Part shown: one piece after another, positions 1 to 64,000 of the stretch
Layout of the letters: each line of letters starts with the position of its first letter
How positions within the stretch are numbered: position 1 is the first letter of the stretch
Source of the DNA: Bradyrhizobium archetypum
GTDB taxonomy: Bacteria > Pseudomonadota > Alphaproteobacteria > Rhizobiales > Xanthobacteraceae
Length of the DNA: 64,000 nucleotides
NCBI RefSeq assembly: GCF_013114835.1
Contig: NZ_JAAVLW010000006.1
Span: forward strand, 376,001-440,000
Direction: 5' to 3'
The notes under the pieces: generated by a model
Seen by the model: the letters and a program-made list of their open reading frames with translations, nothing else
Told to the model about the DNA's origin: nothing
Databases searched by the model: none
Program-made: the position numbers and the translations under genes

Positions 1-21
1 GGTATCCAGACGAACGGGCAT
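1..21 (-). CDS. hisD: Histidinol dehydrogenase, first seven codons only (cut by window edge)
   Basis: Reading the minus strand from 21, the codons give MPVRLDT and then leave the window. Rhizobial HisD proteins typically begin with MPVRLD, and murA, a DUF2948 gene and hisD commonly follow one another in this order in Bradyrhizobium. HisD would oxidise L-histidinol to histidine in two NAD-dependent steps in the cytoplasm. Only seven residues are visible, so the call rests on gene order and the N-terminus and is an inference. Confidence 0.5.
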
Positions 22-126
22 GGCGGCTTTCTGGGAGACGTCGGAGGCCCATGCTCAATGGCGCGGCAGCCAGGGGCCGTCAACCCTTGCTGTCCCGGGT
101 TGGGGCGAATGGGGGTTGGGATGCAC

Positions 127-169
127 CGTGATTCCGGGGCGATGCGCAGCATCGAACCCGGAATGACGG
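127..169. repeat. Dispersed palindromic repeat, family A, copy 1 (short)
   Basis: An inverted repeat whose left arm reads GATTCCGGGG and whose right arm reads CCCGGAATGACGG flanks a short GATGCGCAGCATC stem. The same arms recur at about 2056, 3024, 16272, 22569 and 60499, always between genes. Confidence 0.7.
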
Positions 170-173
170 ATTG

Positions 174-626
174 TCACCCCTCCGGCCCCAGCGGCGCGAT
201 CGCGAGGTCGCTGGTGCCGAGATCGTCGGTGCCGAGGTCGGTCAGCTCGCATTCCAGGCATTCGACGTCGAGCCGCAGCGCGCCGCCGTGGGCAAACAGC
301 AACAGCGCGCTGCCGGCGGGGGCCTCGCCGGGGTGAAATTCGATTCCGACCAGTTCCAGCACCGCTTGGGGCTGCTGCAGATCGATATTGCGCGACTTGC
401 AGGCCAGAACCCGGTCGAAGCGCAGCGCCGCTATCGAGCGGCGCGGCTCGGTTCCACCCGACAGCGTCTGCTCCCAGTCCAGCCGGTCCAGGCCCACCAC
501 CAGCCGCTTCTGGTCCTGCCGCCAGACGATATCGGCGGCCTGGACGCGGGCATCCTGCACATGGGCCGATATGACGGCGAGATCGTCGGCGTCGAGCGCG
601 ATCAGTTTGAGCGGGTCCGCTGGCAT
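174..626 (-). CDS. DUF2948 family protein
   Basis: A 150-residue cytoplasmic protein starting MPADPLKLIALDADDLAV, with the conserved stretches VGIEFHPGEAPAGSA and LRLDVECLECELTDLG that I associate with the DUF2948 family. The biochemical role is unknown. The reading frame also allows a TTG start at 671 that overlaps the murA stop codon (TTGA), which could allow translational coupling. I prefer the ATG at 626 because the family usually starts just before the PLKLIALDA segment. It sits between murA and hisD on the same strand. Confidence 0.8.
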   Translation of the reverse strand: MPADPLKLIALDADDLAVISAHVQDARVQAADIVWRQDQKRLVVGLDRLDWEQTLSGGTEPRRSIAALRFDRVLACKSRNIDLQQPQAVLELVGIEFHPGEAPAGSALLLFAHGGALRLDVECLECELTDLGTDDLGTSDLAIAPLGPEG

Positions 627-667
627 CCCAAGAATCTCGCTAATGCCTCGCTGGTCTTCGATCGTAT

Positions 668-1957
668 TCAATCTCTGATGCGCTCGATCGACGCACCGCA
701 GGCCGAAAGCTTGTCCTCCAGCCGCTCAAAGCCGCGGTCCAGATGATAGACGCGGTTGACCATGGTTTCGCCCTCGGCGGCAAGTCCTGCGATAACCAGC
801 GAAACCGACGCGCGCAGATCGGTCGCCATCACAGGCGCGCCGCGCAGTTTTGCGCCGCCGTCGATGGTCGCGGTCTCGCCGTCCAGCGATATACGCGCAC
901 CGAACCGCGCCAGTTCCTGCACATGCATGAAACGGTTCTCGAAAATCGTCTCGGTGATCTGCGAGGAGCCGCCGGCGCAGGCCATCAGTGCCATCAATTG
1001 CGCCTGCAGGTCGGTCGGGAAACCCGGGAACGGCGCGGTCGACACCGTCACCGGGCGGAGGCCGGCGCCATTCCTGGCGACCCGGATGCCGCCATTATTG
1101 ATGGTGATATCGGCGCCGGCCTCGGCCAGCACGTCGAGCGCCGACTGCAACAGCTCGGGCCGGGCGCCGGACAACTGCACGTCGCCGCCAGTCATGGCGA
1201 CCGCCATCGCATAGGTGCCGGCCTCGATTCTATCAGGCAGCGCGGTGTGCCGCGCGCCATGCAGCGTCTCGACTCCCTCGACCACGATCTGCGGCGTGCC
1301 GGCCCCCAGGATGCGCGCGCCCATCTTGTTCAGGCAATCGGCGACATCGGCGATTTCCGGCTCGCAGGCGGCATTGGTGATGACGGTCGTGCCCTTGGCC
1401 AGCGTTGCCGCCATCAGCGCCACATGGGTGCCGCTCACCGTCACCTTGGGGAAATCGATTATACCGCCGCGCAGGCCGCCGGGCGCCTTCGCGACCACAT
1501 AGCCGCCGTCGATGGTGAGCTCGGCGCCGAGTTTTTCCAACGCCATGATCAGGAGATCGACCGGCCGCGTGCCGATGGCGCAGCCGCCGGGCAGCGAGAC
1601 TTTCGCTTCATGCATCCGCGCAAGCAAGGGCGCGATCACCCAGAAGCTGGCGCGCATCCGCGACACCAGTTCATAAGGCGCCGTGGTGTCGATGATGTCA
1701 GCCGCGGAAATATGCAGGGTCTGGCCCTGGTAGGCGCGGTCGCCCGGCCGCTTGCCCGCGGACATGATGTCGACGCCGTGATTGCCGAGGATGCGCTGCA
1801 ATTGCGCGACGTCGGCCAGCCGCGGCACGTTGTCCAGGATCAGCGTATCCTCGGTGAGGAGGGCTGCGATCATCAGCGGCAGAGCCGCATTCTTCGCGCC
1901 CGAAATCGCGATGGTGCCGTTGAGCTTGCTGCCGCCGACAATACGAATGCGGTCCAT
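668..1957 (-). CDS. murA: UDP-N-acetylglucosamine 1-carboxyvinyltransferase
   Basis: MurA transfers enolpyruvate from PEP to UDP-GlcNAc, the first committed step of peptidoglycan synthesis, in the cytoplasm. The 429-residue product has the normal family length and an EPSP-synthase-like two-domain fold. Visible signatures are the N-terminal [20 protein letters not shown] with Lys22 and Asn23, and the catalytic loop [12 protein letters not shown] with Cys126 (the fosfomycin target). The ATG at 1957 follows a GGGGG ribosome-binding site and gives the usual N-terminus; a longer in-frame extension to 2050 has no family resemblance and was rejected. The next gene downstream is the DUF2948 gene. Confidence 0.97.
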
Positions 1958-2055
1958 GCCACCCCCTGGTCTGCACAAATTATGAGCGCGCGTCAGGAGC
2001 AGAAGCGGTGAGATTTGCGGCGATTTGATGGGGTGGATGCTCAGGGCCACAGGCT

Positions 2056-2160
2056 GTCATTCCGGGGCGATGCGTTAGCATCGAACCCGGAATCTCGAGA
2101 TTCTCAGTTGCGCGAGGGCGCCCCATAGTTCGCTCACTTCATGAGCGCCCCGGAATGACG
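2056..2160. repeat. Dispersed palindromic repeat, family A, copy 2
   Basis: Long copy. The outer arms GTCATTCCGGGGCG and CGCCCCGGAATGAC are inverted, and the inner block carries GAACCCGGAATCTCGAGATTC as in other copies. It fills most of the space between murA and the alpha/beta hydrolase gene. Confidence 0.75.
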
Positions 2161-2175
2161 CTCACGCGCGGACGC

Positions 2176-3000
2176 TCAGCCCTTGATAAACGCCAGCAGA
2201 TCGGCGTTGATAGTCTCCGCCTCCGTCGTCGGCATGCCGTGCGGGAAGCCCTTGTAGGTCTTTAGCGTGCCGTTCTTCAGAAGCTTCGCCGACAGCGGCG
2301 CGGAGTCTTCGTACGGCACGATCTGGTCGTCGTCGCCATGCATCACCAGCACGGGAACGGTGATCTTCTTGAGATCCTCGGTGAAGTCGGTCTGCGAGAA
2401 GGCGACGATGCCGTCGTAATGCGCTTTGGCGCCGCCCATCATGCCCTGCCGCCACCAGTTCTCGATCACGGCTTCGGACGGCTTGGCGCCCGGTCGGTTG
2501 TAGCCGTAGAACGGGCCGGCGGCGATATCGCGATAGAATTGCGAGCGACCGGCCGCGAGCTGCGCCTGCATGCCGTCAAAGACCTGTTTCGGCAAGCCGC
2601 CCGGATTGGCCGGCGTCTGCACCATCAGCGGCGGCACCGCCGCAATGATCGCGGCCTTCGCGACCCGGCTCTCGCCGTGGCGGGCGATGTAGTGCACCAC
2701 CTCGCCGCCACCGGTGGAATGGCCGACGTGAACGGCATTGTTCAAATCGAGATGCGCGGTCAGCGCCGCGAGGTCGTCGGCATAGTGATCCATGTCGTGG
2801 CCGTCGGCGACCTGGCTGGAGCGGCCATGGCCGCGCCGGTCATGGGCAATCACGCGAAACCCGTTGTTGAGGAAGAACAGCATCTGCGCGTCCCAGTCGT
2901 CGGCCGAGAGCGGCCAACCGTGGCTGAACACGATGGGCTGCCCCTTGCCCCAATCCTTGTAGAAGATCTCGACGCCGTCTTTGGTTGATATGGTGGGCAT
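2176..3000 (-). CDS. Alpha/beta hydrolase, non-heme chloroperoxidase type
   Basis: A 274-residue alpha/beta hydrolase close to the cofactor-free haloperoxidase/esterase group. The catalytic triad is visible: Ser95 in GHSTGGGE, Asp225 in HGDDDQIVP, and His254 in GFPHGMPTT near the C-terminus. The N-terminus [18 protein letters not shown] is typical. No signal peptide is present, so it is probably cytoplasmic. The start at 3000 is set by a GAGGAG ribosome-binding site about nine bases upstream; the longer frame runs into a repeat. Natural substrate is unknown; members often act as esterases or perhydrolases. Confidence 0.9.
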
Positions 3001-3023
3001 TACGAATTCTCCTCTTGTTAGGC

Positions 3024-3117
3024 CGTCATTCCGGGACACGCGTCTTCGCGTGGACGAATCTGGATGTTGTTGAACGAGATTCCGGGTCTGGTGCTGGCGC
3101 ACCATCCCGGAATGACG
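3024..3117. repeat. Dispersed palindromic repeat, family A, copy 3 (variant interior)
   Basis: Outer arms GTCATTCCGGGA and TCCCGGAATGAC are inverted. The interior includes a second hairpin, ACGCGTCTTCGCGTGGACGA, that other copies lack. It lies just upstream of the hydrolase gene. Confidence 0.65.
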
Positions 3118-3126
3118 ATCAAGCTG

Positions 3127-3627
3127 TCACGCCGGCCGGTAGCGCCGGAGCACGCCGATGATCACGACGGCGAAGAACACCAGCACGATGCCCTGAACCA
3201 CGGCGAATGGCGGCTCGGCCGGCGGCACGCTCGGCGCCAGCGCGTGCAGCACCGGCACTTTCAGGAAGCTCTGGATCACCAGCACGAATACGTTGAGATA
3301 GAGCGAGACCAGCGCGGTCAGCGCGTAGATCCAGCGCCAGGCGCCGTTGAGCTTCATGCCGTACAGCGCAAAGCAGGCGATCGCCAGCAGCACCAGCGAC
3401 AGAATGCCCATCATGTGCGAGGGCAACAGCTTGTCGGACAATAGCGGCGGGATCAGAAAGCCCGACGCGCTGGTCAGGATCGTGAACACCAGGAAGATCG
3501 CGGTCAGGCCAGGCATCTGCTTCGAGCCGAGCATGCCGAACATCACGACCAGGCCCGCCACGATGGCGATCAGGCTGATGATGACATGCACGAGAACAAA
3601 TGTCGCCAAACTCATCCCCAAAATCAT
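3127..3627 (-). CDS. Small four-helix membrane protein of unknown function
   Basis: A 166-residue hydrophobic protein with about four predicted membrane helices (roughly residues 7-32, 40-62, 75-98 and 140-160) and short loops. I do not recognise a catalytic motif. The ATG at 3627 is preceded by a GAGGGGG ribosome-binding site; a second Met at residue 5 could also serve. It is separated from the hydrolase by a repeat, so it is probably its own transcription unit. Confidence 0.7.
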   Translation of the reverse strand: MILGMSLATFVLVHVIISLIAIVAGLVVMFGMLGSKQMPGLTAIFLVFTILTSASGFLIPPLLSDKLLPSHMMGILSLVLLAIACFALYGMKLNGAWRWIYALTALVSLYLNVFVLVIQSFLKVPVLHALAPSVPPAEPPFAVVQGIVLVFFAVVIIGVLRRYRPA

Positions 3628-3854
3628 GATGCGCCCCCTCGTTGGAAACTTCGCAGACGTTACGACGCGGCATGGAATATTTCCACAATCATCGCGTGCG
3701 GCAGCGGCAAGGCAGGCATGAATGACGCATCAACCAAAGTAGTATGATGCACGAAATATTTGCAGACTTGTGACAAATGCCCGCAGAGAAGACGCGGAAG
3801 AATTGAATCTAATGGCTGCAATCCTTTCTCGTCATCGCGTCACGCCATGCCGCA

Positions 3855-5567
3855 TCATAGCGCCGGTTTCATGGCATCGGCCAGATAGCCATGCAGCGCG
3901 GCCACCACCTGCGCGCCCTCGCCGATCGCACCACCGACACGCTTGACGGAGCCGGAGCGCACGTCGCCGACCGCGAACACGCCCGGCACGGACGTCTCCA
4001 GCGGCGACGCCGGTGGCCCGTCTTTCTGCGTGCATTGCGCGCCGGTCACGACAAAGCCGCCGCGATCGACCATGACGCCGCAGCCCTCGAGCCAGCCGGT
4101 TGCAGGATCGGCGCCAACAAACAAGAAGAGATTGCGGATGTCGAGCGAGTGCTCCTCGGGCGCGAGGCGGCTGCGCCAGCGCACGCGCGCCAGCGAGGCG
4201 TCTTCATCACCCTCGAGGCCGACCACTTCGGCGTTGAATATCAGTTCAATGTTGTCAGTCGCCTCGATGCGCTCGATCAGATAGCGTGACATGCTGGCCC
4301 CGAGCCCGCCGCCGCGGATGATCATGTAGACCTTGCGCGCATGGCCGGACAGGAACACCGCGGCCTGACCTGCGGAGTTGCCGCCGCCGACCAGCACGAC
4401 ATCCTGCCCGATGCACAGCTTCGCCTCGATCGGCGAGGCCCAGTACCAGACGCCGCGTCCCTCGAATTTTTCGAGATTTGCGATCTCGGGCCGGCGATAA
4501 CGTGCCCCGCTCGCCACCACGACGGATTTGGCGCGCATCGACTTTCCGCAGTCGGTCGCCAGTGCAAAGACGCCGTCGTTGCGGCTGCAATCGAGCGACC
4601 TGATCGAGACCGGGATCAGCATCTCGGCGCCGAATTTTTGCGCCTGGTTGAAGGCACGTCCGGCGAGTGCCTGGCCGGAAATGCCGGTCGGAAAGCCCAA
4701 ATAGTTTTCGATCCTGGCGCTGGCGCCGGCCTGGCCGCCGAAGGCGCGCGCATCGAACACGGCGACCGACAATCCTTCGGAGGCCGCATAGACGGCGGTG
4801 GCCAGCCCCGCCGGCCCGCTGCCGACGACCGCAACGTCATAAAGCTTTTCATGGTTGTGCTCGCCGATCATGCCGATCGCATAGGCAATCGCCGGCTCCG
4901 ACGGGTTGCGCAGCACCGTCCCGTCGGGACACACGACCAAGGGCAGGTCGGCGCGCGACGTGGCATAGCGCGCGACGAGGTCGGCGGCGTCCTTGTCGGT
5001 GGCGGGATCGAGCACGTGATGCGGCTGGCCGTTACGTCCCAGGAAATTCTGCAGCCGCGCCATGTCACCGAGCGAGGTCGGGCCGATCAGCACCGGGCCG
5101 CCGGCGCCGCCCTGGATCAGGCTGACCCGGCGCAGGATCAGCGCGCGCATGATGCGCTCGCCGAGTTCGGCTTCGGCAACCAGAAGCGCGCGCAACTGAT
5201 CCGGCGGAATCAGCAGCGTTTCGACGTCGCCGTCGGCATGGCCGTCGACAAGGGCGACGCGGCCGGAAAGCTGGCCGATTTCGGCCAGGAATTGTCCGGG
5301 CCCCTGATCGATGACCGGCGTGATGTGACCGAGGCCATCGCGCTGGGTGATGGCGACCGTGCCTGACAGCACCACGAACATGCCGGGACCGACCTTGCCG
5401 GTCTCGAACAGGGCTTCGCCGTCCCGATAGCTCCGCAATTCCCCGAACCGGCGCATGCGCTCGATTTCCTGAGGCATCAGGACCGGAAAAGTCTGCTCAT
5501 GACGTGGAAACGCGTAAGCATTGACGCCGGCCGCCGGACCGGTCGTGGTATCTGCACTCATTGTCAT
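3855..5567 (-). CDS. Cyclic-nucleotide-binding-domain/thioredoxin-reductase-like FAD oxidoreductase, no CxxC
   Basis: A 570-residue fusion. Residues about 25-145 form a cyclic-nucleotide-binding domain (GEALFETGKVGPGMFVVLSG). Residues about 155-235 look like a thioredoxin/glutaredoxin-like segment. From about 240 comes a thioredoxin-reductase-type flavoprotein with the FAD motif VVGSGPAGLATAV (Gly249-Gly254), a second nucleotide motif VLVGGGNSAGQA, and the FAD-closing motif GVFAVGDVRSG. The redox-active CxxC of true thioredoxin reductases is absent: the equivalent region reads GVWYWASPIEAKLC. It therefore probably passes electrons from NAD(P)H to something other than thioredoxin. Ligand and partner are unknown. 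The ribosome-binding site is weak, so the start is less certain. Confidence 0.85.
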   Translation of the reverse strand: MTMSADTTTGPAAGVNAYAFPRHEQTFPVLMPQEIERMRRFGELRSYRDGEALFETGKVGPGMFVVLSGTVAITQRDGLGHITPVIDQGPGQFLAEIGQLSGRVALVDGHADGDVETLLIPPDQLRALLVAEAELGERIMRALILRRVSLIQGGAGGPVLIGPTSLGDMARLQNFLGRNGQPHHVLDPATDKDAADLVARYATSRADLPLVVCPDGTVLRNPSEPAIAYAIGMIGEHNHEKLYDVAVVGSGPAGLATAVYAASEGLSVAVFDARAFGGQAGASARIENYLGFPTGISGQALAGRAFNQAQKFGAEMLIPVSIRSLDCSRNDGVFALATDCGKSMRAKSVVVASGARYRRPEIANLEKFEGRGVWYWASPIEAKLCIGQDVVLVGGGNSAGQAAVFLSGHARKVYMIIRGGGLGASMSRYLIERIEATDNIELIFNAEVVGLEGDEDASLARVRWRSRLAPEEHSLDIRNLFLFVGADPATGWLEGCGVMVDRGGFVVTGAQCTQKDGPPASPLETSVPGVFAVGDVRSGSVKRVGGAIGEGAQVVAALHGYLADAMKPAL

Positions 5568-5636
5568 CGCCCAAAAAAGAAACAGAACGGTGCAGAGAGC
5601 GTGCCAGGGCAGCGTGGGCGAATTTTGTCTCGACGC

Positions 5637-5834
5637 TTACGCGCCCGGCTTTTCTCCGCTGGCGTCATTTAGGGACGTATCGGCACTTTCGGAAGGTCCG
5701 GCATCGCTGCGCCCGCGGGCCTGCGCCTTCCGCCGCTTGAGGTTTTCGCGCAACGCCAGCTTCAGCCGGTCGCGTCGCGAGTCCTTCACAGCCGCGCCGG
5801 TTTTTCCCGTGTCCTTGCCTCGATCGCCCTTCAT
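5637..5834 (-). CDS. Small basic protein of unknown function
   Basis: A 65-residue, highly charged protein with the core DRLKLALRENLKRRKAQAR, followed by a Ser/Asp-rich tail. I recognise this as a short conserved hypothetical of Bradyrhizobium, with no known function. The amphipathic Arg/Lys-rich helix could bind nucleic acid, which is inference only. It ends 69 bases upstream of the start of the FAD oxidoreductase gene on the same strand. Confidence 0.6.
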   Translation of the reverse strand: MKGDRGKDTGKTGAAVKDSRRDRLKLALRENLKRRKAQARGRSDAGPSESADTSLNDASGEKPGA

Positions 5835-6147
5835 GCCCGACCCAATAACCGCGATCGCAAAGCATAACCAAACCGCGACATCTGTGCACTGCCCAGTGGA
5901 GCAGGCGCGCCGGGCGAGGCCGCATCGCTCTCTCGCCGCTGAACTCCGATTCCACGTACTTCGAGGTCAAGAGGTGGAGGGACGGGAACCGGATTGGCCC
6001 GAAGTTGTCCCCGTTGATGCCGCCTGTGCCGATTTTTGACGATTTTGGGCCCCTCCCGGCCTGCCCGCGCGCTTGCACCAAAGGGGCCCTTGTGGCAAGA
6101 ACCGGCCGCCTGAGGGCCTCTAGGGCCGATTCCTGAATACCAGGCAT
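5835..6147. other. Gene-free stretch upstream of tRNA-Thr
   Basis: I see no convincing gene in these 313 bases. Around 6072-6100 lies an imperfect dyad with arms CTTGC and GGCAAG around AAAGGGGCCCTTG. The stretch must hold the tRNA promoter and that of the small basic protein gene on the other strand, but no clear -35/-10 pair stands out. Confidence 0.5.
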
Positions 6148-6222
6148 GCTGCCGTAGCTCAGTGGTAGAGCACTCCATTGGTAATGGAGAGGTCGACAGT
6201 TCAATCCTGTCTGGCAGCACCA
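6148..6222 (+). tRNA. tRNA-Thr (anticodon GGT)
   Basis: A complete 75-base cloverleaf with encoded CCA. The acceptor stem GCTGCCG pairs with TGGCAGC; the D-arm contains AGCTCAGTGGTAGAGC; the anticodon stem-loop is CTCCA-TTGGTAA-TGGAG, giving anticodon GGT; the T-arm is ACAGTTCAATCCTGT. It decodes ACC and ACT. Confidence 0.96.
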
Positions 6223-6469
6223 TCTCTTCCTATCGGCACCAACGAGCTGCTGAACGACGTGAGCATTTCGCGCTGGGCGTGATAGACCCACGGCTGCGAT
6301 GCACCCAGGACTGCGCGATGTTCTACGAATGGCCTGCCCTGCCAAGCGTCTCTATTCAACAAATCAGCACTTTCTCGGGTGAGCTCTACAAGGTTTTTGC
6401 CGAACGGCTTTGAGGACGAACCTTACATTGCCTTTGGAGCAAGCCTGTGGCGCTTTCAGTCTCCGCGTC

Positions 6470-6847
6470 CTATGCACCCATCAGCTCGCGCAGCGTCCCG
6501 GTGATCTCGTTCACGCTGTAGGGCTTGGTCAAGAACCGTCCTCCCTCGGGGAGTTCACAGTCGCGGAGCCGGAGCCGACCCGAGGTCGCGATGATCTTGA
6601 TCGGCGGCCAGCGGTTTCGCACCAAGTGGGCTAACCGCAAGCCGTCGATCGAACCCGGCATCTGAATGTCGGTGAAGATCACGCGAATATCTGTTCGTGC
6701 TTCGAGCACGGCAATTGCCTCGGCCGCGTTTGCCGCCTCGATCACATCGAAGCCGGCATCCTCGATCATTGCTACGGCATGCCATCGCAGCATCGCCTCG
6801 TCCTCGACGACGAGCACGACCGGGCGACGGCCAGCTAAATGCTCCAT
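6470..6847 (-). CDS. Single-domain response regulator (receiver only)
   Basis: A 125-residue CheY-like receiver with no output domain. The acidic pocket is in VVEDEA (Glu15-Asp16), the phospho-acceptor is Asp60 in FTDIQMPG, Thr88 lies in ATSG, and Lys108 in FLTKPYS. Such proteins relay phosphate or work by protein contact. No kinase gene is adjacent, so the partner is not in the immediate neighbourhood. It lies just beyond tRNA-Thr in a patch of regulators. Confidence 0.9.
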   Translation of the reverse strand: MEHLAGRRPVVLVVEDEAMLRWHAVAMIEDAGFDVIEAANAAEAIAVLEARTDIRVIFTDIQMPGSIDGLRLAHLVRNRWPPIKIIATSGRLRLRDCELPEGGRFLTKPYSVNEITGTLRELMGA

Positions 6848-7301
6848 CGGACCCTGCTAACTGTCGAATTGCCGAACTTGGCGCTTTGAGACCTGCGTCC
6901 CTGCCGCAGGTGCGCTTCCACCCCATTCCTAACGTCGGAAATCGGACGTAGGCGGTGTCGAGGAGCCAATTCGCTTGTTGACTATTCGTTCCAAGGAGCG
7001 CCCAATACACAGGAAGAAGAGCCAAAGGCCGCGTCAGGATGGCTCTTGCCCGTCTAGATGACAGTGTCGGACTTCCGACAGTTGAGGGCTCTGACGACAC
7101 AGCTTTCCGATAGAAAGCACCGGCGACCTTACAGGCAGGCCCTGTACGCGATTCGGCACAAGCTTGGTCCTGAGACGGAAACCGGACGGACAAGGACCAT
7201 CAGTGTTTTTTACTGTAACTTGATCCCGCGGAGCGTCCCCTCGGAGCTCGCATCCATCATCTGCGGTAGATCGCCCGACCGACCGGGCATGGACACCGCA
7301 A
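6848..7301. other. Gene-free stretch between receiver and Crp/Fnr genes
   Basis: A 454-base divergent intergenic region. I find no ORF with family resemblance on either strand. It should contain the promoters of both flanking regulators. No FNR-type TTGAT-N4-ATCAA palindrome is present. Confidence 0.5.
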
Positions 7302-8009
7302 TTGCACGCGCCTTCAACCACGCCGCTGGACAACAAGCTGCTCGCCTCGCTGCCGCGCAGCGCGTTTGAGGCAGTCGCGGCTCATCTTACGACCGTTATG
7401 CTACCTCAAGGTACGTCCGTCTATGAAGCCGGCGGCGAGGTTGAACAGGTCTATTTCCCTCACAACGGCATGTTTTCATTGCTCTCCGTGATGCGCGACG
7501 GCAAGTCTATCGAGACCGCAACAGTCGGACGTGAGGGTGTGGTCGGCGCAATGGCGGGGTTGGGTCTCTACAAATCGCTTGTCCGCGTGAACGTTCAGTT
7601 GTCGATGACAGCCAGCAGGATATCCTCGGCAGCTTTCAGGAGAGCCGTCGCCTCAAGCCCACAGGTACGGGACATCTGCATCAACTACAATGAAGTGCTG
7701 CTAAATCAGGCCCGCATCACTGCGGCGTGCAATGCGCTGCATCAAATCGATCAGCGCTTTTGTCGCTGGCTATTGCAGTCAGCCGATCGAGCGGCAGGTG
7801 ATACCGTCACGCTGACGCAAGAGCTCCTTGCCGACATGCTTGGAGTCCGTAGGACCTCTGTGACAGAGGTGGCCGTCAGGATCCAGGAGCAAGGCATTAT
7901 CACCTATTCGCGCGGCGTCATTAAAATACTGGACCGCGGCGCGTTAGAGCGGCTGTCTTGCGAATGCTATCAGACGCTCGTCGAGCATGAGGCCACTCTG
8001 GCAAATTGA
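7302..8009 (+). CDS. Crp/Fnr family transcriptional regulator
   Basis: A 235-residue DNA-binding regulator. Residues about 20-130 form the cyclic-nucleotide-binding-like beta-roll (VYFPHNGMFSLLSVM, ETATVGREGVVGAMAGLG). Residues about 165-220 form a winged helix with LTQELLADMLGVRRTSVTEV. It lacks the N-terminal cysteine cluster of oxygen-sensing Fnr, so it is probably not an iron-sulfur sensor. The only usable start I find is TTG at 7302; an ATG at 7289 is out of frame. Ligand and targets are unknown. Confidence 0.88.
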   Translation: MHAPSTTPLDNKLLASLPRSAFEAVAAHLTTVMLPQGTSVYEAGGEVEQVYFPHNGMFSLLSVMRDGKSIETATVGREGVVGAMAGLGLYKSLVRVNVQLSMTASRISSAAFRRAVASSPQVRDICINYNEVLLNQARITAACNALHQIDQRFCRWLLQSADRAAGDTVTLTQELLADMLGVRRTSVTEVAVRIQEQGIITYSRGVIKILDRGALERLSCECYQTLVEHEATLAN

Positions 8010-8177
8010 GCGGACAGACCGTCTCGCGGAAGTCGCCGCAGCTCGTGCGGCGCGGCCGCTGATAAAGCTCATAATCCGCTGCGATGGCCGGCTTGATTGG
8101 TCGGCCGCCGGACAGACGCGGCGGCCCAAGGGTCTTTGATTACCTGGAGTGACCAAGGCAGGAGTGAGGAGGACCCG

Positions 8178-8540
8178 ATGGATCAACGGCGGAGACGGGT
8201 CAAACACGCGAAGACTTTTGAAGAGCGGCTAGCAGAAGAGGCTCAACGCTTTCAGGAGGCAGCAGACAAGCTTCCTCCGCGCACTGCCCGCGAACTGCTT
8301 CTACGGCGAGCCCGACAAGCAAGTACGGCCGCTCACATCAACGAATGGCTGACATCGCCCGGGCTGCAGCCTCCTAGGTCATTGAAAACTTGCCGGCCGA
8401 TCAGAAGAGGTAACGCCGCTGCCAAGCCAAATAGAGGCGTTCGACAAGAAGCTCGACGGCAAATGCTGGCGCCAACAGCCCGACCAACTAGCGCAAAGCC
8501 GATGTTCACGACCCGAGCGCGACATTGCGGAACGCCCTGA
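8178..8540 (+). CDS. Small conserved basic protein with an unusual C-terminal extension
   Basis: The first about 66 residues, from MDQRRRRVKHAKTFEERLAE to HINEWLTSPGLQPP, match a short conserved rhizobial protein I recognise, which normally ends right after the LQPP segment. Here the frame runs on for about 54 low-complexity residues rich in Arg, Pro and Ala and overlaps the 3' end of the opposite HD-GYP gene by 35 bases. A TAG lies out of frame immediately after the family's usual end (about 8374), which suggests a lost stop or small indel. The ATG at 8178 has a GTGAGGAGG ribosome-binding site. Function unknown. Confidence 0.7.
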   Translation: MDQRRRRVKHAKTFEERLAEEAQRFQEAADKLPPRTARELLLRRARQASTAAHINEWLTSPGLQPPRSLKTCRPIRRGNAAAKPNRGVRQEARRQMLAPTARPTSAKPMFTTRARHCGTP

Positions 8541-9543
8541 GCAGCGCTCCCTCCAGCTTGCCTTCCATGCTGCGCAGGATCTCGTAGGCGTCGGGCCGTG
8601 GCATCGGCGCCCTGTACGGCCTCGACTCGATCAGCGCCGCGAAGATGTCTGAAATCGTCAGCAACCGGACCAGATCGGAAATCTGCGATGCCTTCAGTCC
8701 ATCCGGATAGCCGGAGCCATCCAGATACTCATGATGATGCCTCACACCGTCCAGGATCTCCGGGCTGATGCCGGCGACGCCCCTCAACAGATCATATCCG
8801 ATCGCGGGATGACGCCGGATGATCGCTTCCTCGTCGGGATCGAGGCGTCCCGGTTTATCCAGGATCGACAGCGGGATGCGCGCCTTGCCGATGTCGTGAA
8901 GGGTTGCTGCCATGCCGAGCCGCGATACGTCTCGCTCGGAGAATCCGACATCCAGCGCAAAGGCGACCGCGACGCCTGTTACCAGCAGGCAGTGCTGAAA
9001 CGTGCCCTCGTGATAGCGCCGGACCTCGTCGAGCCATGTCGAAAGCCCGTCTTGTCCGACGCGCTGCACGATCTCTGACGTCGCGCGCTTCGCATCCGCA
9101 ACCTTCAGGGGCCTGCCGAGGCGCACGTTCGAAAACATCGAGGCGAAGGCGGCCGCGCCGGAGTCCATCGCCAGTGCCGGATCCGCGGCGGCCTCCGCGG
9201 CAGATTCCGCGTATTCGATCTGCGCGATCTTGGGGACAGCTTCCTTGGCGCGCGAAATGACCGCGGTCGCGCCAAGCGCATAGGCCTGCGCCACCATCGA
9301 ACGGGCGTGGGCTGGAACGACAAACAGCCGCTCCGGAACCGCGGTAAGCTCTTGCAGGATGAGCTTGAGCTGATCGGCGCGCGGCATCTGCCGCAAATCG
9401 ACGTCGACCATCAGCACGCCATGCGCCCTGATGCCGGTGCCGTCGCTATCGAGCACCCACGGCACGACGGCGTGTTGCGGCTCGAGCATGGCACGAATCG
9501 CAGGCAGCTTCGTCGGTTCGTCTGTGACAAAATAGACGAGCAT
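8506..9543 (-). CDS. HD-GYP domain protein, putative cyclic-di-GMP phosphodiesterase
   Basis: About 345 residues. The N-terminal 120 residues resemble a degenerate receiver (LVYFVTDEPTKLPAIRAMLE). The C-terminal half is an HD-GYP domain with the metal motif TLHDIGKARIPLSILDKPG and the signature HHHEYLDGSGYPDGL, both intact, so hydrolysis of cyclic-di-GMP to GMP is likely. The start at 9543 (MLVYFV) is chosen because it begins the receiver-like fold; an upstream in-frame start at 9654 adds 37 unrelated residues. The gene is convergent with the small basic protein gene. Confidence 0.87.
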   Translation of the reverse strand: MLVYFVTDEPTKLPAIRAMLEPQHAVVPWVLDSDGTGIRAHGVLMVDVDLRQMPRADQLKLILQELTAVPERLFVVPAHARSMVAQAYALGATAVISRAKEAVPKIAQIEYAESAAEAAADPALAMDSGAAAFASMFSNVRLGRPLKVADAKRATSEIVQRVGQDGLSTWLDEVRRYHEGTFQHCLLVTGVAVAFALDVGFSERDVSRLGMAATLHDIGKARIPLSILDKPGRLDPDEEAIIRRHPAIGYDLLRGVAGISPEILDGVRHHHEYLDGSGYPDGLKASQISDLVRLLTISDIFAALIESRPYRAPMPRPDAYEILRSMEGKLEGALLRAFRNVALGS

Positions 9544-9740
9544 TTCAGGAAGAATCCGTACGCACCAATAATGAAGAAACGGTCTCTCTCGATATTGCAG
9601 AACTGAAAAGAAATTGAGCAATTCTGCCGATGGTTCGCAAGACCGAGCCGACACTCGGCGCCAGCGGCATCAGACGCTCTAACTCACCCTACTCTCGGAC
9701 ATCAGGGCTACCTTGCCGTTAAGCTTCCACCCCGTATAAC

Positions 9741-9764
9741 TACGTACCTCAAACGAGGTACGTA
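9741..9764. promoter_or_regulatory. Perfect 10-bp inverted repeat upstream of the GH16 gene
   Basis: The arms TACGTACCTC and GAGGTACGTA flank an AAAC spacer, giving a perfect dyad about 70 bases before the GH16 start. There is no T-run, so it is more likely an operator than a terminator. Its regulator is unknown. Confidence 0.5.
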
Positions 9765-9776
9765 CGCCGTCCGCCT

Positions 9777-9820
9777 TTCAGAACACTATCAGATCGCGTT
9801 CAGAACACCATCAGATCGAG
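9777..9820 (+). repeat. Two tandem 22-bp direct repeats before the GH16 start
   Basis: Two adjacent units each begin TTCAGAACAC and contain ATCAGATCG; they differ at two positions. They end ten bases before the GTG start codon at 9831. They could be a tandem operator or a recent duplication. Confidence 0.6.
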
Positions 9821-9830
9821 GGCATCGTCA

Positions 9831-10850
9831 GTGACCGATCTTCCGTCGTCTCTAAGCCAATCGGCGGCCGAGGGATCGATGCTGTGCGCTTTGGTCATGA
9901 CCGGCAGCCTGTTCGCCGTGCCGGCGTTCGCGCAGGCCGATCTCGCCAACGCAACGGCCAAACTCACACTGCAGGTCGCGACCGCCATGCTTGGCGAGCG
10001 CTGCCGCCGCGTCGAGGCGCCGAACCCCGCTTCATTTGCGTCGGTGTCTTTGCACCGGACCTTCCACGACGATTTCGATACCCATCCGCTGCAGGGCGAC
10101 AGGTGGGTACCGCATTACGCCGGCGGCGCCGCCTGGCCGGAAGCGCGCTATTGGGGCGGCGATGGTTCCGATTTCAAGCGCAAGACCAGTTGGAACGGCG
10201 AGCAGCAGATCTATGTCGATCCGCGTTATGGCGGGCGGGAAACAGCGCCGCTCGGCCTCGATCCGTTCAGCGTCAACGACGGCATTCTCTCCATCACAGC
10301 CAGCCGCACCCCGCCGGCGCTGAAGAGCGTGCTGTTCAACAATGAATATATTTCCGGCGTGCTGACGACGCAGAGCCGGTTTTCCCAGAAGTACGGATAC
10401 TTCGAAATCCGCGCCAAGGTCCCGGTCGGCACCGCGGTATGGCCGGCGTTCTGGATGCTGGCCGATGACGGCGGCTGGCCGCCGGAAGTCGACATTATGG
10501 AGGGCCGCGGACAACGGCCCGGCGATATCGTGATGACGACGCATTGGCGGATTCCATCCACACAACGCATCGAATCCTGCGGATTCGATGTCAAGGTCGC
10601 GGATGCAGCGACCGTTTTTCATAACTATGGCGTGCTGTGGCAGCCGGACCGCATCACCTATTTCATCGACCGCCAGCCGGTCTCCGAGATCAAGGTCCCG
10701 GTCGGCTTCGACGATCCGATGTACATGATCGTCAATCTCGCCATGGGTTCGAAATTTTTCGAGGGTGTCGGATTCGTCGACGGCGAAACGCCGGCGACCG
10801 TCGCATTCGAGATCGACAGCATATCCGCCTACCAAATTGACGAACGCTGA
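9831..10850 (+). CDS. Secreted glycoside hydrolase family 16 beta-glucanase
   Basis: A 339-residue exported hydrolase. The catalytic motif PEVDIMEG supplies nucleophile Glu219, Asp221 and acid/base Glu224, the standard GH16 E-x-D-x-x-E pattern. Substrate-cleft sequences GYFEIRAKVPVG and AVWPAFWML are also typical. Residues 17-35 (MLCALVMTGSLFAVPAFA) form a signal peptide with cleavage after AFA. The annotated start is GTG at 9831 after a GAGGG site; ATG at 9879 would give just the signal peptide and is a fair alternative. GH16 enzymes cleave beta-1,3 or mixed-linkage glucans or galactans; the exact substrate cannot be read here. The GH1 gene follows six bases later, implying an operon. Confidence 0.9.
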   Translation: MTDLPSSLSQSAAEGSMLCALVMTGSLFAVPAFAQADLANATAKLTLQVATAMLGERCRRVEAPNPASFASVSLHRTFHDDFDTHPLQGDRWVPHYAGGAAWPEARYWGGDGSDFKRKTSWNGEQQIYVDPRYGGRETAPLGLDPFSVNDGILSITASRTPPALKSVLFNNEYISGVLTTQSRFSQKYGYFEIRAKVPVGTAVWPAFWMLADDGGWPPEVDIMEGRGQRPGDIVMTTHWRIPSTQRIESCGFDVKVADAATVFHNYGVLWQPDRITYFIDRQPVSEIKVPVGFDDPMYMIVNLAMGSKFFEGVGFVDGETPATVAFEIDSISAYQIDER

Positions 10851-10856
10851 CCGGAG

Positions 10857-12326
10857 ATGACGATGTTCGGAAAATTCTCGCGCCGGCATTTTGCGAAGCT
10901 TGCCGGCCTGTCGGCGCTCGGCATGGCCGCGCGCCCTGTCGATGCCGCCGCGCAATCCGAAGCCGACCGCCCCACACTGGCGAGTTTTCCGAAGGACTTC
11001 GTATGGGGCACCGCGACCTCGTCCTATCAGATCGAGGGCGCGGTGAACGAGGACGGCCGCGGCCGCTCGATCTGGGACACATTTTCACACACGCCGGGCA
11101 AGATCGAGGACGGCACCTCTGGCGACCGCGCCAACGAACACTATCACCGCTACAAGGAGGACATCGGCCTGATCCGGGAAGTGGGTGCAAAGGCCTACCG
11201 GTTTTCGATCGCCTGGCCGCGGGTGTTTCCGGAAGGAACGGGCAAGCCGAATCCCAAGGGCCTCGATTTCTACGACCGCCTCATCGACGAACTGCTCAAC
11301 CAGGGCATCGAGCCATACGCGACGCTCTATCACTGGGATCTGCCGCAGGCGCTCGAAGACAGGGTCGGCGGCTGGCGCTCCAGCGAAACCTCAAAAGCGT
11401 TTGGGGAGTATGCCGGCCATGTAGCGGCGCGGATCAGCGATCGCGTCAGATCGATCTTCACGATCAACGAAGCCGGAAGGTTTGTGAATTTCGGCTATGG
11501 ATGGGGCATCGATGCTCCCGGTCTCAAACTGCCGGACGCGGAAGTCAACCAGGTCCGTCACCATGTGGCACTGGCGCATGGCCTTGCCGTGCAGGCGATC
11601 CGCGCGCAGGGGCGCGCGGGCACCAGAGTGGGGCCGGCCGAAAACATCGCGGCTTGCGTGCCGGCATTCGACACGCCGGAAAACGTTCGCGCCGCCGAGA
11701 TGGCGACGCGCGAACTGAACTCAGGCTTCCTCGGCGTCATCCTGGAAGGCAGATACACCGACGGGTTTCTGCGGTTCGCCGGCAAGAACGCGCCGAGATT
11801 CACCGATTCTGAATTGAAGATCATTTCAGAGCCGAACGACTTCGTCGGTCTCAACATCTACGCGCCGCAATTCTATATCGCCGCTTCCGACAAGGCGCCG
11901 GGCTGGAGCGTGCTGCCGTTTCCCGCCTCGTTCCCGCACATGAATTCGGAATGGCTCAGAGTGGGACCGGAGACGATCTACTGGGCGCCGCGGCTGGCGG
12001 CGAAAGTCTGGAACATAAAGACCATCTATATCAGCGAGAACGGCACCTCGTCAGAAGACAAGCTGCACGCCGACGGCCAGGTCTACGACCTCGATCGCAT
12101 CATGTATCTGCGCAACTATTTGCGGCAATTGCAGCGCGCGACGTCGGAAGGCGTGCCGATCCGCGGCTATTTCCTCTGGAGCCTGATGGACAATTTCGAA
12201 TGGATCTTCGGTTACGGAAAGCGCTTCGGGCTCTACCACGTCGACTTCGAGACGCAGCGCCGGACACCAAAACTCAGCGTCGCTTTCTATCGCGACGTGG
12301 TGGCGCGCAACGCAATTGGCGTCTAG
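10857..12326 (+). CDS. Tat-exported glycoside hydrolase family 1 beta-glucosidase
   Basis: A 489-residue GH1 TIM-barrel enzyme. Typical segments are FVWGTATSSYQIEGA, YHWDLPQAL and the nucleophile motif YISENG (Glu394). The acid/base motif reads TINEA (Glu205) rather than the usual T-L/F-N-E-P, so the Pro after the catalytic Glu is lost. The N-terminus carries a clear twin-arginine signal, SRRHFAKLAGLSALGMAA, meaning the folded enzyme is probably exported to the periplasm. Most GH1 enzymes are cytoplasmic. It is co-transcribed with the GH16 gene, and together they could turn an extracytoplasmic glucan into glucose. Confidence 0.93.
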   Translation: MTMFGKFSRRHFAKLAGLSALGMAARPVDAAAQSEADRPTLASFPKDFVWGTATSSYQIEGAVNEDGRGRSIWDTFSHTPGKIEDGTSGDRANEHYHRYKEDIGLIREVGAKAYRFSIAWPRVFPEGTGKPNPKGLDFYDRLIDELLNQGIEPYATLYHWDLPQALEDRVGGWRSSETSKAFGEYAGHVAARISDRVRSIFTINEAGRFVNFGYGWGIDAPGLKLPDAEVNQVRHHVALAHGLAVQAIRAQGRAGTRVGPAENIAACVPAFDTPENVRAAEMATRELNSGFLGVILEGRYTDGFLRFAGKNAPRFTDSELKIISEPNDFVGLNIYAPQFYIAASDKAPGWSVLPFPASFPHMNSEWLRVGPETIYWAPRLAAKVWNIKTIYISENGTSSEDKLHADGQVYDLDRIMYLRNYLRQLQRATSEGVPIRGYFLWSLMDNFEWIFGYGKRFGLYHVDFETQRRTPKLSVAFYRDVVARNAIGV

Positions 12327-12556
12327 TACCGCGCAGCCTGCCGCAGCGGCGATGCGGCCTCGGGCGTGGCGCGCGGCTGGCCGTCGCTTGCCACAGCGGT
12401 GGCCGGTTCCTGCGCCAGCTTGCGCGGTGATTCGTGACCGATGAATACGCCGGCAGCAGTGAGCATCAGGACGACATAGAGTGCGAACATGCCGCCGACC
12501 CATTTCCAATAGATCTGGCGGGCCTCCGGTGTAAGGCTTTCAAGCAATCGGCGCAT
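12323..12556 (-). CDS. Small single-helix membrane protein of unknown function
   Basis: A 77-residue protein starting MRRLLESLTPEARQIYWKWV, with one membrane helix at about residues 17-40 and a Pro/Ala-rich tail. The start at 12556 follows a strong GAGGAGG site; a start five codons upstream was rejected because it would lie inside that site. Its stop codon overlaps the GH1 stop tail-to-tail by four bases. Function unknown. Confidence 0.7.
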   Translation of the reverse strand: MRRLLESLTPEARQIYWKWVGGMFALYVVLMLTAAGVFIGHESPRKLAQEPATAVASDGQPRATPEAASPLRQAARY

Positions 12557-12634
12557 GGTTATCCTCCTCATCAGGAAACCTAATAGGCTGCGTATAGTCC
12601 TCGCGTCCGATCTGGTGTGTGACGCACTTCACAA

Positions 12635-12979
12635 ATGTCGAGTTGTAATGGGGAACCCGTGACCGGAGCCGAATTGAAGAAACTTCGCCAGCATCTCGGT
12701 GAGGCCATCGGCCAGCCGTTGTCGGTAGCCGACATGGCCAAACTCTGCGGGCTCCCGGCGTCCGATGGCGCCGACACCATCCGCAAATGGGAGGTCACCG
12801 GGCCGACCGGCCCGGTAGCCGAGCTCCTGCGCATCCTAGCGATGGCCAGCGACCGCTATCCGATCCTCGAAATGTTCAATGTGTTCGACCGCCACGACGT
12901 GCCGGTAAAAGATCGCCCGGCGCGCCGGCAGGCCTTCCGCGAACAGATGCGCAGCGACGTCCGGCGCCGCATTGCTTAA
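12635..12979 (+). CDS. Small helix-turn-helix protein
   Basis: A 114-residue protein whose middle, LSVADMAKLCGLPASDGADTIRKWEVTGPTGPV, resembles an Xre-like or Cro-like helix-turn-helix in which the protein reads a target then recruits a downstream helix (AELLRILAMAS). It is probably a DNA-binding regulator. The ATG at 12635 is used; a GTG at 12659 (VTGAELKKLR) is equally reasonable and has GGGGAACCC before it. It is transcribed alone, away from the small membrane protein gene. Confidence 0.65.
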   Translation: MSSCNGEPVTGAELKKLRQHLGEAIGQPLSVADMAKLCGLPASDGADTIRKWEVTGPTGPVAELLRILAMASDRYPILEMFNVFDRHDVPVKDRPARRQAFREQMRSDVRRRIA

Positions 12980-13203
12980 GCAAAGCTTAACGTGAAGGCC
13001 GAACGGCTCCGCGAAATTAAGCCTTTGCTCACCTTTGATTAGGCCTTCATTAAGTACAAAAAACGTTTGTCGGCCAATGGGTTGGGTTACAGCCTGCTGT
13101 CACCTCGGAGTGACAGCATTTTAGATAAAAGCTGTCTAAGTGCGTGGCCATGGATGGCGCCCCGCATGGGGGTGTCGCCGAACGGTTTTCGGAGACCAGC
13201 ACA

Positions 13204-13929
13204 ATGAAGAAGATTCTCGCAGCCCTCGTGGCCATCGCAGCCCTTACCGTCGCTGTGCCGGCCGTCGGCGCCGATCTCGGCGCGCGCCCCTACTACAACA
13301 AGGCCCCCGCCTATGCGGCGCCGATCTACAACTGGACCGGCTTCTATATCGGCGGCCATCTCGGCGGCGCGTTCACCGGCAGCCACGATTTCAACGGCGC
13401 GGTGCTGAGCGATTCCAGCGCCCGCCTGCTCGGCGGCGTTCAGGCCGGCATCGACTGGCAATTCGCGCCGAACTGGGTGCTCGGCACCGAGGGCCAGTAT
13501 TCCTGGCTCGGCAAGAACAATCTCACCGCCACCTTCCCCGGCGGCTACGTCTACACCAACGACCAGCGCGGCCTCGGCTCGATCACGGCCCGCCTCGGCT
13601 ACACCTGGGGCCCGGGCCTGGTCTACGTCAAAGGCGGTTACGCCTATTCCGACAACAGCGAGAGGCTGACGCTGGCCGGTGCGCCGATCCCCTTCCTGCT
13701 CGACGGCAACCACAGCAACGGCTGGACCGTCGGTGGCGGCGTCGAATACATGTTCGCCCCGAACTGGTCGGTCAAAGGCGAATACATGTATTACGACTTC
13801 GGCAGCACCCGCTTCGTGAGCCCTGCCGCGCTGGCGCCGTTCGGAAGCTTCCACAATGACGACCATACGCTAAAGGCCGGCGTCAATTATCGCTTCAACT
13901 TCGCAGGCCCGGTGGCCGCCCGCTACTGA
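13204..13929 (+). CDS. Outer-membrane beta-barrel porin (Omp25/Omp31-like)
   Basis: A 241-residue outer-membrane protein. Residues 1-22 (MKKILAALVAIAALTVAVPAV) form a Sec signal peptide. The mature part starts with the YNWTGFYIGGHLGG motif typical of rhizobial/Brucella Omp25/31 barrels, alternates amphipathic strands, and ends in an aromatic-rich strand (GVNYRFNFAGPVAARY). The start at 13204 follows TTTTCGGAGACC; the longer frame to 13144 was rejected. A strong terminator follows. Rich upstream AT sequence suggests its own promoter. Confidence 0.9.
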   Translation: MKKILAALVAIAALTVAVPAVGADLGARPYYNKAPAYAAPIYNWTGFYIGGHLGGAFTGSHDFNGAVLSDSSARLLGGVQAGIDWQFAPNWVLGTEGQYSWLGKNNLTATFPGGYVYTNDQRGLGSITARLGYTWGPGLVYVKGGYAYSDNSERLTLAGAPIPFLLDGNHSNGWTVGGGVEYMFAPNWSVKGEYMYYDFGSTRFVSPAALAPFGSFHNDDHTLKAGVNYRFNFAGPVAARY

Positions 13930-13952
13930 GCGCTTTCAACCGCGAATTGCAG

Positions 13953-13979
13953 AAGGCCGGCTTTCATGCCGGCCTTTTT
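13953..13979 (+). terminator. Rho-independent terminator of the porin gene
   Basis: Stem AAGGCCGGC/GCCGGCCTT with a TTTCAT loop, followed by TTTTT. It lies 24 bases after the porin stop. Confidence 0.9.
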
Positions 13980-14141
13980 GCGTTGGTGCTGTGTTTTCCG
14001 GTGTGCGAAAAAACCCGGTGCAGCAAACGAGCCGAAATAATGGCGAAAATAGTCCCGTTTTTCCAAACTTGTTAACCGGGTACCGCGATACTGCCGCGCC
14101 GAGGGAACATCCCAAGGTAGCGTAGACGGGGAAGCGGGCAG

Positions 14142-16262
14142 ATGACGGCACGGTCCAAATCACGATTCAAAGGTTTCGGTGTTCGAGGCAGTCTGTTTGC
14201 CGCCTTCGCCGTCATCGCCGGCATGGCGATCGTCATCTCTGCCGGCGCAGGATTGATGCTCGGGCGGCTCGGCGGGACCATGGTGGACTTAAGCGGACGG
14301 GACATCCCCCGTCTCGCCGCCAGCCTGCAGCTCTCGGCGCAGAGCGCGAGCCTCGCCAGCCAGGGGCCGGCGCTTTTGGCCGCGCGCAGCGAACAGGCGC
14401 TGAACGATCGCACCAGGAAAATGAAGGAGACCCAGGCGGTCGCGCTGCAGAAGCTCGGCGAGATCGTCGAGCTCGGTGCGGACAAGGCGGTGGTTGCCGC
14501 GCTCACCGAGAACATGAAGAGCATCGATGAGGTGATCAAGAGCCTCGGCGCGGCCGCGCAGGAGCGGCTCGAACTGGCCGCGCAGCACGAGCGACTCTAC
14601 GAAGCCGTGCGCAAGGCACAGCGGCGTTTCATCGCCGCCGCCGGCCCCGCCGCGATCGACGCCCAAACCGACCTCTACAGCATCTACGCCGCGCCCAACT
14701 TCTCCCAATCTGACGCCATCAAGGCCCACAAGACCGCCGACCAGCTCGCCGACATCGCGGCCAGCGGCAATATGATGGCGTTCGACATGATCGCCGCGCT
14801 TTCGGCGACCAATGGTGATACGTTAGAGGCCATCGCGAAGGACTTCCGCACCGCGCAGGCGCGCGTGAAGGCGAATGCCGAGCAGTTGCCCAAGACCACG
14901 GCGATGAATGTCGTCCGGACAGCAACGCTGGACCTGCTGGCGCTTGCCGACGGCAAGAACGGCATCTTCAAGGTTCGCCAGCAGGAATTGGACGCGGACG
15001 ATTACGGCCAGACCATTCTGGAGGAAACCCGCAAGCTCAATGTCGGCCTCGGCATCAGCGTGCAGCAACTCGTCGACGCCGTGCAGAAGGAAACCGACGC
15101 GGCCGCCTGGCAGGCGCGTCAGGAGATTTCGTTCGGGACCATCGTCATGCTCGCCCTCGGCGTCGCGACCCTGGTCGGCTCGATCCTGTTCGTCTGGCTC
15201 TATGTCGGCCGCAACATCCTGCGGCGGATCAGCAATCTGCAGCGCTCGATGCAATTGCTGTCGAGCGGCGACCTCGAATCGGAGGTTTATCAAAGCCACC
15301 AGCAGGACGAGATCGGCGCGATGGTCGACTCGCTGCAGGTGTTCCGCGAAAGCATGATCCAGAGTCGCGCGCTATCCGCCGAGCAGGACAAGGACCGCAT
15401 CGCCAAGGCTGAGCGCGCCTCGCGCATGGAAGCCCGTATTGTCGAGTTCGAAAGCACCGTCCGCACCGCGCTCGAGAGCCTGCAGACCGCGGCAGGCTCG
15501 ATGCAATCGACCGCGAAAAGCATGTCGGCGACCGCCGATCAATCCAGCGCACTGGTGACGGCGGTTGCGACCGCCGCCGAGCAGACTTCCGCCAATGTGC
15601 AGACCGTGTCGTCCGGCACCGAGGAATTGTCCTCCTCGATCGAGGAAATCGGCCGTCAGGTCATCACCTCGGCGGAGATCGCCCGCAAGGCGGTCGACGA
15701 TGCCGGCGCCACCGACGCCACCATGCAGGGGCTCGCCGACAACGCCGCGCGCATCAGCGTGGTGGTCGACCTGATCCAGACCATCGCCTCGCAGACCAAC
15801 CTGCTGGCGCTGAACGCGACCATCGAAGCGGCGCGCGCCGGCGATGCCGGGCGCGGATTCGCCGTGGTGGCCTCCGAGGTGAAGAGCCTCGCCAACCAGA
15901 CCGCGAAGGCCACCGACGAGATCCGCCAGCAGATCGTCAGCATGCAGACGGTGACGGAGACGGCGGTTTCCGCGATCCGGAACATCAGCAGCACGATCGC
16001 CGAGATCAACGAGGTGACCACTGCAATCGCGGCCGCGGTCGAGGAGCAGGGTGCGGCGACGCGCGAGATCGCCCGCAACATCCAGCATGCCGCCGGCGGC
16101 ACCAGCGAGGTCTCCACCAACATCGTCGGCGTTTCCAGCGCCTCGGCCCAGGCCGGAACTGCCGCCGGCCAGGTGCTGACCGCCTCCGACGCGCTGCGCC
16201 GCGAGGCCGACGTGCTGCGCGAGGAAATCGACGCGTTCCTGACGAATATCCGGGCTGCCTAA
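14142..16262 (+). CDS. Methyl-accepting chemotaxis protein
   Basis: A 706-residue transmembrane chemoreceptor. The first membrane helix is at about residues 12-40, the periplasmic ligand domain at 41-328 is helical, the second helix is at about 330-353 ([20 protein letters not shown]), then a HAMP domain and a long cytoplasmic coiled coil. The kinase-control hairpin tip is at about residues 547-584, including [20 protein letters not shown] and [12 protein letters not shown]. It would signal through CheW/CheA to the flagellar motor; no che genes are nearby, so it is an orphan receptor. Ligand unknown. Confidence 0.95.
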
Positions 16263-16271
16263 CGACGTACG

Positions 16272-16354
16272 CCGTCATTCCGGGATGGTCCGAAGGACCA
16301 GACCCGGAATCTCGAGATTCCGGGTTCGATGCTGACGCATCGCCCCGGAATGAC
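16272..16354. repeat. Dispersed palindromic repeat, family A, copy 4
   Basis: Arms GTCATTCCGGGATGGTCC and CCCCGGAATGAC, with the interior GGTCCGAAGGACC hairpin and CCCGGAATCTCGAGATTCCGGG. It separates the chemoreceptor from the next gene. Confidence 0.8.
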
Positions 16355-16408
16355 AGCCAGCCCGTTTTTCAGCTAGCGCGGCGCGGCCTCTACCGCTAAG
16401 CCGGTAGC

Positions 16409-17470
16409 ATGCATTCGAAAACCGACAGCATCCAGTCCATCGCGGAGACCCTGAGGTATCCCTGGGAAAGCCACCCCGGCCATGATCAGGTCGTGGAGGT
16501 CATGCCCGGCGTGCTCTGGGCGCGCCTCAAACTGCCGTTCCGCCTCAATCATGTGAACATCTATTTGCTCGCCGATGGTGACGGCTGGACCATGGTCGAT
16601 TCCGGTTTCGGCAACGAGGAATCGATTGCGGCTTGGACCACGCTGTTCGAAGGGCCGCTCGCTGACGTGAGAGTAAAGCGCCTGATCGTGACCCATTCGC
16701 ACCCCGACCATGTCGGCTTGGCGGGCTGGATCACCGAGCGCTTCAATTGCCCGCTCTACATGTCGCAGGTGGAATACCTCCAGTCGGTCTATCACCAGAA
16801 CCGTGGCACCGAGGAACGGCGCAATGCGCAGCGCCTGTTCTTCCGACGCCACGGCATGGACGAGGACCTCACCGACAGGCTGCTCGGGCGCGGCCAGGAC
16901 TATCTGAAGCGGGTCTCCGTGCTGCCGCCGTCCTATCGCCGCATCTCGCATGGCGACGAGGTCGTGATCGGCACGCGGCGCTTCAAGGTGATCACCGGCG
17001 GCGGCCATGCGCTCGACCAGGTGATGCTGTATTGCGCCGCCGACAAACTGTTCCTCTCCGCCGACCAGGTGCTGAGCAAGATTTCGCCGAATGTCAGTGT
17101 CTGGGCGGTCGAGCCCGACCAGAACTCGCTCGGGGAATATCTGGCCTCGCTCGCCAGCCTCACCACCACCCTGCCCTATGACGTGATGGTGCTGCCCGGT
17201 CATGGCGTGCCGTTCTACGGGCTGAAGACCCGCATCAAGCAGCTCGCCGACCATCACGAGGACCGCTGCCGCCTGATTGCGGAAGCCTGCCGGGAAGTGC
17301 CGCAGACCTCCAAGGAGCTGGTACCGGTGGTGTTCCACAAGCACGTGCTGGACGAGCACCAGATGGGCTTTGCCGCCGGCGAGCTGGTGGCACACGTCAA
17401 TTACATGCTGGTCGAAGGCCGTCTGACCTGCGAGGTCAGCGACGGCGTGCTGCGGTTCCGGACCACCTGA
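16409..17470 (+). CDS. MBL-fold metallo-hydrolase
   Basis: A 353-residue metallo-beta-lactamase-fold protein. The zinc-binding motif THSHPDHVG is at residues 95-103, followed by later metal-ligand sites GGGHALDQVMLY and LPGHGVPFYG. The C-terminal quarter is helical. Family members hydrolyse thioesters, lactones and similar bonds; the substrate is not evident. It precedes hemA but the 194-base gap and a promoter-like FixK box suggest separate regulation. Confidence 0.85.
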   Translation: MHSKTDSIQSIAETLRYPWESHPGHDQVVEVMPGVLWARLKLPFRLNHVNIYLLADGDGWTMVDSGFGNEESIAAWTTLFEGPLADVRVKRLIVTHSHPDHVGLAGWITERFNCPLYMSQVEYLQSVYHQNRGTEERRNAQRLFFRRHGMDEDLTDRLLGRGQDYLKRVSVLPPSYRRISHGDEVVIGTRRFKVITGGGHALDQVMLYCAADKLFLSADQVLSKISPNVSVWAVEPDQNSLGEYLASLASLTTTLPYDVMVLPGHGVPFYGLKTRIKQLADHHEDRCRLIAEACREVPQTSKELVPVVFHKHVLDEHQMGFAAGELVAHVNYMLVEGRLTCEVSDGVLRFRTT

Positions 17471-17535
17471 CGCGGAAACCGCCGATTGCGTTTCCGCAGC
17501 CGCAAATACCGGGACCGCAAATCACAGCTAGCACC

Positions 17536-17549
17536 TTGATCCGGATCAA
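17536..17549 (+). promoter_or_regulatory. FixK/FNR-type box upstream of hemA
   Basis: TTGATCCGGATCAA is a perfect palindrome matching the rhizobial FixK2/FNR consensus TTGAT-N4-ATCAA. A class II promoter would start about 41 bases downstream of its centre, near 17584, leaving a leader of about 80 bases before hemA. A TAGCAT candidate -10 lies at 17567-17572, in the correct place. Confidence 0.75.
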
Positions 17550-17664
17550 CGTTTCCAGGGGCTAAGTAGCATCCCGGAGGTGTGGGAATTCGCGTAGACA
17601 TCAAAGCTGGAAAAGCTCTAAAAAGGCCCGAGCCAATTCGGCCGGTTCCGTTCCAGGTCTTGCG

Positions 17665-18894
17665 ATGGATTACAGCAAATTTTTCAATACCGCCCTCACC
17701 CGACTGCATGACGAGCGGCGCTACCGCGTGTTCGCCGACCTCGAGCGGATCGCGGGACGGTTTCCGCATGCGGTCTGGCACTCGCCGAAGGGCAGCCGAA
17801 ATGTCGTGATCTGGTGCTCCAATGACTATCTCGGCATGGGCCAGCACCCGAAGGTGGTCGGCGCCATGGTGGAGACTGCGACCCGCGTTGGCACCGGCGC
17901 CGGCGGCACCCGCAACATCGCCGGCACCCATCATCCGCTGGTGCAGCTCGAACAGGAACTGGCCGACCTGCACGGCAAGGAAGCCTCGCTGCTGTTCACC
18001 TCGGGCTATGTCTCGAACCAGACCGGCATCTCGACGATCGCCAAGCTGATCCCGAATTGCCTGATCCTGTCGGATGCGCTCAACCACAATTCGATGATCG
18101 AAGGCGTCCGCCAGGCTGCTTGCGAGCGGCAGATCTTCCGCCACAACGACCTTGCGCATCTCGAAGAGCTCCTGATCGCGGCAGGCCCTGATAGGCCCAA
18201 GCTGATCGTCTGCGAGAGCCTTTATTCGATGGACGGCGACGTCGCCCCGCTCGCCAAAATCTGCGATCTCGCCGAGAAATACGGCGCACTGACCTATGTC
18301 GACGAAGTCCATGCGGTCGGCATGTACGGCCCGCGCGGCGGCGGCATCGCCGAGCGCGACGGCGTCATGCACCGCATCGACGTGCTCGAAGGCACGCTCG
18401 CGAAAGCCTTCGGCTGCCTCGGCGGCTACATTGCGGGCAAGGCCGAGATCATCGACGCGGTGCGCTCCTATGCGCCGGGCTTCATCTTCACGACCGCGCT
18501 GCCGCCGGCGATCTGCTCGGCCGCGACCGCCGCGATCCGTCACCTGAAGACCTCCAATTGGGAGCGCGAGCGCCACCAGGACCGCGCCGCCCGCGTCAAG
18601 GCGATCCTCAATGCCGCCGGGCTGCCGGTGATGTCGAGCGACACCCATATCGTGCCGCTGTTCGTCGGTGACCCCGAAAAGTGCAAGCAGGCGTCCGATA
18701 TCCTGCTCGAGGAGCACGGCATCTACATCCAGCCGATCAACTATCCGACGGTCGCCAAGGGCACCGAGCGCTTAAGGATCACGCCCTCGCCCTACCACGA
18801 TGACGGCCTGATCGATCAGCTCGCCGAAGCGCTGCTGCAGGTCTGGGACCGCCTCGGCCTGAAGCTGAACCGCAAATCGCTGGCAGCCGAGTAA
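17665..18894 (+). CDS. hemA: 5-aminolevulinate synthase
   Basis: ALA synthase condenses glycine and succinyl-CoA to 5-aminolevulinate, the first step of heme synthesis by the C4 route used by alphaproteobacteria. The 409-residue PLP enzyme is normal in length. The PLP-binding lysine is Lys247 in [11 protein letters not shown]; other signatures are [37 protein letters not shown] and [13 protein letters not shown] perfect FixK/FNR box upstream suggests low-oxygen control, and the heme demand of the oxidase cluster in the same window fits. A hairpin follows the gene. Confidence 0.97.
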
Positions 18895-18917
18895 CCCTAC
18901 CCGCCAAACCTCGCAAG

Positions 18918-18950
18918 TTGGGCCGGTCGCGCGGTGCGCGGCTGGCCCAA
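18918..18950 (+). terminator. Likely hemA terminator hairpin
   Basis: Arms TTGGGCC and GGCCCAA enclose inner CGCGC/GCGCG pairing, with a T-rich stretch AGTGTTTATATT after it. The tail is imperfect. Confidence 0.45.
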
Positions 18951-19056
18951 AGTGTTTATATTCCCCTGTTCCGGCCATGGCGCTTGCACGTGCCCGGCCG
19001 CCGTGAAGAAGCACGTTCACAATCCAAGTGCCGGGATTAACGGAGACCCGAGAGCG

Positions 19057-22000
19057 ATGCTGCACGATTGGGGCGTAGTCGCCGCCGCGTTCGCCTATAT
19101 CGGCTTGCTGTTCGTCGTCGCCAGCTACGGCGACCGCCTGTCGCCGAGCCAGCGCGGCCGCGCCAGCATGCTGATCTATCCGCTGTCGCTGGCGATCTAT
19201 TGCACCTCCTGGACCTTCTTCGGCTCGGTCGGCTTCGCCACCCGCACCAGCGTCGATTTTCTTGCGATCTATGTCGGGCCGATCCTGATGATCGGGCTTT
19301 GCACGCCGCTCTTGCGGCGGGTGATCCACCTGGCCAAATCGCAGAACATCACCTCGATCGCCGACTTCATCGCGGCGCGCTACGGCAAGAGCCAGGCGGT
19401 CGCCGGCACGGTAGCGATGATCGCGATCATAGGCTCCGTGCCCTACATCGCGCTGCAGCTCAAGGCGGTGGCATCCTCGCTGGAGACGATCCTGACCGAG
19501 GATAAGCTGTTCTCCTCGATCCCGCTGATCGGCGACATCGCGCTGGTCGTCACGGTGGCGATGGCGGTATTCGCCGTGCTGTTCGGCACCCGCCAGACCG
19601 ACGCCACCGAGCACCAGCACGGCCTGATGCTGGCGATCGCCACCGAATCCATCGTCAAGCTGGTGGCCTTTATCGCCGCTGGCGCCTTCGTCACCTTCTG
19701 GATGTTCACGCCCGTCGAACTGATCGAACGTGCAATGAAGAGCCCCGAAGCGGTGCGCGCCATCAGCTATGTGCCGTCGATCGGCAATTTCCTGACCATG
19801 ACGCTGTTGTCGTTCTGCGCGATCATGCTGCTGCCGCGGCAGTTTCACGTCAGCGTGGTCGAGAACTCCAGCCTCGAGGAGGTCCACCGCGCCCGCTGGC
19901 TGTTTCCGCTCTACCTGATCGCCATCAACCTGTTCGTGATTCCGATCGCGATCGCAGGTCTCGTCACCTTCCCGTTCGGCGCCGTCGACAGCGACATGTA
20001 TGTGCTGGCGCTACCGATCGAGGCCAATTCCACACTGCTCAGCGTTGTCGTGTTCGTCGGCGGCTTGTCGGCTGCGACCGCGATGGTGATCGTGGAATGC
20101 GTCGCGCTCTCGATCATGGTTTCCAACGATATCGTGCTGCCGATGGTGCTGCAGGGAAGCCCCGGCGCGCGCGACGGCAGCAAGGATTTCGGCGACTTCC
20201 TGCTCAGGATACGGCGCTTCGCGATCTTCGGCATCATGGTGATGGCGTATTTCTATTATCGCGCGCTCGGCAATACCCAGTTGGCGGCGATCGGCCTGTT
20301 GTCGTTTGCGGCGCTCGCGCAATTGGCGCCGGCCTTCTTCGGCGGCCTGTTCTGGCGGCACGGAACCGCGCGCGGAGCGATGGGCGGCATGCTGGTCGGC
20401 ATCGCGGTGTGGGCGTACACGCTGTTCCTGCCGAGCTTCCTGGAAGGCACGGCCGGTCTTTTGCTGTTGCAGCACGGCCCATTCGGCATCACGGCGCTGC
20501 GTCCGCAGGCCCTGCTCGGCACCGATCTGCCGCCCTTGATGCACGGCGTGTTCTGGTCGCTGGCGCTCAACATCCTGACCTACGTGCTGATGTCGATCGC
20601 GCGCCAGCCGTCCTCGATCGAACGGTTGCAAGCCGACCTGTTCGTGCCGAATACGCTGGCGCCGATCGCCCCGACCTTCCGGCGCTGGCGCACCACGGTG
20701 ACGGTGCAGGACATCCAGAGCACGGTGGCACAATATCTCGGCCCCGAGCGCGCTGCCCAGGCCTTCGCGAACTTTGCGGCCAATCATCCCGGCGCTGTCG
20801 ACCCGGCCGCGCCGGCCGATTTCGAGCTGCTGCAATACGCCGAACGCCTGATCGCCTCCTCGATCGGCGCAGCCTCCTCGCGCCTCGTGATGTCGCTGCT
20901 GTTGCGCAAGCGTACCGTCTCCGCCAAGGCCGCGCTGAAGCTGCTCGACGATTCCCACGCCGCGCTGCATTTCAACCGCGAGATCCTGCAGACCGCGCTC
21001 AACCACGTGCGCCAGGGCATCGCGGTGTTCGATGCCGATCTGCAACTGATCTGCTCGAACCGCCAGTTCGGCGAAATTCTCGCGCTGCCGCCGCACCTCG
21101 TGCAGCTCGGCATTCCCTTGCAGGAAATTCTCGAATTCATGGACGCGGTCAACCCGTCCGGTGCCGGCGATTCCGATGCGCTGTTGGCGCGGCGGCTGGA
21201 GGCCTACACCACCGAAGGCGAACCTTATCTGGAGCGCCTGCCCGACCGCCACATGGTGATCGAGGTTCGCTCCAACCGGATGCCGGGTGGCGGCCTCGTC
21301 ATCACCTTCTCCGACGTAACCCCGAGCTTCGAGGCCGCCGAAGCGCTGGAACGCGCCAATGCGACGCTTGAAAAGCGCGTGCGCGACCGCACCGAGGAAC
21401 TCACCCGCCTGAATTCCGAACTGGCGCAGGCCAAGAGCACCGCCGAGGACGCCAACATCTCGAAGACGCGTTTCCTGGCGGCGGCCAGCCACGACATCCT
21501 GCAACCGCTCAATGCGGCGCGGCTCTATGTGACGAGCCTCGTCGAACGGCAGAACGGCGGCGAGGATTCGCGTCTGGTCGAGAACATCGACGACTCGCTG
21601 GAGGCGATCGAGGAGATCCTCGGCGCGCTCCTCGACATCTCGCGGCTCGATGCGGGGGCAATGACCACCTCGATCTCCAGCTTCAAGATGGCCGATCTGA
21701 TGCGGTCGCTTGAGATCGAGTTTGCACCGATCGCCCGTGCCAAGGGGCTGGAGCTGACCTTCGTGCCCTGCTCGCTGCCGGTGCAATCCGACCGCTCGCT
21801 GCTGCGCCGGCTGCTGCAGAATTTCATCTCCAACGCGATCAAATACACCCCGCGCGGGCGCGTGCTGGTCGGCTGCCGCCGTCACGGACAGTCGCTGCAG
21901 ATCGCCGTCTACGACACCGGCGTCGGCATTCCCGTGGCGAAGCGCGGCGAGATCTTCAAGGAGTTTCATCGGCTCGAACAGGGCGCGCGGATCGCGCGCG

Positions 22001-22563
22001 GCCTCGGTCTTGGACTATCGATCGTCGAGCGGCTGGCGCGGGTGCTCAACCACGGCATCGCGATCGACGCCAATGCCAGCGGCGGCTCGGTGTTCTCGGT
22101 AACCGTGCCGGTCGCCAAGGCGATCAATCACACCGCCGCCGTCACCAGCGCGACGCCGCTGTCGAAGACGCCGATGAGCGGCGCCCTGATCGTCTGCATC
22201 GAAAACGACCCGGCGATCCTCGACGGAATGAAAACGCTGCTCACGGCCTGGGACGCCGAGGTGATCGCGGTGGCCGACCCCGAGGCCGCGATCGCGGCAA
22301 TCGAATCTTCCGGCCAAAGCGTGACCGGCCTTCTTGTCGACTATCATCTCGACCGCGGGAACGGCGTTGCCGCGATCCGCGAGATCCGCCGCCGCTTCGG
22401 CGAAAACATTCCCGCCATCCTGATCACGGCCGACCGCAGCCCGAACGTCCGCGCCGCCGCGCGCGAGGAAAACATCGCGATCCTCAACAAGCCGGTCAAG
22501 CCGGCCTCGCTCCGCGCCCTGCTCGGCCAGTGGCGCGCGCAGCAGATGATCGCGGCGGAGTGA
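19057..22563 (+). CDS. Sodium-solute-symporter-domain hybrid histidine kinase/response regulator
   Basis: A 1168-residue fusion. Residues 1 to about 560 form a multi-helix sodium:solute symporter (PutP-like) module beginning MLHDWGVVAAAFAYIGLLFV. Next come a PAS domain (about 640-760), a coiled coil, a histidine kinase with phospho-His812 in LAAASHDILQPLN and an ATP-binding domain (NFISNAIKYTPRG), and a C-terminal receiver with Asp1095 in LLVDYHLDR. This CbrA/NahK-like design couples a transporter-like sensor to phospho-relay. The start at 19057 has a CGGAGACC site. The facing LuxR-type regulator gene is the likely output partner. Confidence 0.92.
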   Translation: MLHDWGVVAAAFAYIGLLFVVASYGDRLSPSQRGRASMLIYPLSLAIYCTSWTFFGSVGFATRTSVDFLAIYVGPILMIGLCTPLLRRVIHLAKSQNITSIADFIAARYGKSQAVAGTVAMIAIIGSVPYIALQLKAVASSLETILTEDKLFSSIPLIGDIALVVTVAMAVFAVLFGTRQTDATEHQHGLMLAIATESIVKLVAFIAAGAFVTFWMFTPVELIERAMKSPEAVRAISYVPSIGNFLTMTLLSFCAIMLLPRQFHVSVVENSSLEEVHRARWLFPLYLIAINLFVIPIAIAGLVTFPFGAVDSDMYVLALPIEANSTLLSVVVFVGGLSAATAMVIVECVALSIMVSNDIVLPMVLQGSPGARDGSKDFGDFLLRIRRFAIFGIMVMAYFYYRALGNTQLAAIGLLSFAALAQLAPAFFGGLFWRHGTARGAMGGMLVGIAVWAYTLFLPSFLEGTAGLLLLQHGPFGITALRPQALLGTDLPPLMHGVFWSLALNILTYVLMSIARQPSSIERLQADLFVPNTLAPIAPTFRRWRTTVTVQDIQSTVAQYLGPERAAQAFANFAANHPGAVDPAAPADFELLQYAERLIASSIGAASSRLVMSLLLRKRTVSAKAALKLLDDSHAALHFNREILQTALNHVRQGIAVFDADLQLICSNRQFGEILALPPHLVQLGIPLQEILEFMDAVNPSGAGDSDALLARRLEAYTTEGEPYLERLPDRHMVIEVRSNRMPGGGLVITFSDVTPSFEAAEALERANATLEKRVRDRTEELTRLNSELAQAKSTAEDANISKTRFLAAASHDILQPLNAARLYVTSLVERQNGGEDSRLVENIDDSLEAIEEILGALLDISRLDAGAMTTSISSFKMADLMRSLEIEFAPIARAKGLELTFVPCSLPVQSDRSLLRRLLQNFISNAIKYTPRGRVLVGCRRHGQSLQIAVYDTGVGIPVAKRGEIFKEFHRLEQGARIARGLGLGLSIVERLARVLNHGIAIDANASGGSVFSVTVPVAKAINHTAAVTSATPLSKTPMSGALIVCIENDPAILDGMKTLLTAWDAEVIAVADPEAAIAAIESSGQSVTGLLVDYHLDRGNGVAAIREIRRRFGENIPAILITADRSPNVRAAAREENIAILNKPVKPASLRALLGQWRAQQMIAAE

Positions 22564-22568
22564 TCCTG

Positions 22569-22612
22569 CCGTCATTCCGGGATGGTCCGAAGGACCAGCC
22601 CCGGAATGACGG
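22569..22612. repeat. Dispersed palindromic repeat, family A, copy 5 (short)
   Basis: Arms CCGTCATTCCGGG and CCCCGGAATGACGG flank the GGTCCGAAGGACC hairpin. It lies just after the hybrid kinase gene. Confidence 0.8.
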
Positions 22613-22680
22613 CAGCGAGAGATTCGATCTCATCCCGAGGGCATTCCATGGCGTCACCGAGGGCTGCCGCTCGTTGACCC

Positions 22681-23351
22681 CTACCAGTCCATCTTCTGCG
22701 CGACCAGCCTGACCAGTTCCGGATCATCAAAACTCGCGGCGGTAGCGACCGCGCCGGCGGCGATCAGGTCGTCATGACCGAGGCTCGTCCGCATGCCGAT
22801 CGTCGCGATGCCAGCGGCGGAGGCGGCTTGCACGCCGGAGCAGGAATCCTCAAACGCAAGAGAGCGGCCGGGCGCGGCGCCAACGGCGCGCAGGCCATCC
22901 AGATAGGGCAGCGGGTGCGGCTTGCCATGCGCAAGCTCGTCGCCGATGATCACAGCCTTGAACCGTTGCATGATGCCAAGCCCGGAAAGCATCATCTCGG
23001 CGTTGAGGCGCGGCGCGTTGGTGACCGCCACCAAGGGGACATCGGCGCGATCCGCTATCTCAAGCAGTTTCATCAGACCGGCTACCGGCTTGATCTGCCC
23101 CGACGCGAGCGCGCGGAACGCCTCTTCCTTTTCCGTCATGATGGCCGCCTGGCGCTCCGGCGGGTGGCCCGGCAAAAACCGTTCGCTAATCGAAATATTG
23201 GAAAAGCCCATCAACTCTTTCGAGGCGCGGGCGCGATCGAAGACATGGCCGTGAGGCGCGAACACCCGATTGAACGCTTCAAGATGCACGCGTCGGTATC
23301 TGCCAGCGTGCCGTCGATGTCGAACAGCAGCGCCCTTCCGGAGCCGGACAT
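22681..23351 (-). pseudogene. HAD-family phosphatase, broken by a one-base frameshift
   Basis: The 5' part, from ATG at 23351, encodes MSGSGRALLFDIDGTLADTD with the HAD catalytic motif FDIDGT. At about 23288-23292 the frame shifts: the downstream frame resumes as HLEAFNRVFAPHGHVF and continues as a normal phosphoglycolate-phosphatase-like protein, including VTNAPR, GKPHPLPY and SLAFEDSCSGVQAA. A single missing base between DTDA and HLEAF explains it, because ADTDALHLEAF is the expected text. Start follows the LuxR regulator stop by seven bases, so it was probably co-translated. It could be a true mutation or a sequencing error. Confidence 0.85.
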
Positions 23352-23358
23352 TCCCCGA

Positions 23359-24030
23359 TTACCCCGTCGGCGTGCCCTGGCGCCACTGGCCGCCGGAGAT
23401 TTTTGCGGCAGCGATCACCGCCTGCGTCCGGCTTTCGACGCCGAGCTTTTGCAGGATCGCCGAGACATGCGCCTTGATGGTCGCTTCGGAGACGCCGAGC
23501 TCATAGGCGATCTGCTTGTTGAGCAGGCCCTCCGACAGCATCATCAGCACGCGCACCTGCTGCGGGGTCAGCGTGACCAGGCGGTCACGCAGCCGGGCCA
23601 TGTCGGGATCGTCGGCCGAAGCGAGATCGGTGTCCGGCGGAATCCAGACATCGCCCTCCATCACCTTCATGATGGCGTCGCGCAATGTCTCGACGCCGAA
23701 GCGCTTGGGGATGAAGCCCGAGGCACCGAAATCCAGCGACCTCCGGATCGTGCCGGCATCGTCGCTGGCGGACACGATCACCACCGGAATCGCCGGATAT
23801 TGCGCGCGCAGATAGATCAGGCCGGAGAAGCCCGAGATCCCGGGCATGGTGAGATCGAGCAGGATCAGGTCGACGTCGGAATCCCGCTCCAACAGCGCAG
23901 TGAGGTCGTCGAACGATCCGGCCTCGCTGACGACGGCCGACGCCACGACACTCGCGACCGCCTGCCGCAACGCGTCGCGGAAGAGCGGATGGTCATCGGC
24001 AATGACGAGGTGGGTATTGGCAGCAGTCAT
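23359..24030 (-). CDS. LuxR-family (NarL-type) response regulator
   Basis: A 223-residue two-domain regulator. The receiver has the acidic pair ADDH (residues 11-13) and phospho-acceptor Asp59 in LLDLTMPG. The C-terminal LuxR helix-turn-helix (about 150-215) contains LTPQQVRVLMMLSEGLLNKQ and VSEATIKAHVSAIL. The start at 24030 (MTAANTHLVI) avoids 12 unrelated residues upstream. It faces the transporter-kinase fusion gene and is the natural candidate to be its target, as with other CbrA-like kinases and LuxR regulators. The HAD gene lies seven bases downstream in the same operon. Confidence 0.9.
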   Translation of the reverse strand: MTAANTHLVIADDHPLFRDALRQAVASVVASAVVSEAGSFDDLTALLERDSDVDLILLDLTMPGISGFSGLIYLRAQYPAIPVVIVSASDDAGTIRRSLDFGASGFIPKRFGVETLRDAIMKVMEGDVWIPPDTDLASADDPDMARLRDRLVTLTPQQVRVLMMLSEGLLNKQIAYELGVSEATIKAHVSAILQKLGVESRTQAVIAAAKISGGQWRQGTPTG

Positions 24031-24339
24031 CTGATCCGGAACACCGACGCAACGTCGGGCAAACATGCAACTCGCTGCTGTTCGACAGCAAATTTGATTG
24101 TCCCCCGTCGGCGGGCGACTTGCAAGGCAACCTTTCCCGCATAGCGCAAAAGCAGTTAATCGGCGCCGATTCCCTGCGAATGGTGCAATGCAAAATGAAC
24201 AACCCGGGAAGTCGGACCGCCCAAAACGGGAACTCGGAGAAAACGCTTCGCGCTCCGAAGACGTCCTGCGTTAATTCCTGAATAGGAGGTCGCGAGAAAG
24301 ATGTGCAGGGCTTGGCGGCCCTGCACACAGGCGACCTTG
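24031..24339. other. Gene-free stretch between LuxR regulator and MFS gene
   Basis: These 309 bases hold the regulator's promoter region (minus strand) and the MFS terminator hairpin near 24302. No credible gene is seen. Confidence 0.5.
24302..24327 (-). terminator. Terminator of the minus-strand MFS gene
   Basis: Perfect 10-bp stem TGTGCAGGGC/GCCCTGCACA with a six-base loop. Read on the minus strand it is followed by TCTTTCTCG. It begins 12 bases after the MFS stop. Confidence 0.65.
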
Positions 24340-25668
24340 TTATGATGCGGTTCTGGGCTCAATCGGTTGCCAGATGCTGATTTTACGGGTCTCCGGCATC
24401 AGGAAGACGGCGAGCACGAAGCACACCGCGGGCACCACGATGGGATAGATCAGCGCGTAGCCGATGCTGCCGGTGGCCGCGAAGGCTGCCGAAGTGACGA
24501 ACGGCACCAATCCACCACCCCAACCGTTGCCGATGTGATACGGCACCGACACCGACGTGTATCGAATCCTGCCGGGGAAGAATTCCGCCAGAAACGCCCC
24601 GACCGGCCCATACACCATCCCGACATAGCAAACGAGGATGAAGATGATGAAGATCGCGATCGGATAGTTGATGTTGCCGGGCTGCGTGACCGTTCCCAGC
24701 CACAAATACAGCGGATAGTAAGTGATCGCGGCGAGCAACATGCCGCCCAGGATCACCGGTTTGCGGCCGATGACGTCGGACAGCCAGCCAAAAAAGATCA
24801 AGCTCGGCGTTGCAATAAGCAGCGCAGCACCCACGATGTAAGCCGAGGTCAGCGGGTCCACCTTGGAAACTTGCTGCAGGAAATACAACGCCCAGAACTG
24901 ACCGCTATACCAAACCACGCCTTGCCCGATCAGCACGATGGTGGCGATTCCAACATATTTGATGTTGGCGCTGATGAAGGCCTCCTTCCAGGGATTCCTG
25001 GTCATCTGGCCCTTGGCCTTGATCTCCTGGAAGATCGGCGTCTCCTGCAACTGGAGCCGAATGTAGATTGCAATGGCCACCAGCAGGAAGGACACCAGGA
25101 ACGGGACACGCCAGGCCCATTGGTCGAAGACCTGGTTGCCGAAGTAGCTGCGCGTCGCGATGATCACGGCCAGCGACACCACGATCCCGAGTGTCGGCGA
25201 GGTCTGCAGCCAGCCGGTGTAATAACCGCGGCTTTCATCTGGCACATGCTCCGCAACATAGGTGATAGCGCCGCCATACTCGCCGCCAAGGCACAGGCCC
25301 TGGACCATCCGCAAGCCGAAGAGAATGAATGCGGCGGTCAGCCCGATCGACTCGTAGGTCGGGATCAACCCGATCGCTCCGGTGCCCAGTCCCATTCCGG
25401 TGAGCGTAATAAGGAACGTATACTTGCGGCCCACCCGGTCGCCCATCCATCCGAAAAGGAACGCTCCCAATGGACGGATCAGAAATCCTGCAGTGAACAG
25501 TGCAATCGTGCTCAGCAGAGCTGCAACCGGATGGGATTGTTCAAAGAACTTGACCGACAGAACTGCGGCCAAGCTGCCGAAGATATAGAAATCATACCAT
25601 TCGATGATATTTCCCACCGATGCGGCGATGATCACGCGACGGAAATCGCTCGGAATTTGAATTGCCAT
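24340..25668 (-). CDS. MFS transporter, metabolite:H+ symporter (MHS) family
   Basis: A 442-residue inner-membrane transporter with 12 predicted helices. Signatures are the first-helix text NIIEWYDFYIFGS, the loop 2-3 motif GWMGDRVGRKYTFL, and RMVQGLCLGGEYGGAITYVAEH, typical of the MHS/ShiA-ProP group that carries organic acids and osmolytes with protons. Substrate unknown. It is divergent from a second MHS transporter gene, with a 949-base gap between them. Confidence 0.9.
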   Translation of the reverse strand: MAIQIPSDFRRVIIAASVGNIIEWYDFYIFGSLAAVLSVKFFEQSHPVAALLSTIALFTAGFLIRPLGAFLFGWMGDRVGRKYTFLITLTGMGLGTGAIGLIPTYESIGLTAAFILFGLRMVQGLCLGGEYGGAITYVAEHVPDESRGYYTGWLQTSPTLGIVVSLAVIIATRSYFGNQVFDQWAWRVPFLVSFLLVAIAIYIRLQLQETPIFQEIKAKGQMTRNPWKEAFISANIKYVGIATIVLIGQGVVWYSGQFWALYFLQQVSKVDPLTSAYIVGAALLIATPSLIFFGWLSDVIGRKPVILGGMLLAAITYYPLYLWLGTVTQPGNINYPIAIFIIFILVCYVGMVYGPVGAFLAEFFPGRIRYTSVSVPYHIGNGWGGGLVPFVTSAAFAATGSIGYALIYPIVVPAVCFVLAVFLMPETRKISIWQPIEPRTAS

Positions 25669-26617
25669 CTACGGCTCCTATGATTTCAGGGCATCACCTC
25701 GCATTTTCTCAGAGCTTTAATTTCTCGGGGCCCGAGGGCTTTGGGCGACGTTTACGTACAGCGCCTGACCTCGAGGTATTTTGAACCACCCGAGAAGAGC
25801 TTCAAACGGCCTTCGGCGCCGCGAGCCACCGCTGCCTTCCTTCCCATCTGTTGGGAGCGAAAGCGCGGAAACCAGTCTAATCCTAATGAGACGGCCATCT
25901 TATAAGACTTTTGGCTCAATCGAACTGAACCAGGCACGAAATCCGCAGCTTGGTTGGCCGGATAATGCAGAGTCGACGTGCCATTGCACGATGCGGTCGA
26001 CATACCCGCGGACGTAGCAACATCTCGCCAAGCTACCGGTACTTCCGCATTTCCAACTTCATTCCGGCAACGTTGATATACACAATGCTTCACCAGGTGT
26101 TGCTCGGCTTGATGGCAGATTCAGACTCACCGAATTACGTCTGGCGGTTTTTCTGCAAGGGCACCGATCCCGTGATCGCCGTATTTTGGTCGTGCCCCTT
26201 CGAGACTTATTTGCAGTTCGCACTGCTGGACCGCGGTGATCTCGATCGCGCTGTGGACCATCGCGCTTTCTTGTCCGTTATTGGACTTTAGTTTGAGACC
26301 GCGCCAACCGGCGGGTTTTGGGTTTCTGCTTGCTGTTTTTGGGCCGGCTACCAAAGCATTGAGAACAGGCCTGGATGCAAGACATCCCGTGTTCCGGAAA
26401 TCGACGCTGTCTGTTGATTGCGCAGGAAGAATTCAGACAACGGGCAGCAGCAAGGGGCCCATCCTGAATCGGGCGCAGCTGCTCGATGCCAGCCGAAAGT
26501 ACTAAAGTACTATTGGGCCAAACTCCCCGAACATGTAGGAAACCTAAAAAATAATTGAGCGTCGATCCGACGCAACGCACATCCTTGTGGGTCAAAAAGG
26601 AAGGGGAGCGATCCAAA
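25669..26617. other. 949-base gap between two divergent MFS genes, no recognisable gene
   Basis: Several short ORFs of 75-140 codons occur on both strands, but none resembles a family, has a good ribosome-binding site, or has a coding look. The composition looks less GC-rich than the flanks. It contains a tandem octamer repeat at 26496. The gap may be a decayed gene remnant or a long regulatory region. Confidence 0.55.
26496..26511. promoter_or_regulatory. Tandem AAAGTACT octamer upstream of an MFS gene
   Basis: Two adjacent copies of AAAGTACT, each containing the self-complementary AGTACT, lie 107 bases before the transporter start. A repressor or activator site is possible; the protein is unknown. 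Confidence 0.35.
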
Positions 26618-28306
26618 ATGTCTACTATGACTGCCACATCCGGCAAGGCTGCCGGGATGACGAAGGACGAACGTTTCGTCATTCTCGCCTCCTCGCTCGG
26701 CACCGTCTTCGAATGGTACGACTTTTACCTGTTCGGTTCGCTTGCCAGCATCATCGGCGCGCAGTTCTTCGGCGTCATCGATTCCGCAACAAATCAGCCG
26801 ATGTTCAACCAGGCCACGCGGGACATCTTCGCGCTGCTGGCGTTCGCCGCGGGCTTTATCGTTCGTCCGTTCGGCGCCATCGTGTTCGGCCGCGTCGGCG
26901 ACATCGTCGGCCGCAAATACACCTTCCTCGTCACTATTCTGATCATGGGCCTGTCGACCTTCATCGTCGGCGTGTTGCCAAACGCGGCCACCATCGGCAT
27001 TGCGGCCCCAATCATCCTGATCGGTTTGCGCCTGCTGCAGGGCCTCGCGCTCGGCGGCGAATACGGCGGCGCGGCGACCTACGTCGCCGAGCACGCGCCG
27101 ATGGGCAAGCGCGGTTATTACACCTCGTTCATTCAGACCACGGCCACGCTCGGGCTATTCCTGTCGCTGCTGGTGATCCTGTTCACCCGCACGGCGCTTG
27201 GCGAGGCAGATTTCGCCAAGTGGGGCTGGCGCATTCCGTTCCTCGTCTCCGTAGTGCTGCTCGGCATCTCGGTCTGGATCCGGTTGCGGTTGAATGAGTC
27301 GCCGGTGTTCCAGAAGATGAAGGAAGAGGGCAAGGGCTCGAAGGCGCCGCTGACCGAGGCCTTCGCCAACTGGAGCAATGCCAAGCTCGTCATCCTCGCG
27401 CTGATCGGCGGCGTGATGGGTCAGGGCGTGGTCTGGTACACCGGCCAGTTCTACGCGCTGTTCTTCATGCAATCGATTCTCAAGGTCGACGGCTACACCG
27501 CCAACCTTCTGATCGCCTGGTCGCTGCTGCTCGGCACCGGATTCTTCATCGTGTTCGGGGCGCTATCCGACAAGATCGGCCGCAAGCCGATCATCCTGGC
27601 GGGCTGCCTGATTGCGGCGCTGACCTTCTTCCCGATTTTCCGGATGATCACCACCAACGCCAACCCGGCGCTGGAAAAGGCGATCGAAACGGTAAAGGTT
27701 GAGGTGGTGGCCGACGCCAAGGGCTGCGGCGACCTGTTCAATCCGGTCGGCACCCGCGTCTTCTCCGCGCCATGCGATACCGCTCGCGCCTTCCTGGCAC
27801 AGCAGTCGGTCAAATACACGACCAGCTATGGCGCTGCAGGCTCCGGCGTGAAGGTCGTTGTCAATGGAAAGGACGTGGCTTACGCCGACGCCAAGACGTC
27901 TAATCCGGCTGTCCTGGCAGCGGTGCAGGCCGCAGGCTATCCCAAGCCTGGCGACGCCCAGATCGTGAAGATGGCTCACCCGTTCGATATCTTCAAACCG
28001 AACGTCGCGGCCATCATCGGGCTGCTGTTCATCCTGGTGCTCTTCGTAACCATGGTGTACGGGCCGATTGCGGCGATGCTGGTCGAGCTGTTCCCGACCA
28101 AGATCCGCTACACCTCGATGTCGCTGCCCTATCACATCGGCAACGGCTGGTTCGGCGGGTTGCTGCCGGCGACCGCATTCGCGATCGTGGCTTCGACCGG
28201 CGATATCTACGCTGGCCTCTGGTATCCGATCATCTTCGCGTCGATCACCGCGGTCGTCGGCTTCTTCTTCCTGCCGGAAACCAAGGACGTCGATATCACG
28301 AAGTAA
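26618..28306 (+). CDS. MFS transporter, MHS family, with a 110-residue soluble insertion
   Basis: A 562-residue inner-membrane transporter. The membrane core resembles the neighbouring transporter (FEWYDFYLFGSLASI, GRVGDIVGRKYTFLV, LALGGEYGGAATYVAEHAP). Between about residues 345 and 453, after helix 8, is an extra soluble segment with paired cysteines (ADAKGCGDLFNP, FSAPCDTARAF) and no hydrophobic helix; most MHS members lack it. The start at 26618 (MSTMTATSGKAAG) follows AAGGAAGGGGAG; a longer frame to 26555 was rejected. Substrate unknown, probably an organic acid. A strong terminator follows. Confidence 0.9.
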   Translation: MSTMTATSGKAAGMTKDERFVILASSLGTVFEWYDFYLFGSLASIIGAQFFGVIDSATNQPMFNQATRDIFALLAFAAGFIVRPFGAIVFGRVGDIVGRKYTFLVTILIMGLSTFIVGVLPNAATIGIAAPIILIGLRLLQGLALGGEYGGAATYVAEHAPMGKRGYYTSFIQTTATLGLFLSLLVILFTRTALGEADFAKWGWRIPFLVSVVLLGISVWIRLRLNESPVFQKMKEEGKGSKAPLTEAFANWSNAKLVILALIGGVMGQGVVWYTGQFYALFFMQSILKVDGYTANLLIAWSLLLGTGFFIVFGALSDKIGRKPIILAGCLIAALTFFPIFRMITTNANPALEKAIETVKVEVVADAKGCGDLFNPVGTRVFSAPCDTARAFLAQQSVKYTTSYGAAGSGVKVVVNGKDVAYADAKTSNPAVLAAVQAAGYPKPGDAQIVKMAHPFDIFKPNVAAIIGLLFILVLFVTMVYGPIAAMLVELFPTKIRYTSMSLPYHIGNGWFGGLLPATAFAIVASTGDIYAGLWYPIIFASITAVVGFFFLPETKDVDITK

Positions 28307-28344
28307 TCGATTGCGTTCGGCGGCAAGCCGGACGTCATCACGAA

Positions 28345-28379
28345 CCGGCCGCGGAGCGATCCGCGGCCGGTTTGCTTTT
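28345..28379 (+). terminator. Terminator after the MFS gene
   Basis: Stem CCGGCCGCGGA/TCCGCGGCCGG with a four-base loop, followed by TTTGCTTTT. Confidence 0.85.
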
Positions 28380-28388
28380 GCGGATGCT

Positions 28389-28862
28389 CTAATTGACGCT
28401 GCCCACGAACTGCAGCACGATCTCGCGGCGGTGCGACCGCGCGCGATGCTCGACCAGATAGATCGCCTGCCACGTGCCGAGCGCGAGCGCGCCCTGAAGC
28501 ACCGGAACGTGCAGCGACGTCGCCGTCAGCATGGTCTTGACATGCGCCGGCATGTCGTCCGGCCCCTCGGTATCGTGACGCCAGCCGGCATTCTCGGGCG
28601 CGAGCCGGTTCAGCGCCGTCGTCAGATCGACGAGCACGGTCGGGTCGGCATTTTCCTGAATCGTCAGCGACGCCGAGGTGTGACGGATGAACAGCGTCAC
28701 CGCGCCCTCACGCGCCCGCGCCTCGCGCACGAACTGCGCGACTTCGGCGGTGAGATCGGTGAATCCCATGCCGGATGTCTGCACCGTCAGCAGCGAAGAC
28801 ACGACGGCATCGGCGGCAACGACAGAGGGAGTGGTGCGGGAAAACGATTTGGATGCGGGCAT
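28389..28862 (-). CDS. YjbQ family protein (secondary thiamine-phosphate synthase enzyme)
   Basis: A 157-residue UPF0047/YjbQ protein with the conserved patch RHTSASLTIQENADPTVLVD and the later HDTEGPDDMPAHVK and LGTWQAIYLVEHR. Some members have weak thiamine-phosphate synthase activity in E. coli; the true role is unclear. The start at 28862 (MPASKSF) is used because upstream in-frame codons belong to a dispersed repeat. Confidence 0.9.
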   Translation of the reverse strand: MPASKSFSRTTPSVVAADAVVSSLLTVQTSGMGFTDLTAEVAQFVREARAREGAVTLFIRHTSASLTIQENADPTVLVDLTTALNRLAPENAGWRHDTEGPDDMPAHVKTMLTATSLHVPVLQGALALGTWQAIYLVEHRARSHRREIVLQFVGSVN

Positions 28863-28875
28863 CGAAATTAATCTC

Positions 28876-28973
28876 GTAGGTGGGCAAAGGCGCGCTTCGC
28901 GCCGTGCCCACCAGTTCTTGCAACGATAAAGGTGGTGGGCACGCTTCACCTTGCCCACCCTACAAGGTCAATG
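28876..28973. repeat. Dispersed inverted repeat, family B, copy 1
   Basis: Outer arms GTAGGTGGGCAAAGG and CCTTGCCCACCCTAC are inverted; the inside has GTGCCCACC and GGTGGTGGGCAC arms. The same architecture recurs at 62886, also beside a gene start. Confidence 0.75.
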
Positions 28974-28977
28974 CCTA

Positions 28978-29514
28978 TCAAATCTTGCCGTTGATGTCGC
29001 GCTGCACGCGGTTGGCCATCTCGATCAGGCGCCGCCACGCCCGCTCCAGGAACGACATCATGCGATCCATGTCGCGATCGCTCGGCAGCGGGATTTCGAT
29101 CTTGCGCTCGCCCTCGGCAATCTTCGGTTCGCTCGGCTTCAGCGAATCCGCTTTCGGCAGCGGCTCTTCGATCTTGCCGGATACGGTGGGTTCGCGCGAA
29201 GCGAGGTCGGCCTTGAGCCGTTCATTCTCGGCTTGCATCCGCATGATATCGGCTTGCAGCCGGCCGATTTCCGCGTCCATCACCGCGCGCTCATCGGGCA
29301 CGGCATAGCAGGCCCAGCCCGCGCCCGAATTATTGCAGGTCGAGACCGCGCCGGTACGGGTGTCGAGGCGGAGCACGCCATCGGCCGTCGTCGACAGCGT
29401 GTAGCGGCCGTTTTCGGCATCCGGCATTCCCGCGAAGGCGGCTTCCGCGCCGGCGAGGCACGCGACCAGCACGGCTGACTTCAAAAATTTCGAGGACGAT
29501 CTCGCTGTGCGCAT
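28978..29514 (-). CDS. Secreted coiled-coil protein of unknown function
   Basis: A 178-residue protein with a signal peptide (residues about 1-28, ending AEAAFA), a short Cys-containing domain (TCNNSGAGWACYAVPDERAV), a coiled coil at about residues 80-105 (MDAEIGRLQADIMRMQAENE), and a charged C-terminal helix. I do not recognise a family with a known role. It is probably periplasmic or membrane-associated. The repeat before it separates it from the YjbQ gene. Confidence 0.7.
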   Translation of the reverse strand: MRTARSSSKFLKSAVLVACLAGAEAAFAGMPDAENGRYTLSTTADGVLRLDTRTGAVSTCNNSGAGWACYAVPDERAVMDAEIGRLQADIMRMQAENERLKADLASREPTVSGKIEEPLPKADSLKPSEPKIAEGERKIEIPLPSDRDMDRMMSFLERAWRRLIEMANRVQRDINGKI

Positions 29515-29567
29515 CGGCTTGCTCCCGCCTCAGGACGGTACTGGTTTCCTCGACCGCCGGGGCGCTT

Positions 29568-30200
29568 TCAAGGCGGCCCTACCCTAGAGCTATAGGGCGC
29601 GCGGCCGGACTTCAACGCATCCTCCAGCAATTCGAGGCGATCCTGTCCCCAGAACACTTCGCCATCCAGCACATAGACCGGCGAGCCGAACACGTCGGCC
29701 GCCAGCGCATCCTGCCGGTTCTGCTCATAGGCCGCCGTGATGTCTTCCGAGCGCGAGCGCTCCACCAGCTGCTTGCCGGGCAGCCCGGATTCGTCGGCAA
29801 GTTTCGCAATCGTTGCGGGGTCGGCGAGATTGAGCTGATCTTCCCAGACGCCGGCGAAGGCCCGCCGCAGATACCGGTCGGGATCGAGGCCGCTCTCCAG
29901 CGCCGCGATCACGACGCCATCGGCCAGGCGCGCGTTGAACGGCCAGTTCGCCGGCTGCAGATGAAAATTCAGACCGCGCCTGTCGCGCCAGCGCTGCAGT
30001 TCGACCATCCGATAGCGCTGGCGGACCGGGTGGCGCTTCATCAAGGGCAGGCCGCCGGTCTCCGAGAACAGATCGACCAGCACCACCGGCTTGTGATTTA
30101 CCTTGAGATCGTAGGTAGTTACCAGATCGCGAAAGGCTTGGTGGCCGATATAGGCCCACGGCGATTGGATCGAGAAATAGTAATCGACCTGACGCGGCAT
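29568..30200 (-). CDS. 2-hydroxychromene-2-carboxylate isomerase / DsbA-like protein
   Basis: A 210-residue thioredoxin-fold protein of the HCCA-isomerase/GST-kappa group. The N-terminus VDYYFSIQSPWAYIG carries the family serine where DsbA has a Cys pair, and the C-terminal GSPVYVLDGEVFWGQDRLELL is typical. HCCA isomerases act in naphthalene-type aromatic catabolism with glutathione, but many genome copies have other, unknown substrates. No aromatic-catabolism genes are adjacent. The start at 30200 follows GGGAGGGC. Confidence 0.85.
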   Translation of the reverse strand: MPRQVDYYFSIQSPWAYIGHQAFRDLVTTYDLKVNHKPVVLVDLFSETGGLPLMKRHPVRQRYRMVELQRWRDRRGLNFHLQPANWPFNARLADGVVIAALESGLDPDRYLRRAFAGVWEDQLNLADPATIAKLADESGLPGKQLVERSRSEDITAAYEQNRQDALAADVFGSPVYVLDGEVFWGQDRLELLEDALKSGRAPYSSRVGPP

Positions 30201-30376
30201 GCGCCCTCCCGGGACGATTCTCGCTTCATTCGGAGCATCCCAACAGACCGCCCAGACAGGCGCAAGATCGATCGTCTCGGGATTAGCTGCTGCACTGCAG
30301 TGACAGTCCACAGCATCGCCGGCGGCGCCAGAATAATCCCAATCAAATCAATGCACTAACTGGTTAGGGCCCAATC

Positions 30377-30405
30377 TTGACTTGATTAGGCGCGGTAAGT
30401 ATGGT
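30377..30405 (+). promoter_or_regulatory. Candidate sigma-70 promoter of the F0 operon
   Basis: TTGACT and TATGGT are spaced by 17 bases, ending 67 bases before atpI. Good fit to housekeeping consensus. Confidence 0.5.
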
Positions 30406-30472
30406 CCGCGCGGCTTTCAAGGGTGACGGACGTAATTTCCATCAACCGTTGGCATCGTTTAATGTCTTGGGC

Positions 30473-30844
30473 ATGGCCGAAGACAAAAACAGCAACGCAG
30501 GTGGAAATCGCGCTCAGCCGTCCTCCGACGAAGCTGCGCTTTCCGCAAGGCTCGGAAGTCTGGATCAACGGTTGTCCGAAATTCGCGACAGCCGGAAACC
30601 CAGGACTGATCAACCCGGAACTGAAAGCGGAGATACGGCAGCCAGAGCATCTGCGATGGCGCTGGGTTTCCGGCTTTCCTCGGAGTTGGTCGCGGGCGTT
30701 GTCGTCGGAGCGGCGTTGGGTTGGGGGTTCGACCGTTTGTTGTCGACATCGCCGTTCGGTTTCATCGTGTTTCTGCTGCTCGGCTTCGTCGCCGGTGTGG
30801 TCAACGTGGTGAGATCTGCAGGCGTAGCTTCCCGCAGACGCTGA
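30473..30844 (+). CDS. atpI: ATP synthase protein I
   Basis: A 123-residue accessory protein that helps assemble the c-ring. It has a polar N-terminus (MAEDKNSNAGGN) and two membrane helices at about residues 66-85 and 93-115, the latter with FIVFLLLGFVAGVVNVVRSAG. It leads the F0 operon, the usual position in rhizobia. The start at 30473 is chosen because the upstream frame includes the promoter region. Confidence 0.85.
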   Translation: MAEDKNSNAGGNRAQPSSDEAALSARLGSLDQRLSEIRDSRKPRTDQPGTESGDTAARASAMALGFRLSSELVAGVVVGAALGWGFDRLLSTSPFGFIVFLLLGFVAGVVNVVRSAGVASRRR

Positions 30845-30913
30845 GCATCGACGGAAAGTAACGACATGTGAAATTCGATTGCCGGCCAGGCCGGTGGATA
30901 AAGAGCCGCGCGG

Positions 30914-31669
30914 ATGAAAATCGACCCGATCCACCAGTTCAATATCGAACCCCTCTTCACGATCGGCCATATCGGCAATCATACGATCGCCTTCACCAAC
31001 TCGACGCTGTACATGTTCCTCTCGGTAGCGGTGATTTCGCTGCTGATGATCGGCGGCATGGCGGGCCGGCAGCTGGTTCCGGGAAGGCTGCAGTCGATCG
31101 CGGAAATCTCCTACGAGTTCGTCGCCTCGACGATCCGCTCTACCGCCGGCGCAGAAGGGATGAAGTTCTTCCCGCTGATCTTCTCGCTGTTCATGTTCAT
31201 CTGCATCTCGAACCTGATCGGCATCATCCCGTATACGTTCACGGTTTCCAGCCATATCATCGTCACCGCGGCACTCGCGTTCCTGGTTTTCTTCACCGTC
31301 CTGATCTACGGCCTCTACAAGAACGGCTTCAAGTTCTTCAAGATTTTCGTGCCTTCCGGCGTGCCGATCTACATCCTGCCGCTGGTCATGTTCATCGAAA
31401 TCCTGTCGTTCTTCCTGCGGCCGGTCTCCCACAGCGTTCGTCTGTTCGCCAACATGCTGGCCGGTCACATCGCGCTGAAGGTGTTCGCGGGCTTCATCGC
31501 CATGCTGGGCGTTTCGCTCGGCGCGATCGGCTGGGTCGGCGGCGTGCTGCCGCTGGCGCTCACCGTCGCGCTGACTGCGCTCGAACTGCTGGTGGCTTTC
31601 CTGCAGGCGTATGTGTTCGCGATCCTGACCTGCATCTACCTCAACGACGCTATTCATCCGGGACACTAA
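30914..31669 (+). CDS. atpB: ATP synthase F0 subunit a
   Basis: A 251-residue membrane subunit forming the proton half-channels. The essential arginine is Arg176 in [13 protein letters not shown], and the family motif [12 protein letters not shown] is present. It has about five or six helices. The order atpI-atpB-atpE-b'-b without F1 genes is the rhizobial split arrangement, so F1 genes must lie elsewhere. Confidence 0.97.
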
Positions 31670-31724
31670 GCGGTCCGGGGAATTCCACCCACACCTCTAT
31701 CTTACCCCTCAAGGAGCTATAGAA

Positions 31725-31955
31725 ATGGAACCGGCAGCAGCTAAACTTATCGGCGCAGGCATCGCAGCAATTGGCATGGGCGGCGCGGGCGTCGGCGTGG
31801 GCATCATCTTCGGCAACTACCTTGCCGCTGCCGTGCGCAATCCTTCCGCAGCCCAGGGCCAGTTCGGCAACCTGATCTTCGGCTTCGCCGTGACTGAAGC
31901 GCTCGGCATTTTCTCGCTGCTGATCGCGCTGCTCTTGCTGTTCGTTCCGCTCTGA
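31725..31955 (+). CDS. atpE: ATP synthase F0 subunit c
   Basis: A 76-residue two-helix hairpin. The proton-carrying carboxylate is Glu58 in AVTEALGIF. The glycine-rich first helix [17 protein letters not shown] packs into the rotor ring. The polar loop RNPSAAQGQ contacts F1. An AAGGAGC ribosome-binding site precedes the ATG. Confidence 0.96.
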
Positions 31956-32012
31956 GCTGCACCCACTCGCGCCGCCCCCGGGCGGCGCGCCTGACAGCAA
32001 CAGGAGACCCCC

Positions 32013-32576
32013 GTGGCTGAAAAAAGTCATGGTACCCCGGCCAAGGGCACCGGCGCCCACACCGAAGCCGACGGCGGACACGGCGGAGGCTTTCCTCCGT
32101 TCGAGTCGAACACGTTTGCTTCGCAGCTGGTGTCGCTCTTCATTGCGTTCGTCGCGCTCTATGTGATCGTGTCCCGCTTTGCACTGCCGCGCGTCGAAAG
32201 CGTGATCGACGCACGCCAGAACGCAATCGAGAGCGACCTGGCGGCGGCGCAGAAGCTGAAAGACGAGTCGGACGCAGCGCTCAAGGCGTATGAGACCGAA
32301 CTCGCTTCCGCCCGCGCCCGCGCTCAGGCCATCGGCAACGAGACCCGCGAGAAGCTGAACGCGGCCGCGGAAGCCGAGCGCAAGGCGCTGGAAGATCAGC
32401 TCGCCGCCAAGCTCACCGCAGCCGAGAAGCAGATCGCGGCGACGCGGGAAACCGCGATGAGCAATGTCCGCGGCATCGCCGCGGACGCGGCCGGCGCGAT
32501 CGTGCAGCGGCTCACCGGCGTGCTGCCCGACGGCAAGACGGTGAGCAAAGCCGTCGATGCTTCGTTGAAGGGATAG
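32013..32576 (+). CDS. atpG: ATP synthase F0 subunit b'
   Basis: A 187-residue stator subunit. A Gly/His-rich N-terminal tail ([14 protein letters not shown]) precedes one membrane helix at about residues 38-57 and a long charged coiled coil. Having both b and b' is typical of rhizobia and photosynthetic bacteria. It starts with GTG after AGGAGACC. The atpF gene begins five bases after its stop. Confidence 0.92.
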
Positions 32577-32580
32577 ACCG

Positions 32581-33066
32581 ATGTTCACCGAACCGGAAAC
32601 CTGGGTCGCAATCGCCTTCGTCATCCTGATGGTATTGTTTGCCTATCTCGGCATTCACAAGACGGTGCTGACGGCGCTCGATCATCGCAGCGAACGTATC
32701 AAGGCCGAGCTTGACGACGCCCGCCGTCTCAAGGATGAGGCGGCCAAGCTGCTCGGCGAGTACCAGACCCGCCGCGCCAGCGCCGAGCGAGAGGCCGAGG
32801 AAATCATCGCCAACGCCAAGGCCGAAGCCGAGCGCATCGCGACCGACGCCAAGGCCAAGATGGAAGACTTCGTAGTTCGCCGCACCAAGACCGCCGAGAG
32901 CAAGATCGCGCTCGCCGAAGCCCAGGCACTGGCCGACGTCCGCGCGGCGGCCGCTAACGCCGCGGTCGAAGCCGCCTCGACCATCCTATCGCAATCGGTC
33001 AAGGGCTCGGTTGCCGACGACCTGCTTGCCAAGGGTATCGCCGAGGTTCGCGCCAAGCTGAACTGA
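32581..33066 (+). CDS. atpF: ATP synthase F0 subunit b
   Basis: A 161-residue stator subunit with an N-terminal membrane helix ([18 protein letters not shown]) and a long coiled coil of repeated Ala-Glu-Arg segments. Together with b' it forms the peripheral stalk between subunit a and the F1 delta subunit. Last gene of the F0 operon. Confidence 0.95.
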
Positions 33067-33083
33067 TCGGCTTACACCAACCA

Positions 33084-33116
33084 AAAAGCCGGCGCGATTA
33101 TCTCGCGCCGGCTTTT
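33084..33116. terminator. Bidirectional terminator between atpF and the next gene
   Basis: Perfect 14-bp stem AAAAGCCGGCGCGA/TCGCGCCGGCTTTT, loop TTATC. A/T arms on both sides let it stop the F0 operon and the converging secreted-protein gene. Confidence 0.9.
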
Positions 33117-33755
33117 CTATTGCTTCTTCCGTTTCGGCGCCGGGCGTTCCGGCTTCAGGGCCTGCGGGTCGAAGCCGATATAGAAGATGTAGCTGTCGCC
33201 CGCAGCGCCGGGAGGCACCGGATAGCTGATATCTTCGGCGACCAGCGTAAAGGGCTCGCTGCCGGTTTCGGTCATATTGACGGTGGTCTGGTAGGCCTTG
33301 GTGGCGATGGTCTTTTCGGATACGCCGCCCTGCACCACGGCAACCCGGATCGGAACCTGGACCGAGGCAGGCGCGCCGGCGGGGCCGGCGATGACGCGGC
33401 CCTGAATGCCGATCCGCACAGTGATCACGCCGCCGTTGAGACTGCATTCCCGGGCCATCTTGCTGATCGTCGCCTGAAAGCGCAGGTCATTGCCGACCGG
33501 CTGCTTGCCCGGCGCCCCGACCGCATAAGTGGAGGCGCCCGACCTGACGGTGACCGGCGGACAGGTCAGATCGCCGGTGTCCTGGGGAGCCGCCGGCGCA
33601 TTGGCGGCCGGCTCCTCCTCCGACTTGCCGCCGCCAAACAAGCTCTTGAAACGATCGGTCAGCGATTGCGCCGACGCCGGCGCCACGATCAGGCAGGCCA
33701 GACCGCCCGCAACGGCCGCCGCGGCCATCACCTTGGCCAAACGATTGTCACCCAT
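33117..33755 (-). CDS. Secreted protein of unknown function
   Basis: A 212-residue protein with a signal peptide (MGDNRLAKVMAAAAVAGG to PASA), an Ala/Pro/Glu-rich linker, and a beta-rich C-terminal domain containing two Cys (LTCPPV, MARECSLNG) likely to pair. It resembles conserved periplasmic proteins of Bradyrhizobium with no known role. The start at 33755 has CAGGGA at good spacing; Met at 33776 is an alternative. It converges on the F0 operon terminator. Confidence 0.7.
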   Translation of the reverse strand: MGDNRLAKVMAAAAVAGGLACLIVAPASAQSLTDRFKSLFGGGKSEEEPAANAPAAPQDTGDLTCPPVTVRSGASTYAVGAPGKQPVGNDLRFQATISKMARECSLNGGVITVRIGIQGRVIAGPAGAPASVQVPIRVAVVQGGVSEKTIATKAYQTTVNMTETGSEPFTLVAEDISYPVPPGAAGDSYIFYIGFDPQALKPERPAPKRKKQ

Positions 33756-33860
33756 GCGAGTCCCTGAAATCCCCATTCCCGCGTCATTGTTTCCCGGCGG
33801 CGTTATAGCAGCCCAATGGCGGCGAACCCAAGGCACCCAAAAGGCTTAGAAATCAACGGT

Positions 33861-34448
33861 TCAGCCGCGGAAATCCTCGTGCAGCAGGCCGAACAGCAGG
33901 TGGTCCTGCCAGATGCCGTTGATGCAGAGATAGCGCCGCGCCAGCCCCTCGCGCGTGAAGCCGCACTTCTCCAGCACCCGGATCGACGGCGTGTTGGAGG
34001 GAATGCAGGCGGCCTCGATGCGGTGCAGGTTGAGCTCGCCGAACAGCGTCGGCAGCAGCACTCGCAGCGCCGCCGTCATGTAGCCGCGATGCGCGTGGGG
34101 CTCGCCGACCCAATAGCCGATGGTGCCGGCCTGCGCGATGCCGCGGCGAACATTGGCGAGCGTGATGCCGCCGATCATGGCGCCGTCCGATTCGCGGAAG
34201 ATGATGAACGGATAGGAGCGGTCGGCGGCAATATCCTCGGCGTAGCGGCGAAGCCGACGGCGGAAACCGGCGCGTGTCAGATCATCCGACGGCCAGATCG
34301 GCTCCCACGGCGTGAGATAGGCCCGGCTCTGTTCGCGCAGTTGCGCCCATTGGACGAAATCGGACATCTGGGGAGCGCGCAGCAACAGGCCGTGGCCGCG
34401 CGGTGCGAGCGCGGCCGGTCCGCTGGATGGCAAACGAAACAGGGCCAT
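33861..34448 (-). CDS. GNAT N-acetyltransferase, RimJ/RimL type
   Basis: A 195-residue acetyltransferase. The acetyl-CoA-binding segment is HAHRGYMTAALRVLLPTLF, and the family N-terminus LRAPQMSDFVQWAQLREQS and C-terminal SIRVLEKCGFTREGLARRYL match ribosomal-protein alanine N-acetyltransferases (RimJ). It probably acetylates a protein N-terminus or a small amine; specificity is unknown. Confidence 0.88.
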   Translation of the reverse strand: MALFRLPSSGPAALAPRGHGLLLRAPQMSDFVQWAQLREQSRAYLTPWEPIWPSDDLTRAGFRRRLRRYAEDIAADRSYPFIIFRESDGAMIGGITLANVRRGIAQAGTIGYWVGEPHAHRGYMTAALRVLLPTLFGELNLHRIEAACIPSNTPSIRVLEKCGFTREGLARRYLCINGIWQDHLLFGLLHEDFRG

Positions 34449-34468
34449 GCCTTCTCTCCCCCGCTCTA

Positions 34469-34656
34469 ACTAGCCCTCCCTCGCCCCGCTCTTGCGGGGA
34501 GAGGGTCGGGGTGAGGGGCTGTCTCCACGAGCCGTATCCGCGGAGAGAGCCCCTCACCCGGCGCTTCGCCGTAGCCGAGCCTGTCGCCTCGGCGTTTGCC
34601 AGTACGGCCGCCGGAAGGCGGCCTATGCTCTCCCCGCAAGCGGGGCGAGGTTAACG
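34469..34656. repeat. Dispersed inverted repeat, family C
   Basis: A GC-rich element with outer arms CCTCGCCCCGCTCTTGCGGGGAGA-like and CTCTCCCCGCAAGCGGGGCGAGG-like sequences and inner GGGGTGAGGGG/CCCCTCACCC arms. This kind of element is common between genes in this genus. One copy is in the window. It separates the acetyltransferase from the peptidase. Confidence 0.7.
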
Positions 34657-35946
34657 CTAGTGTAGCAGCGTTCTTGCCTTCGACGTCGTCAATCCTTCCG
34701 CAAAAGACACCGCGGTGTCCAGACCCCTGCCGCTGCCAAGCGCGACGACCGCCGGCCGGCTGCGCGACAATAACGCATGCGCCGCGTTGCGCGTCGATTC
34801 GATGGAGACCGCATCGATCCGGGCGACCAGTTCCTCCACGGTCAGCGGCCGGCCATAGGCCAGCACGTGCCGCGCCAGCTGTTCGGCCCGCGACGAGCAG
34901 CTTTCCAGCGCCATCAACAGTCCCGCCTTCATCTGCGCCTTGGCGCGGGCAATCTCGGCTTCGGTGAGGGTTTCGACGGCGTCGTTGATGACGTCGACGA
35001 TCACTTCCATCATCTCCGGCGCGTCGCCGGGATCGGTGCCGGTGTAGAGGCCGAAAAAGCCGGTGTCGGTATAGGGCGCGTGGAAGGTGTAAATCGAGTA
35101 GCACAGGCCGCGCTTTTCCCGCACTTCCTGGAACAGCCGCGACGACATGCCGCCGCCGAGCGTGTTGGTGAAGACCTGCAGCGAGAACAGCGACAGGTCG
35201 GTCTGCGGCACGCCTTCGAGCGCCAGCGTCAAATGCGCCTGTTCGAGATCGCGGTGCACGACGCGTGAGCCGCCCTTGCCGAACATGGCCGGCTGCGGCT
35301 TCGGCGCGGGCGTGGCGTCGAAGCTTGAAAATTTCTGCGCCGCCTCCTCCACCACGCGCTTGTGGTCGACCGCGCCGGCGGCGGCCACCACCATGTCGGG
35401 CCCGCGGTAATGCGTTGCGAGATAGCCGCGCAGCATGTCGCGATCGAAATTTTTCAGCGTCTTGGCGGTGCCGAGCAGCGAACGGCCCATCGGCTGATCC
35501 GGAAAGCAGAGTTCGTTGAGATGCTCGAACACGACGTCGTCGGGCGTATCCTGCGCCGCGCCGATTTCCTGCACGATGACGCTCTTCTCGCGCTCCAGTT
35601 CGTCCGGCACGAAGGACGGATTGGTGAGGATGTCGGCAAGCACGTCGAGTGCCAGCGGCACGTCGGCCTTCATCACCCGCGCATAATAGGCCGTCGTCTC
35701 GGTCGAGGTTCCCGCATTGAGATCGCCGCCGACCGCCTCGATTTCCTCGACGATCTCGCGCGAGGAGCGCCTGGTGGTGCCCTTGAAGGCCATGTGTTCG
35801 AGAAGATGCGAGATGCCGTGCTCGTTCGGCTTTTCGTCGCGGCCGCCGACGCCGGCCCAGACGCCCAGCGCCGCCGTTTCCAGATGCGGCATGGTGTCGG
35901 TGACGACGGTCAGGCCGGACGGCAGCTTGGTCACGTCGACGCTCAT
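34657..35946 (-). CDS. M16 family zinc metallopeptidase (pitrilysin/MPP-like)
   Basis: A 429-residue peptidase related to the mitochondrial processing peptidase beta subunit. The inverted zinc motif HLLEH (HxxEH) lies in GISHLLEHMAFKG, followed by the downstream Glu ligand region EIEAVGGDLNAGTSTE, and the substrate-pocket REKRGLCYSIY. It degrades oligopeptides or processes peptides. Its ATG overlaps the thrC stop codon by four bases (ATGA), giving translational coupling; this thrC-M16 pairing is usual in alphaproteobacteria. Confidence 0.93.
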   Translation of the reverse strand: MSVDVTKLPSGLTVVTDTMPHLETAALGVWAGVGGRDEKPNEHGISHLLEHMAFKGTTRRSSREIVEEIEAVGGDLNAGTSTETTAYYARVMKADVPLALDVLADILTNPSFVPDELEREKSVIVQEIGAAQDTPDDVVFEHLNELCFPDQPMGRSLLGTAKTLKNFDRDMLRGYLATHYRGPDMVVAAAGAVDHKRVVEEAAQKFSSFDATPAPKPQPAMFGKGGSRVVHRDLEQAHLTLALEGVPQTDLSLFSLQVFTNTLGGGMSSRLFQEVREKRGLCYSIYTFHAPYTDTGFFGLYTGTDPGDAPEMMEVIVDVINDAVETLTEAEIARAKAQMKAGLLMALESCSSRAEQLARHVLAYGRPLTVEELVARIDAVSIESTRNAAHALLSRSRPAVVALGSGRGLDTAVSFAEGLTTSKARTLLH

Positions 35947-37361
35947 CCGGCAACTCCCTGCTTGGCGGCGCGACTGACCGAGCGCACGAATCGCTCCACT
36001 TCGGCCGAATCGTTTTTCATCACCGTGATGTGTTCGGATTTGGTCATCAGGCCGTCGAGCCAGGCCGGCAGTTGCGGCCGCACGCCGCATGCGGCTTCCA
36101 CCGCATCGGGAAACTTGGCCGGATGCGCGGTCGACAGCACGATGTTGGGGATCTTCGAATCGGAGGTGTCACGATCGGCCACCGCCAACGCCACCGCGGT
36201 GTGGGGATCGACGAGATCGCCAGCCTCGCGCCAGGCGGCGCGGATCGCCGCCGATGTCTCGGTCTCGTCGGCGCGGCCGGCGTCGAACTCCTCGCGGACC
36301 GCGGCCAGCATGGCATCCGGCAGCACGAAACGCCCGGACTGCTTCAGCGAGGCCATCAGCCGGCGGACCGTGTCGGCATCGCGGCGGCTCGCCTCGAACA
36401 ACAGCCGCTCGAAATTCGAGGAGACCTGGATGTCCATCGAGGGCGAAGCGGAGGCGTGCACCTCGCGCACTTCATAGATGCCGGTCTTGAGCGTGCGCGG
36501 CAGGATGTCGTTGATGTTGGAGGCGATGCGCAGCCAGCGCACCGGCAGCCCCATCTTCTTGGCGACATAGCCGGCGAAGATATCGCCGAAATTTCCGGTC
36601 GGCACGGTGAAATCCACGGTGCGCGCGGGCGCGCCGAGCGCCACCGCAGACGTGAAGTAATACACCACCTGCGCGACGATCCGCGCCCAGTTGATCGAAT
36701 TGACGCCCGATAGCGCGACCGCGTCGCGAAAGCCGTGATGGTTGAACATCGCCTTCACGATCGCCTGGCAATCGTCGAAGGTGCCTTCGATCGCGAGCGC
36801 GTGCACATTGGATGCGCCGGTCGTCGTCATCATCCGCCGCTGCACGTCGGAGATGCGCCCGTTCGGGAACAGCACAACCAGATCGACATTGTCGAGACCC
36901 GCAAATGCGTCGACAGCGGCGCCGCCGGTGTCGCCCGAGGTGGCGACCACGATAGTGGTGCGCCGGTTGCGCTTGGCCAGCACGTGATCCATCAGCCGCG
37001 AGATCAACTGCATCGCGACATCCTTGAACGCCAGCGTCGGGCCGTGGAACAGCTCCAGCAGGAATTGATTGGGCCCGGTCTGATCGAGCGGCACCACGGC
37101 CGGATGACGGAACGTCGCGTAGGCTTCGTTCGCCATGCGGCCGAGATCGGCGTCGGAGATCTCGCCCGCGGCAAACGGCTTGATCACGTCGACCGCGACC
37201 TCCCAATAGGGCCGGCCGAAAAACGAGGCGATGGTCTCGCGCGAGAGCTGCGGCCAGACCTCGGGCACGTACAGCCCGCCGTCGCGGGCGAGCCCGGTCA
37301 GCATCACATCGCAAAAACCCAGGAGCGGGGCCTCCCCCCGCGTAGAAATATAGCGCGTCAA
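35943..37361 (-). CDS. thrC: Threonine synthase
   Basis: ThrC converts O-phosphohomoserine to threonine with PLP. About 472 residues, normal length. The PLP-lysine is Lys113 in PTLAFKDVAMQL, and TSGDTGGAAVDAF and PTGNFGDIFAGY are the phosphate- and PLP-binding loops. The start codon is TTG at 37361: GGAGG lies five bases upstream and the protein then begins with the family text TRYISTRGEAP. A longer ATG-started frame to 37586 was rejected because it has no similarity. Confidence 0.93.
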   Translation of the reverse strand: MTRYISTRGEAPLLGFCDVMLTGLARDGGLYVPEVWPQLSRETIASFFGRPYWEVAVDVIKPFAAGEISDADLGRMANEAYATFRHPAVVPLDQTGPNQFLLELFHGPTLAFKDVAMQLISRLMDHVLAKRNRRTTIVVATSGDTGGAAVDAFAGLDNVDLVVLFPNGRISDVQRRMMTTTGASNVHALAIEGTFDDCQAIVKAMFNHHGFRDAVALSGVNSINWARIVAQVVYYFTSAVALGAPARTVDFTVPTGNFGDIFAGYVAKKMGLPVRWLRIASNINDILPRTLKTGIYEVREVHASASPSMDIQVSSNFERLLFEASRRDADTVRRLMASLKQSGRFVLPDAMLAAVREEFDAGRADETETSAAIRAAWREAGDLVDPHTAVALAVADRDTSDSKIPNIVLSTAHPAKFPDAVEAACGVRPQLPAWLDGLMTKSEHITVMKNDSAEVERFVRSVSRAAKQGVAG

Positions 37362-37757
37362 ACCACCCTCCAAAGGCGCCAGCCCTATGCCAAGCCTTTG
37401 ATCTTGATCATGAATTAGATTTCGCCAAGCGCGAAGCGAGGGCCACCATAAAGCGTTTTTCAGCCAAGGGGAAATGGGATTGGGGCGAAAAGAGCGGGCG
37501 CAGGTTGAGGCCAGCGGCCTCATGGTTCGAGACGCGCGGCGGGGCCGACCCGTTGGCTTGCATTGACGTAAAGTGCCGAACCACACAAGCCGTCATCCCG
37601 CCACCGGGTCGCGCGAACGCGCGCCCGATGACTCGCAATAACGGGGATATGGCGCGCCACATACACCACGTCATCCCCTCGGATGTGCCGTGCGCGCACC
37701 GGGCTCGAACGTGATGACTGGTCAGGCCTCGAAGTTCAATGCGGCCGCGCTCAAGCC
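37362..37757. other. 396-base gap between thrC and paoC
   Basis: No credible gene. It holds the thrC promoter region, an imperfect FNR-like site TTGATCTTGATCAT at 37398-37411 (one mismatch), and repeat-like GTCATCCCGCC and GTCATCCCCTC blocks near 37592 and 37670 that resemble further dispersed repeats. Confidence 0.5.
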
Positions 37758-39962
37758 TCAACCGACGTCCGGCATTTGCTCAAGGAGCTTGTCGAGCGTG
37801 ATCGGATACTCGCGCACGCGCACGCCGGTCGCGTTGTAGATCGCGTTGGCGACCGCCGCCGCCACGCCGCAGATACCGAGCTCGGCGACGCCCTTGGCCT
37901 TCATCGGCGATGATACGGGATCGGTCTCGTCGAGGAAGATCATGTCCTGATGCGGAATATCGGCGTGTACCGGCACCTCGTAGGCGGCGAGGTCGTGGTT
38001 GACGAAGAAGCCCGCGCGCTTGTCGACCACGAGCTCCTCCATCAGTGCCGCGCCGACGCCCATGGTCATCGCCCCGATGATCTGGCTGCGCGCCGTCTTA
38101 GGATTGAGAATGCGGCCGGCGGCGCAGACCGCGAGCATGCGGCGGACGCGGATCTCCGCGGTCGCGCTATCGACGCCGACTTCGACGAAGTGCGCACCGA
38201 AGGTCGATTGCTGGTATTTCTTGTCGAGATCGCCGTATTCGATGCCGTCTTCGGCCGTGAGGCCACCATCGGCCGCGGCCTGCGCCAGCGGCACGCGGCG
38301 ATTGCCGGCGCGCACCTCGCCATCGGCGAACTCGGCCTCCGCGGAATTGAAGCCTAATTTCTGCGCGATCGCTTCGCGGAGCTTGACACAGGCGGCATAG
38401 ACGCCGGCGGTCGAATTGTTGCCGCCAAACTGCCCGCCGGAGCCTGATGAAACCGGGAAGCTCGAGTCGCCGAGGCGGACCACCACCTTCTCCAGCGGCA
38501 CGCCCATCATCTCGGCGGCGGTCTGCGCGATGATGGTGTAGCTGCCGGTGCCGATGTCGGTCATGTCGGTCTCGACCGTTACAATGCCGGCCCTGTCGAG
38601 CCGCACGCGTGCGGCCGACTTGACCAGCAAATTGCTACGGAATGCGGCGGCGGCGCCGATGCCGATCATCCAGCGTCCATCACGGACCCGGCCCGGCCGT
38701 GGATCGCGCTTGCTCCAGCCGAAGCGCTCGGCGCCGGTGCGAAAACATTCGGTGAGCTGACGCTGCGAGAATGGCCGCGCCGGCCTTTCCGGATCGTTCT
38801 GGGTATCGTTGAGGATTCGAAACTCGATCGGATCGATCCCGAGCTTCTCCGCCATTTCGTCGATCGCAATCTCCAGCGCCATCATGCCCGAAGCTTCGCC
38901 CGGCGCGCGCATGGCGTTGCCTTCGGCCAGGTCCAGCGCCGCGAGGCGGGTGGCGGTCATGCGGTTGGCCCCGGCATAAAGCAGCCGCGTCTGGCTGACC
39001 GCGCCCTCGGGCCTGCCGCCGGGCAGATTGCCCGACCATTCCTCGTGGCCGATCGCCGTGATCTTGCCGTCCCTGTTGGCCCCGATGCGGATGCGCTGGA
39101 TCGTTGCCGGACGGTGTGTCGTATTGTTGAACATCAGCGGGCGCTGCAGCGCCACCTTCACCGGCCTCCCGACGGCGCGGGCTCCTAGCGCCGCAAGCAA
39201 TGCATCTGAACGCACGAATAGCTTGCCGCCGAAACCGCCGCCGACGAAAGGCGAGACCAGGCGAACATTCTCCTTGGCAATACCCAGCGTCTTCGCGATG
39301 TCGGTTACGCCCCAGGCGATCATCTGGTTCGAGGTCCAAAGCGTGAGCTTGTCACCGTCCCAGGCGGCGATTGAGGCATGCGGCTCCATCATCGCATGCG
39401 CCTGATCGGGCGTTGTGTAGGTTGCGTCGAGCTGAACCGGCGCCGCGGCGAATGCGCTGGAAAAATCGCCGAGCGCGGTATCGGCCGGACCGCCGAACAG
39501 CGGCCGGGGTTCGCCGGTACCCTTCACCGCCGCGAGGTCAAAGGCGCCCTCCGCTTTGGTGTAGTCGACGCGGAGCAGCTCCGCGGCGGCGCGCGCCTGC
39601 TCAAAGGTATCGGCGACTACCAGGGCGATCGCCTGATGATAATGTTCAATCTCGGGGCCGCCGAGCAGTTTTGCCGTGTTGCGCTCGCCCTTGCCGAGCT
39701 GGCCGGCATTGTCGGCCGTGACGATCGCCCGCACGCCGGGCGCCGCCTTGGCCGCGGCGAGGTCGATCCGGGCGATCCGTCCCTTCGCGATCGCTGAACC
39801 GACAACATAGCCATAGGCCGGGTTCGAAACGACGTCATGGCGCTCATAGGCGTAGGGCGCTTTGCCGGTCGTCTTGAGCGGGCCATCGATCCGGCCAAAG
39901 GGCTTGCCGACGATCTTGAGCGCATCGATCGGATTGGTCGTGGCGGGGGTTTCGAATTTCAT
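37758..39962 (-). CDS. paoC: Aldehyde oxidoreductase molybdenum-binding subunit (PaoC/YagR-like)
   Basis: A 734-residue xanthine-dehydrogenase-family large subunit that binds the molybdopterin cofactor and the substrate. Seen in the sequence are the entry motif GRIDGPLKTTGKAPYAYE, the glycine-rich VSPFVGGGFGGKL, RAPGEASGMMALE, and the C-terminal active-site region GVAELGICGVAAAVANAIYN. Together with the two upstream subunits it oxidises aldehydes to acids. The last gene of the operon; its start lies three bases after the paoB stop. Confidence 0.92.
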   Translation of the reverse strand: MKFETPATTNPIDALKIVGKPFGRIDGPLKTTGKAPYAYERHDVVSNPAYGYVVGSAIAKGRIARIDLAAAKAAPGVRAIVTADNAGQLGKGERNTAKLLGGPEIEHYHQAIALVVADTFEQARAAAELLRVDYTKAEGAFDLAAVKGTGEPRPLFGGPADTALGDFSSAFAAAPVQLDATYTTPDQAHAMMEPHASIAAWDGDKLTLWTSNQMIAWGVTDIAKTLGIAKENVRLVSPFVGGGFGGKLFVRSDALLAALGARAVGRPVKVALQRPLMFNNTTHRPATIQRIRIGANRDGKITAIGHEEWSGNLPGGRPEGAVSQTRLLYAGANRMTATRLAALDLAEGNAMRAPGEASGMMALEIAIDEMAEKLGIDPIEFRILNDTQNDPERPARPFSQRQLTECFRTGAERFGWSKRDPRPGRVRDGRWMIGIGAAAAFRSNLLVKSAARVRLDRAGIVTVETDMTDIGTGSYTIIAQTAAEMMGVPLEKVVVRLGDSSFPVSSGSGGQFGGNNSTAGVYAACVKLREAIAQKLGFNSAEAEFADGEVRAGNRRVPLAQAAADGGLTAEDGIEYGDLDKKYQQSTFGAHFVEVGVDSATAEIRVRRMLAVCAAGRILNPKTARSQIIGAMTMGVGAALMEELVVDKRAGFFVNHDLAAYEVPVHADIPHQDMIFLDETDPVSSPMKAKGVAELGICGVAAAVANAIYNATGVRVREYPITLDKLLEQMPDVG

Positions 39963-39965
39963 GGG

Positions 39966-40916
39966 TCAACCCTTCGCTTCGGTCAGTACCGCGCCGAGCG
40001 TGCGCTCGACCAGCGGCAACTTGAATGCGTTCTCGCGCGTCGGCTTGGCGCCGGACAGCAGTTCCGCCGTGACCGCCTTGGCGCCACGCGGCAACTGCGC
40101 ATCGGCCGATTCGAGGCGCCATGGCTTGTGGGCAACACCGCCGAGCGCCACGTGGCCGGTGCCGTCGCGCTGCACGATCGCAGCAACCGAGACCAGCGCG
40201 AACGCATAAGAGGCACGATCACGCACCTTGCGATAGATCTGCACGCCGCCGGTGGGTTTTGGCAGCGTTACCGCCGTGATCAATTCACCCGGCGAAAGTG
40301 CCGTCTCGACATGGGGCGTGTTGCCCGGCAGGCGGTGGAATTCGGCGATCGGGATCGTCCGGGTCGCGCCGTTGGGCCGCACGGTTTCCACCGCGGCATC
40401 AAGCGCGCGCATCGCCACCGCCATGTCGCTTGGATGGGTGGCGATGCAGGCGTCGCTTGCTCCGACGATGGCATGCTGGCGGCTGAAACCGCCGATCGCC
40501 GCACAGCCGCTGCCGGGCTTCCGCTTGTTGCAGGGCTGGTTGGTGTCATAGAAATACGGGCAGCGCGTCCGCTGCAGGAGATTGCCTGCCGTCGTCGCCT
40601 TGTTGCGCAACTGGCCCGAGGCACCGGCGAGCAGCGCGCGCGACAGCACGGCATAGTCGCGCCGGACGCGCGCGTCGGCGGCCAGATCGGTATTGCGCAC
40701 CAGCGCGCCGATCCGCAATCCGCCCTCCTGCGTCGGCTCGATCTTGTCGAGCGCGAGGCCGTTGACGTCGATCAGATGCGCAGGCGTTTCGATCTCGAGC
40801 TTCATCAAGTCGAGCAGATTGGTGCCGCCCGCGATGAATTTGGCATCGGGATGGCGTGCAGCGGCGGCCGCGGCCGCGGCCGGCGATTGGGCACGTTCGT
40901 AAGTGAAGGACTTCAT
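39966..40916 (-). CDS. paoB: Aldehyde oxidoreductase FAD/4Fe-4S subunit (PaoB/YagS-like)
   Basis: A 316-residue FAD-binding subunit of the xanthine-dehydrogenase family. FAD motif [16 protein letters not shown] and the second binding segment [18 protein letters not shown] are present. The cysteine cluster CPYF...[11 protein letters not shown] at about residues 125-145 matches the extra 4Fe-4S cluster of the PaoABC type rather than plain xanthine dehydrogenase. It overlaps paoA by four bases (ATGA). Confidence 0.92.
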
Positions 40917-41566
40917 GCGGGCCTCCCGGCGACTTCTGATATCGCCTCGGCAATGTTCGAATAGGCGCCGCAGCGGCAGATGTTGCCGCTCATGCGCTCG
41001 CGGAGCTCGGCACTGGTCAGTTGCACCGGCGTGTTCAGGTCGGCGCTGACATGGCTCGGAATGCCGGCCTTGATTTCGTCCAGCACCGCCACCGCCGAGC
41101 AGATCTGGCCGGGCGTGCAATAGCCGCATTGATAGCCGTCATGCTTGACGAACGCGGCCTGCATCGGATGCATTTTCTCGGGCGTGCCCAGCCCCTCGAT
41201 CGTCGTGATGCTGTCGCCTTCGTGCATCACGGCAAGCGTCAGACACGAGTTGATCCGCCGCCCGCCGATAATGACGGTGCAGGCGCCGCACTGGCCGTGA
41301 TCGCAGCCCTTCTTGGTGCCGGTGAGATGCAGGTGCTCGCGCAACGCGTCGAGCAGCGTGGTCCGCGTGTCGAGCGTGAGATCGCGCGCCGCGCCGTTCA
41401 CGGTGAAGGAGACCTTCAATGTCGCGGAGCCTGCCGCGGCGTTTTGCTCCGCAATGGTGGGCGCCTGGGCATTGACGATGGATGGCGCCGCCGTCAGTGC
41501 CACCGATGCGGCAGTTCCTGCCAATAGTTTACGCCGCGACAATTCGAAATCGCTGGGACTTGTCAT
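40913..41566 (-). CDS. paoA: Aldehyde oxidoreductase 2Fe-2S subunit, Tat-exported (PaoA/YagT-like)
   Basis: A 217-residue subunit with two 2Fe-2S clusters: [11 protein letters not shown]...NSC and [12 protein letters not shown]...CRCG. The N-terminus carries a twin-arginine signal ([18 protein letters not shown]), so the folded complex is taken to the periplasm by this subunit. PaoABC-type enzymes detoxify aromatic aldehydes. It is first in the operon, behind a tandem repeat. No PaoD-type cofactor-insertion chaperone gene is adjacent. Confidence 0.93.
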
Positions 41567-41710
41567 ATCGTGTTCCCGTTTGTGCTGTCGGGGATCGCGT
41601 TCGATGGGAGATCCGGTTTCACCATCGGCCCGCCTGAAACATCCGGTCGCGCACCTGTAACTGCGCCACCTTTCGGCTGTTCCTCCAGCAGCATTCACGT
41701 CTGAAAGAGC

Positions 41711-41758
41711 GTGAGGACCCGGTGCGAACGTGACGTGAGGACCCGGTCCGAACGTGAC
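41711..41758. repeat. Two tandem 24-bp repeats upstream of paoABC
   Basis: Two adjacent units beginning GTGAGGACCCGGT and ending GAACGTGAC differ at one base. They lie about 145-190 bases before the paoA start. A tandem operator is plausible. Confidence 0.6.
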
Positions 41759-41911
41759 AAGACGCGAAATTAGATGGTGGATTGGCTTGCATATATGAAT
41801 TGGCTTCATGAATGGAGCGGCAAAACATCAGCGATCTCATCGCGTTGCTCTGGTGGCGCGCCAAAGGAGCTTCACCCGGGGCGACGGCGCAGCTGGGCGT
41901 GTCGCGGTCTG

Positions 41912-41952
41912 GACAAACCAAGAGGGCCGCAGGGGCGAACCTGCGGCCCTCT
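41912..41952 (-). terminator. Terminator of the small secreted-protein gene
   Basis: Stem AGAGGGCCGCAGG/CCTGCGGCCCTCT (13 bp), loop six bases. On the minus strand it is followed by TGGTTTGTCC. It lies 18 bases past the gene's stop. Confidence 0.7.
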
Positions 41953-41969
41953 CTCCTGGAAGGGTCTGT

Positions 41970-42197
41970 CTAGTTGCTTGTGCAGACCTTCATGGTTTTC
42001 ATGCTGGTTTCGGCCTCGGTCTTGGTCTTGAACGTGCCGTTTTCGACGATGGTGGTGGTCGTGCTGGTCGGCTTGGTATCGACCACCGTGCATTTCTTGG
42101 TGGTGGCGTCGCGAACCACGTAGAATTCAGCGGCCACTGCCGTCTGGGCCGCCGATACTGCAAAGGCCAGCGTCCCGATCAACAGAAATTTCCTCAA
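41970..42197 (-). CDS. Small secreted protein of unknown function
   Basis: A 75-residue protein with a signal peptide (LRKFLLIGTLAFAVSAAQTA to VAA) and a short mature domain with two Cys (KKCTVVDTK, MKVCTSN), Lys/Thr-rich. I recognise this as a common Bradyrhizobium secreted hypothetical. The start is a TTG at 42197 preceded by an excellent GGAGGAGG; a longer frame reaching 42722 was rejected. Confidence 0.75.
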   Translation of the reverse strand: MRKFLLIGTLAFAVSAAQTAVAAEFYVVRDATTKKCTVVDTKPTSTTTTIVENGTFKTKTEAETSMKTMKVCTSN

Positions 42198-42307
42198 GGT
42201 GTCCTCCTCCGAGATTTCCGTGATGCAACCGGCAACGCACGAGAAAATCGGATTGTTCCATTTTTTCCCGACTTGGACGACGCGATTTCGGGAGCTGCGG
42301 CAACGAA

Positions 42308-42520
42308 TTAGTCCTCTGCGGTCCGTTCCAGGGTCTTGAGATATTTGAGCCCCTCTACCGCCAATAGCTCCGAGTCGGTTTCGCCCGCCTGGCAGCGCTG
42401 CCGGATAAAGCGCTGGAGGCTTGCCCGCCGCGCGTCGTTCTCGTCGATGCCGCTGTGGATCAACAGGTAAACGCTCCAGGCCCGCGCAAAGGCGGCCTCC
42501 GCAATATCCGGGCTGTTCAT
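42308..42520 (-). CDS. Small helical protein of unknown function
   Basis: A 70-residue soluble, mostly helical protein (MNSPDIAEAAFARAWSVY; DENDARRASLQRFIRQRCQA). The start has AAGGGAGAG upstream. I recognise it as a short conserved rhizobial hypothetical; no role known. Confidence 0.65.
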   Translation of the reverse strand: MNSPDIAEAAFARAWSVYLLIHSGIDENDARRASLQRFIRQRCQAGETDSELLAVEGLKYLKTLERTAED

Positions 42521-42779
42521 CCAGCTCTCCCTTCAGGTCATAGAGGGAGCCCATTTTGCCAGTTTTTCCTGCAAACAACCATGCAGCTTTTGGCGATCGC
42601 ACCCCCCGGCAGTTCGACGCCGCGCACTGTACGGGGCTTGGCGAGCGGGCAGCGGAATGCATCGGGACAATTTGCCCCCGCAGCATCCGGAGTGTCTCTT
42701 GCCTGGCTTGCCCTGGAACCAAATCGGTAATCGGGAACTTGTGTCAGGTATCGCGATCAAGCGATTGGAAGGAGCCTGC

Positions 42780-43016
42780 ATGAGACGTATCGTTCTGATT
42801 GGCGCGGCATTGATTGCCTCGCTGGCAATGAGCTTGTCCGCTTCCGCCAGGTTGGGCATCGCGCCCTTGGCCGCGCAGGACGGCGCGGTGGTCCAGGTCA
42901 GGCACGGGCATGGCCATCATGGCCGTGGGCATCGGGGACGCGGTCATCACTACGGATGGTACAGGGGCCGCGGTCATCATAAATGGCGCCACCATCGCCG
43001 CCATCACCATTGGTAA
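42780..43016 (+). CDS. Small His/Arg/Gly-rich secreted protein
   Basis: A 78-residue protein with a signal peptide (MRRIVLIGAALIASLAMSLS, cleavage after SASA), then a tail packed with His, Arg and Gly (VRHGHGHHGRGHRGRGHH, HHRRHHHW). A metal-binding or nucleic-acid-binding periplasmic role is possible, but only by composition. The start follows GGAAGGAGCC. Confidence 0.75.
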   Translation: MRRIVLIGAALIASLAMSLSASARLGIAPLAAQDGAVVQVRHGHGHHGRGHRGRGHHYGWYRGRGHHKWRHHRRHHHW

Positions 43017-43136
43017 GGCTTCGCTGGATTCGCTTATCGTCATTCCATTGCCCGGACGCAGGCGAATTGCAGCGGCGCGAACAGGCCGCGCTCACGTGGC
43101 GCGGCCGGTTCAGCTTCATCGGACGAGAGGCAATAG

Positions 43137-43784
43137 CTAGCCCAGCCCCATCTCCACCGCGATCCGGATCAGGTCCGAATGATTCTTGGCGCCGAGCTTC
43201 TGCTTGAGGAGCGAGGTGGTGTTGGCCACGGTCTTGTAGGAGATTTCCAGCGCGTCGGCGACTTCGACGATCTTGTCGCCGCGGCCGAGCAATCGCAGGA
43301 TTTCCAGTTCGCGCGCCGTCATCTGCGAAGCCGGATTGGCCTTGATTGAAGCGCCTGAGAAGGTCACCGCCTCGGCCAGTTGCGGCGAGATGAAATTGTC
43401 TCCCGCGGCCACCTTGCGGACTGCCCTCACCAGCATCCGCGGATCGTCGCCCTTCGAGACGTAGCCCTGCGCGCCCATCTCGATGGCGCGGACCACGAAA
43501 GCCGGATCGTCATTCATGCTGAACATGATGATCCTGGCGTGCGGATCTTCCTTGCGGATGCGCCGCATCAGCTCGAAACCGGAAACGTCGGGAAGCTTGA
43601 TATCGATGACCGTTACGTCAGGCTTCCTGGCCATGTAGGCGCGGTGACCGGACTTGGCGTCGCTGGCCTCCTCGATCTTCACAGAATTGTCCGACGCAAA
43701 CAGCGAGCGGCACCCCGACAGGACCACCGGGTGGTCATCCACGATCAGGACCTTTGTTGCCGATCTGGCGGAATTCTGCATCAT
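43137..43784 (-). CDS. NarL/LuxR-family response regulator
   Basis: A 215-residue regulator. The receiver has VDDHPVV and phospho-acceptor Asp61 in VIDIKLPD; Lys in YVSKGDD. The C-terminal LuxR helix-turn-helix contains MTARELEILRLLGRGDKIVE and LEISYKTVANTTSLLKQKLG. It is divergent from the kinase gene with 81 bases between starts, so both are likely one two-component system. Targets unknown. Confidence 0.93.
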   Translation of the reverse strand: MMQNSARSATKVLIVDDHPVVLSGCRSLFASDNSVKIEEASDAKSGHRAYMARKPDVTVIDIKLPDVSGFELMRRIRKEDPHARIIMFSMNDDPAFVVRAIEMGAQGYVSKGDDPRMLVRAVRKVAAGDNFISPQLAEAVTFSGASIKANPASQMTARELEILRLLGRGDKIVEVADALEISYKTVANTTSLLKQKLGAKNHSDLIRIAVEMGLG

Positions 43785-43865
43785 TCATCCCCTGGGGGAA
43801 TAAATAAGCGGTTGCCGGTATTTGAAAAGAGAAATCTTGGGTTGCGGGAACTATAATAAACCAAA

Positions 43866-45242
43866 ATGTGGGAAAGACTTTCGCTTCGAACGCGGCTCTT
43901 GCTGCCGCTTGGCCTGATGTTCGTGGCGGCACTGCTGGCCGGCGCCGTCTCGCTGCAGATCTTCGCCTCGGCGCAACTTGTGGAAGAAACCGAGCCGGCG
44001 GCTCGCTCGGCCAGAGCGGTCGCGGCCGCGCTCAACGGTGCGCTGCAGGCGTCTGCCAATCCGCAGGCGACGCTCGATGCGTTCGTGCAATCGCTAGGAG
44101 ATTCCGAAGCGATCCGGTTTCGGCGTCTCGGGACCGACCTCGACGTGCACCCGCCCGAAGTGCAGACCCCGTTCGGAACGGTGCCTGACTGGTTCGTTCG
44201 CCTGCTCGCCATCCCCGAGTTCAAGGCGGCCTTCCCGGTGACGGTCGAAGGCAAACAGGTCGGTGATATCGTATTTGCGCCCGACATGTCCGCCGACGTC
44301 TACGAAAAATGGATCGGGTTTCTGACGATCGCCTGCTCCGTAATCATCTTGATGCTGCTGACGGCAGCCATAGCCCACTTCACCGCGCGCTCGGCATTGC
44401 GACCGCTGCAGAATCTGGGCAATGGCCTCACCCGGATGCGAGCGGGCGATTACGAACAGTCGATTGCCCCGGCCGGCCCACCCGAAATCCGCAAGAGCGC
44501 GCTGGAAGCCAACGAACTCGCGCGCACGCTCAACCGCCTCAGCCAGGATAATCGCAGCCTGCTGCGCCGGATCGTATCGCTGCAGGACGACGAGCGGCAG
44601 GACATGGCGCGTGAGCTTCATGACGAGCTCGGGCCGCTGTTGTTCGGAATCCGCGCCAGCACGGTGGCGCTGCTGGAATCGATTCCCACCGACGAAGCGC
44701 AGTTGAGGCGGGCCGCCGAAGGCATCCTGCAATCGGTCGAAACGTTGCAGCATGCGAACCGCCGCATTCTCGACCGGCTGCGGCCGCTTTACATTCAGGA
44801 GCTCGGCCTGGCGAAGAGCATCCAGACGCTGCTGCAGAACGTGAAAACGCAGGCGCCCGATCTCAAGGTGACGTCGGAGATCGACGCCTCACTGAGCGAG
44901 GTCGACGGCCTGATGTCGCAAACGGTATATCGCGTGATCCAGGAGGCGGTGACCAACGTGCTGCGGCACGCCAAGGCGAACTCGATGCGCGTCACGGCTG
45001 CTATCAAGGGCCGCGAAGTGATCGTGGAAATATCCGACGACGGCATCGGCTTTCCGGCGGATCGGCGGTTTGGCCGGGGATTGACCGGAATGCTGGAGCG
45101 CGTTCGCGCGCTGAGCGGGACACTTGAGCTATTGCGCGAAGCCGGCCGCACCTACGTTCGCTGCCGGCTTCCCGTGGCAGATTCCGCCTCACAGGGGCGA
45201 GGCGGAAACAAGCCTGACGGAAATGATTACTACCCGGCGTAA
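43866..45242 (+). CDS. NarX-type sensor histidine kinase
   Basis: A 458-residue membrane kinase. A signal-anchor helix (about residues 9-32) and a second helix (about 150-175) flank a periplasmic sensing domain of about 115 residues. A HAMP domain follows, then a HisKA_3 dimerisation domain with His252 in RQDMARELHDELGPLL and a C-terminal ATPase domain (DDGIGFPADRRFGRGLTG). It is paired head-to-head with the NarL-type regulator gene. The signal is unknown. Confidence 0.93.
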   Translation: MWERLSLRTRLLLPLGLMFVAALLAGAVSLQIFASAQLVEETEPAARSARAVAAALNGALQASANPQATLDAFVQSLGDSEAIRFRRLGTDLDVHPPEVQTPFGTVPDWFVRLLAIPEFKAAFPVTVEGKQVGDIVFAPDMSADVYEKWIGFLTIACSVIILMLLTAAIAHFTARSALRPLQNLGNGLTRMRAGDYEQSIAPAGPPEIRKSALEANELARTLNRLSQDNRSLLRRIVSLQDDERQDMARELHDELGPLLFGIRASTVALLESIPTDEAQLRRAAEGILQSVETLQHANRRILDRLRPLYIQELGLAKSIQTLLQNVKTQAPDLKVTSEIDASLSEVDGLMSQTVYRVIQEAVTNVLRHAKANSMRVTAAIKGREVIVEISDDGIGFPADRRFGRGLTGMLERVRALSGTLELLREAGRTYVRCRLPVADSASQGRGGNKPDGNDYYPA

Positions 45243-45694
45243 TCCTGCAGGCCGGCAGCCGGCTGCGGCAAATCCGCCACCGGCAAGCATTGGGTCGCCT
45301 GGATTTTTCCGGCACGGGTGAAGCTGAAGGCGATGCGCACCGGCTTGCCTTCGTGGCTGAGATAATCGAGCACGACCCCTTCTGTCGTCGGCATGATTTC
45401 CTCCAGACCGAATGCGGTGGGGGCGGGTGCGTCGAGGCGCTGCCGCCAATAGGATTCCAGTCCCGCACGGCCTTCACTGATCTTGGGCTCGCCGCACCGG
45501 CATTCGAGCGTCGCGTTGTCGGCATAAAGGTCGAGCAACGTCGCGAGGTCGCGATTGCGGCACGCGTCCAGCCAGTCGACCACCAATGCGATCGGATCAA
45601 AATCGTCGGTCAAGTTCGCGAGCCCATCCCCATCGCCATATGTCCGGAGCGCTGAAGCGGGTGACGGAGTATGACGATCGTCGTGAATGGACAC
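45230..45694 (-). CDS. SnoaL/NTF2-like protein
   Basis: A 154-residue protein with the alpha-plus-beta cone fold, typical text VVDWLDACRNRDLATLLDLY and LESYWRQRLDAPAPTAFGLE. The family includes ketosteroid isomerases and polyketide cyclases, but most members are of unknown function. Its 3' end overlaps the kinase gene by 13 bases tail-to-tail. Confidence 0.8.
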   Translation of the reverse strand: MSIHDDRHTPSPASALRTYGDGDGLANLTDDFDPIALVVDWLDACRNRDLATLLDLYADNATLECRCGEPKISEGRAGLESYWRQRLDAPAPTAFGLEEIMPTTEGVVLDYLSHEGKPVRIAFSFTRAGKIQATQCLPVADLPQPAAGLQDYAG

Positions 45695-45802
45695 TGAACA
45701 GTCCTTTGTACGGAGCTCGACACGGAACTCGCGTGGAACCGAAAGCGATTTTGCGGAACAACAGTTCCGACAACCAGTCCGGGCGAATACGGGGACAGCT
45801 CG

Positions 45803-46573
45803 TTAAGCATGCCGCCTGCCGCGCCACCAAACACCGAATGCGACGAGGACCGCAAATGCCAGCGTGAACCAGGTGATCGCGTATTGCAGGTGGTCGTCCT
45901 TGAGATGCACGGAAAGCGGCCCCGGCTTTGGAATGCCGTTCTCGGGCACGGGCGTTTCGAGATCGAGGTAGAACGGCGCGACGGCCTTGCCGGCCTCACC
46001 CCAACCCAGCGCGCGCGCCATCGCGAGATGATCGCGGGTGAACCAGAGCCGCTTTGCAACGCTCTCGGGCGGCGTCAGCGTGCCGGCGCTTTCGGGAAAA
46101 CGGATATAGCCGCTGAGTTGCACCGGGTCACCGGTGATGAGCCCTCTCACGGCGCGATCCTGCTGGGCGCGGTCCTGCATCGTGTTCTGCACAAAGCCGG
46201 CGTTGACCGCGATGGTGTTGCCGTCGGCGAGTTGCACCGGCAGGAACGCCCAGGTGCCGGTCCCGGAGACGTCGTGGCGCACCGCGGAGCCCGCGCTGTA
46301 GACCATCGCATCCGGCAGCGGCGCGTAAGTCCCGCTGAAGCTGACGCGGCGGAATTCGTCTTTGGCTGGCGTCAGCGAGCTCCATTGCGAAGGGGCCGGC
46401 AGAGCCACGGGCGCGGCGGCGAGCCGCTCGTTCAGCATCGCGATCAGCGCGTGCTTCTCGACCCGGCGCTGCAATTGCCAGATGCCGAGGCCAACGAAGC
46501 CCATCACCATCATCAGCGTGAAGATGGCAAAGCCGGCAACTGCGGGCCTCCGCGACGAAAGGCGGCCAGTCAT
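45803..46573 (-). CDS. SURF1-family cytochrome oxidase assembly protein
   Basis: A 256-residue membrane protein with one helix at each end (FAIFTLMMVMGFVGLGIWQL; YAITWFTLAFAVLVAFGVWW) and a periplasmic domain. The family motifs GLGIWQLQR, FSGTYAPL and ALGW are seen. SURF1 helps insert heme a into subunit I. It is the last gene of the cta cluster and overlaps the DUF983 gene by four bases (ATGA). Start at 46573; the longer frame was rejected. Confidence 0.9.
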   Translation of the reverse strand: MTGRLSSRRPAVAGFAIFTLMMVMGFVGLGIWQLQRRVEKHALIAMLNERLAAAPVALPAPSQWSSLTPAKDEFRRVSFSGTYAPLPDAMVYSAGSAVRHDVSGTGTWAFLPVQLADGNTIAVNAGFVQNTMQDRAQQDRAVRGLITGDPVQLSGYIRFPESAGTLTPPESVAKRLWFTRDHLAMARALGWGEAGKAVAPFYLDLETPVPENGIPKPGPLSVHLKDDHLQYAITWFTLAFAVLVAFGVWWRGRRHA

Positions 46574-46959
46574 TTCGGCTCGCGATCGATCAGTCGGCCG
46601 GGCGCCGCCTTGTGATGGAATTGCAGTGCGATCAGCAGTGATTTCATCGAGCGCAGCGGCAGCAGCGTGGTCGCGACGATGAGCGGCAGCCACAGCGCCG
46701 CATGCAGCCAGAATGGCGGCTGATACTTGATTTCGACGATCAGCGCCGCCGTGACGACGATGGCGCCCGCCAGCATGATGATGAAGATGGCAGGCCCGTC
46801 ACCGGAATCGATGAAGGCGTAGTCGAGCCCGCACGTTTCGCAATTCGGGCGCAGGTTGAGAAAGCCCGCATAGAGCTTGCCCTGGCCGCAACGCGGGCAG
46901 CGGCAGGCAAGCCCGCGCAGTGCGCTCCGGGTGAGTGTGGGTGAAGTGTCAACCGTCAT
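46570..46959 (-). CDS. DUF983 membrane protein with zinc ribbon
   Basis: A 129-residue protein. The N-terminal zinc ribbon has CRCPRCGQGKLY and RPNCETCGLDYAF; two hydrophobic helices follow (IIMLAGAIVVTAALIVEI; ALWLPLIVATTLLPL). It is frequently next to cytochrome oxidase genes in alphaproteobacteria; role unknown, possibly copper or assembly chaperoning. Co-transcribed with SURF1. Confidence 0.85.
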   Translation of the reverse strand: MTVDTSPTLTRSALRGLACRCPRCGQGKLYAGFLNLRPNCETCGLDYAFIDSGDGPAIFIIMLAGAIVVTAALIVEIKYQPPFWLHAALWLPLIVATTLLPLRSMKSLLIALQFHHKAAPGRLIDREPK

Positions 46960-47007
46960 GTTCTGCTCTGTCCTTCCCCTTTCCCACAACGGGACAAGGA
47001 AAAGTGA

Positions 47008-47034
47008 AAGGGGCGGTCTTTCCGACCGCCCCTT
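47008..47034 (-). terminator. Terminator-like hairpin after ctaE
   Basis: Stem AAGGGGCGGTC/GACCGCCCCTT, loop TTTCC, with TTTCACTTTTCC on the minus strand. It lies between ctaE and the DUF983 gene, so it may only attenuate downstream expression. Confidence 0.6.
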
Positions 47035-47053
47035 CTAGCACGTTAGTCCTGCA

Positions 47054-47944
47054 TCAGTGGCCGGCTACGGGCCCCGCGCCGCGGAACCAGACATAGATGC
47101 AGACGAACAGGAACAGCCACACCACGTCGACGAAGTGCCAATACCAGGCGGCGAATTCGAAGCCGAGGTGCTGCTTTGGCGTGAAGTGGCCAGCATAGGC
47201 GCGGAATAGGCAGACCAACAGAAACACGGTGCCGACCAGCACGTGGAAGCCGTGGAAGCCGGTCGCCATGAAGAACGTCGCGCCGTAGATGTTGCCGGAG
47301 AAGCTGAACGTGGCGTGGGCGTATTCATAGGCCTGCACGCAGGTGAAGGTGGCGCCCAACAGCACGGTCAGGATCAGGCCGTACTTCAGGCCCTGACGGT
47401 CGTTCTCGAGCAGCGCGTGATGCGCCCAGGTTACGGTGGTGCCGGAGGTCAGGAGCAGCAGCGTGTTGAGGAGCGGCAGGTGCCAGGGGTCGAAGGTCTC
47501 GATGCCCTTCGGCGGCCAGGTGCCCGGCACGCTGCAGGCGCCCATCGCCGTGCCCGGGCCGCAGCCGAACACCGCGTCGCGGGTGGCGTGGACCGCGTCG
47601 GCAGGGAACAGCGCGGAATTGAAGAATGCCCAGAACCAGGCGACGAAGAACATCACCTCGGAGGCGATGAACAGGATCATGCCGTAGCGGTGGCTGATCT
47701 GCACCACGCGGGTATGGTCGCCCTTGTACTGGGCTTCGCGGATCACGTCGCCCCACCAGCTCGCCATGGTGTAGAGCACGCCGATGGTGCCGACGCCGAA
47801 GATGATCGGCGCGGCAGCGAACATGTGATGCATCCAGGCGATCGCACCCACCGCCATGATGAACGCCGAGATCGAGCCGACGACCGGCCACGGGCTCGGA
47901 TCGACGAGATGGTAGTCGTGGTGCTTCGCGTGCGCCGTAGCCAT
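47054..47944 (-). CDS. ctaE: Cytochrome c oxidase subunit III
   Basis: A 296-residue seven-helix membrane protein. Family text includes the N-terminal HDYHLVDPSPWPVVGS, FFVAWFWAFFNSALFP, HHALLENDRQGLKYGL and the C-terminal ATGFHGFHVLVGT and WYWHFVDVVWLFLF. It stabilises the active site of subunit I and helps proton uptake. The ATG at 47944 gives the usual N-terminus; the longer frame was rejected. Confidence 0.97.
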   Translation of the reverse strand: MATAHAKHHDYHLVDPSPWPVVGSISAFIMAVGAIAWMHHMFAAAPIIFGVGTIGVLYTMASWWGDVIREAQYKGDHTRVVQISHRYGMILFIASEVMFFVAWFWAFFNSALFPADAVHATRDAVFGCGPGTAMGACSVPGTWPPKGIETFDPWHLPLLNTLLLLTSGTTVTWAHHALLENDRQGLKYGLILTVLLGATFTCVQAYEYAHATFSFSGNIYGATFFMATGFHGFHVLVGTVFLLVCLFRAYAGHFTPKQHLGFEFAAWYWHFVDVVWLFLFVCIYVWFRGAGPVAGH

Positions 47945-48058
47945 TGCGGTCTCTCCGTTAGATGCGCCGTTCCCTTCGGCGCATATTCGTCTCAAATTTC
48001 AGATCCGAACCCCGTCAGATACGGAATTCGGCGGTCACAGGTTTCTCACAGGTTCGCG

Positions 48059-48703
48059 TCATAAGTTTCCCTTGCGCTTGTCGCCTTCGCCGGCCGCGAG
48101 CGGCTTCGGCGCCGGATCGCGCACGGGATAGAAGGTGTAGGATAGCGTGATCGTCTTCAGGGTGTCATTCTCGCTGTCTTTGGCCAGCGCCGGATCGACG
48201 TAGAACACCACGGGCATTTCGCGCTTTTCGCCGGGGCCCATGGTCTGCTCGGTGAAGCAGAAGCAGTTGATCTTCTGGAAATAGGCGCCGACGGTCAGTG
48301 GCGCGACATTGTAGGCTGCCTGACCCGCGGTTGCGCGCGCGGCCTGGTTGGTCACGGTGTAGTACACGGTGACAACCTCGCCGATCCGGACCTCGATCTC
48401 GTTCTGCTCGGGCTCGAACTTCCAGGGCAGGCCGGGGCCGACATTGGCATCGAACCGCACCGCGATTCGGCGCTCCAGCGGCGCATCCGACGGCGCCGAG
48501 GTCGCGACCTGGGTGGTGCCGTTGAAACCGGTGGCGCGACAGAACCAGTTGTAGAAGGGCACGGCGGCATAGGACGCGCCGACCATGAAAACCACGACGA
48601 AACCGCAGATCGAAGCCACCGCCGCATCACGCGTCAGCACACGGCGGGAGACGATCTTGTCACCTCCCGTCACATCTTCGGGCATTTGCGGCTCGTTCTG
48701 CAT
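48059..48703 (-). CDS. ctaG: Cytochrome c oxidase assembly protein CtaG/Cox11
   Basis: A 214-residue copper chaperone that delivers Cu(B) to subunit I. One N-terminal helix ([20 protein letters not shown]) anchors a periplasmic domain with the copper motif NCFCFTEQ. The ATG at 48703 is used; a GTG three codons upstream at 48712 overlaps the preceding gene stop (ATGTGA) and could be the coupled start. Typical position between ctaB and ctaE. Confidence 0.95.
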
Positions 48704-48708
48704 CTCAG

Positions 48709-48873
48709 TCACATCGGCCGGACGAGAACGGCCGGCCCCTTGACCATGGTAACCGCGAAGAAAAGCACGACCAGGACGCCGAGCGCGAGCGCAATGGCAA
48801 TCGAGCGCTGGCGACGGCTGCGTTTCTGCGCCTCGGTGAGCACGATTCCATCTGGCTTGCGATCGTCGTCCAT
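48709..48873 (-). CDS. 54-residue membrane protein between ctaB and ctaG (CoxF-like)
   Basis: Reading from ATG at 48873 the codons give [20 protein letters not shown], then a basic stretch and one membrane helix ([21 protein letters not shown]), ending LVRPM. The gene fits snugly between ctaB and ctaG, with its stop overlapping the alternative ctaG GTG. Small ORFs in this place occur in other rhizobial cta clusters. Function unknown, likely oxidase-related by context. Confidence 0.75.
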
Positions 48874-48891
48874 TCGCGTCCCATGCGCCCC

Positions 48892-49830
48892 TTACCCGAT
48901 CAGAGGTGCGACAGCGCGGATCACGACCTCGAGCAGGAGCGTCGCAAACAGCGCGAACAGGTAAAGAATCGAGAAGGCAAACAGCCGGCGGGTGGCGCGG
49001 CCCGCCTGCTTGCCCTCGCGGCGGCGGTAGACCTCGATCGCGAACCACATCATGCCGGCGCCGAGCACCAGCGAAGTGACGCCGTAGACCGCGTCGAAAT
49101 AGCCGAGCGGCCACGGCGCGGCGGCGATGGCGACCAGCACGATCGTGTAGAGCAGGATCTGTAGCCGCGTCGCCTCGGGCCCGGCGACCACGGGCAGCAT
49201 TGGAATCCCGGCGCGGGCATAATCGTCGCTGCGGAACAGCGCCAGCGCCCAGAAATGCGGCGGGGTCCAGAAGAAGATGATGAGAAACAGGAGCGCAGGC
49301 TCCATCGACAGCGAGCCGGTGGCGGCGGCCCACGCCACGACCGGCGGCAGCGCGCCGGCGGCACCGCCGATCACGATGTTCTGCGCGGTCCAGCGCTTCA
49401 GCCACATCGTGTAGATCACCACATAGAAGAAGATGGTGAACGCGAGCAGCGCGCCGGCCAGCCAGTTGACGAGGATGCCGAGCGTCAGCACCGAGAAGAA
49501 AGCCAGCGTCAGGCCAAATGCCATCGCTTCCGCGCTGGTGATACGTCCGCGCGGGATCGGCCGGTTGGCGGTGCGCGTCATCAGCGCGTCGATGTCGCCT
49601 TCCAGAGCCATGTTCATTGCGCCCGAAGCGCCGGCGCCGACCGCGATGCAGAGGATCGAGGTGAAGGCGATCACGGGGTGGACATGGCCCGGGGCAATGA
49701 AGAGGCCGACCAGCGCGGTGAAGATCACGAGCGACATCACCCGCGGCTTCAACAGCGCGATGTAGTCACCGACTTCCGCCTCGGAAATCCGAGGGCGAGC
49801 ATCGATGGCGTTATGGTCGACTACCGACAA
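48892..49830 (-). CDS. ctaB: Protoheme IX farnesyltransferase (heme O synthase)
   Basis: A 312-residue UbiA-family membrane enzyme that adds farnesyl to heme b, first step to heme a for the oxidase. The prenyl-binding motif [19 protein letters not shown] carries the conserved Asp residues. The start codon is TTG at 49830 after a GCGAGA site. It follows ctaD in the operon. Confidence 0.95.
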
Positions 49831-49890
49831 GATCTATCTCGCTTCAGAAATGCCGCGGCGCGCAAACCATGGCGCGCCGCGACCAGTTGC

Positions 49891-52442
<2,552 letters not shown>

Positions 52443-52989
52443 GCCGCTCGCGCTCCCTTAAGAATTATCCCCAAAGCACTCCTGCCGGATGGCCGGAAAT
52501 GCCGCACGATCCGCCCTCACAAACGGCCTACCGGAGGTACTTTTGGAAGTACACCTTCGAAAGTACCCGCAACGCTGTTGCTGCAGTACCCCGGGCCAGA
52601 TCGTTAGAACGCGTCGAAATCCCGCCTCTCAAACCATAATTCTAAGGCTCTCGCAATGCAGTAGTAGGCGGCAAAGCCATGCGTCACCGGATGTCGGATT
52701 TTCCCGACAAATCAGGCAAAACCTGCCGTCCGGCAGGCCCGCGCCGCTTGACAGCCCGATTGCCGGATGTAGGCACAGGAACAGCGCTCCCGCGCGGCCT
52801 GATTCGCTCGGGCGAACCGGTCCTCGATGGCGCAGATTGGCTATCGGCCGCCTTCAAGGCGCCGTCATTGCGTATCAGTCCGGGTAAGTCCAGTTACAAG
52901 TAAGTCCACTTACCCAGTTACAATGTGTGCTGCCGCTTGGCCGGAAATGTCACCGGCCGCGGCCGGAAACCGTGAGAGGATCGACCCGG
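52443..52989. other. 547-base divergent gap between ctaC and ialB
   Basis: Contains the oxidase operon promoter and the ialB promoter. Noted inside: an inverted pair GGTACTTT (52536) and AAAGTACC (52560), and tandem near-palindromes at 52884-52913. No gene is evident. Confidence 0.55.
52884..52913. promoter_or_regulatory. Tandem GTAAGT-CC-ACTTAC palindromes upstream of ialB
   Basis: Unit 2, GTAAGTCCACTTAC (52900-52913), is a perfect dyad; unit 1, GTAAGTCCAGTTAC (52884-52897), differs by one base. They are spaced 16 bases start-to-start, and CAGTTACA half-sites follow. A TetR/GntR-like operator is a reasonable guess. Confidence 0.45.
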
Positions 52990-53526
52990 ATGGGGCGTTC
53001 GAAACATCAGGCGGGATATGGCTTGGAACCGGCCCGCTGGCTCGGCGGCCTGCTCGCCGTGGCCCTCCTGCTCGGCCTGACCCAGGCGGCGAGCGCGCAA
53101 GGCGCGGTCCGGTCGGTCCATGGCGACTGGCAGATCCGCTGCGACACCCCGCCGGGCGCGCAGGGCGAGCAATGCGCCCTGATCCAGAGCGTGGTCGCCG
53201 AGGACCGCTCCAACGCCGGCCTCACGGTGATCGTGCTGAAAACCGCCGACCAGAAAAGCAAGCTAATGCGGGTGGTTGCCCCCTTGGGCGTGCTGCTGCC
53301 CTCCGGGCTTGGGCTAAAGCTGGACAACCAGGACGTCGGCCGCGCCGGCTTTGTCCGCTGCCTGCCCAATGGCTGCGTGGCGGAAGTCGTGATGGACGAA
53401 AAACTGCTGGGCCAGCTCCGGGGCGCCAAAACCGCGACCTTTATTATTTTTGAGACGCCCGAAGAGGGTATCGGCTTTCCGCTCAGCCTGAACGGGCTCG
53501 GCGAGGGATATGACAAGCTGCCGTGA
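52990..53526 (+). CDS. Invasion-associated locus B (IalB) family protein
   Basis: A 178-residue exported protein. A signal peptide covers about residues 1-35 (AVALLLGLTQAASA). The IalB domain shows HGDWQIRCD, CALIQSVVAED, the paired cysteines FVRCLPNGCVAEVV, and the terminal FPLSLNGLGEGYDKL. Family members are periplasmic or surface proteins first linked to host-cell entry in Bartonella; role in rhizobia is unclear. The start at 52990 is preceded by GAGAGGA. Confidence 0.9.
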   Translation: MGRSKHQAGYGLEPARWLGGLLAVALLLGLTQAASAQGAVRSVHGDWQIRCDTPPGAQGEQCALIQSVVAEDRSNAGLTVIVLKTADQKSKLMRVVAPLGVLLPSGLGLKLDNQDVGRAGFVRCLPNGCVAEVVMDEKLLGQLRGAKTATFIIFETPEEGIGFPLSLNGLGEGYDKLP

Positions 53527-53619
53527 GGGGCTCCCCTTTCGTTACGGTCATGACTATCTTTCAAACCATCGTCGTCCCTCGCCAAGCCAGGGACGACTTT
53601 GCGCAGAATCGGAGCCCGC

Positions 53620-55044
53620 ATGACCAATCTCGCCACCACCTCCCTGCTCGACCGCGCCAATCTCGACCGCGATGCTGTCCGTCGTGAGATCACGCGGGGA
53701 CTGGCGGGGGCCGACGACGGCGAGCTGTTTCTGGAATATGGCCAGACCGAAGCGCTCGGCTTCGACAACGGCCGGCTGAAGCAGGCGACCTACGACACCA
53801 GCCAGGGGTTTGGGCTGCGGGCGGTGAAGGATGACGCGGTCGGTTACGCGCATTCCTCCGATGTCTCGCTGCCGGCGCTGATCCGCGCGGCGGATGCGGT
53901 GGCCGCCGTGCGCGGCGGCTACAGCGGCAACTTCGCGGCAGCGCCCCCGCATACCAATGTGCGCCTTTATGGCGATGAGAATCCGCTGGATGCGCCCGGC
54001 TTCGAAGCCAAGGTGAAACTGCTGGCCGAGATCGACGCCTATGTCCGCGACAAGGATCCGCGGGTGCGGCAGGCCTCGATCAGCCTGGGGGCCACCTGGC
54101 AGGTGGTCGAAATCCTGCGGCCGGATGGCGAAAGCTACCGCGATATCCGCCCGCTGGTGCGGGTCAATATTTCCGTGGTCGCCGGCCAAGGCGAGCGGCA
54201 GGAAAGCGGCAGCAAGGGTTATGGCGGCCGCGAGGGCTATGCCCGCTTCATCGAGACCAAGGCGTGGCGCGAGGCCGCCGACGGCGCGATCCGCGAAGCG
54301 CTGGTCAACCTGGAATCGGTGCCTGCGCCTGCCGGCGAGATGGACGTGGTGCTGGGCGCCGGCTGGCCCGGCGTGATGCTGCACGAGGCCGTCGGTCACG
54401 GGCTCGAAGGCGACTTCAACCGCAAGCAGACCTCGGCCTTTGCAGGATTGATGGGCAAGCAGGTCGCGGCCAAGGGCGTCACCGTGGTCGACGACGGCAC
54501 CATCGCCTCGCGGCGCGGCTCGCTTTCAATTGACGACGAGGGCACGCCGACCAACCGCACCGTGCTGATCGAGGACGGCATTCTCGTCGGCTACATGCAG
54601 GATCGGCAGAACGCGCGGCTGATGAACATGAAGCCGACCGGCAACGGCCGCCGCCAGAGCTATGCCCATGTGCCGATGCCGCGCATGACCAACACCTATA
54701 TGCTGGCCGGCGAGCGCGATCCGGCCGAGATCATCGCGTCGGTGAAGAACGGCGTCTACGCCGCCAATTTCGGCGGCGGCCAAGTTGACATCACCTCCGG
54801 CAAATATGTCTTCCAGTGCACCGAGGCCTACAAGATCGAGAATGGCAAGCTCGGCGCGCCATTGAAGGGCGCGATGCTGATCGGCAACGGGCCGACCGAC
54901 CTGCACCGCATCACCATGGTCGGCAACGATCTGGCGCTCGATACCGGTATCGGCACCTGCGGCAAGAACGGACAGGGCGTGCCGGTTGGCGTCGGCCAGC
55001 CGACACTGCGGATGGAACGGATCACGGTCGGAGGAACGGGCTAG
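53620..55044 (+). CDS. tldD: Metalloprotease TldD
   Basis: A 474-residue zinc peptidase that with TldE matures modified peptides and degrades unfolded proteins. The zinc motif is HEAVGHGLEGD (HExxxH, His255). The C-terminal GNDLALDTGIGTCGKNGQG is typical. Its TAG stop shares a base with the GTG start of the signal peptidase gene, so both are co-translated. Confidence 0.95.
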   Translation: MTNLATTSLLDRANLDRDAVRREITRGLAGADDGELFLEYGQTEALGFDNGRLKQATYDTSQGFGLRAVKDDAVGYAHSSDVSLPALIRAADAVAAVRGGYSGNFAAAPPHTNVRLYGDENPLDAPGFEAKVKLLAEIDAYVRDKDPRVRQASISLGATWQVVEILRPDGESYRDIRPLVRVNISVVAGQGERQESGSKGYGGREGYARFIETKAWREAADGAIREALVNLESVPAPAGEMDVVLGAGWPGVMLHEAVGHGLEGDFNRKQTSAFAGLMGKQVAAKGVTVVDDGTIASRRGSLSIDDEGTPTNRTVLIEDGILVGYMQDRQNARLMNMKPTGNGRRQSYAHVPMPRMTNTYMLAGERDPAEIIASVKNGVYAANFGGGQVDITSGKYVFQCTEAYKIENGKLGAPLKGAMLIGNGPTDLHRITMVGNDLALDTGIGTCGKNGQGVPVGVGQPTLRMERITVGGTG

Positions 55045-55829
55045 TGAGCGACGAGAGGATTGCAAGCGACAAGGAGATCTCCCCCCACAAACCGACGAGC
55101 TGGCGCGGGCAGGTCACCCAGCTCGCCGCCATCGTGGCCGTCGTGTTCATTGCCAAAGGCGCGATCGCCGAGCCGTTTTACGTGCCGTCCGGCTCGATGG
55201 AGCCGACGCTTCTGATCGGCGATGCGCTCGTTGCATCGAAATACCCGTACGGCTACGGGGCAGCGTCGCTACCGATCCAGATCACGCTGCCGGAGACCGG
55301 CCGGCTGTTCGGCGACACGCCGAAGCGCGGCGACGTCGTCGTATTCCGCTGGCCGGGCGACCGCTCGCAAGCCTGGGTCAAGCGCGTGGTGGGATTGCCG
55401 GGCGACCGCATCCAGTTGCGGCAGGGCCAGCTCTTCATCAACGACCACGCGGCAACGCTGAGGCCGGACGGAATGGGCGAAGCCGAAGACGATCGGGGCA
55501 ACACCGAGCGGGCCTACCGTTTCATTGAGACGCTGCCGAACGGCGTCAGCCACGCGATCTTCAAGATCCGCGACAATGGCAGGCTCGACAACACGCCCGA
55601 AGTAACCGTGCCGGCGGGCCAATTATTCGTGCTCGGCGACAACCGCGACAATTCGGCCGATAGCCGCGTCGCGGTGCGCGACGGCGGCGTGGGACTATTG
55701 CCGATCGACAATCTGATCGGCCGCGCCGATGCCGTGGTCGGCTCATGGGATCTCGGCATGCGCAGCCAGCCGATGTGGACCTGGCTGTCCGGCTTCCGGC
55801 TGGCGCGGTTTTTCACCTCCGTGCATTGA
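55044..55829 (+). CDS. lepB: Signal peptidase I (LepB-type)
   Basis: A 261-residue membrane endopeptidase that removes Sec signal peptides. The catalytic dyad is Ser51 in YVPSGSMEPTL and Lys113 in AWVKRVVGLPGD; the box GDNRDNSADSR is also there. One N-terminal helix (AAIVAVVFIAKGAIAEPF) anchors it. The start is GTG at 55044 after GGAGGAAC, overlapping tldD by one base. It is probably a paralogue, since the housekeeping copy normally sits by rnc. Confidence 0.9.
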   Translation: MSDERIASDKEISPHKPTSWRGQVTQLAAIVAVVFIAKGAIAEPFYVPSGSMEPTLLIGDALVASKYPYGYGAASLPIQITLPETGRLFGDTPKRGDVVVFRWPGDRSQAWVKRVVGLPGDRIQLRQGQLFINDHAATLRPDGMGEAEDDRGNTERAYRFIETLPNGVSHAIFKIRDNGRLDNTPEVTVPAGQLFVLGDNRDNSADSRVAVRDGGVGLLPIDNLIGRADAVVGSWDLGMRSQPMWTWLSGFRLARFFTSVH

Positions 55830-55860
55830 GCACGGCTCCATCCTGGCTGTTCGTCGGCTC

Positions 55861-56202
55861 GTGACCTTCGACGACGTAAGAAAAATCGCGCTTGCCTGGC
55901 CTGAGGTCGAGGACGGCAGCTCCTACGGCACGCCGGCCCTGAAGGTGCGCAAGAAGATGCTGGCACGGCTGAGGGAAGACGGTGACAGCCTGGTGATGCC
56001 GGGCGTGCCTAGGGATGAGCGCGAGATGCTGGTGGAAAGCCAGCCGAAGGCATTTTACTTCACCGATCACTACCGCGATTATCCAATCGTCCTGATCCGC
56101 CTGGCGAAGGCCAGCCGCGCCACCGTCGAGCCGTTGCTGCGGCGGCACTGGCGCACGCTGGCATCGAAAAAGGCGGTGAAGGAATTCGATATGAAATCGT
56201 GA
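55861..56202 (+). CDS. MmcQ/YjbR-like protein
   Basis: A 113-residue CyaY-like-fold protein of the MmcQ/YjbR family: VRKIALAWPEVEDGSSYGTP and RLREDGDSLVMPGVPRDERE are typical. Members bind DNA in the CyaY-like fold; role unclear. A GTG start at 55861 gives the family N-terminus; the frame is open upstream within lepB. Confidence 0.75.
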   Translation: MTFDDVRKIALAWPEVEDGSSYGTPALKVRKKMLARLREDGDSLVMPGVPRDEREMLVESQPKAFYFTDHYRDYPIVLIRLAKASRATVEPLLRRHWRTLASKKAVKEFDMKS

Positions 56203-56375
56203 TAGGCAAAGGCGCGCAAGCGCCGTGCTCACGATGCATTCACTCAGACCTCATCCCTAAGGAGCCGCGTCAGCGGCGTGTCGAAGGATGAATGGCGCCA
56301 ACGGGCCGCATGGTTCGAGACGGCGCTAAAGCGCCTCCTCACCACGAGGGTTTCAAACATTGCAAGTGACCCCTC

Positions 56376-56945
56376 ATGAATCAAGCCGAATTCCTCGCCG
56401 CCGCCCTGCGCAATCCCGCTAACGAAATCATTGTCGAAGAGCTGCATCGGCTATCGCTCCCTGATGCGTGGCTGGTTTCCGGATGCCTGGTGCAGACGGT
56501 GTGGAATGTGCTGACCAAGCGCGCGGTGGATTACGGCATCAACGATTACGACGTGTTCTATTTCGATCCCGACACATCGTGGGAAGCGGAAGACAAAGTC
56601 ATCCGCACGTTGGCGGAGCGTCTTGCACCGCGCGACATCGCGGTCGAGGCGCGCAACCAGGCGCGCGTTCACCTCTGGTACCCGGACAAGCATGGGCTGC
56701 CCTACCCGCCCTTGCATTGCTCGACCGAAGGCATCGATCGCTTTCTCACCAAGAACACGCAGGTTGGAATTCGCCGCACGCGCGACGGTTATGAGATTTA
56801 CGCGCCGAATGGTTTCGATGACGTCGTGGGGATGATCGCGCGACCCAATCCGGGGCCGAATTTCTCAGCAGCGAATTACGCAGCGAAGGCCGCGCGATGG
56901 AAAGCGCTGTGGCCGGAGATCACGGTGCTGCCGGCGGCGACATAG
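56376..56945 (+). CDS. Nucleotidyltransferase-like protein (COG3575 type)
   Basis: A 189-residue protein resembling the nucleotidyltransferase-fold family with the text LVSGCLVQTVWNVLTKR and the acidic segment GINDYDVFYFDPD, which would hold the catalytic Asp pair. The family has no clear biochemical role. No ribosome-binding site stands out, so the start is moderate. Confidence 0.75.
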   Translation: MNQAEFLAAALRNPANEIIVEELHRLSLPDAWLVSGCLVQTVWNVLTKRAVDYGINDYDVFYFDPDTSWEAEDKVIRTLAERLAPRDIAVEARNQARVHLWYPDKHGLPYPPLHCSTEGIDRFLTKNTQVGIRRTRDGYEIYAPNGFDDVVGMIARPNPGPNFSAANYAAKAARWKALWPEITVLPAAT

Positions 56946-56956
56946 CAACATTTCAT

Positions 56957-57075
56957 CGTCGCCCTGCGAAAGCAGGGACCCATAAGCACGCATGTTTATG
57001 CTCAAGAAGCTAGGGCCACAGCAGGCATTCATGGGTGCGGGTCCCCGCGTTCGCGGCGCGTTGGCGGGGACGACG
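56957..57075. repeat. Dispersed inverted repeat, family D
   Basis: Arms CGTCGCCCTGCGAAAGCAGGGACCC and GGGTCCCCGCGTTCGCGG-like sequences with ending GGCGGGGACGACG form an inverted structure about 119 bases long. A short related hairpin lies at 53571-53597 (GTCGTCCCT/AGGGACGAC). Confidence 0.6.
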
Positions 57076-57090
57076 GCGGAGTATGCCTAC

Positions 57091-57645
57091 CTACCGCACC
57101 ACGCCGGACGTAAACCCCGCTTTCCTTCGCGGCGGCTTGATGTCCTTCTTCAGGAAGCAGTGCGCTTCCTTGCCGGCATAGCCCGGCCGCGCATAGGTCC
57201 AGGCGCGACACTTGTTGTCGGCGGCACAGGCTGCCTTGCAGGCGCCGTCGCCATCGCCATCCTTGAGATCGAAATTCTTGTAGTCGCCGCCGTAACGGTC
57301 GATCGAGGTTTCGACGGAATCGTTGCGGCGCTCGACGACGCCGGCGCCGCGGATGCCGGAAACGCAGCAATCGCTCTGGACTCGCTCCGGTACGCTGCCC
57401 TTCAGCCAGCAGACCGCCCCCTTGATCAGGCCGGTTGGGTAGTTGAAGCTCCATGCCCGGCAGCGCCGGTCACGCTCGCAGATCAACGCGCATTCGGCCG
57501 GATCGCCGGAGATCACCGGCAGGCTCAGATAGTCGCTGCCCGGACGATCGAAATTGGCCTGCGCCAGCGCAGGGCGCGCGGATATGGCCGCCGCCAAACA
57601 GGCGAGCGCCACCATACACGCCCTGAGCAGGCGACCTGTCCCCAT
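57091..57645 (-). CDS. Secreted PAN/apple-like protein
   Basis: A 184-residue protein with a signal peptide (MGTGRLLRACMVALACLAAA to ALA) and two Cys-rich repeats: CALICERDRRCRAWSFNYP...CWLKG and CKAACAADNKCRAWTYARP...CFLKK. These match the PAN/apple pattern used in protein or carbohydrate contacts. Extracytoplasmic; ligand unknown. Confidence 0.85.
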   Translation of the reverse strand: MGTGRLLRACMVALACLAAAISARPALAQANFDRPGSDYLSLPVISGDPAECALICERDRRCRAWSFNYPTGLIKGAVCWLKGSVPERVQSDCCVSGIRGAGVVERRNDSVETSIDRYGGDYKNFDLKDGDGDGACKAACAADNKCRAWTYARPGYAGKEAHCFLKKDIKPPRRKAGFTSGVVR

Positions 57646-57744
57646 CTGGATCGCTTTCGTTTGCGCGTTTCTCGCGGGCTGTCATTTGAGCGCCATCAAC
57701 CTGTACGGTGGATGAACAGCCCGAAACCGAGGCAACCCGTTCAA

Positions 57745-59115
57745 TCAGAACGCGTATTCCTGATAGACGGGCTCGACCGAACCGCCCCAGGGACCATTAA
57801 ATTTGTCGAGCATTTCCTCCGCCGGCGTGCGGCCCGATTCGAGGATTCGCTCCAGCGGTTCGAGGTGACGGCTTTCGTCGCGGCCGGAATGGTCGGCGCG
57901 GTTGCGCCTCCTGAGGCCCGCATGCGACAGCTTCAGGCATTCTCGGGCGATCTCGAACAGATAGCGATCCTTGATCCTGGCCTTGAAGCCGAAGCGCGGG
58001 ACGTCATCGCGCAACGCCTGACGCTCCGCGGCCGTCCAGTGGCTGACCAGATCCCAGGCCGCATCCAGACTGTCGTTGTCGTACAAGAGGCCAACCCAGA
58101 ACGCCGGCAGCGCCGGCAGCCGGCCCCACGGCACCCCGTCGGCGCCGCGCATTTCCAGATAACGCTTGAGACGGACTTCCGGGAAAATCGTCGACAGATG
58201 GTTGGCCCAGTCCGACAGCGTCGGACGCTCTCCGGGGAGTGAGTTGTTGCGGCCCTCGAAGAAGGCGCGGAACGACGAGCCGGCGACGTCGATATAGGTT
58301 TCGCCGCGCTTGACGAAGTACATGGGCACGTCGAGCGCGTAGTCGACCCAGCGCTCGAATCCCATGCCGTCCTCGAACACCCAGGGCAGCATGCCGGAGC
58401 GCGCATTATCGGTGTCGCGCCAGATCTCGGAGCGGAACGACAGGAAGCCGTTGGGCTTGCCCTCGGTGAACGGCGAATTGGCAAACAAGGCGGTGGCGAC
58501 CGGCTGCAGCGCCAGCGACACCCGCAGCTTCTTGACCATGTCGGCTTCGGAGGAGAAGTCGAGGTTGGTCTGCACCGTGCAGGTCCGGTACATCATGTCG
58601 ATGCCGTAGGTGCCGACCTTCGGCATATAGTTGGTCATGATCTTGTAGCGGCCTTTGGGCATCACCGGGATCTGTGACCGCGACCAGGACGGCGTCATGC
58701 CGAGCCCGAGAAAACCGATACCCAGGGGCGTCGCGATCTCGCGGACCTGCGCCAGGTGCGCCATCAGTTCGGCCTGGGTCTGGTGGACGGTCTCGACCGG
58801 CGCGCCCGATAATTCGAACTGCCCGCCGGGCTCGAGCGAAATCGCCCCGCCGCCGGTGACGTCGTAAAGCCCGATGATGTTGCCGCGCTCCATGATCGGC
58901 TCCCAGCCGAGCAAAAGCTGCATGCCTTCGAGCAGCGCACCGATGCCGCGCGCGCCCTCATACGGCACGGGCTGACGGCCTTCCAGCGTGAAGGGGGTCT
59001 TCTCATGCTCGGTGCCGATGCGGAACTCGGACGGCGGCTTGATGCCGCCTTCGAACCACGCGACGAGTTCGTCACGCGATTGTAGCGGCGTCATATCGAT
59101 CTGGTCACGCGCCAT
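57745..59115 (-). CDS. gshA: Glutamate-cysteine ligase (plant/alphaproteobacterial type)
   Basis: A 456-residue GCS2-family enzyme that joins glutamate and cysteine, the first step of glutathione synthesis. Family text: FRIGTEHEKTPFTLEGR, GGQFELSGAPVETVHQTQ, MPKVGTYGIDMMYRTCTVQ and TVNLDFSSE-like QTNLDFSSEADM, and FRSEIWRDTDNARSG. Start at 59115. It is divergent in context from the glutathione transferase system, which suggests shared thiol metabolism. Confidence 0.96.
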   Translation of the reverse strand: MARDQIDMTPLQSRDELVAWFEGGIKPPSEFRIGTEHEKTPFTLEGRQPVPYEGARGIGALLEGMQLLLGWEPIMERGNIIGLYDVTGGGAISLEPGGQFELSGAPVETVHQTQAELMAHLAQVREIATPLGIGFLGLGMTPSWSRSQIPVMPKGRYKIMTNYMPKVGTYGIDMMYRTCTVQTNLDFSSEADMVKKLRVSLALQPVATALFANSPFTEGKPNGFLSFRSEIWRDTDNARSGMLPWVFEDGMGFERWVDYALDVPMYFVKRGETYIDVAGSSFRAFFEGRNNSLPGERPTLSDWANHLSTIFPEVRLKRYLEMRGADGVPWGRLPALPAFWVGLLYDNDSLDAAWDLVSHWTAAERQALRDDVPRFGFKARIKDRYLFEIARECLKLSHAGLRRRNRADHSGRDESRHLEPLERILESGRTPAEEMLDKFNGPWGGSVEPVYQEYAF

Positions 59116-59211
59116 GAAAAAATCCGGAACTCTGGCGATTCGACCGAACGCGCCGTGTGAATGAGGGAATGCGGACAACCAAGTCCGCAACAACGAAACA
59201 TGTCGGAACCG

Positions 59212-59700
59212 TCATCGCGCCGGCACGCCGTCACGGGCGGCGGCCGGCTTGACGTCCGAGCAGGAGCAGCCCAGCCGGTCGAGCAGACCGCAAAGCTTCA
59301 GGGCATCGGCATCGGACAATTTGGAGCCGACGTGCTTTTCGATCGCCGCGGAATAGGCGCCCCACATTTTCTTCTGCAGTTCGCGGCCCGCCTCGGTGAT
59401 CTCCACGAATTGCCCGCGCTTGTCGATCTTGCATTCGCGCCGTGCCGCCAGACCCTCGTCGACCAGGCGGTCGATCAGCCGGGAGGTGGAATATTGCGGG
59501 ATCAGCATCTGCTTTTCCAGTTCCACCGGACGCATCTCGCCGGACGGCGCGCGCGACAGTTCCAACAGCGCGTCATACCAGGCCAGCGGCGGAAAGCCCG
59601 CTTTCTTCAAATCCTGCTCGACGGCGTCGAGCACCCGGCTCTGCACCCGCATCAGGCGGATCCAGGCGGCGGTCGCCTCGGTCGATGGTTTGCGTTTCAT
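59212..59700 (-). CDS. MarR-family transcriptional regulator
   Basis: A 162-residue winged-helix regulator: QYSTSRLIDRLVDEGLAARR is the recognition and wing area, and AGRELQKKMWGAY the C-terminal helix. A Cys pair near the C-terminus (LGCSCSDV) could sense thiol-reactive compounds, which is inference. The ATG at 59700 is preferred over a TTG at 59721, which coincides with the expected transcription start. It is divergent from the glutathione transferase gene and probably controls both. Confidence 0.88.
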   Translation of the reverse strand: MKRKPSTEATAAWIRLMRVQSRVLDAVEQDLKKAGFPPLAWYDALLELSRAPSGEMRPVELEKQMLIPQYSTSRLIDRLVDEGLAARRECKIDKRGQFVEITEAGRELQKKMWGAYSAAIEKHVGSKLSDADALKLCGLLDRLGCSCSDVKPAAARDGVPAR

Positions 59701-59726
59701 GATCCGGTCCGTATCTGTCAATGCTC

Positions 59727-59787
59727 AGTGTACCGCACTAAATGCAGATGCATCAATCTTGACTATTCCATGCAAATGCATTTAGTC
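59727..59787. promoter_or_regulatory. Divergent marR/gst promoters with paired operator candidates
   Basis: Site 1 ATGCAGATGCAT (59742-59753) and site 2 ATGCAAATGCAT (59770-59781) share ATGCA-nn-TGCAT and sit within a larger dyad, CTAAATGCA to TGCATTTAG. Plus strand: TTGACT (59759) and TTAGTC (59782) with 17 bases between, site 2 inside the spacer. Minus strand: TTGATG and TACACT with 18 bases between, site 1 inside the spacer. Confidence 0.65.
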
Positions 59788-59821
59788 AGTTCACCAACAA
59801 TTACGAGGGAAGGAAAATCCA

Positions 59822-60436
59822 ATGAAATTGTATTATTCCCCAGGCGCCTGCTCGCTGTCCCCCCATATCGCGCTTCTCGAGGCCGGTCTGCCCTACGATC
59901 TGGTCAAGGTCGACCTGCGCGCCAAGAAGCTGGAGAATGGTGACGACTTTTTGAAGGTCAACCCAAAGGGCCAGGTGCCGGCCCTCGCCCTCGATTCGGG
60001 CGAACTGGTCACCGAAGGGCCGATTATTGTCCAGATGATCGCCGACAAGGCGGGCAAGAACCTGGCGCCGCCCCGCGATTCGGACGAGCGCTACAAGCTG
60101 CTGGAGTGGCTGAACTACATCACGACCGAGTTGCACAAGAACCTCGGACCGATGTTCTCGCCGGCGCTGGCCGACGACGCCAAGGCCTTCTTCAAGGACC
60201 GCGTCATGAGCAAGTTCAACTACCTGGAAACGGCGCTTGCCGGGCGCGACTACGTGATGGGCAAGCAATTCACCGTAGCCGATGGCTATCTGTTCACCAT
60301 GCTGATGTGGGCGACCGACCGTTTGAAGTTCGATCTTTCAGCCATGCCGAACCTTCTGGCCTACAAGGCCCGCATCGCCGCGCGGCCGAAGGTGCAGGAA
60401 GCGATGACCAAGGAAGGGCTGCTGAAAGCGGCGTGA
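59822..60436 (+). CDS. gst: Glutathione S-transferase, beta-class-like
   Basis: A 204-residue GST. The beta-class N-terminus KLYYSPGACSLSPHIALLEA has Cys10 where eukaryotic GSTs have Tyr/Ser; the glutathione-site text VNPKGQVPAL and LVTEGPIIVQMIA follow. It conjugates glutathione to electrophiles, or reduces them. AGGGAAGG precedes the ATG. Regulated with the adjacent marR through the operator pair upstream, and glutathione itself is made by gshA nearby. Confidence 0.93.
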   Translation: MKLYYSPGACSLSPHIALLEAGLPYDLVKVDLRAKKLENGDDFLKVNPKGQVPALALDSGELVTEGPIIVQMIADKAGKNLAPPRDSDERYKLLEWLNYITTELHKNLGPMFSPALADDAKAFFKDRVMSKFNYLETALAGRDYVMGKQFTVADGYLFTMLMWATDRLKFDLSAMPNLLAYKARIAARPKVQEAMTKEGLLKAA

Positions 60437-60462
60437 GGCGCTCACGGATTGCTGAAAGCGAA

Positions 60463-60495
60463 AGGGCCGGATCGACGATCCGGCCCTTTTGTTGT
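60463..60495 (+). terminator. Terminator of the glutathione transferase gene
   Basis: 13-bp stem AAAGGGCCGGATC/GATCCGGCCCTTT with a GAC loop and TTGTT tail, 27 bases after the stop. Confidence 0.85.
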
Positions 60496-60498
60496 GCC

Positions 60499-60599
60499 GT
60501 CATTCCGGGGGATGCGCAGCATCGAGCTATGGTGCGCGGTTGCGCACCTGAGAATCTCGAGATTCCGGGTCCGGTCCTTCGGACCATCCCGGTCTGACG
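60499..60599. repeat. Dispersed palindromic repeat, family A, copy 6
   Basis: Arms GCCGTCATTCCGGGGG and CATCCCGGTCTGACG, with GAATCTCGAGATTCCGGG and GGTCCTTCGGACC inside. The right arm is mutated relative to other copies. Confidence 0.7.
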
Positions 60600-60612
60600 A
60601 CCGAGGGAACGC

Positions 60613-62826
60613 TTACGCCGCAGCCTTCTTCGGCGGGAAGCGGCCGTAGAAGGTCTCGCCGCTTGCCGCCATATCTTCCAGCAGTTTCGGCGGGGTGAAG
60701 CGCGAGCCGTATTTGGCTTCCAGCCTGTGACAGAGTTCGACGAACTTTCGCGCGCCCATGAAGTCGATATAGGACAGCGTGCCGCCGGTGAACGGCGCAA
60801 AGCCGAACCCTAAGATCGAGCCGACATCGGCCTCGCGCGGATCGGTGATGACGTGATCCTCCACCGTGCGCGCGGCTTCCACCGCCTGCACCACCAAGAA
60901 GCGCTGCTTCAATTCCTCGACGTCAAGCGTGTCGGGGTCGAGCTGCTTCGGCTGCAGCGCCGATAACCCGGGCCACAGGCTCTTCTGGCCCTTGCCCTTC
61001 TCGGGATAGTCGTAAAAGCCCTTGCTGTTCTTGCGCCCCAAGCGGCCCTGCTTCTCGACCATTTCCACCATCAGCTTCTTCTGATCGGGGTTGATGGCGT
61101 TGGGACCGAGATCGGCTTCCGTCGCCTTCATGACCTTCAGGCCGAGGTCGAGCGCGACTTCGTCCGACAGCGACAACGGTCCGACCGGCATGCCGGCCAT
61201 CCTGGCGCAGTTCTCGATCATCGCCGGTGGCACGCCTTCGAGGAACATCTCGTTGCCTTCGGCGATGTAACGGCCGACGCAGCGGTTGGCGTAGAAGCCG
61301 CGGGAATCGTTCACGACGATCGGCGTCTTGCCGATGATGCGGACGTAATCAAGCGCGGTCGCGAGCGCGACATCGCCTGTGTTCTTGCCGAGGATGATCT
61401 CGACCAGCATCATCTTCTCGACCGGCGAGAAGAAATGGATGCCGATGAACTTGCCCTGGTCCTTGAAATTTTCGGCGAGCGAGGTGATCGGCAGCGTCGA
61501 GGTGTTGGACGCAAAGATCGCGTCCGCCTTGAGGTACTGCTGCGCCTTGGCGAAGGTGTCCGCCTTGACCTTGCGATCCTCGAATACGGCCTCGATGACG
61601 AGGTCGCAATCCTTCAACGCGGCGTAGTCCGCGGTCGGGGTGATGCGGGCCAGCAGCGCGTCGCGATCGCTGGCCTTGGCGCGGCCCTTGGCGATCTGCT
61701 CGTCGATCACCTTCTGCGCATGCGCCTTGCCCTTGTCGGCGCTTTCCTGGTCGCGGTCGATCAGGACGACGTCGAGGCCGGCGCGGGCGGAGACGTAGCC
61801 GGCGCTCGCGCCCATGAAGCCGGCGCCGATCACGGCGAGCTTCTTCACCTTGGTCGGCGGCACGTTCGCAGGCCGCCGCGCGCCCTTGTTCAGTTCCTGC
61901 ATCGACAGGAACAGGCTGCGGATCATCGCCGCCGCTTCCTTCGAGCGCAGCACCTTGGTGAAGTAGCGCGACTCGACGCGAAGCGCGGCGTCGATCGGCA
62001 ACTGCAGGCCCTCATAGACGCAGCTCATGATGGCGCGCGCCGCCGGATAATTGTCGTAGGTCTCGCGACGGTAGATGGCGTTGCCCGCCGGGAACATCAT
62101 CATGCCTGCCTTGGAGAACACCGGACCGCCCGGCAGCTTGAAGCCTTTTTCGTCCCAGGGTGCGACCGCTTTCCCGCCGCCCTTGATCCAGTCCTTGGCC
62201 GCCTTGATCAGATCGGCGGCCGGCACAACGGCATGGATCAGGTTGAGCGACTTGGCCTTCTCGACCGTGACCGGATCGCCCTTGAGCAGGATCGTCATCG
62301 CATCCTGCGGCGGCACCAGACGCGACACACGCTGGGTGCCGCCCGCGCCGGGGAACAGGCCCACCTTGACTTCCGGCAGGCCGAGCCGGGTCTTGGGATT
62401 ATCGGCCGCGACGCGGTAGTGGCAGGACAACGTCACCTCGAAACCGCCGCCGAGCGCGAGCCCGTTGATCGCGGCCGCCCACGGCTTGCCGCAGGTCTCG
62501 ATGCCGCGCAGCACCAGCGAAAAGCGCCGGCTCTGATCGAACAGCATCTGGTTGGCCGCGACCTCGCCCTTCTCTTTAAAGACCTTGGCGTATTCCTTGT
62601 TCATGCCCTCGAGCATCGAAAGATCGGCGCCGGCGCAGAACGCTTCCTTGGCGGAGGTGATGACGATGCCCTTCACGGCGGCGTCAGCGGTGGTCTGCTT
62701 CAGGATCTCCTCGAGCTCGGTGGTCGAGGTCTCGTCCAGCACGTTCATCGAACGTCCGGGGATGTCCCAAGTGACGAGCGCAATACCGTCGGCGTCGGTC
62801 TCTAGCTTGAAATTCTTGAAGGCCAT
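60613..62826 (-). CDS. fadJ: Bifunctional enoyl-CoA hydratase/3-hydroxyacyl-CoA dehydrogenase
   Basis: A 737-residue beta-oxidation enzyme. The N-terminal crotonase half has [18 protein letters not shown] and [18 protein letters not shown]; the dehydrogenase half has the NAD motif [31 protein letters not shown], and [18 protein letters not shown]. It hydrates enoyl-CoA then oxidises hydroxyacyl-CoA in the cytoplasm. GGGAG precedes the ATG. Paired with the thiolase gene upstream in the same orientation. Confidence 0.95.
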
Positions 62827-62885
62827 GTTGGTTGCTCCCTCGGTGCCGCAGCCAGTGTCAGGCGCGGCGGTTGTGTCTGGATCTC

Positions 62886-62974
62886 GTACGGTGGGCAAAG
62901 CACAGCGTGCCCACCATTTCTTGCAGCGCTCGCGATGGTGGGCACGGCGCAGGAGCGCCTTTACCCACCCTACG
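62886..62974. repeat. Dispersed inverted repeat, family B, copy 2
   Basis: Arms GTACGGTGGGCAAAG and CTTTACCCACCCTACGG are inverted, with GTGCCCACC and GGTGGGCAC inside, as at 28876. It fills the space between the thiolase and fadJ genes. Confidence 0.75.
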
Positions 62975-62978
62975 GCAG

Positions 62979-64000
<1,022 letters not shown>

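Follow-up and report, generated by a model that had tools for sequence, protein, structure and literature searches.

One of the known systems close to the locus presented here is the ndvB/ndvD/ndvC system of Bradyrhizobium, the genes of which make a cyclic beta-(1,3)(1,6)-glucan. In the parts of PMC4070871 considered here, the organisation ndvBDC is reported for four Bradyrhizobium genomes; the cyclic beta-1,3/1,6-glucans of this genus affect the symbiosis with soybean, and mutations in ndvB or ndvC tend to impair it. Concerning the degradation or resizing of these glucans, nothing was found in the open-access literature, as far as titles, the beginnings of abstracts and some passages go. That a periplasmic protein which depends on Tat can act on a glucan of the periplasm has a precedent, according to the literature covered, in OpgD (MdoD) of E. 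coli. OpgD belongs to a different enzyme family and its glucan is a beta-1,2-glucan.

The window analysed in this study, i.e. the whole stretch of 64,000 nucleotides from Bradyrhizobium archetypum, contains two adjacent genes on the plus strand, a GTG-started GH16 gene for a putative laminarinase-like endo-beta-glucanase of 339 amino acids (9831..10850) and a GH1 beta-glucosidase gene for 489 amino acids (10857..12326). The GH16 protein matches Pfam PF00722 (Glyco_hydro_16) with 71.7 bits, above the gathering cut-off of 22, and the GH1 protein matches PF00232 with 470.9 bits and, over its full length, NCBIfam TIGR03356 (BGL) with 547.4 bits, which exceeds the equivalog cut-off of 478.5. No carbohydrate-binding domain was reported in either protein by the Pfam scan. 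The gap of six bases, which had been claimed from the sequence alone, was confirmed by the reading frames and consists of the spacer CCGGAG. A second in-frame ATG of the GH1 gene at 10863 has a better spacing to GGAG and would extend the gap to 12 bases; moreover, many homologues align from residue 3 onward only. Because of this ribosome-site spacing and the start points of the homologues, 10863 is the likelier start, and 12 bases may be the working gap. The GTG start of the GH16 gene is common to most of the close homologues shown.

We consider it likely that the two genes form an operon, the products of which would degrade an extracytoplasmic glucan with beta-1,3 linkages. This reading is supported by the enzyme families, the catalytic residues, the leaders, the conservation of the pair, a promoter-like block and the link to cyclic-glucan genes. 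The identified neighbours of the pair in the window, which are HD-domain, beta-barrel (small protein), MCP and MBL-fold genes and include regulators, carry no information on glucan. Nor does the pair belong to the ndv locus, since it is located on contig C31 of the source genome and beside no ndv gene, whereas the ndvB-ndvD-ndvC-like cyclic beta-(1,3)(1,6)-glucan locus is located on contig C3, with the B and D genes on one strand and the C gene on the other. There, the NdvB-like protein (892 amino acids) combines a GT2 domain (Pfam) with a part similar to NdvC-like proteins, the NdvD-like protein (179 amino acids) has no Pfam match, and the NdvC-like protein (523 amino acids) is GH17-like with a PF00332 score of 23.9 bits, below the cut-off of 28.2; these names follow from gene order and architecture, not from direct comparison with the named proteins. 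While the ndv genes make the glucan, the pair, which lies outside the ndv locus, would cut it.

The GH16 protein possesses the catalytic motif E-V-D-I-M-E (E219, D221, E224; 10485..10502 on the plus strand, by alignment), the three acidic residues of which are invariant in nine aligned sequences. The spacing E-x-D-x-x-E is found in all 77 GH16 loci from named records, which include L202, a distant match from Rhizobiaceae. The extra residue in this motif is typical of beta-1,3-glucanases and not of lichenases. The nearest folds of the structure model are laminarinases and beta-1,3(4)-glucanases (Foldseek), with moderate models (mean pLDDT of 62 for GH16 and 70 for GH1), of which the fold class was used for GH16 alone. 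The protein resembles the laminarinases with the PDB entries 5wut, 2vy0 and 3azx in the sequence of the catalytic part, the E-x-D-x-x-E motif and the predicted fold class. However, the identity amounts to only about 20-25% (Foldseek rows) and the stretch before about residue 100 is unmatched in the sequence search. From the motif spacing and the nearest folds we infer a probable enzyme of the endo-beta-1,3-glucanase type.

The sequence-only reading had described the acid/base motif of the GH1 protein as altered. TINEA is indeed present at 11460..11474 (plus strand), where the acid/base Glu205 is kept and the following proline is replaced by alanine, so that the protein departs from T-x-N-E-P, in which the proline is common but not defining. 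The catalytic nucleophile Glu394 lies in ISENG (12030..12044, plus strand). Among 12 aligned clade members, N204, E205, E394, N395 and G396 are invariant, and Q58, H159, W160, W441, E448 and W449 are also unchanged in all of them; we take Q58, H159, W160, N204, E205, E394, W441, E448 and W449 to be the glucose-binding and catalytic positions. In the 69 named-record loci holding a GH1 gene, E205 is followed by valine (39), alanine (28) or proline (1), with one unread; motif and leader are unread for L193, where the gene lies on the opposite strand. The paralogue in the same genome has cysteine at this position, and serine, cysteine, leucine, methionine or phenylalanine occur in other members. 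Proline follows the acid/base glutamate in 26 of 35 further GH1 proteins sampled and another residue in nine, two of which (L223 and L224, 64% and 58% identical) fall into the wider Tat clade, so that 7 of the 33 sampled outside this clade have no proline either. In four GH1 proteins ENG is absent from the best aligned piece, and two of these, L137 and L192, end at a contig end. Since both catalytic glutamates are kept and only the following residue varies throughout the clade, the replacement of the proline is, as far as can be read from the alignments, a mark of the clade and no loss of the catalyst, and the idea of a catalytic change had to be given up.

Two other functions were considered for the GH1 protein and rejected. 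A myrosinase-like loss of the acid/base residue does not agree with the alignments, as the glutamate is present in all clade members for which the motif was determined. Against a 6-phospho-beta-glucosidase role, four such models and two models for 6-phospho-beta-galactosidases score far below their cut-offs while BGL scores above, and E448 is retained, at the equivalent of which the 6-phospho enzymes presumably differ. Compared to the GH1 beta-glucosidases of TIGR03356, the protein is alike in the full-length match and in both catalytic glutamates, but it differs from the usual members by its Tat leader, its position in a separate clade and the replaced proline.

As the sequence-only reading had proposed, a signal peptide is recognizable in the GH16 protein and a full twin-arginine signal in the GH1 protein. 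Judged by eye, the former is a Sec-type leader (9831..9938, plus strand) with a hydrophobic core ahead of the terminal A-F-A-Q-A, and the latter a Tat leader with the motif SRRHFAK (10878..10898, plus strand). The GH1 leader follows the pattern S/T-R-R-x-F-x-K with a subsequent hydrophobic stretch; its best 12-residue window, FAKLAGLSALGM, is moderately hydrophobic with a mean hydropathy of 1.33. The two arginines are present in all 68 paired GH1 proteins of the named loci, and the source genome possesses a TatC gene. The GH16 leader of the window has no arginine before the core, while many close homologues carry several, e.g. in SERRTERL. Because of these missing n-region arginines, export of the window copy may be weaker than that of its relatives.

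The pair is widely conserved in Bradyrhizobium. At an E-value of 0.001, 179 of 265 genomes of the genus contain a match to the GH16 query and 261 a match to the GH1 query. We compared 128 strong GH16 rows, which represent the top of the matches listed down to G415 (about 60% identity or less was dropped, including one further fragment from G278), with 150 GH1 rows among the matches listed. In this comparison, 105 of the 128 GH16 genes lie directly upstream of a GH1 gene on the same strand, so that at least 105 of the 265 genomes possess the pair, and a strong GH16 match is absent from about half of the genus. In 104 of these pairs the GH1 gene follows 8-97 bases behind the end of the aligned GH16 part, counting the stop codon, and in one pair the distance is 497 bases. 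Unpaired are 23 of the 128 GH16 rows, some of which may have a weaker GH1 gene beyond the matches listed, and 45 of the 150 listed GH1 rows. In the named records, a GH1 gene follows 68 of the 77 GH16 loci, eight have none in the stretch covered, and in L193 the GH1 gene lies at the opposite end of GH16. A chance adjacency of the two genes was rejected on account of this conservation. Both genes are under purifying selection, with dN/dS values of 0.09-0.16 for GH1 (window against five relatives) and 0.15-0.24 for GH16 (window against six relatives). Nine of 12 paired loci, including that of the window, are accompanied by beta-barrel, MCP and c4 genes, L097 and L098 show a second setting, and L100 shows neither. 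As paired loci occur in different settings, the link between GH16 and GH1 is independent of one particular neighbourhood. There are also apparently broken copies, namely a GH1 gene whose match is split over two frames (G140:C1:3906117-3907540) and a GH16 gene with an in-frame TGA (G278:C1:4204663-4205612).

Neither enzyme family is new in itself; the unusual feature is a distinct clade of GH1 proteins with Tat leaders, which repeatedly meets NdvC-like and GH16 genes. In a maximum-likelihood tree of 31 GH1 proteins, the clade is separated from two outgroup alphaproteobacterial GH1 proteins by a branch of 1.62 with full support. The GH1 proteins paired with GH16 are not monophyletic in this tree, which requires four label changes, at least two of them forced by well-supported branches. 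Since the paired proteins do not group together, losses or gains of the GH16 neighbour have occurred at least twice. The clade is also present in other genera of the same family and, among 337 genomes of the class, in one other family (f68, with G731 and G637), again with Tat-like leaders. In 13 regions outside the genus (ten regions and L115, L116 and L118), the queries used revealed a GH16 gene near the Tat-GH1 gene in L116 only and an NdvC-like gene in none. In L116 (G095, another genus of the family; 7007-15346), the surroundings of the Tat-GH1 gene include an aldose 1-epimerase gene and two GH16 genes that are of another type. In the other family, L254 (G637; 6698-9901) possesses a tandem pair of GH1 genes with Tat-like leaders.

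Within Bradyrhizobium, it is the paralogous Tat-GH1 gene that is connected to NdvC-like genes. The source genome has a second NdvC-like gene on contig C2, the product of which is 62% identical to the first and scores above the cut-off for PF00332 (34.4 bits), and this gene adjoins the second Tat-GH1 gene of the genome. We compared 63 GH1 rows of the genus, i.e. the matches listed from the top to G363 apart from the GH1 type of the window itself, with 51 listed NdvC-like rows. At least 48 of these 63 paralogues have an NdvC-like neighbour (43 divergently oriented, five on the same strand); the other 15 have none among the rows compared, a number that is not exhaustive, and the weaker NdvC-like rows include some that were picked because they were visibly close to GH1. 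In Bradyrhizobium sp. ARR65 (L193), GH1, NdvC-like and GH16 genes follow each other in this order within 5.3 kb, which brings members of both families of the pair together with a glucan-making family in a single cluster. Two tandem genes of the beta-lactamase family (PF00144) are located next to the paralogous Tat-GH1 and the NdvC-like gene in L109 (G000:C2; 5600-8162), and a gene of the same cluster as these occurs near the lone GH16 gene of G303 (L121). The NdvC-like query, which also catches the GH17-like part of NdvB, matched 257 of 257 genomes. Since about half of the genus has no strong GH16 match, the pair is dispensable for the cyclic glucan.

Taking these results together with the leaders, the families and the operon-like arrangement, the idea of an exported endo- and an exported exo-enzyme acting on an extracytoplasmic glucan, which had been put forward from the sequence alone, is probably right. 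The GH16 protein would leave the cell by the Sec pathway and, as a retaining laminarinase-type endo-beta-1,3-glucanase, cut the chain or open the ring internally. The GH1 protein would fold first, exit by the Tat pathway and take glucose off the ends of the released oligosaccharides. We infer the division into endo- and exo-activity, the beta-1,3 specificity, the co-transcription and a periplasmic location. If this operon reading is correct, the preferred substrate may quite conceivably be the cyclic beta-(1,3)(1,6)-glucan of the cell itself, or the linear molecules from which it is made, a target that the earlier reading had also named and that is plausible only; the NdvC-like neighbours of the paralogous Tat-GH1 genes and the ARR65 cluster lend it circumstantial support. 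Against this substrate stand the position of the window pair away from ndv genes, the missing strong GH16 match in about half of the genus and the oligopeptide-type transporter genes upstream of GH16 in a second setting. Fungal or plant glucans from outside are a close alternative.

It is possible that the pair serves instead to scavenge such outside beta-glucans in the soil or on roots (fungal wall, callose, laminarin-like or mixed-linkage plant glucans), followed by uptake of the glucose or oligosaccharides, although we regard this tentatively. A secreted endo-enzyme together with an exo-enzyme is the classical catabolic design, laminarinases are the closest relatives of the GH16 protein, and the patchy distribution within the genus would suit an ecological trait. 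The combination found in L116, with two other GH16 genes and the epimerase gene, points in the same direction. In addition, an ABC ATPase gene (cluster c3) occurs in five of six loci of the second setting (L097 and L101-L104, not L098), and in L101 (3455-4450) and L178 (56-3858), which are those scanned, it belongs to an oligopeptide-type transporter with permeases encoded upstream of GH16. Oligopeptide-type ABC transporters can carry oligosaccharides in some bacteria, and their genes upstream of GH16 therefore leave room for the uptake of outside sugars. However, the neighbours identified around the window pair include no transporter of this kind, neither protein has a reported carbohydrate-binding domain, and it is NdvC-like genes to which the paralogous Tat-GH1 genes are linked.

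Remodelling of exopolysaccharide, with the GH1 enzyme trimming side chains, is improbable. It would correspond to the role of EglC and ExoK in other rhizobia, which are likewise GH16 glycanases and give the best NCBIfam matches of the GH16 protein (223.5 bits for EglC, NF052454, and 27.8 bits for ExoK). These scores are far under the curated cut-offs of 700 and 350, only positions 215-459 of the EglC profile are covered, and the motif and folds of the GH16 protein indicate beta-1,3-glucanases. That EglC, named a 1,3-1,4-beta-glycanase, is the best curated match even at so low a score counts as a point against the operon reading given above. Furthermore, no exopolysaccharide gene is present among the neighbours, as far as these were identified. 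The open-access literature yielded no EglC paper for Sinorhizobium. A release of aglycones from plant glucosides by the GH1 enzyme, for instance from the isoflavone glucosides that induce nodulation genes, is very improbable: hydrolysis of isoflavone glucosides is reported for beta-glucosidases of a Bacillus from the soybean rhizosphere (PMC12899959, in the part considered), but this would leave the linked GH16 gene and the NdvC-like neighbours of the paralogue unexplained.

The operon for extracytoplasmic glucan breakdown could even be part of a dedicated turnover of the cyclic beta-(1,3)(1,6)-glucan, in which the Sec-exported GH16 would open the ring and the Tat-exported GH1 enzymes of the new clade would strip off glucose, one paralogue being paired with the second NdvC-like transglycosylase. 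This extended proposal is doubtful. If it were true, such a pathway would let the cells resize or recycle the glucan as osmolarity or the symbiotic stage changes. In any case, the conserved pair and the Tat-GH1 genes beside NdvC-like genes provide concrete genes for the question of cyclic-glucan degradation. We found no paper on the pair or on a Tat-exported GH1 protein of Bradyrhizobium in those portions of the open-access literature that were covered. In the part of PMC5017801 considered, blr4657 is tabulated as 'beta-glucosidase', with no link made to the genes of the pair.

The region upstream of GH16 contains a promoter-like block, TTGCCG-N16-TATAAC (9713..9740, plus strand), which was seen in the alignment of the loci and ends 90 bases before the GH16 start. 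The pattern TTGCCGTTAAG..TATAA[CT], which was composed after the alignment had shown the block, is present in all 30 of the closest loci (the window and L035-L063) and in 41 of 106 loci overall, and its sole occurrence in the 64 kb window is upstream of the pair. The DNA flanking the block varies widely among the aligned loci, and in the more distant pairs this pattern did not find the block. A generic sigma-70 scan gave no hit and did not report the block, and a terminator scan found two terminator-like hairpins, both within genes and no more numerous than in shuffled sequences. The conservation of the block in the closest clade would be consistent with a single promoter for GH16 and GH1. Directly 3' of the -10-like hexamer lies an inverted repeat, TACGTACCTC-AAAC-GAGGTACGTA (9741..9764). 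Its left half is shared by many close homologues, but of the aligned loci only the window has the exact right half AGGTACGTA; the repeat may represent an operator or a result of chance.
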